DNA from: Planctomycetota bacterium | Lineage (GTDB): Bacteria > Planctomycetota > Phycisphaerae > Sedimentisphaerales > Anaerobacaceae | Direction of reading: 5' to 3' | NCBI GenBank assembly: GCA_022563885.1 | Contig: JADFMM010000023.1 | Span: forward strand, 1-39,001 | DNA length: 39,001 bases | Part shown: piece by piece, positions 1-39,001 of the stretch | Layout: each line of letters begins with the position of its first letter | How positions within the stretch are numbered: the stretch's first letter is position 1 | Made by a program: the position numbers and the translations under genes | The notes under the pieces: generated by a model | What the model was told of the DNA's origin: nothing | Databases searched by the model: none | What the model saw: only the letters and a program-made list of their open reading frames with translations

Positions 1-129
1 ATCAGGGTAAAGCCGCTCGTTCTTCTATCGTCATCGCTCCTGTTTTCTGTCATGCTGGCTCCATCGATCAAAAGTCGAGATCAGTATAGCGGCAGTGGTC
101 CCATATTGCAAAGAGGCTGAACACGGAAA

Positions 130-235
130 AGTAGTGATCAGTAATCAGTGATCAGTCGTCAGTGACCGAGGACCGGGCCAAACTGACCCACCGACCTACG
201 GACCTACGGACCTACCGACTACTGACCACTGATCG
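130..235. repeat. GATCAGTAATCAGT-type short repeat tract plus GGACCTAC tandem repeat
   Basis: Bases 130-156 hold overlapping copies of an AATCAGTGATCAGT-like word, and 192-221 hold three near-perfect units of GGACCTAC. A third piece (ACTACTGACCACTGATC) follows to 235. An inverted copy of the first word lies at 1499-1522, on the other side of the DUF3500 gene. The tract is noncoding and lies just downstream of the minus-strand gene that ends at 254. I see no spacers of equal length, so this is not a CRISPR array. Function is unknown; it looks like a dispersed intergenic repeat. Confidence 0.6.
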
Positions 236-253
236 ACCGGCCAAATCACCCAC

Positions 254-1318
254 TCAGTCGCCATGGGGCACGCGCTGGTAGTGTTCTCTGAGCAAATTCA
301 CACCAAAATCACGGTCAAAATCGCGCCAGACGGCGTGGGCGTGGTTTGCCTGGTTCTGGGTGTTGTCATATTCGAGCACGAAGGTGGGTCCTTGGACACG
401 ATAGTAGTGTCCTTGGCCCCGTTTGAGTCCGCCCGCCCAGGCAAAGTGGATCTGGCGCACTTGGGCCCTGTTGATCCTTGTCAGTTCATCCTCAGCCATT
501 TCGGGCCGCAACCGGTGCACGTACTCTTTGATCAATTCATGGAGTATTTCAACCTGGCGGACATTCATGTCGCCGGCGGAAAGGCCCAGAGGGTGCAGCG
601 GTTTCGCCTCGAAGCCAGGCACGCTAATGACATCGCGAGGGGCCTCGGTGGCAATGAGCGCCTTTTTCTTCTGGTCGGGCGTGAGGGACCCCAGGAGTGC
701 CCGGGCGAAATCCTCCTCTGCGGCGAGCACCCGCAGCCCCTTACGAGGTCCCTGACGCACTTCCGCCGGATTCGTGCCGAAGAAGGAGGGTGTCGACGTG
801 ATTTCCTGACCGTCGACCAAGGTGAAATTCAGGCAGAGGTGATGCCCCTCTACCCGCCAAGCCCAAGTCTTGCCGGTCGACGGCGTCCCGAAAACTGAGA
901 CGAAATAGAGTGCCGCGTCGCGACGGGGACTGTTGTTCTCCAATTCGTGTAGGACGCGTTCGAGCGACATGATGGTGACCGACTTGCTGAAGCCCGCATG
1001 ACTGAGCGGACTCTGCAGCAGGGCAAAGGCCAGTTGACGCTGATCGGCCCTCATCTCCTTGAGAGGCAGACCCTTGCGCGACCTGGGGATGAAGTGCCAA
1101 TTGACTCTCTCCTCGTCGTCAAACTCGAAGGTCGCTTTCTGTCGCTGCTCCTCGTCAAGGGAGGCGAGGAAGGTGTTGGCCGCCTCCGCCATGGCCTCCG
1201 GCGGCCTGTGACCCCAGAGCGGAGACGCGAGCGCTTGTATGGCAAAGAGACCCATCAGGCCAAATCGAGTCAGACGGGTCAGGCGAGGGTGGGGGTTCTT
1301 CAGAGGCAAAGATTTCAT
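254..1318 (-). CDS. DUF3500 family secreted protein
   Basis: The protein is 354 residues long and starts at ATG 1318, preceded by AGGAG about six bases upstream. The first 35 residues have a basic stretch and a hydrophobic core ending near LASPLWG, which looks like a signal peptide. The remainder matches the DUF3500 pattern by recognition: an early QRxxATFEFDDEERxNWHFIP stretch, a middle segment GTPSTGKTWAWRVEGHHLCLNFT (around residues 145-165), and a C-terminal HFAWAGG...GHYYRVQGPTFVLEYDNTQNQANHAHAVWRD segment rich in His and Asp. The family has no firmly established activity. The gene stands alone, about 240 bases from the end of korB, flanked by inverted short repeats. I am confident of the family and not of any function. 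Confidence 0.85.
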   Translation of the reverse strand: MKSLPLKNPHPRLTRLTRFGLMGLFAIQALASPLWGHRPPEAMAEAANTFLASLDEEQRQKATFEFDDEERVNWHFIPRSRKGLPLKEMRADQRQLAFALLQSPLSHAGFSKSVTIMSLERVLHELENNSPRRDAALYFVSVFGTPSTGKTWAWRVEGHHLCLNFTLVDGQEITSTPSFFGTNPAEVRQGPRKGLRVLAAEEDFARALLGSLTPDQKKKALIATEAPRDVISVPGFEAKPLHPLGLSAGDMNVRQVEILHELIKEYVHRLRPEMAEDELTRINRAQVRQIHFAWAGGLKRGQGHYYRVQGPTFVLEYDNTQNQANHAHAVWRDFDRDFGVNLLREHYQRVPHGD

Positions 1319-1557
1319 GGCAAGCTCCTACTCAAGTAACATTCAGGCAACACAGGAAAGCAACGGCGTGACAGATTCGTAGCCATCTGTGATAGTGAAG
1401 CACGGCATGACCAGGATAGGACACAAATTGGCGGGAGTCAACGGTGGTCGGAAACTCAACAATCAGTATTCGGTAGCGGTGATCGGTTTGGGCCACGCAC
1501 TGATTACTGATCACTGATTACTATTTTTGGGCCCCTGATGCCGATGCCAACGAGGAG
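1319..1557. other. Intergenic region containing an inverted copy of the left repeat
   Basis: This 239-base gap lies between korB and the DUF3500 gene. At 1499-1522 it carries ACTGATTACTGATCACTGATTA-like sequence, the reverse complement of the word at 130-156, followed by a run of T. The DUF3500 ribosome site is at its left end. I found no convincing terminator hairpin after korB and no open reading frame worth calling. Confidence 0.5.
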
Positions 1558-3195
1558 CTACTCATCATCCAGGAGCGACCCGGCGGGGACGCTACCCTTG
1601 CGATCGTGGACTCGATCGTAGAGGTAGAAGAGCAGATCCGTCGTAGAAATCAGCCCCACACTGTTGTCCTGCCGGCGTATGGGCATGTGCCGAAATCGTC
1701 CGATAGAGAACTTGTTGAAGGCCAGTCCGATGGTGGCGGTGTCATTCAGAAGAACGGGGTTGGGTGTCATGATCGCCTCAACGGGGGTTGACTTACGATC
1801 CATGGACTTGCGCGCGACCTTCATCACCACATCCCGCTCCGAGACAATACCCACCATCTCATCTTTTTCATCTAATACGAGAATGCAGTTGACATGGTTG
1901 TCCTTGAAGGCGCAAATCACCTGTTCGACCGAATCCGTCACGGAAAAGTTCAATGGATTCATGGTACCACGCGATTCCAAGGCATTGCCGATCGGTTCAC
2001 CCAAGACTTTGAGCAGGGGATACTTGCGGACGCGTCGCTCAGCCTCCGTCAGTTCGGCCATCACCCGCATCTCATCTTCCACACCGTCGGTCTGCGCCGG
2101 CGGGGCCGTCACTGCGGCCGGCTTCGGACTGTCCGTCTTCATGCTGATCTGGTTGTTATCGTCGACCTCCCAATAGGAGGGTCCCCGAAGAAGATCTCCC
2201 AGACGTCCCCGGCCTCGTTGCTGAATCGTCGATTTGACCTGCTCAATCAGGAGATCGGTATAGGGCACCCGTCCTTCTACGGCCCGGAAAACGCCCACGG
2301 GTGTCGGGAAATCGGGATAGTTCATCTGTGTCAACATGTAAGAATACGCGGAATTGGGATCTTGCTGATCGTGGACCAGGAATTGATCCTCGGTCACCGC
2401 GTTCTCGCCGATCTTGGCAATCACCGGCGTTGTGCCCTCCATACGGATGCCCATGTTTCGATTCTTGCCATAGATGAGTGGCTTGCCGTGCTCCAGATGG
2501 AGCAGACGGTCATCGCGTACCGAACGATCGGTGACGTCGGTCCAGGCCCCGTCGTGGTAGATCACGCAGTTCTGCATGATTTCGACGAAGGCGGTACCTC
2601 GATGACGAGCCGCCGCCTTAAACACCTCAGCCATGTGTTTCGGATTCGAATCGAGGGTTCGCGCGACGAAGCTAGCCTCTGCCGACAGCGCGAAACTCAA
2701 GGGTTTGATGGGGTGGTCAATGGAGCCATCGGGACTGGTCGGCGTCTTGTGTCCAATATGTGACGTGGGACTGTACTGGCCTTTTGTCAGCCCATAAATC
2801 TGGTTGTTGAAGAGCAAGACCTTGATGTCGACATTGCGGCGTAGCAGATGCATGAGATGGTTGGCGCCGATGCTCAACCCATCTCCGTCACCGGTAATGA
2901 CCCACACGGAGAGATCGGGATTGGCGATCTTGATGCCCATGGCGAAGGTCGGTGCGCGCCCGTGAATGGAGTGGAAACCATAGGTGTTCATGTAGTAGGG
3001 GAAACGGCTCGAGCAGCCGATGCCACTGACAATCACGAAGTTTTCCTTGGGGATGCCCAGCGTGGGAAAGACCTTCTGAATGGTACTCAGGATGGCGTAA
3101 TCCCCGCAGCCCGGGCACCAGCGAACATCCACATCGGGGACATAGTCCTTCGCGGTCTGCGTGGGTTTGGATGGAACGGTTGCAAGCGGCGTCAT
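1558..3195 (-). CDS. korB: 2-oxoacid:ferredoxin oxidoreductase beta subunit with C-terminal CBS pair
   Basis: This is the thiamine-diphosphate subunit of a 2-oxoglutarate-type ferredoxin oxidoreductase, which interconverts 2-oxoglutarate and succinyl-CoA with CO2 and ferredoxin. With the ATG at 3195 it has 545 residues. A longer frame opens with TTG at 3231 inside korA, but the ATG has GGAG upstream and leaves a 19-base gap. Residues 1-300 show RWCPGCGDY near residue 25, GIGCSSRFPYY, and the TPP/Mg motif GDGDG (about 102-106) with NN about 26 residues later. Usual beta subunits are about 280-350 residues. Here a Pro/Ala linker leads to two CBS motifs (about 403-528) with MNPLNFSVTDS, GIVSERDVV and VEAIMTPNPV. 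CBS pairs commonly bind adenine nucleotides, so allosteric control is inferred. The oxoacid specificity (2-oxoglutarate) is inferred from the sucCD neighbours. Confidence 0.9.
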   Translation of the reverse strand: MTPLATVPSKPTQTAKDYVPDVDVRWCPGCGDYAILSTIQKVFPTLGIPKENFVIVSGIGCSSRFPYYMNTYGFHSIHGRAPTFAMGIKIANPDLSVWVITGDGDGLSIGANHLMHLLRRNVDIKVLLFNNQIYGLTKGQYSPTSHIGHKTPTSPDGSIDHPIKPLSFALSAEASFVARTLDSNPKHMAEVFKAAARHRGTAFVEIMQNCVIYHDGAWTDVTDRSVRDDRLLHLEHGKPLIYGKNRNMGIRMEGTTPVIAKIGENAVTEDQFLVHDQQDPNSAYSYMLTQMNYPDFPTPVGVFRAVEGRVPYTDLLIEQVKSTIQQRGRGRLGDLLRGPSYWEVDDNNQISMKTDSPKPAAVTAPPAQTDGVEDEMRVMAELTEAERRVRKYPLLKVLGEPIGNALESRGTMNPLNFSVTDSVEQVICAFKDNHVNCILVLDEKDEMVGIVSERDVVMKVARKSMDRKSTPVEAIMTPNPVLLNDTATIGLAFNKFSIGRFRHMPIRRQDNSVGLISTTDLLFYLYDRVHDRKGSVPAGSLLDDE

Positions 3196-3214
3196 GGTGT
3201 CTGGAACTCCATTG

Positions 3215-5083
3215 TCATAAAAGGGTCTCAATTCTGTCGACCAGGTCGCGGATCAAGAAAGGTCTGCCGCGCACCCGGGTATAGCTGACGGTGTCAATCA
3301 AGTACCGGGATCGAATCATCATGTTCAGTTGTCCCATATTCATCTCGGGCATCAGCACCGTCTTGAATCGGCTGAGGATTTCCCCCAAATCCTGGGGCAA
3401 CGGATTGAGATAGCGCAAGTGAACGCAGCTCACGGACGACCCCTGTTCCTGCAGGCGTTTCACAGCCGAGATAATCGCTCCGCGCGTGCTTCCCCAACCG
3501 AGGACCAACACCTTCCCCTGCGGATTCCCCATGATCTCGGTGGGAGGCAGCGTCCTGGCGATGCGCTCGACCTTTGCTATACGCAGGCCCACCATCCGTT
3601 CGTGGTTATCGGGGTCGTAGCTCACGCTACCCTCTTCGTTTTTCTCCAGGCCACCGATCTGATGTTCGAGTTGGGGTGTTCCGGGGATGGCCAGTTGCCG
3701 GGCAAGCGTGTCTTCGTCGCGTTCGTACACTTTCCTGGGTTTTGTGGGAAGGACATGCCTGACGTGGATCTCATCCAAATCATTCACGGAAGGAATTCGC
3801 CAGGGTTCCGACCCCATGGCGATATACGAGTCGCTCATCAGGATGACCGGCGTGTTGTAGGTCAAGGCGATCCGCGCCGCTTCGATGGCCGTGTCGAAAC
3901 AGTCACTCGGGGAGGAGGCCGCCACGATGGCGACCGGAGATTCACCGTTGCGTCCAAACATGGCCTGCAACAGATCTGCCTGCTCGACCTTGGTGGGAAG
4001 GCCCGTGCTTGGACCTCCCCGCTGCACATTGACCACCACCAGCGGCAGTTCTGTCATGACGGCAAAGCCGAGCGCTTCACTCTTGAGGCAGAGACCCGGG
4101 CCGCTGGTCCCCGTGACGCCCAGGGCTCCGGCAAAACTGGCGCCGAGCGCGACACCGATCGCCGCGATTTCATCTTCCGCCTGGACGGTCTTGACATTGT
4201 AATTCTTGTAGGCGGAAAGGTATTTCAGAATGTCGCTGGCCGGCGTGATCGGATAGCTGCCATAGACGATGTCGATCTGGCTACAGTGCGACGCGGCCAC
4301 CAATCCGATCGCCAAGGCTTCATTGCCTGAAATCTTGCGGTAGAGGCCTTTGGGGATTTTGGCCCGTTGTACCGTATAGCGATCCCCGATGAGTTCGCTT
4401 GTCTCCCCGAAATAGTAGCCGGCTTTGAGCACATCACCGTTGGCCTGGGCCACTTGAGGCTTGCTGGCCCACTTGGCGTTGATCCATTCCAAGGTTGATT
4501 CCAGCGATCGGTCGTAGGTCCAATAGATCATCCCGAGAGCGAAAAAATTCTTGCAACGGACCTTGTCGGCACGCTTGAGACCGCTGTCCTTCAAGGCGGT
4601 TTCCGTCAGGCCGGACAGGTCGACCCTGATCACTTGGTAATTGGCGTCCAGCGCGGGGTCATCCAGGGGTGAGGTTTCATACCGTGCCTTCTTTAGATTG
4701 CCTTCGGTAAACTGACTCGTATTCACCACCAAGAGACCCTTGGGGGCCAAGTCCGGTAAGTTCATTTTCAGGGCCGCGGGGTTCATGGCGACCAGGGCGT
4801 TCGGCTCGTCGCCGGGCGTCATCACCTCATTGCCACCAAAATGAATCTGAAAGGCGGACACCCCGGGCAGCGTGCCGACCGGCGCTCTGATCTCCGCGGG
4901 ATAGTCGGGGAAGGTACAGATGTCATGACCGGCAATCGCACTCGAGTCGCTGAATCTATCCCCCACAACCTGCATGCCATCGCCGGAATCGCCGGCAAAA
5001 CGAACGACTGCGGTGCTTAGCTCCTTGGGGGGTCGTTTCACGGGGGGGGCATCATTGGTGGAAATCATGGTGCTATGCTCCAT
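3215..5083 (-). CDS. korA: 2-oxoacid:ferredoxin oxidoreductase alpha subunit (gamma-alpha fusion)
   Basis: The protein has 622 residues. The gamma domain comes first: AGDSGDGMQ at residues 30-38 and TFPDYPAEIRAP near 57-68. It is followed by the alpha/pyrimidine domain with YPITPAS at 277-283 and the EDEIAAIGVALGASFAGA and TGTSGPGL stretches. The C-terminal domain has LGWGSTRGAI. This is the usual two-subunit gamma-alpha arrangement that pairs with KorB to make a cytoplasmic heterodimer or dimer of heterodimers. The ATG at 5083 overlaps the end of the upstream CBS gene by 11 bases and has AGGA close upstream, which suggests translational coupling. In a reductive TCA cycle it would fix CO2 onto succinyl-CoA; the sequence alone does not show the direction of flux. 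Confidence 0.92.
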   Translation of the reverse strand: MEHSTMISTNDAPPVKRPPKELSTAVVRFAGDSGDGMQVVGDRFSDSSAIAGHDICTFPDYPAEIRAPVGTLPGVSAFQIHFGGNEVMTPGDEPNALVAMNPAALKMNLPDLAPKGLLVVNTSQFTEGNLKKARYETSPLDDPALDANYQVIRVDLSGLTETALKDSGLKRADKVRCKNFFALGMIYWTYDRSLESTLEWINAKWASKPQVAQANGDVLKAGYYFGETSELIGDRYTVQRAKIPKGLYRKISGNEALAIGLVAASHCSQIDIVYGSYPITPASDILKYLSAYKNYNVKTVQAEDEIAAIGVALGASFAGALGVTGTSGPGLCLKSEALGFAVMTELPLVVVNVQRGGPSTGLPTKVEQADLLQAMFGRNGESPVAIVAASSPSDCFDTAIEAARIALTYNTPVILMSDSYIAMGSEPWRIPSVNDLDEIHVRHVLPTKPRKVYERDEDTLARQLAIPGTPQLEHQIGGLEKNEEGSVSYDPDNHERMVGLRIAKVERIARTLPPTEIMGNPQGKVLVLGWGSTRGAIISAVKRLQEQGSSVSCVHLRYLNPLPQDLGEILSRFKTVLMPEMNMGQLNMMIRSRYLIDTVSYTRVRGRPFLIRDLVDRIETLL

Positions 5084-5588
5084 CGGCTTCCTGGGAAACC
5101 ATGTCTTCTTGAGGAGGAAGGTTGAGAATGTGCTTGGGAAGGTTTTCGGCGATGAAGTTGGTCAAGACGCGAATCGATAGGAGCCCCGACAGATCCTGCT
5201 TCTGCCGACACACCGGCACATGCCGAATCTGATGCCTGCCAAAGAAATCAACCGCATCTGAGACGCTGGCATCGGGATCCAGGCAGAGCGCATTCGGCGT
5301 CATGACCTCACGGACTGGCGTCTCGCTGTCGAGAGAGGTCCCGATGAATTTGGTCATCACGTCACGTTCGGTAAAAATCCCGGTGATGTGCTCTGTTTCG
5401 TCTACCACCACGGCACAACCGATGTTCTGGTCTTGCATGCCATCGATGCAGGCGGCGACCGAGGTGCCCTCGGAGACTACGAGGGGTTGCTGCAAGGGAA
5501 GGTTACCAATCGGCCTGGACCAAAAGGAAACTTTGCTATTGGTGTCCACCCTGGTTTTCTCCTCACTAGGAGCCAATGCGATACTCAT
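5073..5588 (-). CDS. Stand-alone CBS-pair protein coupled to korA
   Basis: This 171-residue protein is essentially one Bateman module. CBS1 spans about residues 25-80 (GTSVAACIDGMQDQNIGCAVVVD, GIFTERDVM) and CBS2 about 95-150 (VREVMTPNALCLDPDASVSDAVDFFGRHQIRHVPV). No catalytic domain is present. It overlaps korA by 11 bases and lies 136 bases after sucD, so it is very likely co-transcribed with the oxidoreductase genes. CBS pairs bind AMP, ADP, ATP or S-adenosylmethionine in characterised proteins. A role as a regulatory subunit for KorAB is inferred from position and from the related CBS pair fused to KorB. No clear Shine-Dalgarno sequence precedes the ATG. Confidence 0.88.
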   Translation of the reverse strand: MSIALAPSEEKTRVDTNSKVSFWSRPIGNLPLQQPLVVSEGTSVAACIDGMQDQNIGCAVVVDETEHITGIFTERDVMTKFIGTSLDSETPVREVMTPNALCLDPDASVSDAVDFFGRHQIRHVPVCRQKQDLSGLLSIRVLTNFIAENLPKHILNLPPQEDMVSQEADGA

Positions 5589-5724
5589 AACTATACACGT
5601 CTTAGATTTTTAGAGTCCCACGTCATCGTTCAACAGTCGGTCTCCCATACTCCCTATCGACCGCTGGTGGGATCTAGATGATCACAATCCTGAATTTTTC
5701 ACCCTATTCTAGGACCTCTTCGTG

Positions 5725-6603
5725 CTAGGCCTGTACCCCTAAGCGATCCTTCACCGCATGGGCCAAATCCTCCAGGGTTCGACTGACGGTGACTCCCACC
5801 TGCTCAAATGCCGCCGTCTTCGAAGCGGCCGTTCCACTGGAGCCCGAAATAATCGCGCCGGCATGCCCCATGGTCTTGCCCGGCGGGGCGGCATGTCCCA
5901 CGATAAAGGCGACAACGGGTTTACTGACGTGACGAGCCACATACTCGGCGGTCCGTTCCTCTTCGTCCCCGCCGATCTCACCCACCAGAATGACAACGTC
6001 GGTGTCGGGATCGGCCTCAAACTTCGCCAACAGATCCATAAAACCGCTCCCCACGATCGAGTCCCCACCGATGCCGATACAGGTGGACTGCCCCACACCG
6101 AGTGTGGTGAGACTGTGGACAATCTCGTAGGTCAATGTCCCACTCCGTGAAATGACACCGACGCTCCCCGGAAGATGAATCTCGCCCGGCATGATGCCCA
6201 CCTTGCACTTTCCCGGTGAGATGACGCCGGGACAGTTGGGCCCGATGAGAAGGATCTCGCGTGCCCGCAAGCTGTGATACACGGGGACCATGTCGAGGAC
6301 CGGGACGCCTTCGGTGATACAGACGATCAACTCGACACTGGCATCGGCTGCCTCTTCGATCGCCGAGACAGCGAAGCGGGCCGGCACATAGATCACGGAG
6401 CAGTTCGCTTGCGTCTGGCGGACGGCCTCGGACACACTGTCGAAGACCGGCACGCCCTCGACCTCTTGCCCCCCCTTGCCGGGGGTCACCCCAGCGACAA
6501 CCTGTGTCCCATAGTCCAACATTTGACGCGTATGGAAAGACCCGTCACGACCGGTTATGCCTTGAACCAATACCTTGGTTTGCTGACCGACTAGAATACT
6601 CAC
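5725..6603 (-). CDS. sucD: Succinate-CoA ligase alpha subunit
   Basis: The protein has 292 residues, normal for SucD. It shows the N-terminal CoA-binding fold ([15 protein letters not shown]), the [14 protein letters not shown] segment near 119-131, SRSGTLTYE near 152-160, and the phosphohistidine motif GHAGAI with His at residue 247. The start codon is GTG at 6603, preceded by GGGGG about nine bases away; no better upstream ATG exists. With SucC it interconverts succinate and succinyl-CoA with ATP or GTP. It lies 79 bases after sucC. Citryl-CoA synthetase small subunits are related, but the length, motifs and neighbours fit SucD better. Confidence 0.93.
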
Positions 6604-6682
6604 CGAAGCGATGCCCCCAACTCAATACAACATGCTCCTGCCCATCGGTTACGCATTGCATCGCCTCCACGCCGGAGAAACC

Positions 6683-7813
6683 CTAGCTCCCAGCCAGCTT
6701 GACACTCTTTTGCACACCATCTGCCAGACTTTCAGCCGCTATTAAACTCGAATCGCGGAGAAGCTCAAGCCCCTCTCGCGCATTTGTTCCACAGAGACGC
6801 ACCACGACAGGCACGGGAATGTCCAGGCACCGATAGGATTCCAAGATGCCCTTGGCGATGTCGTCGCAGCGTGTAATGCCACCAAAAATGTTAATCAGGA
6901 TGGCCTTGACCTTCTCGTTCGACAGGATCAGCCGAAAGGCGCTGATGACTTTCTCCGGACTGCTACTGCCGCCGACATCCAAGAAATTGGCCGGGGCGCC
7001 TCCGGCAAGTTGAATCTGATCCATGGTCCCCATCGCCAGACCGGCGCCATTGACCATGCAACCGATGTTGCCGTCGAGCTGTACAAAGCTGAGCCCCTTT
7101 TCCTTGGCCGTCACTTCATTGGCATTCTCTTCGTCCATGTCGCGCAGCGCGGCAATTTCCGGATGACGGAACAGCGCGTTGTCATCAAACGTCATCTTGC
7201 CGTCGAGCGCCAGGACCCGGCCCTCTTTCGTCAAGACGAGGGGATTGATTTCGACCAGAGAGGCATCGGTCTCAAGGGCCAGCGAAAAGATCTGCCGCAT
7301 GACCTCAAGGACGTCGTCCGCGTGGTCCGGCCCCTCGAAAAGGGCTTCGGCGGCGGCCCGAGCCTCCGCGGCGGGGAAGGTCTTATCGGCCGTGTAAAAC
7401 TTGGTGATTTTTTCCGGTGTCTTGTCGGCGACCTGTTCGATATCCACCCCGCCCTCCGACGAGCAGATGAAGACCATCTTCTTGACGCTACGGTCGAGTG
7501 TCACGCTCAAATAGGCTTCCTGGTCGATGTGGGCGGCCTGCTCAATCCACACCTTCTTGACGACGTGGCCCCGGATCGACATGCCGAAAATCTGACCGGC
7601 GAGATCCGCTGCCTCTTCCGGGTTCTGCGCGAGTTTGATGCCCCCTGCCTTGCCCCGTCCCCCCGTGTGGACCTGGGCCTTGACAGCGCAGCGACCCTCC
7701 AATGTCTCAGCAATTGACCGGACCTGATCGACTGTCACAGCCAACTCTCCCGGACACACGGCAATGCCCTGTGCCTTGAAGAGTTGCTTGGCCTGATACT
7801 CGTGAATCTTCAT
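6683..7813 (-). CDS. sucC: Succinate-CoA ligase beta subunit (ATP-grasp)
   Basis: I start this gene at ATG 7813, where the canonical SucC N-terminus MKIHEYQAKQLF begins. The frame is open further upstream, but that extension has no family similarity. The protein has 376 residues, slightly shorter than the usual 385-400. The ATP-grasp domain shows VKAQVHTGGRGKAGGIK near residues 43-59 and LVEINPLVL near 190. The C-terminal ligase domain shows NGAGLAMGTMD and NIFGGITRCDDIAKG. The ribosome site is weak. The 234-base gap to mtaB probably holds the promoter of sucC and contains a partial inverted-repeat element. It forms the heterotetramer with SucD and supplies or consumes succinyl-CoA for KorAB. 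Confidence 0.93.
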   Translation of the reverse strand: MKIHEYQAKQLFKAQGIAVCPGELAVTVDQVRSIAETLEGRCAVKAQVHTGGRGKAGGIKLAQNPEEAADLAGQIFGMSIRGHVVKKVWIEQAAHIDQEAYLSVTLDRSVKKMVFICSSEGGVDIEQVADKTPEKITKFYTADKTFPAAEARAAAEALFEGPDHADDVLEVMRQIFSLALETDASLVEINPLVLTKEGRVLALDGKMTFDDNALFRHPEIAALRDMDEENANEVTAKEKGLSFVQLDGNIGCMVNGAGLAMGTMDQIQLAGGAPANFLDVGGSSSPEKVISAFRLILSNEKVKAILINIFGGITRCDDIAKGILESYRCLDIPVPVVVRLCGTNAREGLELLRDSSLIAAESLADGVQKSVKLAGS

Positions 7814-7989
7814 GGTGGGTATCGTGGACAACCCAGCCCAACAAAACGGCTGGATGAATATAAACCCTTGATTATGATCAGTCGGTTCTGGCAAGTCAAA
7901 GAGAAAAGTTGGGCATTGGTAGAAAACTGACGAATTTAGTGGTGGCGGGCTTGCCGCGCCCAAAGTGTGTCGTTCAGATTGCCTTTGTC

Positions 7990-8064
7990 GCTTAGCGGTC
8001 GCGACCCAATTATGGGGCACACTTGGACCCCAAATTGTCCAACTTATTCATTGCCGATCCCTAA
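7990..8064. mobile_element. Family A MITE-like element, right end (copy 1, partial)
   Basis: Bases 7998-8064 match the right half of the full element at 18421-18605. They share GCGACC, then GGGCACACTTGGACCCCAAATTGTCCAA in two blocks, and the terminal inverted repeat (read on minus) GGGATCGGCAA. The left end is not clear; a faint GGCAAG...TTGGGCATTGG similarity near 7889-7919 may be its decayed remnant. The terminal repeat overlaps the last codons of mtaB, so the MtaB stop codon lies inside the element. Confidence 0.65.
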
Positions 8065-9373
8065 CCGGCCCTGCCATCGTCCCGAGCATGCAGTCGTCCC
8101 GCCTTTCGACGAGGTTGACGGGATGGAACCCATTCTGGAGATTCTCGGCTCGCTGGACTTCCACCCGCACGTAGTTGTCGGTGAGTCCCGTCCAACAAGG
8201 ACCCCGCCGCTGCTCAAAGAGCACGGCTTGCCGCGTGCCCACCAGCGTCTCATAGAAGAGCCGTCGTTTGCGTCGGCTGAGTTCCCGTAACACCCTACTC
8301 CTCCGCTGAATCGTCTCCTTAGGTACATCTGACGCCCTCGACCTGCCACTCTTGGCCATGCGCCGTGGGGAATAACTGAAGACGTGGAAATAGTGAATGG
8401 GAAGCTCACGAAGGAGCCTGGCAGTTTCCTCGAAATGTTCGTCGCTTTCGCCGGGAAAGCCGACGATGACGTCGGTCCCGATGCAGATCTGGGGCACGGC
8501 ATCGTGAAAACCTCGAACGCACTCAGCAAATTCCTCCACGCAATAGAGCCGGGCCATCGCCCCGAGGATTTCGTCGCTGCCGCTCTGCAGGGGAAGGTGG
8601 AGGTGCCGGCAGAGCTTGCTTTCGTTGCTGGCCATCCTGTCCTTCAGTTCACCAGGGAGGGTGGTGGGCTCGATGGAGGAGATGCGAATTCGGTCTAGGC
8701 CTTCCAGCCCTTCCAAGTCGGCGACGAGATCGACGATAGAGCGATTTCCGGATCGATAGGTGCCCACGTTGATGCCGGTCAGCACGATTTCTCGGTGCCC
8801 CGCAGCCACCAGCATCCGGGCCTCCCGCAGCGTATCGTCATACACGCGGCTGCGGGCACGACCTCGGGCATAGGGAATCTCGCAGAAAGAGCAAAAGAAA
8901 TCACAACCGTCTTGAATCTTCAGGTTGGCCCGCGTGTGCGAACGATCGATGCTGGCTGTGGACTGCGTGAAAGGCGCGCGGCCAATGGTGGGCGTGATCA
9001 CCTGAGGGACGTCGGGGTCGGGGTGCTCCCTGAAGATATCGACGAGATCCATCTTGCGGGCATTGCCGACGACCCAGCTGACGTTGGGCAAGGTCGTCAA
9101 CGCCGCCTTCTGTATCTGCGCCTGGCATCCAACGAGCGCGATGCGGGAGGCCGGATTCAAGCGCCGGACCCGGTTCACCAGACGCCGCGTATCGGTGTCA
9201 CCATTTTCCGTGACCGTGCAGGTATTGATCACGACAATGTCCGCGGGGGACTTCGCGTCCACAATGTCATATCCGTCGGCCTCCAAGGCATTTTGAATGG
9301 AGGCCGTCTCCGACTGGTTGAGACGGCATCCCAGCGTGTGGAATGATACCGATTTTTTCATGGGTTTGCTCAT
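8048..9373 (-). CDS. mtaB: tRNA (t6A37) methylthiotransferase, MtaB-type radical SAM enzyme
   Basis: The protein has 441 residues when started at ATG 9373. That ATG overlaps the stop of the upstream gene as ATGA, a classic coupling arrangement. The N-terminal UPF0004 domain has three cluster cysteines, Cys16 (HTLGCRLNQ), Cys52 (NTCTV) and Cys83 (VGCQAQ). The radical SAM motif CDFFCSFC gives Cys157, Cys161 and Cys164. A TRAM-like segment follows residue 370. The HTLGCRLNQSE start is typical of MtaB rather than MiaB or RimO. MtaB adds a methylthio group to t6A37 of tRNAs reading ANN codons. The last few codons, ending RDRQ, come from an inverted-repeat element (see 7990-8064). Confidence 0.92.
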   Translation of the reverse strand: MSKPMKKSVSFHTLGCRLNQSETASIQNALEADGYDIVDAKSPADIVVINTCTVTENGDTDTRRLVNRVRRLNPASRIALVGCQAQIQKAALTTLPNVSWVVGNARKMDLVDIFREHPDPDVPQVITPTIGRAPFTQSTASIDRSHTRANLKIQDGCDFFCSFCEIPYARGRARSRVYDDTLREARMLVAAGHREIVLTGINVGTYRSGNRSIVDLVADLEGLEGLDRIRISSIEPTTLPGELKDRMASNESKLCRHLHLPLQSGSDEILGAMARLYCVEEFAECVRGFHDAVPQICIGTDVIVGFPGESDEHFEETARLLRELPIHYFHVFSYSPRRMAKSGRSRASDVPKETIQRRSRVLRELSRRKRRLFYETLVGTRQAVLFEQRRGPCWTGLTDNYVRVEVQRAENLQNGFHPVNLVERRDDCMLGTMAGPVRDRQ

Positions 9374-10656
9374 AACTTCAGGGAGGCCGCCCCGCTGTTG
9401 TTGCGAATCCACGCGAGTGCCTGATTGAGGCCGGCGACCGTCACCTTTACGCGTGCATCAAAAAGTCGATTGTCTGTCTTTCCTCGCTCGCGGTACGCTT
9501 GAATCAACTGGGCGTTTTCCGCGGCAGAGGGATGGTCCAGACGCTCATCCGTATCTATCTTTTCCGAAAGAGTCTGCGCTGGATCAAACCGGATCTCCTG
9601 TCGACAATAGCTGCCATCGCCCTGCCGAACCGTACAGAGCAGACGGATCAGGCGATGCAGCGAAAACCCGATGGTGCCCTCGATACCCGCCCGCACCACG
9701 ATCGCCGCGGGATAACCGGCCCGTTCGGCGATGGCGGCCATCTTTTCCCCATAGGACGGGTGGAAGGCCGATGTCACGAGGACGTCTGCCCCGACCGGGT
9801 TAATAAACTTCTCGAGTGTGGCCAGGAAGGGCCGCTTGACGGTTTGGTGACGAATCTCCACCCAGCCGTCAATGGCCTGGGAAAGATCCCGCTGATGCAA
9901 GTACCAGCCGAATTCCGGCTGAGGGTCGCCGAGTTCGGTGGAACTCTGAGCGTTTGAGAGCTGCAGCGCCTCTGTCACGTCGAGTAGATTGAAGACCCTT
10001 TTCGGTCCGCTGTTGCGGCCCACCATCGTCACCACACGGTAGCCTGCCGACTTCAATTCACGGGCCAGGAGGGGAGTGATCATGTTGGAGCGGTCCACGC
10101 CATCGAAGGGCTCCGCCAGTTGAACGATGGGATTCCCGGGAGGCGTCGCCTCGCGAAAGGGCGCTTCCAGCGTCTCATTCATGGCCTTCAGCAACCCCTC
10201 GTACTCCTCCGGCGTTTCATAGCGAACGCGCAGGAAACTGGCGACCAATCCCTTGGCGCCGTCACAACTGTCCGGCTGAAAGAGATACTGGCCTAGTCCG
10301 TGGGCCGTAGCGACGTCGAGGGTTTCGCCGGCCAGCAGCCGGCCACACACCCTCCGCACCCAGGGGGGCGCTTCTGGCGCGAGTAACTCTGCCAATCTGC
10401 CCAATCTGGAGAGATCTCTCAAGACACCCGGCTCCAGGGCCTCTTCGAGTCTCATCTCCACTTCCGACACGCCTTTATTGATGAGGCCGGCGAAAAAAGC
10501 GGCCCGCGCCACGGGCGTGACCTTGTCGGCCTTCAACGCGCGCACGATCTCTTCCACCAGGTCCGGACCGAGCGATTGACTCGCCTTCTTGCCGATCCCC
10601 ACCGTTTTAATGCCGCGTTTGATGGCTGGTTCGTCTGCTTTGAAACGAATGGGCAT
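9370..10656 (-). CDS. Divergent anthranilate phosphoribosyltransferase-like (glycosyltransferase family 3) protein
   Basis: The start at ATG 10656 is chosen because GGGAG lies five bases upstream; another ATG four codons earlier has no such site. The 428-residue protein has an N-terminal helical domain (VEEIVRALKADKVTPVARAAFFAGLINKGVS), like the GT3 N-terminal domain, then a family 3 catalytic fold. The usual GTGGDG phosphate loop of TrpD is replaced by EPFDGVDRSN near residue 185, and KHGNR by MVGRNSGPKR. It is therefore probably not a tryptophan-pathway enzyme. It resembles TrpD2/YbiB-type proteins, some of which bind nucleic acid. It is translationally coupled to mtaB, which fits an RNA-related role, but this is inference. 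No other trp gene is nearby. Confidence 0.7.
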   Translation of the reverse strand: MPIRFKADEPAIKRGIKTVGIGKKASQSLGPDLVEEIVRALKADKVTPVARAAFFAGLINKGVSEVEMRLEEALEPGVLRDLSRLGRLAELLAPEAPPWVRRVCGRLLAGETLDVATAHGLGQYLFQPDSCDGAKGLVASFLRVRYETPEEYEGLLKAMNETLEAPFREATPPGNPIVQLAEPFDGVDRSNMITPLLARELKSAGYRVVTMVGRNSGPKRVFNLLDVTEALQLSNAQSSTELGDPQPEFGWYLHQRDLSQAIDGWVEIRHQTVKRPFLATLEKFINPVGADVLVTSAFHPSYGEKMAAIAERAGYPAAIVVRAGIEGTIGFSLHRLIRLLCTVRQGDGSYCRQEIRFDPAQTLSEKIDTDERLDHPSAAENAQLIQAYRERGKTDNRLFDARVKVTVAGLNQALAWIRNNSGAASLKL

Positions 10657-11080
10657 GCCCACTCCCATCTAAAAACTATATCTGATTCCTAACGTAAGGG
10701 ACCGCATGTTAGTCTGGGCGGCAAACCTATGTCAAAACCTTATTCGGGTGGGACGTGGGACCAGGCCCCGAGAGAAAGCATTTGAACTGGGCCGACCGGG
10801 AAGTATTCTTGGCGGAAAAGTTAAGGGCTGCCTAACATTGTGAGTCTGCCATTCAATCCCTCGATTCGTCCGAGGTTTGCTATATTCATATCAGACATTC
10901 ACGACCCGGGCCGCTAAGAGCGTGTGTGAGAAGTCTTTCTGGCTTCACTCGGCTGCAAAGGCCACGGATCTGCGTTGTCAGCGTAATGGGCTCGGTGTTC
11001 GCGCTGCGGACCGAGAAAATCAACTGCCTGCGCTGCAAACCAGTGAATATCACCGAACAGATCCATATCGAGGAGAAAGA
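10657..11080. other. Divergent intergenic region between trpD-like gene and feoB remnant
   Basis: This 424-base gap separates divergent genes and must hold promoters in both directions. It contains two imperfect palindromes, CCTAACGTAAGG at 10688-10699 and GTTAAGGGCTGCCTAAC at 10820-10836. AGGAGAAAGA at 11071-11080 is the ribosome site of the FeoB-like frame. I see no convincing coding potential. Confidence 0.5.
10820..10836. promoter_or_regulatory. Candidate metalloregulator palindrome upstream of feoB remnant
   Basis: GTTAAGGGCTGCCTAAC is an imperfect palindrome with GTTA/TAAC ends. It loosely resembles DtxR/MntR-type boxes of the TTAGGnnnnCCTAA kind. It lies about 245 bases before a FeoB-like start codon, which is the only contextual support. 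It could be chance. Confidence 0.25.
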
Positions 11081-11641
11081 ATGAGCACGCCTGCCATGGG
11101 TGCCGCCCCAACCGGCAGCGCTACCACTGAAAAAACACCCCTGGTGGGGCTGTTCGGCCTGCCCAACGCCAGCAAGACTACCGTCTTCAACGCGCTTACG
11201 GGATCACGCTTTAGAACGGTCCACTATCCCGGAACGACCGTCGAGTACGAGCTAGGGCGCATGACGCTCAAACAAAACGGCGAGGTTCGGGTCTTGGACC
11301 TACCGGGCGTCCCCAATTTTACGGGAAACTCCCCGGACGAAGACCTCACCCTGGACATCCTCTTCGGAGGGTCCGTCCATGGTCGCACCGATGTATACCT
11401 CGCCATTCTGGATGCCTCCCAGATCCACCGCAATCTTCAGATGGTCAAGCGGCTAGTGGACGCCGGCAACCCTGTCATTATCGTTCTCACCATGGTCGAT
11501 CTGCTCGAGGGGCGCAAGAAACTATCACTCCGCCTGAATCGCCGTTCAGGGCCTGCGCCTGATCGGAGTCTCCTAGAACCTGCTGCATCCCAGCCCATGC
11601 TTCGATTACCGGACACAACGGGCCGAAGGCTCTGGTATTAG
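11081..11641 (+). pseudogene. feoB: Truncated FeoB-like G-domain
   Basis: The frame starts at ATG 11081 with a strong AGGAG site and encodes 186 residues. Residues 20-150 clearly match the cytoplasmic GTPase domain of the FeoB ferrous-iron transporter: VGLFGLPNASKTTVFNALTG (G1), YPGTTVEY (G2), LDLPGVPNF (G3). Several features indicate decay. The invariant G1 glycine is Ser (NASKTT instead of NxGKTT), and the G4 Asn is Thr (LTMVD instead of NMxD). The match ends near residue 150, where the frame runs into unrelated sequence. FeoB-like peptides (GLRLIGVS, AVLGIPV) appear in another frame near 11551 and 11825. No transmembrane part follows. A short functional GTPase cannot be excluded, but a remnant is more likely. 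Confidence 0.65.
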
Positions 11642-12053
11642 GACATTCCCAATCACCGCCTACAGAACAGAAACGTCAGGTCACAGGAATTGAATCTTGT
11701 CCATTTCCTGAGGCGATGCTCGCAACCCCTTTGAGGCCGTCATCCCCGGTTCCCATCATCATTCCCGCCGCCCATCTAGAGACAGGGGATCTTATCGGAT
11801 AAGCAGGATTGCCGGCAGTTCTGGGCATTCCCGTGCCATGGCAGACTTCTTGGGCCGGATGTCAGAGTGTCGTCCATTTCTGCTCCACCCTGCTCTGGAG
11901 TCGAGGTGCATTCATGTTTCCTTTTTTATTCTAGGTCTAAGGACCCTCCTTCATACTCCCGATAGACACCGTGCATGCGCTCTTCAGTTGAGGGGGGCTG
12001 GCGCCCTCAGCATCGCGTAGACAGCTGTCTAGAATGTGTGAAAGGTGAAACTG
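11642..12053. other. Intergenic region downstream of the FeoB remnant
   Basis: This 412-base stretch contains no intact gene. A short reading of GCAGTTCTGGGCATTCCCGT near 11816-11835 (AVLGIPV) may be further decayed feoB sequence. The right part should contain the promoter of the histidine kinase; AAGGTG at 12042-12047 is its probable ribosome site. Confidence 0.4.
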
Positions 12054-14033
12054 ATGAGAGACGGAGAGCATAGTGACGGTTTGGCCGTGGCCAAGCTGGA
12101 CGCTACCCTAAAAGATACAACGTGTACTAAACCGATCACTTCCTCTCGTTTTTGGTTAGAGGTTCGCGACGTGATGAGTCAAGACGTCGCTACGGTCTCC
12201 CCTGATCAGACGGTCATTTCAGCGTCAATGATCATGGCAGAGAGGCGCGTCTCTTGTGTCGTCGCTGTAGACAGGACGTTCGTGGTCGGAGTCCTTACTG
12301 AGACAGATCTTCTTAAAAAGATCGTGGTTGCAGGGAAAGATTTCTATGAGAAGCCAGTCGCCACGGTCATGTCAAAATCGGTAGTGAGCGTGTCCGAACA
12401 CGTTTCGGTCCTTAGCGCCAGTCAAACCATGGAGGCCAAGCACATAAAGCGTCTGCCCATCCTTGCGGATGAGAAACTGGTAGGCATCGTGACCCAAACA
12501 GATCTAACGCGGGCTCTGGCTGAATATGGCAGATGGAGGGACGTTTCCGAGATAATGAGTTCAAACCTTTGTACGATGCAGAGCAACGAAAGCGTAGCAG
12601 CAGCAGCCAAAGCCATGGCTTCAAATAATATCTCCTCGATCATCGCCATGCAGGACGAAAAGCCAGTGGGTATACTGACACAGAGGGACTTCTTCACAAA
12701 AATCCTCGCGAAAGGGAAAGATCCGCAGCACACAAAAATTGAAGACGCCATGTCGTCCCCACCGGTCTGTGTTCCACCCAATTATTCGATCCACAGCTCC
12801 AGTAGGACCATGGAGGATTTGAAGATTCGCAGATTGGTTATCATGGACGACGGGAAACTGATTGGCATTGTCACGCAATCAGATATCTTCGCGGCCATAA
12901 GAAGGAAGCTACAGGCTGAAGAAGCAAAGAACCTCCTCTTGTTGGAAAAGTCCCCATGCTGCACTTTCACGACCGACCTAGAGGGTAAAACAACCTATGT
13001 TAATCCTGCCTTTGCTCGTCTTTTTGAGGTCTCCGACCCACAGGATCTTGTTGGCGGGCCTTTTCTCTCAGACCCATTTTGGGTCGATCCAAGCGAGAGA
13101 TCCCTGTTGATGGGTGGATATACAAACTGGAAGTTTGATACCTCGGAATTAGCGCTGAAGAGCGCCAAAGGGAAAAACCTGTACGTATCCGTTTTTTCCA
13201 GCTTTACGACCGATTCACACGGAGTCATCAATGGTAGGCAGGGCATCGTATACGATCTCACCGAACGCACAGAATCCGAAAAACACAATGACGCGCTCAT
13301 CCAACACTTGACAGAATCCAACAGCGAACTCGAAAACTTCGTCTCTAGGATGTCACACGATTTGAAAACACCGATACGCGAGCTTGTGACACTGGCAGAC
13401 TGGATCACAACCGAGTACAGGGACAAATTGGATGAAGAGGGAACAGAGAAACTGGAGTTGCTTCGAAAGCGTGCAAATGGAATAGTCGATAGGGTCGATG
13501 GCATGCTGCATTACTGCCGACTAGGCGGCGACAATGCGGGGTGGGTGGAGGTCGACCTCATGAAGCAGGTAAGCATGGTGATCGACATGCTTGAGGTACC
13601 CAACCACATCGAAATAACGATTGAAGGCCAGTTGCCTGTTCTTCACGCGTTTCCGACGCAGATTAATCAGATTTTTCAGAATCTGTTGAGCAATGCCATT
13701 AAATTCATGGACAAGCCTCGTGGTCGCATCAGCATCCGTTGCAGCGAAGAGGATCGCTTCTGGAAGTTCGAGCTTTCCGACAATGGACCGGGCATCGAAG
13801 AGGGACACTTTGACAGAATCTTCAAGATGTTTCAGACCTTGACCGCAGGCGAAGAGTCTGAGAGCACGGGGATCGGCCTGGCCCTCGCCAAGAAGAGTGT
13901 TGAGGTCCACGGTGGGACCCTCTGGGTTGAATCGGTCTTGGGCCAAGGAAGTGCATTCATATTCACCTTGCCCAAAGAGAGGGAGAAGCTCGGGTCGGTG
14001 AAATCAGATGCACTCGCTATCCCTGTAACCTGA
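12054..14033 (+). CDS. Soluble sensor histidine kinase: four CBS, PAS, HisKA, HATPase
   Basis: I choose ATG 12054 because AAGGTG sits six bases upstream; the frame also offers a GTG three codons earlier. The protein has 659 residues and no transmembrane segment, so it is cytoplasmic. Numbered from the GTG, four CBS motifs occupy about 40-95, 103-158, 166-222 and 232-288 (two Bateman modules). A PAS-like domain follows (about 300-410, TDLEGKTTYVNPAFARLFEV). The HisKA motif is SRMSHDLKTP with His438. The ATPase has its N box (NQIFQNLLSNAIKF, 541-554), G1 (DNGPGIEEGHF) and G2 (STGIGLALAKK). It probably phosphorylates a response regulator in response to adenylate or similar ligands. No response regulator is adjacent, so it is an orphan here. 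Confidence 0.92.
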   Translation: MRDGEHSDGLAVAKLDATLKDTTCTKPITSSRFWLEVRDVMSQDVATVSPDQTVISASMIMAERRVSCVVAVDRTFVVGVLTETDLLKKIVVAGKDFYEKPVATVMSKSVVSVSEHVSVLSASQTMEAKHIKRLPILADEKLVGIVTQTDLTRALAEYGRWRDVSEIMSSNLCTMQSNESVAAAAKAMASNNISSIIAMQDEKPVGILTQRDFFTKILAKGKDPQHTKIEDAMSSPPVCVPPNYSIHSSSRTMEDLKIRRLVIMDDGKLIGIVTQSDIFAAIRRKLQAEEAKNLLLLEKSPCCTFTTDLEGKTTYVNPAFARLFEVSDPQDLVGGPFLSDPFWVDPSERSLLMGGYTNWKFDTSELALKSAKGKNLYVSVFSSFTTDSHGVINGRQGIVYDLTERTESEKHNDALIQHLTESNSELENFVSRMSHDLKTPIRELVTLADWITTEYRDKLDEEGTEKLELLRKRANGIVDRVDGMLHYCRLGGDNAGWVEVDLMKQVSMVIDMLEVPNHIEITIEGQLPVLHAFPTQINQIFQNLLSNAIKFMDKPRGRISIRCSEEDRFWKFELSDNGPGIEEGHFDRIFKMFQTLTAGEESESTGIGLALAKKSVEVHGGTLWVESVLGQGSAFIFTLPKEREKLGSVKSDALAIPVT

Positions 14034-14292
14034 CGGACGGTTCATGTTCAGCAGCCTCGATCTGTAGGAGGTCGGCGACTGGCTTCTCCATGGTCAATGG
14101 CTGAGCGAATTCGACCCGCAAGTACAGATCTCTCCACAGTCCTTCCCGCAAAATGAGCCCGCGCCTAGAACCTCCGCCAAAATCTTGCCAATACGGAAGA
14201 TTTCGTCTATAGTCTTACCTGCGGGGAGGATTGCAGAAATGGTATGGGAAAAGCCTGAGTGTATTGTCGAATCGAGAAGGAGAACCACCGGT
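14034..14292. other. Intergenic region before DUF2237 gene
   Basis: This 259-base gap contains no clear gene. A frame in line with the downstream gene is open from 14185, but it has no family similarity before ATG 14293. AAGGAG at 14277-14282 is the ribosome site for the next gene. Confidence 0.4.
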
Positions 14293-14655
14293 ATGGCAAG
14301 CAATGTCTTGGGGACAGCGCTTCAATCTTGCTGCGCAGAGGACCCGGTCACTGGGTTCTACCGAACGGGAAAGTGCGACACCGGCATTGAAGACAAGGGA
14401 ATGCACGTGGTGTGCGTACAGATGACGGATGCGTTTCTGGAGTTTGCCCGAGACTGTGGCAACGACCTGATCAGTCCTGCCCCTCAATATGGGTTTCCCG
14501 GGTTGAAGGAAGGCAACCGCTGGTGTGTCTGCCTGGGTACGGTAGTCGACGCCATCAAGGCCGGCATCGCTCCCCAGATCGTGCTAGAGGCCACGCATAT
14601 CTCCATGCTGGAGTTCCTCGATCTGGAGGTTCTGCAGGAATACGCGGTGGCCTAG
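14293..14655 (+). CDS. DUF2237 family protein
   Basis: The start at ATG 14293 follows AAGGAG by about ten bases and gives the standard DUF2237 N-terminus (NVLGTALQSCCAEDPVTGFYRTGKCDTG). The protein has 120 residues, the usual family length. Later blocks (HVVCVQMTDAFLEFARDCGNDL, PQYGFPGLKEGNRWCVC, GIAPQIVLEATH) match family consensus by recognition. It is small and soluble with six cysteines. No function is established. It ends ten bases before the convergent stop of the DUF5060 gene. Confidence 0.88.
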   Translation: MASNVLGTALQSCCAEDPVTGFYRTGKCDTGIEDKGMHVVCVQMTDAFLEFARDCGNDLISPAPQYGFPGLKEGNRWCVCLGTVVDAIKAGIAPQIVLEATHISMLEFLDLEVLQEYAVA

Positions 14656-14665
14656 GCCCCAACTG

Positions 14666-16267
14666 CTAGTTGCCCGGGCGATCCCCAAAGAGTCCCACCG
14701 CCAAAACCCAGTCCGAAACGGCCGGCAGGTTGATCGTCTGAGCCTTCGGTTGCAACTCGCCGAGACGAATCTCCGCGTACGCCTTCTTCGTGTCAACCGC
14801 CACCCCAGCCTGTGGGCCGGCCATGCTCGAAAGGTCCACATGAATCGCTTTCGCGCTCTCCCGGTAGAGAACTAGGCTTCGGGCGCTTCGACTCAAGAGA
14901 ACACGGGTATCGCTATCGGCACTCAGGTGATTAGCCGGCACCATGTCCGCCAGGAATCGTCCCTTTTCGTGGAAGAAGACTGAGTAAGTCTTGATCTGTG
15001 CTCTATGGGTGTAGATGCCACCTGGACTCTGATCGGGGTGGATGCCCCAAATGTTGGCCACGCCGCCGGCCAAGGTCGAGTGATAGAGGCCGCGGCGGGT
15101 AAGGGCTTCGCTGTAATCCTTCTTGGGATACTTTTTCGCGCGTATGCGGAAACGATCTTCCGACATCACCGGCTGACCGGGCGTCGCATTCAACGCAGCG
15201 ACGTAAACCTCGTAAGTGGGTCTATGGTGTTCGTAGCCGCTGTAGTCCAATCCCCGATTCCATGCCGCATCACGCGTGTGATCGATGCCGTGGTTGGGTC
15301 CCACCGGTCGGCCACCCAGAAAGTGGTGCCACCCGAAATGGCCGTGCATCGCGTCCCGCCAGGTCCTCACCTGACTGGCCGTCACCCATTCGTCCAGGTC
15401 GAAACCATAACCCATGCTCCAACCCGGTAGGGGTCCAAGTCTCGCGGCGATGTAACGCTGCAAACGCCCGTCGACCACGCCACCCATCCCGCCGGTCAGG
15501 CTTTTGGGCGTTTGTGACCGTTGGTGGTCACCCCATGGCCAGATGTGCAGCAAACCACCGGCCGCATGGGTCCGAGTGATCAACAATTCCAAGGCTTCAA
15601 AGGTGAGGGGGTCCGGATCCGTCATCCTCGACTCCACGCGATCGCTTTCGGCGTCGAGATCAAACCATCGTCCGCCAACCACGGGAAGGTGGAACCCGCT
15701 GAAACCGTGCCCCACGATAAACTGTTCGATCTTGCGGTCCACCAGAGCCGGTTTGTTGTAGAAGGCCCGAGGGCTGCTGTCGCCCACGATGGTGTCCCAC
15801 ATCACCAACTGCGGGACGAAGACGTTTTCCGTTCCCTCCCAGCCCCATTTGTTGCCAAACCTCTTGAGAAAGCCATGCGCGTCGGGCCGAGGATTGGGCA
15901 CGACCCTCACTCGACCGGTGTGCCCGGCCAGGTCGTCATCGTCGCTGGAGGTGACGAACGACCATGTTCCCGTTCTCGTGGCGGTGAACCGGAAGGCCCA
16001 GGTGTTCCCGCCCGAAAAAAACATCCCCGTTCGAACGGTGTCACCGCTGGAGGCGTGCGTGAATTCGACCATCGCACGGACGTCGAAGGCATTGCCGCTC
16101 CATGTCGAATTATCGACAGTCCATTCAATGTGAGGGGACCACTGGACGCCTTGTACCGTGCCAAGATCTGCTGACGTGGACGGGGACAGCACGCACGCCA
16201 CAATCAACAGAGACAGGCTGCTCCCAACCCCGACCCCCTGACAGCGGAAATCACCAAGCTTCGCCAT
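14666..16267 (-). CDS. Secreted DUF5060-type putative glycoside hydrolase
   Basis: The 533-residue protein has a signal peptide (residues about 1-33, hydrophobic SSLSLLIVACVLSPSTSA). An Ig-like DUF5060 domain follows at about 40-130 (VQWSPHIEWTVDNSTWSGNAFDVRAMVEF, TWAFRFTATRTGTWSFVTSSDD). The rest looks like an apiosidase-like TIM barrel: HGFLKRFGNKW, HGFSGFHLPVVGGRWFD, LLHIWPWGDHQRS, SMGYGFDLDEWV and QPVMSEDRFR, with acidic residues suitable for catalysis. A small C-terminal beta domain ends the protein. The substrate is unknown. The gene is 44 bases after the FG-GAP gene, so the two are probably co-transcribed. Such proteins are common in Planctomycetes; the host assignment is inference. 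Confidence 0.75.
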   Translation of the reverse strand: MAKLGDFRCQGVGVGSSLSLLIVACVLSPSTSADLGTVQGVQWSPHIEWTVDNSTWSGNAFDVRAMVEFTHASSGDTVRTGMFFSGGNTWAFRFTATRTGTWSFVTSSDDDDLAGHTGRVRVVPNPRPDAHGFLKRFGNKWGWEGTENVFVPQLVMWDTIVGDSSPRAFYNKPALVDRKIEQFIVGHGFSGFHLPVVGGRWFDLDAESDRVESRMTDPDPLTFEALELLITRTHAAGGLLHIWPWGDHQRSQTPKSLTGGMGGVVDGRLQRYIAARLGPLPGWSMGYGFDLDEWVTASQVRTWRDAMHGHFGWHHFLGGRPVGPNHGIDHTRDAAWNRGLDYSGYEHHRPTYEVYVAALNATPGQPVMSEDRFRIRAKKYPKKDYSEALTRRGLYHSTLAGGVANIWGIHPDQSPGGIYTHRAQIKTYSVFFHEKGRFLADMVPANHLSADSDTRVLLSRSARSLVLYRESAKAIHVDLSSMAGPQAGVAVDTKKAYAEIRLGELQPKAQTINLPAVSDWVLAVGLFGDRPGN

Positions 16268-16311
16268 GCATTGACCCGCTCATCTGTGATTCACTTCCGA
16301 CAACCTTTCTA

Positions 16312-18372
16312 TCACTGTCTTCGAGGATTCCGCATGTAGTAGAACCGGCCGTCTTCCGCGCCGCCAAGGAAATCTGGAATGCCGTCCGCATTGAAGTCGA
16401 CCAGGGTGGGGCTGGTGGTGTGTCCTTGGATGTTCTGCCGAACCAGTGGCCCTTGGTCGACAAAACTCCAACGTCCAGCATCGCTGCCGGTCTGTAGCAG
16501 AAGGTTAGCATTGCTCGAATTGGCCAGAAAGTCGCGGAGCCCGTCACCGTTCCAATCACCTACGCACAGCTTTCGTCTGCCACTGGCGCCTGCGGTTCTG
16601 TTGTTCAGCCGCAACAACCCGGGCGTGCGGTCAACTCGCCTGTGCTTGCCGTCGGTGACGGAGAGATTCTCACCATAGAAGACGCGTTCCGGGGGTAGCA
16701 AGACCAATTTGCCGTTCTGTCGCCTGCGTTGAAAGAGCGCAAGAAAGCCCTCCGGGTCCAGCATCACCAGGTCGACCAGGCCGTCGTCATTCCAATCGAC
16801 GGGCATCGGAGTCGTGCGCCACTGTGTCACGAGTTGGCTCCCTTGCGGCGTCCACCATGTCCACGCCGGCTTGGGTGTTTCGTCCTTCCATGCAACTTCT
16901 ATCGGCTCGGGAGCAGCCAAACGCGGAGCGGACAGCGTGCCCACATTGCGCAGCCACCGGACGCGTCCCCAGATGCCGTTAACGAGAATGTCGGGCAAGC
17001 CATCGTGATCCCAGTCGGCAATGCCCAGCGTGGTGTACCCCCACTTCGCCTCGGCCGGGCCCTGTATGCTGCCATGGGGACCCGCCATCTCGCGGAACGT
17101 CCTGCCGCCGGCAGCAAGACGCTTCGGGGCAGCCCATTTTGGAGACTCGACACCCGGGCCGCTCAGGTTCTCGAAAAACTCGATGTAGCCGGCGGTATTG
17201 CCCGACACAATGTCGATGTCACCATCGTGGTCCCAATCGAACCCGATGGGTGTGGCCAAGGCGCCGCATTTGAGTGAATCGGCGATCTGTTGGAAATAGA
17301 CCGGGGCCAGGAAGAGCGGCGTGCCATTCTCGTCCAACTTTCCCCTGTTTTCGATGAGCGCGACGCGGCCATCTTCGTCACCGACGACCAGATCGAAGTC
17401 ACCATCACGGTCCCAATCGAAGGCGATCGGCACAATCATCTGTAGGTCCATCGTCAAGCGCGAACCATCGGCTCGCCGCAAAGACCGGCCTGCGGCATAT
17501 TCGGGGTGGATGCGAGTCCCAACGTTTTTAAAATAGGTGAAACCGTCGATGAACTCTCCGCAGAGCAGATCGAGATCTCCGTCGCCGTCGAAATCTTCAA
17601 AGTTTGGTGTGGGGCAGCCATAGACATCTATCGGTCTGCCCGCAGCAGTCAACTGCTCGGGTACAGCATAGGCGGGATTCGCGGTGGTGCCTTCGTTGCG
17701 GAAGAGAAACACGAAGCCATGCAGCGGCCCGTTCCGCCATTTCCCCTCATCATCCCACGCATCGTCCCACCCATACTCGCTCCAGTCCTCGATCCCGACA
17801 ATGAGATCGAGCGCTCCATCCCCGTCGTAGTCGCAATAGCGCCATTGCCTGTGTCGGACTTTCGGGCCCTTTACCTGCTTTCCGATCGGTTGATAGAATC
17901 GGGTATCGACCGGGAGCTTCGTTCGTCGTTCAAGGCCCTGCTCCAAGAACCCAGGGTGCTCAAAGCCGGGCGTCAAGACTCGCAGTCCGTCGGCGGTATA
18001 GCTCGGCATGACGTAGTGTCTCGTCTCACTCAGGCGACGGGCGGGCCTAAAGATGGGATACCTGTTCGAGCGGGTATCGCCGGTTTCGTTCTCGAAAAAC
18101 CAGATGCCGTTGGAGGGTTGGTCGGGACAGGAAACAATGAGGTCGTAGTCACCATCACCGTCTGCGTCGCAGGGAATCGGCCAGGCCCACAGGCCCACAC
18201 CCAGATCAACGGTCAGACCAGGGTGGTTGTACCGTAACGGTTGCAGCTCTGCCGCGACGCTGACGTTGAGCCCGCAGAGGATCAACAGCAACGGCACGAA
18301 CGGGGCAGTCCTCATCTCGAGGCCCGACAAGTCCCTCTCGAACATCACCCGTCTTGGAATCCTCGGTCTCAT
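16312..18372 (-). CDS. Secreted FG-GAP/VCBS repeat protein
   Basis: The ATG at 18372 has GGAGG seven bases upstream and is chosen over an open extension to 18537 that runs into a repeat element. The 686-residue product has a long basic leader and a hydrophobic segment (FVPLLLILCGLNVSVAA), so it is exported. It contains at least nine calcium-binding FG-GAP repeats, recognisable as DxDGDGxxDLxxG. Examples are DADGDGDYDLIVSC, DYDGDGALDLIVG, DFDGDGDLDLLCG, DWDRDGDFDLVVG, DWDHDGDIDIVSG, DWNDDGLVDLVM and DFNADGIPDFLGG. These would fold as a beta-propeller. No catalytic domain is visible. It may bind glycans or partner proteins and precedes the DUF5060 gene in the same transcript. Confidence 0.85.
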   Translation of the reverse strand: MRPRIPRRVMFERDLSGLEMRTAPFVPLLLILCGLNVSVAAELQPLRYNHPGLTVDLGVGLWAWPIPCDADGDGDYDLIVSCPDQPSNGIWFFENETGDTRSNRYPIFRPARRLSETRHYVMPSYTADGLRVLTPGFEHPGFLEQGLERRTKLPVDTRFYQPIGKQVKGPKVRHRQWRYCDYDGDGALDLIVGIEDWSEYGWDDAWDDEGKWRNGPLHGFVFLFRNEGTTANPAYAVPEQLTAAGRPIDVYGCPTPNFEDFDGDGDLDLLCGEFIDGFTYFKNVGTRIHPEYAAGRSLRRADGSRLTMDLQMIVPIAFDWDRDGDFDLVVGDEDGRVALIENRGKLDENGTPLFLAPVYFQQIADSLKCGALATPIGFDWDHDGDIDIVSGNTAGYIEFFENLSGPGVESPKWAAPKRLAAGGRTFREMAGPHGSIQGPAEAKWGYTTLGIADWDHDGLPDILVNGIWGRVRWLRNVGTLSAPRLAAPEPIEVAWKDETPKPAWTWWTPQGSQLVTQWRTTPMPVDWNDDGLVDLVMLDPEGFLALFQRRRQNGKLVLLPPERVFYGENLSVTDGKHRRVDRTPGLLRLNNRTAGASGRRKLCVGDWNGDGLRDFLANSSNANLLLQTGSDAGRWSFVDQGPLVRQNIQGHTTSPTLVDFNADGIPDFLGGAEDGRFYYMRNPRRQ

Positions 18373-18420
18373 CGTATTGCCTCCGTTAACGACTGAATCC
18401 CGCATAGTAAAGAGTGAAGT

Positions 18421-18605
18421 TAAGGAACCGGCAAGAAAATAACTTGGACTTTTGGATGCCCAATTGCACCGCATCTTTGGCCGCTTCTCAATCGCCAAAT
18501 CCTCACTGTAGCCCACTATACCTCCGGTTTGGCTCAATCGGCGCGACCAAATCTACGGCACACTTGAACCCCAAAATGTCCAATTTATTTCTTGCCGATC
18601 CCTAA
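18421..18605. mobile_element. Family A MITE-like element (copy 2, complete, 185 bp)
   Basis: The element has imperfect terminal inverted repeats of about 32 bases. The left end reads GGAACCGGCAAGAAAATAAC then TTGGACTTTT. The right end, read on minus, is GGGATCGGCAAGAAATAA then ATTGGACATTTT. The interior contains ATGCCCAATTGCACC, CGCTTCTCAATCGCCAAATCC and GCTCAATCGGCGCGACCAAAT, shared with the copy at 33829-33986. No open frame of note lies inside, so it is non-autonomous. The right terminal repeat overlaps the last codons and stop of the SGNH gene. Confidence 0.75.
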
Positions 18606-19328
18606 AGACTCAGAGTGTTGCTCGATCAGCTTAAGGGCCCCTTCGGCAAATCGCTTGCCCAACAGCTGGTAGCCTTGGGCCGAGTAGTGCAGGTCATTCT
18701 TGACCGCCTTGCCCCGACGGTTGACGCCGTCGTTGAGATCGTCGGTGTTCACCCAGGCAAACCTGGCATCCGATTCGGCCAGCCTTACCTGGATCTCACG
18801 GATCTTCGTCCAGTGCGGGTAGCGCTCGTTCTTCATGTCGAAGTCGCTGAGGCGCCCGATCACGAAGTTCACATCGCTACGACCGAGATCCTTGCTGAGT
18901 TGCGCGTATAACCCTTTGAGACTGGCCTCATACACGGCGGCCCATTGCATCCGGGCATCCCTCTCCCCCTGCATCCAAACAAAAGTGACAGATTCGAGGG
19001 TCTGCCCCTCGATCGCGGGCTTGACCTTTCCCATCAGGCGGTCGTAGAGATCACCCGTCGACTCCGGCCTTTCCCCCTGCGGAGATGTCCACTCCTTCCA
19101 CCAGCGCTGGATGGGCTGACCTCCGAGCGCATCCTGGACGACGATGACCCTGTCCTTCCCCAGTGCGGCTTCCACGGCAGGAGTAAAGGCCTCTTCGGGA
19201 CGGTGCCCCTGCATATTGGACTGCCCGGAGAGAATGAAGAGATGTTTCCCGGCATCGGCCGCGCCGGCACCTGTCGCCGCCAACACTAACATTCCGGCCA
19301 TCCACTTGGCAATGTTCTTTGGTTTCAT
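18585..19328 (-). CDS. Secreted SGNH / sialate O-acetylesterase-like protein
   Basis: The 247-residue protein has a signal peptide (to about residue 26, MLVLAATGAGAADA) and a single carbohydrate-esterase domain. The nucleophile block is FILSGQSNMQGH with Ser37. A WMQGERDA block follows at 118-125, and the catalytic Asp/His pair is NDLHYSAQG with Asp212 and His214. This pattern fits the sialate-O-acetylesterase (DUF303-like) SGNH group, which removes O-acetyl groups from sugars. AGGAG precedes the ATG by ten bases. The final residues GIGKK and the stop are encoded by the terminal repeat of a MITE-like element, so the native C-terminus may have been replaced. It could complement the sialidase operon further right, though it is not adjacent. 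Confidence 0.8.
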   Translation of the reverse strand: MKPKNIAKWMAGMLVLAATGAGAADAGKHLFILSGQSNMQGHRPEEAFTPAVEAALGKDRVIVVQDALGGQPIQRWWKEWTSPQGERPESTGDLYDRLMGKVKPAIEGQTLESVTFVWMQGERDARMQWAAVYEASLKGLYAQLSKDLGRSDVNFVIGRLSDFDMKNERYPHWTKIREIQVRLAESDARFAWVNTDDLNDGVNRRGKAVKNDLHYSAQGYQLLGKRFAEGALKLIEQHSESLGIGKK

Positions 19329-19679
19329 CGTCGTCTTTCTCCTAATGCGGTAGTCGAGGCGCCGAGTCTACGACGTTGCCTCTCACACCTCGTTTACTGC
19401 TGGTTGCCAAGGACAGCCTTAGAGCACAAAATGAGTCTGCATTCGAGCGGCTTATTTTCCCTCTGGACGGCGTCAGGCTCCATCGACCATCCTCGGATGG
19501 CCTGCTTCGCCTTCCTTGCCAGAGGCACGAAACGCTCGCTCTCGGTGCGACGATCATTGTGTTAGGGGCTCTTAGTGCTCGTCCTCATTGTCCTTCCTTG
19601 GCCAGGCGGCCAATATTCGGTGTCTTTACTTTTAGGTGTCATATTATTCAAACTTTTATCACCAGCAGGATCCTGACTT
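19329..19679. other. Intergenic region holding a family B element
   Basis: This 351-base gap lies between matB and the SGNH gene. Most of it is the inverted-repeat element at 19416-19569. A perfect 6-bp hairpin TTGGCC-AGGC-GGCCAA lies at 19598-19613 downstream of matB. It has no T-run on the minus strand, so I do not call it a terminator. Confidence 0.5.
19416..19569 (-). mobile_element. Family B MITE-like element (short copy)
   Basis: The ends are inverted: GCCTTAGAGCACAAAATGA on the left and TCATTGTGTTAGGGGC on the right. Read on the minus strand, the interior shares several blocks with the element at 28750-28963: CGAGAGCGAGCGTTT, CTGGCAAGGA followed by GGCGAAGCAGGC, GTCGATxxAGCC, and AATAAGCCGCTCGAA (AACAAGCCGCTCGAA in the other copy). 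The terminal repeats of the two copies differ. No coding frame is credible. Confidence 0.5.
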
Positions 19680-21185
19680 TTATGATGTCACATTCTTAAG
19701 CACAGGTTTAGTCACTTTGCCCATTGCGTTTCTAGGAAGCGCATCTACCACCCGTATTTTTTGGGGAATCTTGTAGGGTGATAGTCGGTCTTTACACCAG
19801 GACCTTAATTCTTCCAGGCTCAGCGAAGTGCCCGGATTCAGAACGATGACTGCACTCACCGCTTCTCCCCAGGTGTCATCTGCTACACCTATTACTGCGC
19901 ATTCTCTAATATAATCATGGTCCATCAAGGCCCCTTCGATTTCTAGAGCGGACAGCTTGTAACCACCTGACTTAATGATATCTATGGAAGAGCGACCCAT
20001 GATGCGGTAGTATCCCGACTCAAGAACAGCGACATCGCCCGTACAGAACCAACCCTCTGCAAAACTTCCTAGGGTCGCTTCAACGTTCTCCCAGTATTCA
20101 AGAAACACATTTGGCCCCTTTACTCTAATTTCCCCGGGAATGTTCTCTTCCTCTATGAGTTTGCTTGCTTCATCGAACAATGCCACTTCAACCCCTGGCA
20201 AGGGAATGCCCACAGCGCCTGCTCGGCGATCCCCCTCATAAGGGTTGGAAATTCCCATACCAATTTCTGTCATGCCATAGCGTTCCAATAAGGATTGACC
20301 GGTTAACTCAAGCCATTGATTAAAAACAGTCACGGGACATGCGGCCGAACCTGACACATTGAGTCGCATAGCTCTAAAACCAGAGCATATTTGATCTCGT
20401 AATTCGTCTGGCAGTGGCTCCAGGTGTTCAATCATTTTGACATAGATAGTCGGCACAGCCATAAAAACGGAATACGCGCGATTGATCACATTGGCAAAAA
20501 GGGTCGGAATATCAAATCTGGGAAGGAGATGAACACAGGCACCTGCCCACAATCCACAACACAACACGTTGATGATTCCATGGATATGGTGCAGTGGTAA
20601 AAACAAGGGAATGGTGTCAACTTCTTGCCACGCCCATGCCTCTATCAGACTGGTTATCTGCGAATTTATGTTATTGTGAGTGCTAACCACGCCTTTAGGT
20701 TTTTTTGTGGTTCCACTGGTAAACAATATCATTGCTCGACGTTCGGCCATGATGGAGGGTAACTGATGGGTTTCGCTTCCTATTACCTTATCAACAGAGG
20801 ACATTTCAATATCGAGTGATGCGCAGAGCGCTGCCACCTTCTCGTGAGACTCAGAGTCAACCATCAAACGGGTTACACCTGCACAGGTTAGAGCATGTTC
20901 CAGCTCAGGGACAGCAGCACTGACATTCAAAGGTACCGCCACGCCACCCGCTCTCCAGATGCCAAACAAGGCTGTCACATAATCCAGATTCCCAGTCATA
21001 TACAAAGCGATGCGTTCCTCGGACAGATCGTCTCTATCCTCTAACAGGCCCTGGCCAAATCTATTAATTCGCTGGTTTAACTCTGCGTGAGTACAAGAGC
21101 CCCCCTCGTAGATCAGGGCAGCTCTGCTGTTTGTGTCAGTTACTTTTGGGAAGGAATCCTGAGTCATTGGCGATGGGTCTGCCAT
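19680..21185 (-). CDS. matB: Malonyl-CoA synthetase-like AMP-forming ligase
   Basis: The 501-residue protein is a complete adenylate-forming enzyme. The P-loop-like motif is TSGTTKKPKG at 156-165, followed by PLHHIHGIINVLCCGLWAGA (about 197-216), ERYGMTE at 301-307, GWFCTGDVA, and the catalytic C-terminal Lys490 in RNAMGKVTK. The segment SNPYEGDRRAGAVGIPLPGVEV resembles malonyl-CoA synthetases (MatB/ACSF3). It would convert malonate, CoA and ATP to malonyl-CoA in the cytoplasm. The start at 21185 has AAGGTG upstream. It follows madLM by 96 bases, which supports malonate as substrate. Its base composition is visibly more AT-rich than the neighbouring sialic-acid genes, suggesting a separate origin. 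Confidence 0.85.
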   Translation of the reverse strand: MADPSPMTQDSFPKVTDTNSRAALIYEGGSCTHAELNQRINRFGQGLLEDRDDLSEERIALYMTGNLDYVTALFGIWRAGGVAVPLNVSAAVPELEHALTCAGVTRLMVDSESHEKVAALCASLDIEMSSVDKVIGSETHQLPSIMAERRAMILFTSGTTKKPKGVVSTHNNINSQITSLIEAWAWQEVDTIPLFLPLHHIHGIINVLCCGLWAGACVHLLPRFDIPTLFANVINRAYSVFMAVPTIYVKMIEHLEPLPDELRDQICSGFRAMRLNVSGSAACPVTVFNQWLELTGQSLLERYGMTEIGMGISNPYEGDRRAGAVGIPLPGVEVALFDEASKLIEEENIPGEIRVKGPNVFLEYWENVEATLGSFAEGWFCTGDVAVLESGYYRIMGRSSIDIIKSGGYKLSALEIEGALMDHDYIRECAVIGVADDTWGEAVSAVIVLNPGTSLSLEELRSWCKDRLSPYKIPQKIRVVDALPRNAMGKVTKPVLKNVTS

Positions 21186-21281
21186 GGAGTTCTTTCACCT
21201 TATCCTATATGAACGTTTATTGTTGTTTGGTGAACGTTGCTAGATCCAAGTTTTCGTCACCCACGTGAATGTCTCATCCAA

Positions 21282-22055
21282 TCAGGCTGTAAGCGCCCTG
21301 ACTATCAGAAATAACACCGATGGCACGAGCAAGCAACCGAAACCGGTATAAAAAGTGGCGGTCATGGCACCATAGGGTACCAGCTTGGGGTCGGTGGCTG
21401 CCAACCCCCCGGCTACGCCACTGGTAGTGCCCATCAGTCCACCAAAAACCATGGCTGACCGCGGATTGTCAAGACCGATGTGTTTTGCCACTATGGGCGT
21501 GCCCACCATGACCAATATGGATTTGACGAGGCCTGCCGCCACGCTCAGCGCAATGACATCCGAGCTAGCCCCAATGGCGGTACCGGTTACCGGACCCACG
21601 ATGTAGGTGACTGCACCGGCACCGATGGTCGTGATGCTGGTCGCATCGGTGTAGCCGAACAGAACAGCGGTCACCGCGCCAACCGCGAAAGAGACAATGA
21701 CACCGGAAACAATCGCAATCACACCGGCGAGCCCGGCCTTTTTTAATTCATCAAAATGGACCCCGAAAGCAGTAGCCACTATGGCAAAGTCTCTCAGCAT
21801 GCCTCCACCCATGATGCCAATACCCGCTAGCAAGGGGAGATCCGCCACTCCGGCTTTGCCACCTGTGGCAACTCCGCCCCAAAAAGCAGCAAACAGACCT
21901 AGCACGATAGCGATAGCCGAGCCATGGATGCGACCGCGGGTCAATTTATTCGAAATCAGGTAGGATGTCCAGACGGTTATTCCCACTAGCGCAAAGGCAA
22001 CCACCAAATCGGTTCTATCAGCAATCTTTAACAGTAACTCCTTCACTAATTCCAT
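21282..22055 (-). CDS. madM: Malonate transporter subunit MadM
   Basis: This 257-residue, strongly hydrophobic inner-membrane protein has about seven or eight transmembrane segments. The N-terminal VVAFALVGITVWTSYLISNKLTRGRIHGSAIAIVLGL, the middle GGGMLRDFAIVATAFGVHFDELKKAGLAGVIA, and GAGAVTYIVGPVTGTAIGASSDVIALS are typical of MadM by recognition. Its start overlaps the stop of madL by one base (TAATG), so the two subunits are translationally coupled. MadL and MadM together import malonate with sodium in characterised systems. Confidence 0.9.
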   Translation of the reverse strand: MELVKELLLKIADRTDLVVAFALVGITVWTSYLISNKLTRGRIHGSAIAIVLGLFAAFWGGVATGGKAGVADLPLLAGIGIMGGGMLRDFAIVATAFGVHFDELKKAGLAGVIAIVSGVIVSFAVGAVTAVLFGYTDATSITTIGAGAVTYIVGPVTGTAIGASSDVIALSVAAGLVKSILVMVGTPIVAKHIGLDNPRSAMVFGGLMGTTSGVAGGLAATDPKLVPYGAMTATFYTGFGCLLVPSVLFLIVRALTA

Positions 22056-22480
22056 TACGTGATTCCTGTCTCATCAATAGATCCATCCGTAGAGGATGCA
22101 GGGTGATTCCTGCTATCGGCATCACCTTTCGATCCTATCCTGCTGAGTATGGGAACCAGCGCAAAACTAGCGGCCACCGCTCCTACGCCTGCAGCCAACG
22201 CAAGCAACCCGCCGTCCACCGCTGCCACTACGTTTTGCCTGGCAGCCATGGCGACGACGATGGGAATGTACATGGCGCTCCAGAATCTGATTCCATTGCC
22301 TGAGGCTCCTTCAACGAGGGTTTTAAACTTTGGCGAACTGCATGCGAGAACAAGCAGCAACATCGCAAGACCCACACCACCGACATTGGCTTGCACGCCG
22401 AGGATGACCCCTAATAACTCGCCCCCGAGTGACCCCAACAACAAGCAGCCAGACAACAGTGCAACACCATAAATAACCAT
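22055..22480 (-). CDS. madL: Malonate transporter subunit MadL
   Basis: This 141-residue membrane protein has about four transmembrane helices. The start MVIYGVALLSGCLLLGSLGGELLG and the motif GVQANVGGVGLAMLLLVLA are characteristic of MadL. The hydrophilic C-terminal tail (about 25 residues after IGSKG) is longer than I would expect and may reflect selection for the TAATG junction with madM. AAGGAT lies close upstream of the ATG. It is the first gene of the madL-madM-matB operon; the 70-base gap to the previous gene may hold the promoter. Confidence 0.9.
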   Translation of the reverse strand: MVIYGVALLSGCLLLGSLGGELLGVILGVQANVGGVGLAMLLLVLACSSPKFKTLVEGASGNGIRFWSAMYIPIVVAMAARQNVVAAVDGGLLALAAGVGAVAASFALVPILSRIGSKGDADSRNHPASSTDGSIDETGIT

Positions 22481-22550
22481 TTTTCATCCTTTGAGTTCTG
22501 TTAGAATCGCCAAGGTTGAGAGGGCGTGTCACACGCTCTCCTCCCAATGA

Positions 22551-23474
22551 TTACCGGCGCATTTTCAGCCACCATTTCATGGTGTCGGTAACCAGATCGG
22601 CGGCCTCGTGGTGGGCCCAGTGGCCGACATGGGGAATGGTGACCAGCGTGTAGTCCTTATCGAGCCATTCCCAGGTGTTGTTTAGCCCGTGGTGGTGCAG
22701 GGCCGTGTCTTTGAGCCCGTGGAACTGGAGGACCGGAAGCGAGACGTTCGGCATTTCCGCAACGATCTCCTGGTAGGGCTTGCGGGGATAGTTCTGCCGG
22801 TAGTAGTTCATCATGCCGTTGAGGCTCGATCTCTCGAAGGCCTCGATGTATCGGGCCCGGGTCTCTTCATCCTTGGCCACGAACCCAGCCAGGGTCCGGG
22901 CATCCAGTTTTTTGTGGGAATCGGGATGCTGAAAGTCGCGGGCATACTGGGAGTTGGCCAGTTGCTCGGGGTTGTTCGCGAGCTCTCGAAGGAAGCCCTT
23001 GGGGTGGGGAAGGTTTACGATCACGAGTTTCTCTGCCATCTGCGGCAGGGTCAAGGCAAATCGCCACGCAATGGCACCGCCCCAGTCATGCCCGACGATA
23101 ACGGCCTTCTCTCCGCCCTCTGCCTTAATGACAGCCGCCACATCCTGGACGAGCAGGCTCATGTCGTAGTCTTCCTGCCTCTCGGGTTTATCGCTCTTGT
23201 TGTAGCCGCGCGTGTCAAGGGCCACCACCCGATAGTCGTCCTTTAGCCCATTCATCTGGTGGCGCCATGAGTACCAAAAATCGGGAAACCCATGAATGAA
23301 CACGACCATCGGACCTTCGCCCATCGCCACGTAGTGAATCTTTACGCCGTCGTTCTGGGCGTACCTGTGCTCCACGTCGTCCGCCGCAAACGCCGGCGTT
23401 GCGACACACAGGAGTGCCATCACCCACAATTGCTTCGCATTCGTTCTAAAAACCTTGGCCCTGTTCTTCTTCAT
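22551..23474 (-). CDS. Exported epoxide-hydrolase-like alpha/beta hydrolase
   Basis: The 307-residue protein has a signal peptide (residues 1-31, ending ATPAFAA). The hydrolase fold shows the oxyanion motif [11 protein letters not shown] at 61-71 and the nucleophile Asp130 in GHDWGG. Asp256 (GLKDTAL) is the likely acid and His285 (GHWAHHE) the base. MNYYRQNYP in the cap provides tyrosines like those that activate the epoxide in soluble epoxide hydrolases. Haloacid or haloalkane dehalogenases share the core, so the substrate is uncertain. AGGGG precedes the ATG by eight bases. It lies between the malonate operon and a ligase remnant and has no obvious partner. Confidence 0.82.
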
Positions 23475-23500
23475 GACGATCGCCCCTTAAATGTGTTGGA

Positions 23501-23690
23501 TCAGGATTTCGGATCGGACTTCAGTGAACCCTCTCTACCGGCAAACTGCTTAGTCTGATTCGGTAGTTCCCGTTTGGTGACCTTGCCACGTCGGTTTCGC
23601 TCGAAGCGGAACAGTCGCTCAGCAGAGAAGCCGCCGGGCACTTCAATTCTCCGCAAGACGGTGCTTCCAAACAGACACGTCTTGCCGAGG
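23501..23690 (-). pseudogene. Possible C-terminal remnant of an acyl-CoA ligase
   Basis: An open stretch on the minus strand reads RRIEVPGGFSAERLFRFERNRRGKVTKRELP. This resembles the C-terminal subdomain of AMP-forming ligases (RNxxGKVxKREL with the catalytic Lys). No start, no N-terminal domain and no ribosome site are present, and the frame runs into the end of the epimerase gene. If real, it is a decayed fragment unrelated to the intact matB 2.5 kb away. Confidence 0.35.
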
Positions 23691-23693
23691 CCT

Positions 23694-24893
23694 TCAACGT
23701 TGCTTCTCACGCTCTGGGTCCCATCCAGCAAGAAGTTTCCAGCAGACCTGCTGCATGCGGGGCAAATGGAAGGGGCCCTTCCAGAGGTTGCCCTTCAATG
23801 TTGAGCTGATGCGGCCATCGCGATGGAGATAGCCGAACCATTCGCCGTGTTCCGGATCCGGAAAGTGCGAGTAGGTCCAATCGTGGATCATCTTGTGCCA
23901 CTCGGCGTATTTGGGATTGCCGGTGAGATCGTATGCGAGCAGTGTGGCGATGATTGTTTCGGTCTGGGGCCACCAGAATTTCATGTCGTGCCAATACTCC
24001 TGAACGGGTAACCCCTTCACATCGACGAAGTACAGAATACCCCCGTACTCCTCGTCCCAGCCTCGCTCCCACATCCAGTCGAGCATCTGACAACCTGTGC
24101 GGATCAGACCGTCATCACCCCGTAGCGTGCCTTCCAGCATGATGAACCATGCACATTCGATCGCGTGGCCGGGGTTCAGTGTGCGGCCGTCGAAGTGATC
24201 GATCAGTTCGCCGTTCGGGCTGACGGTCTCCATCACGCACTGAATGTCCTCGTTCAAATGGTGCTGGCGAATGTCGTCGATGCTGCGGTCGATCCACTCG
24301 TTGGCATTGGGCAGGTCGATTGACTCACGCAGTTCCTGCGCCGTGACGATCGTGATCATGGGAAAGCCGAGGCCCTTCATGGGTCGCGTGGCTGTGAACT
24401 TCGGCTCGGCGCCTTGGGGGTCGAGATTGTGGTGGAGGAATCGCCGGAATGTGCTCATTGCCTTCTCGACGTATCGCTCGTCGCCAGTTGCTTTGGCCAG
24501 TTCACCGTAGGCGATTGCGGCAAAGCTTTCCGAAAAAGCGTAGCGGCGTTTGCGGATTGGGCGACCCGTGCGGGTGACGTGGAACCACATCCGACCGTCA
24601 GACGGATCGTAGCAGTGTTCGTCGATGAAACGAGCACCGTGCTTCGCCATCTCAAGCCACTCGTCGCGTGGTTCGACGTTGTTGTACAGCTCACCGAGCA
24701 ACCACGTGAAGCGGCCCTGCTGCCAGACGCCCTTGTCCGTATCGACTACGGTGCCATCACGATCAAGCGACATCATGAAGCCGCCGTGCTCCCGGTCGAC
24801 ACAGTGCTTCGTCCAGAAGGGCAGCGTGTCGTTTAGCAGGCCATCGCGGTAAGTAGCGATCAGTTCGTCTTTCCGAGTGGTGTCCATCGGCAT
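23694..24893 (-). CDS. N-acylglucosamine 2-epimerase (AGE) family protein
   Basis: The 399-residue cytoplasmic protein has the (alpha/alpha)6-barrel signature of the AGE superfamily. Recognisable blocks are LPFWTKHCVDREHGGF, GVWQQGRFTWLLGELYN, MWFHVTRTGRPIRKRRYAFSE, NPGHAIECAWFIML with a conserved His, MKFWWPQTETIIATLL and DPEHGEWFGYL. AGE enzymes interconvert N-acetylmannosamine and N-acetylglucosamine; cellobiose 2-epimerases are close relatives. The position 13 bases after the sialic-acid-type transporter supports ManNAc epimerisation. The ATG at 24893 has only a weak ribosome site; a second ATG lies two codons later. Confidence 0.85.
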   Translation of the reverse strand: MPMDTTRKDELIATYRDGLLNDTLPFWTKHCVDREHGGFMMSLDRDGTVVDTDKGVWQQGRFTWLLGELYNNVEPRDEWLEMAKHGARFIDEHCYDPSDGRMWFHVTRTGRPIRKRRYAFSESFAAIAYGELAKATGDERYVEKAMSTFRRFLHHNLDPQGAEPKFTATRPMKGLGFPMITIVTAQELRESIDLPNANEWIDRSIDDIRQHHLNEDIQCVMETVSPNGELIDHFDGRTLNPGHAIECAWFIMLEGTLRGDDGLIRTGCQMLDWMWERGWDEEYGGILYFVDVKGLPVQEYWHDMKFWWPQTETIIATLLAYDLTGNPKYAEWHKMIHDWTYSHFPDPEHGEWFGYLHRDGRISSTLKGNLWKGPFHLPRMQQVCWKLLAGWDPEREKQR

Positions 24894-24906
24894 TGGAGTC
24901 CCAGTC

Positions 24907-27558
24907 TCAGTCTCCCTCCGGCTCGGATGCGCCGCTGGGACGGTGGAGCGTGTAGATTGTCAATCCGGTGAGATCGTTCGTGGGTCGCTCCCACGCGAGG
25001 CTCGCCACCCACCCGATCACGACGCAGGTGCAGATTCCGCTGGCCGTGTAGAGGTAGCCGTTGATCGAGGTGAACTTCCACAGGCAGAACATCACGCCGG
25101 CTCCGACGATTGCGCCGACCATGGCACCGGCCGCGTTCGCTCGCCGCGTCAATGCCCCGAGAACGAAGAGACCACCGAGCACGCCCATGAATAAGCCGAT
25201 GACTTTGATGAAGGTGTCGAACAGCGACTTGATGTCGGGATTGACGAAGACGAGTCCGAACAGAGTCCCCACGACTCCGATGAGAAAGGTCCAAAACCTT
25301 GCGGCCTTCAAGTAGCCGGCTTCCGACTTGCAGGCATTATAGGGCCGCATGAAGTCCGTCACGATGGCGGTCGCCGTCGAGTTCATGCTGGTCGACACAG
25401 TCGATTGCGCGGCGGCAAACACAGCGGCCACAATCAAACCGGCAAGGCCGATTGGCATCTCGCGTGCGATGAACAGTGGGAAGATCTGATCCGTTGTGAT
25501 GGTCGGATCCAACTTGTCGGGGTGAGAGCGATAGAACGCAAACAACGCGGTGCCGATGCCAAAGAATAGCAGGGTCGCCGGGAGGGTCAAGATGGCGTTG
25601 GTCCAGATCGAACGCGCCGCCAGTTTCTGATCCGCCGTGGTCATGTACCGTTGTACGACTGCTTGATCGGCAGTGTAGGAAGATATGTTTTGCGCGATTG
25701 CCCCAACCACAATCACCCACAGGGCAATCTGAGCACTCGTGACGTCCCAGTGAAGATTGGCGATCGCGAACTTGTCGGCGTCGGCCGCGGACGACAAGAA
25801 GCCCTTCACGCCACCGTCGACGCCCGCGATGAGAAAACCAATTGCCAGCAGCCCGCCGCCCATCAGCACAAACGTCTGAATCGTGTCGGTCCAGATGACG
25901 GCTTCGATGCCGCCCATGGTGCAGTAGATAATGCTGAGCACGCCCATCAGCAACACCGACTGTGCGGGCGTCAGCGGCGTGGCCACAGCGAGCGCCAGGC
26001 CGGTCAACGACATGACGACGCCCATGCGAAAGATGTGGAACAGTGTGAAGCTGGCACTCCCGAACAGTCGCACCGGCCGGCTGAATCGCCTTTCGAGATA
26101 CTCGTACGCACTCGTGGCGTCGATGCGGCGATAAAACGGCATCGCCACGAAGACCGCGACAACCGCCACAACGGGAATCATCATGTTGCCGACGGCGTAG
26201 ACCCAGTCTTGCGCGAACGCCTTGGAGGGAATGCCGGTAAACGTCAGCGAACTGAGCATCGTCGCGAAGATGCTGCATCCGGCCGCCCACCAGGGAATCT
26301 GCTTGCCACCACGAAAAAAATCGTCGGTATTCCTGTTTTTCTTCGTGAAATAGACGCCGACGCCGACCATCGCAAGCAGATAGCCGAACAGCACGATATA
26401 GTTGACGATTCCAAAGTCTCGGCTCGAGACGATTGGCTTGACGCTCCAGACTTTCGGCGAACGCACACGCGGGCGCACCTCGCCACTGGGGATGATGATC
26501 GCGCCATCCCACTCCACGGCAATCGTCGTGACGTGATTTCGCGGGATCGCACCGGCGTCCGTCCACGTGTCGGTAATCGTGTGGTAGGCGAGCGACTGCC
26601 TGGGAAAGCCGGGGTGATCATTTCTGAGTTCGTTGCCTTTGAAAAACAACGAACCGTCCGCACCCCCCAGAACAAAGATGTGACTCTGCCCGCTGTCGAT
26701 TCCGGTTCCCGCCATGACACAGCGGGGAACATCCGCTCGCTTCCGCCAGTGGCCCGTCGCCGGCGTGTACTCCCAGACATCTTTCAGGAACGCGACGTCT
26801 TCTACACTCGGACCCCCCTGCCGACGTCCACTCATCACGTAGACACAGTCATTGTAGCCGTTGTGTTGCGGGACGGTGAGATTCAGCGCCCGCGAGGGGC
26901 CCGGCCATGGCGTGAGCTCCCTCCAGACAAACTCGCCAGGCTGGCCCTTCCTCGACAGATCGAGCGACCAGAAGTTCGTCATCGCCGTTTCGAGCGACGC
27001 TCCGCTTTGTCCCCCCGCGAGATAGATCACGTTGCCGACGAGTGCAGCGGCTCCATACGCACATGGCTTCGGCAGCGGGGGATAGTCCGTCACTGTGACT
27101 TGCCCCGTCGATGCGTCCCATCGCAGCAGGATCACTTTGTCGAACGTCTCTTCCGCATGGTTACCGCCCATGCAGACGATGCCATCTGGAGTTGAAACCG
27201 CCGCGCCGTAAGCGATTGGACGTGCGAGCGTTCCGCCGTCCCTCCAGACGTATCCATCGCCCGTCTTGGTCAGGACATGAATCCGATCCTGCCAGACCTT
27301 TTTGTTGTCCCAGACCGGTTGAGGAAAATTGGCTCCCCCAGCGACGATCAGCGCGTCGTTGTGTACGCCGGCAAATGGCCCTGCAACGCCTAGCTCATCT
27401 GGGAGTGGCGGCAGTTCAGTCCACGCAAGCATGTCGCCGCCGGCCACGTCATCCGACGCGAAAACGGTCTGAATGGCGAAACACGCCATGACGAGTAAGA
27501 CAGAAATGACAGATCGCATTGTCATTCGGAGCGTTTTCAGAAGTCGCCGCGGAATCAC
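24907..27558 (-). CDS. Kelch (NanM-like) domain fused to sodium:solute symporter
   Basis: This is an 883-residue two-part protein. After a signal/anchor segment (about 16-35) come kelch repeats (about 45-375), with typical [35 protein letters not shown] and [17 protein letters not shown] units. They resemble the sialic-acid mutarotase NanM. From about residue 383 a sodium:solute symporter domain begins ([51 protein letters not shown]) with about 13 transmembrane helices. The start is GTG 27558, overlapping the sialidase stop as GTGA, so translation is coupled. The kelch part would be periplasmic and could present the correct anomer to the transporter. The fusion type occurs in other bacteria, but I cannot verify its distribution. 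Confidence 0.88.
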
Positions 27559-28697
27559 TGTTTTGCCAGCGCATCCAATTCATGTAACTTGAAACGAACA
27601 CTTAGAATGTAGGGAGCTTCGCCTTTCGACCAATGTCCATACGTCGTGACCACAAACGTCCCGTCAGGCAGAACCTCGACGCCGGGATACGTCGTGTCGT
27701 AGCCCTTCGTGTTGTCTTTGAGGCGGACCGAGTATTGGCCCTCGCGACCGTTCACGATGTCGTCCCATGTTCCGACCCAACCGACCCAGTCACCCTCGAA
27801 GGGACGCCCTGCCACACGTTGCTTCGGCGAACGGCAGCGAAAGCTGATGAACAGCCTTCCATCGGGGCCGTACTTGCCGGTGTGCCGATCACCCGTCAAA
27901 GCAAGCGGTAATTCTCTCGGCTCGGTCCATGTCTGGCCCTCGTCGTCGGAAAAGATCACGTGCGAGTTCTTGCGTCGAGCATTCTCACGCAACAGAACCG
28001 CCATGCGTTTGCCATCCGGCGATCGAATGCAACCCGGCTCGCAGAGATGCACATCGGCGGATCGGTAGACAACTTCGGGAAAAGACCACGTCAGACCGCC
28101 GTCCTTCGAAAACGTCTGGTAGAGCTTAAATAGGCCCGTGCGTTGCGGGTTCTCTGTGAAGAAGCGACCGTCGTCGTGGAACATCGCGAGGTAGTGCCCT
28201 TCGCCTGTGTTCAGAGCTTCAACGAAACCCATGACGACGATTCCGCCCCAATCGCCGACAGACTTGAGTTCACTCCAGTTCGCGCCGTCATCCTCCGTCA
28301 CCGCCAGCCGAGCCGGATAGAGACCCGACCACATGATGATCCGCTTCGTGCCGTCGGGGCCGATGACACGGTGCAGCGTCGGCACCTCTTTCGACGTGGC
28401 CCAGCTTGCCGGTGTCGGCAGGCGGTCACTCCAGGTAAGTCCGCCGTCTGCGCTGCGTTTGTAGACGAGTGCGCCACGACCGTGCCCCTTCGGGTAGACG
28501 CACAGCATCGTCTTACCGTCCTCCAGCAGGCACGTCGTCGGATGACCCAGGTACTGTCCGGCCTCCCGATCGACAACAACTTGACGATGCACATGATCAT
28601 TCAGATCGAGTGTGGTTGGATATCCGTTCTTCGGTTCTTCTGCGATGGCGCTCTGGGGCGCCGCAGCAAAGAGCAGGATCACAATGAGGATTCGCAT
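27555..28697 (-). CDS. Secreted sialidase (BNR/Asp-box) family protein
   Basis: The 380-residue protein has a signal peptide ([18 protein letters not shown]) and a six-bladed sialidase-type propeller. Four Asp boxes are visible: [30 protein letters not shown] and [10 protein letters not shown]. Possible catalytic arginines lie in [10 protein letters not shown] and [10 protein letters not shown], and [16 protein letters not shown] looks like the Tyr-bearing end of the fold. Exo-alpha-sialidases release terminal sialic acid from glycans. The GTGA overlap with the transporter gene and the following epimerase support sialic-acid use. A different exo-glycosidase activity is possible within this superfamily. 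The start has only a weak ribosome site. Confidence 0.83.
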
Positions 28698-29117
28698 AAT
28701 TCAGCACCGATAGTTCTGTGGATTCAGACTTGGGGACCGGTAAGAAAAAGGCTTTGTCGGAAAACTCCGTCGTCGGCCCGAGAGCGAGCGTTTTTTCGCC
28801 TGGCAAGGACGGCGAAGCAGGCGATGTTGGTTTTATCGTCGATACAGCCGGATGCGGACAGGCGGACAACCCTGTTGCCTCGTGCAGCCCCTGCTGCGCT
28901 AGCAGCGTCGAACAGCTAAGAAAACAAGCCGCTCGAAGCCAGATCGAGTTTTCCGACACAGCCAAGTGCCTATCGAACGCCCTGCAACGCCTCATGTACT
29001 TCTCCGCCGTGACGGGCGATGATCTCGGAGATTTCCACGATGTCTTGCGAAGAAGTACGGAAGTTGACGATGCAGGCGCAGCAGACCCCGTCTCATTTGT
29101 TCCTTTGCGGCTCCTTA
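28698..29117. other. Intergenic region holding the long family B element
   Basis: This 420-base gap between cysK and the sialidase operon is half occupied by the inverted-repeat element 28750-28963. GGGGACCGGTAAGAAA at 28733-28748 resembles the left end of family A (GGGACCGGCAAGAAA) and may be a fragment of it. No gene is supported here; open frames across the element are repeat-derived. Confidence 0.5.
28750..28963 (+). mobile_element. Family B MITE-like element (long copy, 214 bp)
   Basis: The terminal inverted repeats are GGCTTTGTCGGAAAACTC (28750-28767) and GAGTTTTCCGACACAGCC (28946-28963), matching at 17 of 18 positions. The interior shares several blocks with the element at 19416-19569 in the opposite orientation. 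It carries no transposase, so it would need one supplied elsewhere, or it is an internally deleted insertion sequence. No clear target duplication is visible; AA flanks both sides. Confidence 0.65.
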
Positions 29118-30203
29118 CTACGCAGGCTGCATTTTGAATCCTGGGGTTGAGTTCGACAATTCGATTTCTTCCTCGGTCATGTCCTCCTCGATCTCCGCAA
29201 ATAGGGGCGATGATAGATAGCGTTCACCGGTATCGGGAAGCATACAGAGGATCACCGATCCCGGATCGGCCTTCTCCGCGACCTCGATGGCGACGGCTAG
29301 GGTGGCGCCGCCGGAGATTCCGGTGAAAAGGCCCTCCTTTTGGGCCAGCTTGATTGACCACTCGATGGCGACGGGGCCGGGCACCGGGATCAACTCGTCG
29401 TAATAGTTGTTGTCGATGGCTTCCTGCAGCACATAGGGAATGAAGTCGGGGGTCCAGCCCTGGACCGGGTGCGGTTCGAAGGCCGAATGGCTCACGGCCG
29501 GGGCATTCTCGGCGTCACGCTCCTGGACGATGCCGCTACCGATGATCTGGGCATTGGTGGGCTCGCTGAGAATGATCTTCGTATCGGGACGTTCCTTGCG
29601 TAGCACGCGGCCGACGCCGGTGATTGTGCCTCCGGTGCCATAACCGGTCACCCAGTAGTCGAGCCTTTCACCTTCGAAATCGGCCAGGATTTCCCGAGCA
29701 GTGGTGTTCTCGTGTATCTTGGCATTGTCTTCGGTCTCGAACTGCCGGGCCAGGAACCAGCCATTGGCGTCGGCCAGTTCCTTGGCCTTCTTAATCATGC
29801 CAAAGCCCTTTTCAGCCCGGGGCGTAAGCACCACCTTGGCCCCGAAGAAGCGCATCAGCTTGCGGCGTTCGATGGAGAAACTGTCCGCCATGGTGACGAC
29901 CAGGGGATAGCCCTTGGCCGCACAGACCATAGCCAGGCCGATGCCGGTATTGCCGCTGGTGGCCTCTACCACTGTCTGGCCGGGCGTTAGGTCCCCCCGC
30001 CGTTCGGCTTCCTCGATGATGCTGATGGCCAGCCGGTCCTTAATCGAAGCGGCGGGATTGAAAAACTCCGCCTTGGTATAGAGGCGGACATGATCTGGGG
30101 CCAGGTTGTTGACTCGGATACAGGGCGTGTTACCGATCGTGTCTACCACGCTCTCATAAAGACGGCCGCGGCCGTCAGTCGTGCGGGACTCATTCGAAGT
30201 CAT
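29118..30203 (-). CDS. cysK: Cysteine synthase (PLP-dependent O-acetylserine sulfhydrylase)
   Basis: The 361-residue cytosolic enzyme shows the fold-type II PLP pattern. IGNTPCIRVNNLA is at about 23-35, the PLP lysine is Lys55 in NPAASIKDR, the substrate loop is TSGNTG at 82-87, and the phosphate-binding loop is GTGGTITGVGR. It makes cysteine from O-acetylserine and sulfide. Cystathionine beta-synthases are close relatives, but no heme or CBS domain is present. The C-terminal tail (EEDMTEEEIELSNSTPGFK) is acidic and slightly long. GGAG lies seven bases before the ATG. No serine acetyltransferase is adjacent. Confidence 0.9.
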   Translation of the reverse strand: MTSNESRTTDGRGRLYESVVDTIGNTPCIRVNNLAPDHVRLYTKAEFFNPAASIKDRLAISIIEEAERRGDLTPGQTVVEATSGNTGIGLAMVCAAKGYPLVVTMADSFSIERRKLMRFFGAKVVLTPRAEKGFGMIKKAKELADANGWFLARQFETEDNAKIHENTTAREILADFEGERLDYWVTGYGTGGTITGVGRVLRKERPDTKIILSEPTNAQIIGSGIVQERDAENAPAVSHSAFEPHPVQGWTPDFIPYVLQEAIDNNYYDELIPVPGPVAIEWSIKLAQKEGLFTGISGGATLAVAIEVAEKADPGSVILCMLPDTGERYLSSPLFAEIEEDMTEEEIELSNSTPGFKMQPA

Positions 30204-30360
30204 GGTGTTTCTCCTGTTTTCTTAAGTTCAGCTCCTTGCGATGCGGAATCCGCAGCATTACATGGTACTGCGAATCTCGGTACTGGGTCCTACTGTACTG
30301 CAAGCTCGTAAATGTTTGAATGTTTTCTCCAGATGATGCAATATCATTGCAAGAGGGACT

Positions 30361-31710
30361 TCACTCCTCGGATATTGCGATGACACTGTGTTGCGTTCTG
30401 AAAAAGATCACGCCATCCGATATCGCTGGAGTAGCGAGACAGTTGTCCTTCAACGAGTTGACCGCCAGGACCTCAAATGCCTTTCCAGGCTTTACCACAA
30501 AAACGTCACCTTTTTCCACGGTACAATAGATCGCATTTCGAGATGCTACGGGTGATGCCATGAACCATCCGCCGGCCTTTAGTTTATGATCATAGATCAG
30601 CTCTCCATCTCGTAAATTAAAACAGGCGAAGCCGCCCTTGTCATGCAAGCGGTACAAATAGTCACCGATCACAATGGGTGTCGGCATATAGGCTCCATCC
30701 CCTCGGACACTCCACGCAACAGATTCGTTGGATTGCTCCGCCTCATTGAGAGTGATGTCTCCAGTCGCGCTGATCTTCACCGCATAAATTGGGCGCAATT
30801 TGCCGTGGGCACTGGTAAAGAAGATCAAATCCTCGCCAACGACCGGCGTAGGCACGGGGATGTCGCCCCCTTCTCGCATGGACCAAACCTCTCTGCCCGT
30901 GCCGAAATCGTAGCCGCCGATGTGCCGATATCCATTTATGGCGATGCGTGTGATGCCATCGTGCGCATAAATGGAGGGTGAACACCATGTGGGCACATCA
31001 TTCCGAGGTGTGCGCCAGAGTTCTTTCCCATTGGCAACATTAAAAGCGCCCAGGAACGAATTCTCCAGGACATCCACCTGGATGAGCAGAGTGCCTTCGT
31101 GAATGATCGGTGAGCTGCCGAATCCCCACTGCGCCTTGGGGACACGATAGTAGGTCGCATTCAAGACACCAAAGTCCTTTTCCCACAATAGTCTTCCCTC
31201 CATGTCATAACAGAAGAGCCCTTCAGAACCGAAAAACGCGACGACGTGTCTCCCGTCCGTGACGGGCGTCGAATTGGCATGCGAGGATTTCGGATGACGT
31301 TTCACCTTCGGGATTCCGCGGTGGGCAACCTGTTGCCATAGGACCGCCCCGGTGTTCTTATCGATACAGTAGAGGATCCATTCATGCCATGACTCATTCT
31401 CAATCGGTTCGATATCACCAGACAAACCGGTCTTGACATCCGTATTGCCCTCTCTGGTCGTTGCCGTAGTGATAAACAGTTTATCGCCCCAGATGACGGG
31501 ACAAGAATGGGCAAGCCCCGGGATCGGCAACGTCCATTTAACATTCGTTGACTCTTCGATGTCCCACGTCACCGGCGTTATCGAGTGCGATACCCCACTC
31601 GCATTGGGCCCCCGAAACGCCGGCCAGTTTTCAGCGCGGTCTTGTGACAGAAGACCGGGAGTCAACGCCAAACCGTGTAGCATAACCGACAGGGCAATGA
31701 AAGATTTCAT
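30361..31710 (-). CDS. Secreted PQQ-like beta-propeller protein
   Basis: The ATG at 31710 is preceded by GGAGG at seven bases and begins a signal peptide (FIALSVMLHGLALTPGLLSQ); the frame extends 15 codons further without a ribosome site. The 449-residue product is built from PQQ/BamB-type propeller blades: NWPAFRGPNASGVS at the start, then repeated units such as LYCIDKNTGAVLWQQV, FCYDMEGRLLWEKDF, LGAFNVANGKELWRT, GGYDFGTGREVWSM and ACFNLRDGELIYDHK. WPxFRGPxxxGxS openings are typical of Planctomycete proteins of this class. Whether it binds PQQ or only has the scaffold cannot be told. It stands alone. Confidence 0.85.
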   Translation of the reverse strand: MKSFIALSVMLHGLALTPGLLSQDRAENWPAFRGPNASGVSHSITPVTWDIEESTNVKWTLPIPGLAHSCPVIWGDKLFITTATTREGNTDVKTGLSGDIEPIENESWHEWILYCIDKNTGAVLWQQVAHRGIPKVKRHPKSSHANSTPVTDGRHVVAFFGSEGLFCYDMEGRLLWEKDFGVLNATYYRVPKAQWGFGSSPIIHEGTLLIQVDVLENSFLGAFNVANGKELWRTPRNDVPTWCSPSIYAHDGITRIAINGYRHIGGYDFGTGREVWSMREGGDIPVPTPVVGEDLIFFTSAHGKLRPIYAVKISATGDITLNEAEQSNESVAWSVRGDGAYMPTPIVIGDYLYRLHDKGGFACFNLRDGELIYDHKLKAGGWFMASPVASRNAIYCTVEKGDVFVVKPGKAFEVLAVNSLKDNCLATPAISDGVIFFRTQHSVIAISEE

Positions 31711-31889
31711 GGTAGAGCCTCCTTTTATTGGCCTATTGCCATCCTTTGATTCCATGGAAACGGATTGCTGACATCAAAACACTGCCCATACCCAGGCGCT
31801 CACTCAAACGGTGGACTCAAAGTCGGTGTTGTGAGTCAACGTCGAGTTCACCGATGGCGGCCTCTCGGAAATCCTTGAATGCCGGCATC

Positions 31890-33740
31890 TTAATCGATTC
31901 TGACAACCGGAACCCGATCCCAGGGAAAGGCGAGGGTTGGGGTGTTGGCATACCGCTTCGTGCGAATGACCATGCGAGCACCTGCGCCGGGGGACAAGCG
32001 GACTGTGAAAGAGGGTTGGCCGACCGGGATCTGGCGCTTACCGATGACGACGGAGATGCATTGGTGTTCGGCGTAGGCGCCCGTCTGCACGACGATTTCT
32101 CGCGATCGTGTTTGGCTCACGTTGACCAACGTCACGGCGACATGATCCGCGGTCATCTGATCGATGAGTGCTGCGACATCCGGTGCGATGCCGGCGCGGC
32201 GGGTGACTGGATCGAAGTAGCGCAGTCGGCAGTGCAGGGGTGCGGCGCCACGGCCCGGGTCCAATCCGGCCAGCATTAACTGGCGCAGCGTCCCGATCGT
32301 CGCTGGGTTGAATTCCATCGGATCATCGGCCAGACGCGTGTCCGGCGTCGTGCTGTCCTGGCGCATGGCCGCGATCTTGGTGCGGATTATGGCAAAGTCA
32401 GAGCGCAGTGCCTGATCGGGGTAGTCGGGATTCTCGCCGTCCAGGAACGCAATCCATCCGCTCTTGGGCAGCCGGGCTCGGTCTTTCGCATCGCAGGTGA
32501 AAAAATAGCATTCCAGCGCTCCTGCGGACCAAGGCTCGGGGGCGAAGGCGTACCAGCCCTCGTCGCCGTACATGCGGGGATACACAGTCCTGCCGTCGAT
32601 CTGCCGGCTGTTCGAGTTGACCTTGTCGATCATCTGCGCCCAAGCGTCGATGTAGCGGCGATCGCCCGTGAGCAGGAATGCGTTAGTGAATCCTATCAGG
32701 CCGCGCTCCACACGGTTCCGGTGGGCCATCGCTCCGGTTTGCGGAACCTCGACCGAGAAGCCCCAGCCGTAGACGCCGCCGTACCACTTGCCGCCGGCCG
32801 CGCCACCGATGGTGCCGTCCAGTCCGATGTTGCTGGGGATGATGCCGTCGTTCGCCCGCATGCGTTCGAGCCAGGCGTCGACGTATTCCAACAGCCACTG
32901 CTTGTACTTTGGTTCGCCGGTGAGCATGAACGCGTTGGCGGCCAGAGTCGTGGCGCCCATGTTCTGAGGGTGGTCGCCGATGATGTCGGTATAGTCTTTG
33001 AAGTGAGCCACCATTTCGGCATAGGTCCGCTCGCCGTGTCCGAGATGAAAACGGCCCTCCACTTCGATCGGGTCGCCGGCCCAATCCAAACCAGTGGCCT
33101 TGCGCATCAGCGGTCCGCGGCTGCCGTTGAACATGCTGCGAATAATCTTGTGCCGTGGGTCATAGTTCGGGGCTGCAGGATCTTCGTTCATGTAGAAGCC
33201 GGCGTAGCGCCTGACGCGGTGACCAAAGCGGACGTCGTAGGGATCGGAGAGTCCCTGCAGGTTAAACACCCGCAGCCCCTCGCCGTTGTGCATCCAGTCG
33301 AACATCACGGGAAACTCTTTGTAGTACATCCCGTCGCGTGCGAAGGGCACATCAACCGTCTTCGCCTCGGTGTATTGCCGCAGGTGACCTTCCCACGCCT
33401 TCTTGTACATGTGCAGGATGTCGTCCGAGGCGCCGAGCGCGTGCAGAATGGGCCAATCGGCCACATTCTCGATCGCATCGTCGGGGCCATCGTCGCCTCC
33501 CCAGCGTTCCACACACATCAGATAACCGCGCTCGTCGAAGTACTTGTCGAAGAACTCACGGCACGCCGCCGTGTTCGCCCGCAGCAACTCCCGTTCAAGC
33601 AACGCCCACGATGGGGGCGCCATGGGCGTTTCAATCGCAATCGTGACGTGGTCCGCGGAGAGTCCGCAAGCGGTTGAGATGAAGACTGCGACAATTGCCA
33701 ACGCGGAGATGTTCAATTTCAGGGTTGACTGATAGGACAT
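31890..33740 (-). CDS. Secreted 616-residue protein, probable (alpha/alpha) barrel, function unknown
   Basis: The ATG has an excellent GGAGGAAG site four bases upstream. The signal peptide spans about residues 1-29 (ALAIVAVFISTACGLSA). The middle 400 residues are rich in aromatic and His/Trp motifs: YLMCVERWGGDDGPDDAIENVADWPILHALG, RYAGFYMNEDPAAPNYDPRH, GDHPQNMGATTLAANAFMLTGEPKYKQWLLEYVDAWLERM, AGGKWYGGVYGWGF. The repeated LTGEPKYKQW / LTGDRRYIDAW units are typical of helical-barrel glycosidases or lyases. A beta-rich C-terminal domain follows (about 510-616). I do not recognise a named family. A role in polysaccharide breakdown is plausible from the fold and from its secreted neighbours, but unproven. 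Confidence 0.7.
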   Translation of the reverse strand: MSYQSTLKLNISALAIVAVFISTACGLSADHVTIAIETPMAPPSWALLERELLRANTAACREFFDKYFDERGYLMCVERWGGDDGPDDAIENVADWPILHALGASDDILHMYKKAWEGHLRQYTEAKTVDVPFARDGMYYKEFPVMFDWMHNGEGLRVFNLQGLSDPYDVRFGHRVRRYAGFYMNEDPAAPNYDPRHKIIRSMFNGSRGPLMRKATGLDWAGDPIEVEGRFHLGHGERTYAEMVAHFKDYTDIIGDHPQNMGATTLAANAFMLTGEPKYKQWLLEYVDAWLERMRANDGIIPSNIGLDGTIGGAAGGKWYGGVYGWGFSVEVPQTGAMAHRNRVERGLIGFTNAFLLTGDRRYIDAWAQMIDKVNSNSRQIDGRTVYPRMYGDEGWYAFAPEPWSAGALECYFFTCDAKDRARLPKSGWIAFLDGENPDYPDQALRSDFAIIRTKIAAMRQDSTTPDTRLADDPMEFNPATIGTLRQLMLAGLDPGRGAAPLHCRLRYFDPVTRRAGIAPDVAALIDQMTADHVAVTLVNVSQTRSREIVVQTGAYAEHQCISVVIGKRQIPVGQPSFTVRLSPGAGARMVIRTKRYANTPTLAFPWDRVPVVRID

Positions 33741-33996
33741 TTAACTTCCTCCGACAGGAGTGTTATACCACCGGCCGAGTGCAGCGAGGTGCAATTGGAG
33801 CCGCTTGTTCAAATCATTTTTTCTCACGGAGGGACCGGCAAGAAATAACCTGGACTTTTGAATGCCCAATGGTACCTCATCTTTGATCGCTTCTCAATCG
33901 CCAAATCCGCTACCTAGAACGGCTACGCCTGTGGTTTCGCTCAATCGGGCGCGACCAAATAGGGGCACACTTGGACTCCAAATTGTTCTTTAGGTT
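33741..33996. other. Intergenic region with a truncated family A element
   Basis: This 256-base gap lies between copA and the 616-residue secreted protein. Its right part is the family A element at 33829-33986. The left part holds the ribosome site of the secreted protein. No gene is supported. Confidence 0.5.
33829..33986. mobile_element. Family A MITE-like element (copy 3, right end lost)
   Basis: The left terminal repeat (GGGACCGGCAAGAAATAACC, then TGGACTTTTG) and the whole interior match the copy at 18421-18605: ATGCCCAAT, CATCTTTG, CGCTTCTCAATCGCCAAATCC, GCGCGACCAAAT and GGCACACTTGGACTCC. Similarity stops after AAATTGT near 33986; the right terminal repeat is missing. The copper ATPase stop codon is only about ten bases further, so this is a junction between the element and the copA segment. 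Confidence 0.7.
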
Positions 33997-36432
33997 TTAT
34001 AACTCCGTTCGTCGAAGTCTGAGGGAATTGGTAATCACGGAAACGGAGCTGAAGCTCATTGCTGCCGCCGCTATCATGGGTGAGAGCAGCAGGCCAAAAA
34101 ACGGATACAGCACACCCGCCGCGACCGGAACACCGGCGGTGTTATAAAAGAAGGCAAAGAACAAGTTCTGCCTGATGTTACGCATGGTCGCTCGGCTTAA
34201 TCGTCTGGCCCGGACAATACCCCGTAAATCACCTTTGACTAAAGTGATTCCAGCACTTTCCATTGCCACATCCGTGCCGGTGCCCATGGCAATGCCGACT
34301 TGCGCCTGTGCCAGTGCCGGAGCATCGTTGATGCCATCACCCGCCATGGCGACAATGCGCCCTTCTGCTTGGAGCTGCTTGATGACTTCGGCTTTTTGTT
34401 CAGGCAATACTTCGGCTTGGACTTGATCGATCTGCAGTTTGCTGGCAACAACCTCTGCGGTGGCCCGGCTATCGCCGGTGAGCATGACTATCTCGATGCC
34501 TTCGGCACGCAAATCGCGGATGGCTGCCGGTGTCGATTCTTTGATGGGGTCCGCGACACCCATCAAACCCGCGGCTTTGCCATTGATAGCAATCAACATG
34601 ACCGTTTTGCCGTCGGCGCGTTGTTGGTTCGCCTGTAACGCCAAGTCCCCTGCATCGACGCCCAGGCTTTCCAGAAGTTTGGTATTACCAACCGCCACCG
34701 CATGTCCATCCACTTCACCCGTGACACCCTTGCCGGTAACGGACTGGAAGTTACGGGTCTTAACCAACTCAATCCCTCTCTCTGCCGCTCCCATGACAAT
34801 CGCTGCCGCCAACGGATGTTCGCTGGCCCGCTCGAGGCTGGCGGCTAACCGTAGCACTTCATCTTCGACAAACCCTTCTTCTACTACCTGCACGGCGACC
34901 AGTTTCGGTTTTCCTTCAGTCAGTGTACCGGTCTTATCCACTACCAAGACCTCGACCTTCTCCATGATCTCAAGCGCTTCGGCATTCTTTATTAATACTC
35001 CGGCCATAGCGCCACGGCCCATTCCCACCATGATAGAAATAGGGGTCGCGAGCCCCAATGCACAGGGACAGGCGATGATCAATACCGCAACGGCACTCAC
35101 AAGCGCATGCGCCAGGCGTGGCTCTGGTCCCACCCTCCACCAGACAACAAATGCGATCACGGCAACACCCACCACGGCAGGCACAAAATAGCCTGCCACC
35201 CTATCGGCCAGTTTTTGAATAGGGGCTCGTGATCGTTGCGCCTCAGCCACCATTTTGATGATCTGTGCGAGCAAAGTATCTGAGCCAACGTTTTCTGCCC
35301 TCATTAATACGCTTCCTGTCCCATTCACCGTCGCACCGATCAGCTTGTCACCGGACAACCTCGCCACCGGCGTGGGCTCACCCGTGACCATGGATTCGTC
35401 CACGTTGCTCTCACCTTCGATGACCGTGCCATCTACAGGCACTTTCTCGCCGGGTCGAACACGCAAGGTATCGCCGGGCTGTACCTGCTCCAGGGGTATG
35501 TCTTCTTCCGTTCCATTGCTTCGCACGATACGCGCCGTATTGGGGGCGAGTCCGAGTAACATCGCAAGGGCCGCATGGGTTCGTGAGCGGGCGCGTAATT
35601 CAAGGACTTGCCCCAGAAGCACCAGCGTCGTGATGACGGCGGCTGCTTCAAAGTAGACACCTACCACACCTTCCGTCTGCATGACGGGTGGGAAAACCTG
35701 AGGGATCAATAAGGCCACGACGCTATAGAGCCAAGCCACTGAGACACCCAATGCAATTAAGGTGAACATGTTGAGATTCCAAGTCCGGATGGATTGCCAG
35801 CCTCGAACAAAAAATGGCCATCCCCCCCACAACACAACCGGTGTTGCCAACGCAAACTCAATCCATTGAACCGTCTGCATGGAAAGTCCATCCGGTAATC
35901 CTGCAGGAAGCAAATCAGCCATCATCGCCAGAATAAACACCGGCAAAGCAAGCGCGGTGCAGACCCAAAAACGATGGCTCATGTCGATGAGTTCTTCGTT
36001 TTTTTCTTCAACGGTAACCGTAACGGATTCGAGTGCCATACCACACTTGAGGCAATTGCCAGCATGATCCTGTACGACCTCATGATGCATGGGACAGGTG
36101 TACCCGGTTTTAGTCGCAGGTAAAAGTACGCCCATTGGCTCCAACGCCATGCCACACTTGGGGCAACTACCGGGTCCCTGCTGTTGAATTTCGGAGTGCA
36201 TAGGGCAGGTGTATGTGCTCGACTCGTCACCTGTTTCCTGAGGTGGGCTCTCCCTGTCCAGATATCGTTCTGGCTGCTCCCTGAACTTTTTCAGGCAATG
36301 TTCGCTGCAGAAATAAAAATATCCGTCCGCATCATGGAAAGCGTATTTGGAATCACTCGACACCACCATGTTGCAGACCGGATCTTTTCGCTGCCCTTTT
36401 CCTTCATTGGGTTCTGCACTCATGTCTGCCAT
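33997..36432 (-). CDS. copA: Copper/silver-type P1B ATPase with YHS and two HMBD domains
   Basis: The 811-residue inner-membrane pump begins with a YHS domain (about 16-58, DPVCNMVV...[11 protein letters not shown]) and two heavy-metal-binding motifs, YTCPMHSE...[11 protein letters not shown] (74-100) and YTCPMHHE...[11 protein letters not shown] (111-137). It lacks the usual CxxC ferredoxin-like domain. Transmembrane helices, VTGEP (349-353), the metal site CPC at 455-457 and the phosphorylated Asp499 in [10 protein letters not shown] follow, then [10 protein letters not shown]. The pattern fits Cu(I) or Ag(I) export (CopA/SilP type). AGGGA lies nine bases before the ATG. The first nine residues (MADMSAEPN) and the leader DNA are shared with the broken CPBP gene at 38242. 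A perfect hairpin at 36476-36494 lies upstream. Confidence 0.94.
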
Positions 36433-36458
36433 TGGTATTCGTCCCTTTCTAGCGAACG
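36410..36458 (-). repeat. 49-bp leader repeat, copy at copA start
   Basis: GGTTCTGCACTCATGTCTGCC and the bases up to TAGCGAACG are repeated at 38220-38268 with about five differences. The repeat covers the ribosome site, start codon and first eight or nine codons (MADMSAEPN) of copA. Flanking sequence on both sides is unrelated between the copies. Confidence 0.8.
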
Positions 36459-36475
36459 ATGAGACCAGGAGATCG

Positions 36476-36494
36476 TCAATCGCGCAGCGATTGA
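36476..36494. promoter_or_regulatory. Perfect inverted repeat upstream of copA
   Basis: TCAATCGC-GCA-GCGATTGA has an 8-bp perfect stem and a 3-base centre. It lies 44-62 bases upstream of the copA start codon and 54 bases after the stop of the preceding gene. With no T-run it is a poor terminator. An operator for a copper-responsive regulator is possible but unproven. Confidence 0.35.
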
Positions 36495-36547
36495 GGAGTA
36501 CCCTGGATTGAATTGTGATAACTTGGTCGAGAAAGGGCTCTCGGCTA

Positions 36548-37369
36548 TCAGTAGTCCTGTCTATTGAATACCCTACTTGATTTCCGCAATGCCTGCTCCA
36601 CCTTCTTCAAGACTTTGTACATGTTATCCACGTCGGTCGAGTCCAATACCGCGAGCTGAGCAAATTCTATACTGGCCTTCACCAACCGGAATGCAGGACT
36701 ATAAATAGCTGGTTCTTTGGAAGTGGCACGTAATTTGTTCGCTCTATCAGCGAGTTTGTTTAATTCAGGCTTCCAGTTTTTCATGGGCTTGGTTGGTTGT
36801 GTTCTTTGACGGCCCGGTTGAACTGGTTCTAGGCTTTCGATGATACATTGATTCTGTTTGGCCCTCAGATAGGTTTCTTTTAACCTTTGCCTGATGCCGC
36901 CGCCAAAAGTGACATTATATGTTTGAAAAAGGCCATCGTACACAATTGTCCCTTTAAAAGGCAATAGAACAGTCTGTATGTATAGAGGGAGATGGGAACG
37001 ATGGATCAGCTCCTCGAATCCTTGATAAAGCCCTAGTACGGCATATACATTATCGCTTTTTATTAAAACTGCGTATCGCTTCAAGAATCGTTCGACATGA
37101 AAGTCTCCTTTAATATAGTTTTTCCAGTTAGACACAATTGCGAGGCTATCCTTTGAAAAGCTCTGAGGATTCTCTTGAACAAAGGCATCAATCAGTGTTT
37201 TATCTCCGTAAAGGGCCATCCGAACTTTATGTTTTTCTTCAGCAGAACGACTTGCGTAGTTTTCGAGACTGTCTACGTCGGCAAGAATATGGAGTCTTTG
37301 ATTTACAAAATATTGCAGTGCCCACATCAACTCCAAAAACAGTTCCGCATCTTGTTCAGATAGTTTCAT
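36548..37369 (-). CDS. Hypothetical soluble protein, 273 residues
   Basis: I do not recognise a family. The start ATG has AGGAG ten bases upstream. The protein is predicted soluble and mostly helical, with no signal peptide or membrane segment. The N-terminal part is acidic ([36 protein letters not shown]). A [22 protein letters not shown] stretch follows, then a basic, Pro/Gln-rich linker (about 185-200, [15 protein letters not shown]), and a helical C-terminus ([20 protein letters not shown]). Codon use is more AT-rich than in copA. It is 115 bases upstream of copA on the same strand. It could be an accessory gene carried with copA; function unknown. Confidence 0.7.
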
Positions 37370-37564
37370 AACAGGCCTGCTCCTGATATTGGGATAGTAA
37401 CCGGGTAGGCCATAGGGCCTTTCGGCCCCAGCCCCCCATTAAGAACCGAGTCCGGAGAACGCGTCATACTCTGGAAAGACCACCCCATTCGGTACAGGGT
37501 TCTGCCACAAGTGGAGTACGTCAAAGCCTCCACATCGTCACCAGGTCTAAAGGACACCTGGCAG
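37370..37564 (-). ncRNA. Hairpin-rich block resembling a group II intron 3' end
   Basis: Read on minus, three perfect short hairpins occur in a row: CCAGGT/ACCTGG (arms 37556-37561 and 37541-37546), GTGGAG/CTCCAC (37528-37533 and 37511-37516), and GGGCC-GAAA-GGCCC (37415-37428) with a GNRA tetraloop. The last sits in CGGTTCTTAATGGGGGG...GGCCTACCCGGTTAC. It can pair as a longer stem with a bulged A about eight bases before a terminal AC, like domain VI of group II introns. A proper domain V is not evident upstream, and no reverse transcriptase is present. It may instead be a structured 5' leader of the downstream hypothetical gene. Confidence 0.3.
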
Positions 37565-38242
37565 TTATACGGCGTTCTTTCCGACAGCATCAGCTCTGTC
37601 CCATTCATCGCTGACCGCCGACAGCACCAGCCCCGGCTGGACTACTGCATCAATCAAGAAATGAGCCGCTATGCAGGGGGCTAAGCTGCGATCACCAACA
37701 GCATAGACCACGGCTAGTGCCGCGCCGATAATGCCGGTGGCAACCGCCGTTGTTAAAGCAACGTGGACACTCCCCTTGATCAAGCCCCAGAGGGCATGGG
37801 CGACGCCAAAGACCAACGCGGAGGCTATGATCTGAAGAGGCACGATGTCGCCAGCCTGCATAACGCCGTCCATGACGATGCGCCGGAAAAACGCTTCCTC
37901 AACAACGGCCGCACCAACAGCAGCCCACAGTGAGAGCCCCTTCAGGAACGAGATTTCCCGTCAGGTCTGCCCCATCCGTGGGAAATTCTTCATCGTGAAA
38001 GCGATACAGCCTGTCGCAACGAGGAAGGCCAAAAGCCAAGCGGCGGGTGTACCAGTAATGCCCGATTCGAAGCCGAGTGGGTAGAGGAAAGAGTCTCCGC
38101 GGAGGTAGTCAATCATTGGAACGCTCAAGGCGGCACCAGCGACACCAAAAAGGATAGTGGTGGTTATTCGTGGATCTCGTCGTTCATTTTTGGCCTTGCA
38201 TCCTATGTTTTCTGCATTTGGTTCTGCACTCATGTCTGCCAT
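37565..38242 (-). pseudogene. CPBP (CAAX protease/Abi) membrane protease interrupted by in-frame TGA
   Basis: From ATG 38242 the frame encodes MADMSAEPN, a hydrophilic start, then membrane helices (ITTTILFGVAGAALSVPMIDYL; TPAAWLLAFLVATGCIAFTM). It then stops at TGA 37963-37961 after RMGQT. The same frame, without any shift, continues REISFLKGLSLWAAVGAAVVEEAFFRRIVMDG, which contains the CPBP glutamate motif EExxFRR. It goes on through FGVAHALWG and AAHFLIDAVVQPG, the two His motifs, to the stop at 37565. So all four metalloprotease signatures sit downstream of one nonsense codon. The N-terminal nine residues match CopA. CPBP proteins cleave membrane substrates, often in bacteriocin immunity or prenyl-protein processing. 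A re-start at ATG 37873 would lack the EExxFRR motif. Confidence 0.75.
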
Positions 38243-38268
38243 TTGTACTCGCCCCTTGGTAGCGAACG
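38220..38268 (-). repeat. 49-bp leader repeat, copy at CPBP gene start
   Basis: This is the second copy of the leader repeat at 36410-36458. It contains the CPBP start codon (38240-38242) and an AAGGGG ribosome site. It ends in AGCGAACG, which also forms the outer arm of the hairpin at 38261-38344. Confidence 0.8.
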
Positions 38269-38344
38269 CAAAGGTAATCGACGGGAGCCAAGCGCCGATG
38301 ACGTTCGTATTTCACTTCGAGCGAAACGGCTGGCTCCCGTTCGC
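38261..38344. repeat. Bulged long hairpin upstream of the CPBP gene
   Basis: The right arm TGGCTCCCGTTCGCT (38330-38344) is complementary to AGCGAACG (38261-38268) plus CGGGAGCCA (about 38281-38289), with about 12 unpaired bases between the two left segments. The result is a bulged stem around a 40-base loop. It resembles a recombination-site fold in shape only; the GTTRRRY core of integron attC sites is missing. It may be a leader structure. Confidence 0.4.
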
Positions 38345-38404
38345 TGGACCGACGTTGTTGGCCTTCTCAGTTTCCGCGCCAGTATCTCGGCTAACAAACC
38401 TGTT

Positions 38405-38872
38405 CTATACAAAAAAAGTCTTTACCATGGGTAACAGCAGGAACGTTACAACCGAATGTCCGGCATAAACTAAAAACATGGCAATGAGGGCATGGATCGC
38501 ATTATCGCTAAAGAAATAACCCATCAAGCCCAGAAAAATAGCGATATTGAGGTAGGACGCAATCCCGCCAATTAGGAACCCTAGGGTGTCGCCCACTGCC
38601 CCGGCGACCAAGGCAACCCCGACTAATTGCAGCACTTTTACAAAAAACGGGTCAAAGGAATAGCCGAACCAACTGCATAATCCCAATCCCAACATCATCA
38701 CCACGGTATACAGGATTGTCTTGCCAACAACAATGATCAGCATCCCTTGGAACGGATTGTCGTAGGCCGTGTTACTGAGAAACATAACATCAATCATCAT
38801 GATCACAATCGCCAGGCCAATGCAGGCCAGCGGGATATAAATATCTTTGATCTTGGGCGTGTTCTCATTCAT
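38405..38872 (-). CDS. Small integral membrane protein, unknown function
   Basis: I start at ATG 38872 (MNENTPKIKDIYIPL), preceded by AGGAG about 13 bases away; the frame is open 23 codons further but that part is Pro/Arg-rich and unlikely. The 155-residue protein has about four transmembrane helices: IPLACIGLAIVIMMIDVMFL, MLIIVVGKTILYTVVMMLGLGL, VLQLVGVALVAGAVGDTLGFLIGGI, and AIFLGLMGYFFSDNAIHALIAMFLVYAGHSVVTFLLLPMV. No known motif is recognised. It lies about 160 bases upstream of the broken CPBP gene on the same strand, with a hairpin between. Function unknown. Confidence 0.65.
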   Translation of the reverse strand: MNENTPKIKDIYIPLACIGLAIVIMMIDVMFLSNTAYDNPFQGMLIIVVGKTILYTVVMMLGLGLCSWFGYSFDPFFVKVLQLVGVALVAGAVGDTLGFLIGGIASYLNIAIFLGLMGYFFSDNAIHALIAMFLVYAGHSVVTFLLLPMVKTFFV

Positions 38873-39001
38873 TTCAATTCTGTTTCTCCTCTGGGGACCC
38901 ATTAGCCCTCCAGCACGAAGCGGGGGGGGGCCGCAAGGCACGATCGGTCCCGCACAAACGACCGGTGTATTTATGTCATATGTCAGTTAAATTTCAGTCT
39001 C
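38873..39001. other. Right edge of window, upstream of the small membrane protein gene
   Basis: These 129 bases contain the AGGAG ribosome site (on minus), a run of nine G at 38923-38931, and an AT-rich edge. No gene is supported within the window. Confidence 0.4.

Follow-up and report, generated by a model that had tools for sequence, protein, structure and literature searches.

The repeat at positions 18421-18605 of the window (the whole stretch of 39,001 nucleotides that was analysed) contains a full-length copy of a MITE, a short, multi-copy, non-coding element with terminal inverted repeats and target duplications, for which one empty site was found. It is very probably a non-autonomous transposon mobilised in trans by ISAzo13-family transposases; we infer both the mobility and the moving enzyme of this subfamily from the sequences. 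As a class, this is a known kind of element. What is unusual is the combination of a conserved core, a near-constant length and changing ends.

Copies in the window and in the host genome

The original prediction described three copies of the repeat in the window, all in the same orientation, and we located the three of them, so oriented, by nhmmer (Table 1). The 185-bp element that it delimited was confirmed as an element but not in its bounds, as the element proper (18424-18602) is accompanied by two TAA target repeats. Similarly, the inverted repeat is present, but its proposed length of about 32 bp is too short: the pairing spans the whole 180 bp. The hairpin formed by the full element has a predicted energy of -61 kcal/mol, against -36 +/- 3.6 for shuffled sequences (z = -6.9). 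Copy 2 is too decayed and folds poorly.

Table 1. Features of the element copies in the window
Feature	Position	Strand	Details
Left target repeat TAA	18421-18423	+	Same letters as 18603-18605; site empty in G001
Copy 1, full-length, 179 bp	18424-18602	+	Tips GGAACCGGCAAGAAAATAACTTGGAC / GGGATCGGCAAGAAATAAATTGGACA; nhmmer model 1-180, 178 bits; 100% of BLAST query; fold z = -6.9
Hairpin core, conserved, with two facing TCAATCG motifs	18460-18568	+	Covariance model R1, 106 bits; two element alignments
Right target repeat TAA (minus strand TTA)	18603-18605	+	First codon of the tail given by the element to the SASA-domain gene
End of SASA-domain ORF within the element	18585-18602	-	Tail ...HSESLGIGKK* vs ...HSESR* at the empty site of G001
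Copy 2, without right tip and without either target repeat	33831-33989	+	nhmmer model 1-160, 162 bits; R1 86.5 bits at 33866-33975
Copy 3, right-end fragment	7988-8061	+	nhmmer model 107-180, 55.7 bits; tip 19.7 bits on ISAzo13 matrix
TAA next to copy 3	8062-8064	+	Read from sequence

The BLAST search suggested by the prediction, run with copy 1 on the host genome (G000; 6.5 Mb in 470 contigs), returned 76 matches, far beyond chance, which form two close groups with about 98% and 86% identity to copy 1. The tip of the element, with up to three mismatches allowed, occurs 473 times in the same genome, while the reversed pattern gave no match. Using the covariance model, about 41 core-bearing loci were found in 774 kb of the host, corresponding by extrapolation to about 350 core-bearing copies per 6.5-Mb genome, or about 1% of it; these values indicate an order of magnitude only, because the 774-kb sample is made of contigs already known to contain copies. 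Most host copies are 178-180 bp long, and they have no coding capacity.

Taken together, the host and G001, a genome of the same genus, provided 60 distinct full-length copies, of which 43 are bordered by identical 3-bp flanks; in 36 of these 43 the repeated triplet is TAA or TTA. Moreover, the locus of copy 1 is empty in G001 (contig C553), which reads GTGAAATTAGCGAGACTC where the window reads GTGAAGTTAA, the element and TAAAGACTC, with flanks 92-93% identical to the window on both sides, over 2.1 kb. Since a genome of the same genus shows the empty site, the element inserts. As a result of the insertion, the adjacent SASA-domain protein ends in HSESLGIGKK* instead of HSESR*. The prediction of a dispersed, gene-less inverted-repeat element of MITE type is thus upheld by the many copies and by the target duplications that it suggested looking for. 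It also indicated the empty-site comparison as a way to be refuted in favour of ordinary segmental duplication of the three window copies; this explanation now has a negligible probability, as it is refuted by the clean empty site of G001 and disagrees with the 3-bp target duplications and with hundreds of copies in unrelated flanks.

None of the 27 full copies of the host sample lies within a predicted gene. When a predicted gene was present on both sides (25 copies), the gap was codirectional in 17 cases, divergent in six and convergent in two, nearly matching how the intergenic bases divide among the three gap types (62, 29 and 8%). The copies are spread as the intergenic bases are, and therefore show no particular preference for gene 3' ends, contrary to the place downstream of genes proposed by the prediction. 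The common orientation seen in the window could not be extended to a general rule, since long open frames enter the copies in the same orientation in 20 cases and in the opposite one in 11, without significant preference. The idea that the element marks the edges of foreign blocks found no support either: the genes flanking copy 1 adjoin each other in G001 without the element, at 92-93% identity. Lastly, we discarded the targeting of stop codons. An ORF stop falls at the duplication or at the first base of the element in 10 of 27 sampled copies, yet TAA or TTA followed by G makes stops unaided.

Several other repeats were observed in and around the element, here named family A. The window regions 19427-19576 and 28749-28965 each belong to another dispersed repeat family, with 16 and 30 BLAST pieces, respectively, in 774 kb of the host. 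Both families are numerous in G001 and G002 and have part of their sequence in common, in inverted form. A mini-insert of about 60 bp (CAGCGGCTTCC...GGCTGCGATAGCAGC...) occupies two fixed places in many family A copies, giving composites of 241-342 bp (L091 1501-1741, L097, L158 5601-5930 and L172 8494-8734), and a similar one is present in the second of these repeat families (window 28749-28965). REP-like palindromes of the GGGACAGTC...GACTGTCCC type lie inside copies in L097, L158 (about 5601-5700) and L165 (5802-5870 and 8765-8870). Core-less miniatures of 45-75 bp, barely more than two tips and mostly with TNA-like flanks, were found in L150 (3206-3250), L157 (1190-1255), L173 (7849-7913) and L149 (about 9935-10011).

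Element ends and the ISAzo13 family

The ISAzo13 elements (PF07592) found in the host (G000:C48) and in G001 (C44) have the same end plan as family A and TAA/TTA flanks, and one ISAzo13 element is inserted flush against an element copy. To avoid circularity, the ISAzo13 end matrix was built on other species: starting from 80 loci of other organisms, the ends were located by requiring some 3-bp repeat whose letters were left free, and 35 usable elements provided 70 ends. In 33 of these 35 the repeat was TAA or TTA, a target duplication common to the element and ISAzo13. Scanning 774 kb of the host, the matrix gave 80 hits above 16 bits; because 71 of them are element ends, against two hits in the reversed control, we consider the tips of the element to be ISAzo13-type tips on sequence grounds. 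Their consensus is of the GGRnYCGnnAAGAAATAACTTGGACA type, and the tip of the host-genus element is GGGAYCGGCAAGAAATAA.

Neither the host nor G001 yielded an intact ISAzo13 bearing the tip of this subfamily, and most element-bearing genomes outside the host genus gave no ISAzo13 hit whatsoever, which may be an effect of draft assemblies. The plasmid collection searched gave no useful match. In the distant genome G463, a decayed ISAzo13 has ends that read TTA followed by GGGTCCGAGAAAAAATAACTTTAC and the resident element has ends that read TTA followed by GGGTCCGAGAAAAAATAATCTTAC, matching at 18 of 20 tip bases. For both G463 and G492, the best ISAzo13 match among 23 element tips (subfamilies) is the tip from the same genome. 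A DDE_Tnp_1 (PF01609) transposase was evaluated as partner and rejected, as none of 18 loci is flanked by element tips; L074 adjoins a single tip that points away, and L067 merely has a full copy nearby.

Two loci deserve mention for their arrangement. In L106 (560-2465; G001:C44), nine consecutive A divide the ISAzo13 gene into two frames, which may reflect programmed frameshifting, and a family A copy is directly adjacent. In L057 (G000:C267), core-like and tip-like fragments of family A (934-964 and 2390-2407) flank a gene for a DDE_Tnp_1 (IS4-like) transposase, which may have inserted in an old copy.

With the ISAzo13 insertion sequences (PF07592, NCBIfam NF033519) the element shares the tip plan and the 3-bp TAA/TTA duplication, but it lacks a transposase gene, measures 180 bp instead of about 1.3 kb and has an interior unrelated to that of the resident ISAzo13 elements inspected. 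Like the prokaryotic MITEs ERIC, Correia/NEMIS, QMITE2 and Chunjie (PMC10969869, PMC2229807), it is short, non-coding, inverted-repeat, intergenic and multi-copy, with a long hairpin, and its estimated copy number falls in the range quoted for ERIC (30-711). It differs from them in keeping its roughly 180 bp and a covarying core across many families of the phylum under changing tips. As regards membership of ERIC or Correia by sequence, no Rfam family was found in the window at the gathering threshold. ISAzo13 is unmentioned in the 2024 review, and no earlier ISAzo13 MITE was found in the literature searched, where the paper containing both terms describes none.

The original prediction proposed a MITE or a REP-type element, and the first of the two names is the one retained. 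An element of the REP/REPIN type, which a RAYT (Y1) transposase mobilises via single-stranded hairpins, could account for the palindromic structure, the intergenic location, the high copy number and a GTAG conserved in the inner hairpin. We regard this as very improbable, given the 3-bp target duplications, the ends of DDE-transposon type and a length of 180 bp, far above that of REP units (20-40 bp; PMC3733652).

Core and ends across the phylum

The host itself contains subfamilies that combine this core with different tips, as do G002 and G028, and nearly all of their elements are 178-180 bp long. Among 14 representatives, the mean identity was 54% for the tips and 78% for the core, the latter being more similar in 90 of 91 pairs. 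Within the host's family, the 111-base core model matched 8 of 89 genomes, in 5 of 45 genera; out of 392 genomes sampled over the phylum it matched a further 10, which belong to seven other families, with E-values down to 2e-23. The distant copies that could be delimited are mostly 176-181 bp long, and the majority are flanked by TAA/TTA and end in tips particular to them (e.g., GGAGGCGTAAAACAATAA, GGTGTCGTGTCAAAATAA and GGAACGTGCATGTAATAA). Among the ISAzo13-bearing genomes of other organisms, mostly from other phyla, a core match was present in one of 45, on a contig that looks misbinned. This contig, L328 (G537:C14) of a Candidatus Methanolliviera MAG, carries three elements with a variant core. 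We rejected it as an archaeal carrier because it encodes an HlyD-type adaptor, an AmpG-like transporter and an RbbA-like protein, has a bacterial look and is probably misbinned.

Many copies in G463 and in the related G441 have unrelated ends (TACCCATCACGAATTGGTTTTC), with the form TACCCAT...ATGGGTA between two TA; the TA-type end in the genus of G463 is TACCCATCACGAATTGG. Six of the eight copies of this type inspected have TA on both sides, with lengths of 178-179 bp, and the family A core is present in the two TA-type copies sequenced through. These copies resemble the IS630/Tc1-mariner MITEs, which have a TA target, but differ from them in carrying the family A core. Neither an autonomous TA-type transposon nor a transposase with TA-type ends was found in 800 kb of G463. 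A further candidate TA-type tip, in L348 of G472, was left out of the count, as a one-base deletion in an ISAzo13 tip would explain it equally well. On the sequences compared, the ends vary by lineage: nearly all are ISAzo13-like, and one genus has many unrelated TA-flanked ends.

An ordinary MITE could also have produced this pattern, if its tips had drifted with the ISAzo13 transposases of each lineage and the shared core were a functionless product of descent or horizontal transfer. Coherently with this, the majority of tips across all genomes conform to the ISAzo13 plan and are flanked by TAA/TTA, and the distribution is patchy. We nevertheless hold such drift to be somewhat unlikely: core identity exceeds tip identity in nearly every subfamily pair, double changes preserve the core pairs phylum-wide, and the unrelated TA-flanked tips of G463 and G441 are hard to reach by drift.

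Hairpin pairing and proposed mechanism

Double changes that preserve pairing were found at 29 of 51 hairpin pairs in an alignment of 14 elements and at 23 of 27 core pairs in one of 26 elements, with shuffled and slid controls far below in both. G-T cells are not in excess over A-C cells, with 16 vs 28 and 17 vs 23 in two alignments. Therefore, pairing at the DNA level fits these counts and selection on one RNA strand does not, which points to a core pairing as DNA. The facing TCAATCG motifs are unpaired and conserved in most carriers.

Alternatively, the hairpin could be under selection at the RNA level: within transcripts from adjacent genes, it would serve as mRNA terminator, stabiliser or RNase site, as in ERIC and Correia/NEMIS, and this would keep the core constant. 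Such roles are known in other small mobile sequences (PMC2229807, PMC10969869) and are compatible with the strong fold, the covariation and the intergenic location. Nonetheless, the orientation to genes is without significant bias (20 vs 11), the A-C cells are not outnumbered by G-U, no Rfam match exists in the window and terminators show no excess (one found vs 0.5 expected in shuffles), so that we judge selection as RNA rather improbable. The facing TCAATCG motifs, which read GAUUGA on the opposite strand, also suggested a role through neighbour transcripts; it was discarded as the orientation and G-U counts give it no support.

We propose that an ISAzo13 transposase binds element tips of the consensus type and inserts the element at TAA/TTA, the target being thereby duplicated. 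The long palindrome would be maintained at the DNA level, and template switching between its arms would carry a mutation from either tip into the opposite one. In this way, matched tips could let the element follow new transposases with its core unchanged. Template switching between arms produces double changes of this kind (PMC8794818, PMC7202029) and would account for the ability of the two tips to change in concert. To this part of the mechanism, in which the palindrome is kept at the DNA level and arm template switching rewrites the tips while the core stays, we assign roughly even chances, less than to the movement by ISAzo13 transposases. As a counterpoint, template switching would tend to erase the facing TCAATCG/TCAATCG mismatches, yet these persist; since it does not explain these conserved unpaired motifs, we take them to suggest that the core is under some additional constraint.

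More tentatively, with somewhat less than even chances, the structured DNA hairpin core could be a long-lived chassis of about 180 bp that exchanges its ends and has borne many ISAzo13-type tips phylum-wide, as well as tips belonging to an unrelated TA-inserting transposon in one genus or more. The palindrome would let template switching rewrite both tips, and the transposase exploited could thus change. MITEs are usually seen as short-lived remnants of one transposon, bound to its ends, whereas here the core appears to outlast the ends. If confirmed, this would open to direct testing the way in which a non-autonomous element can retain a matched pair of ends when it changes enzyme, and the role of a conserved DNA hairpin in a mobile element.
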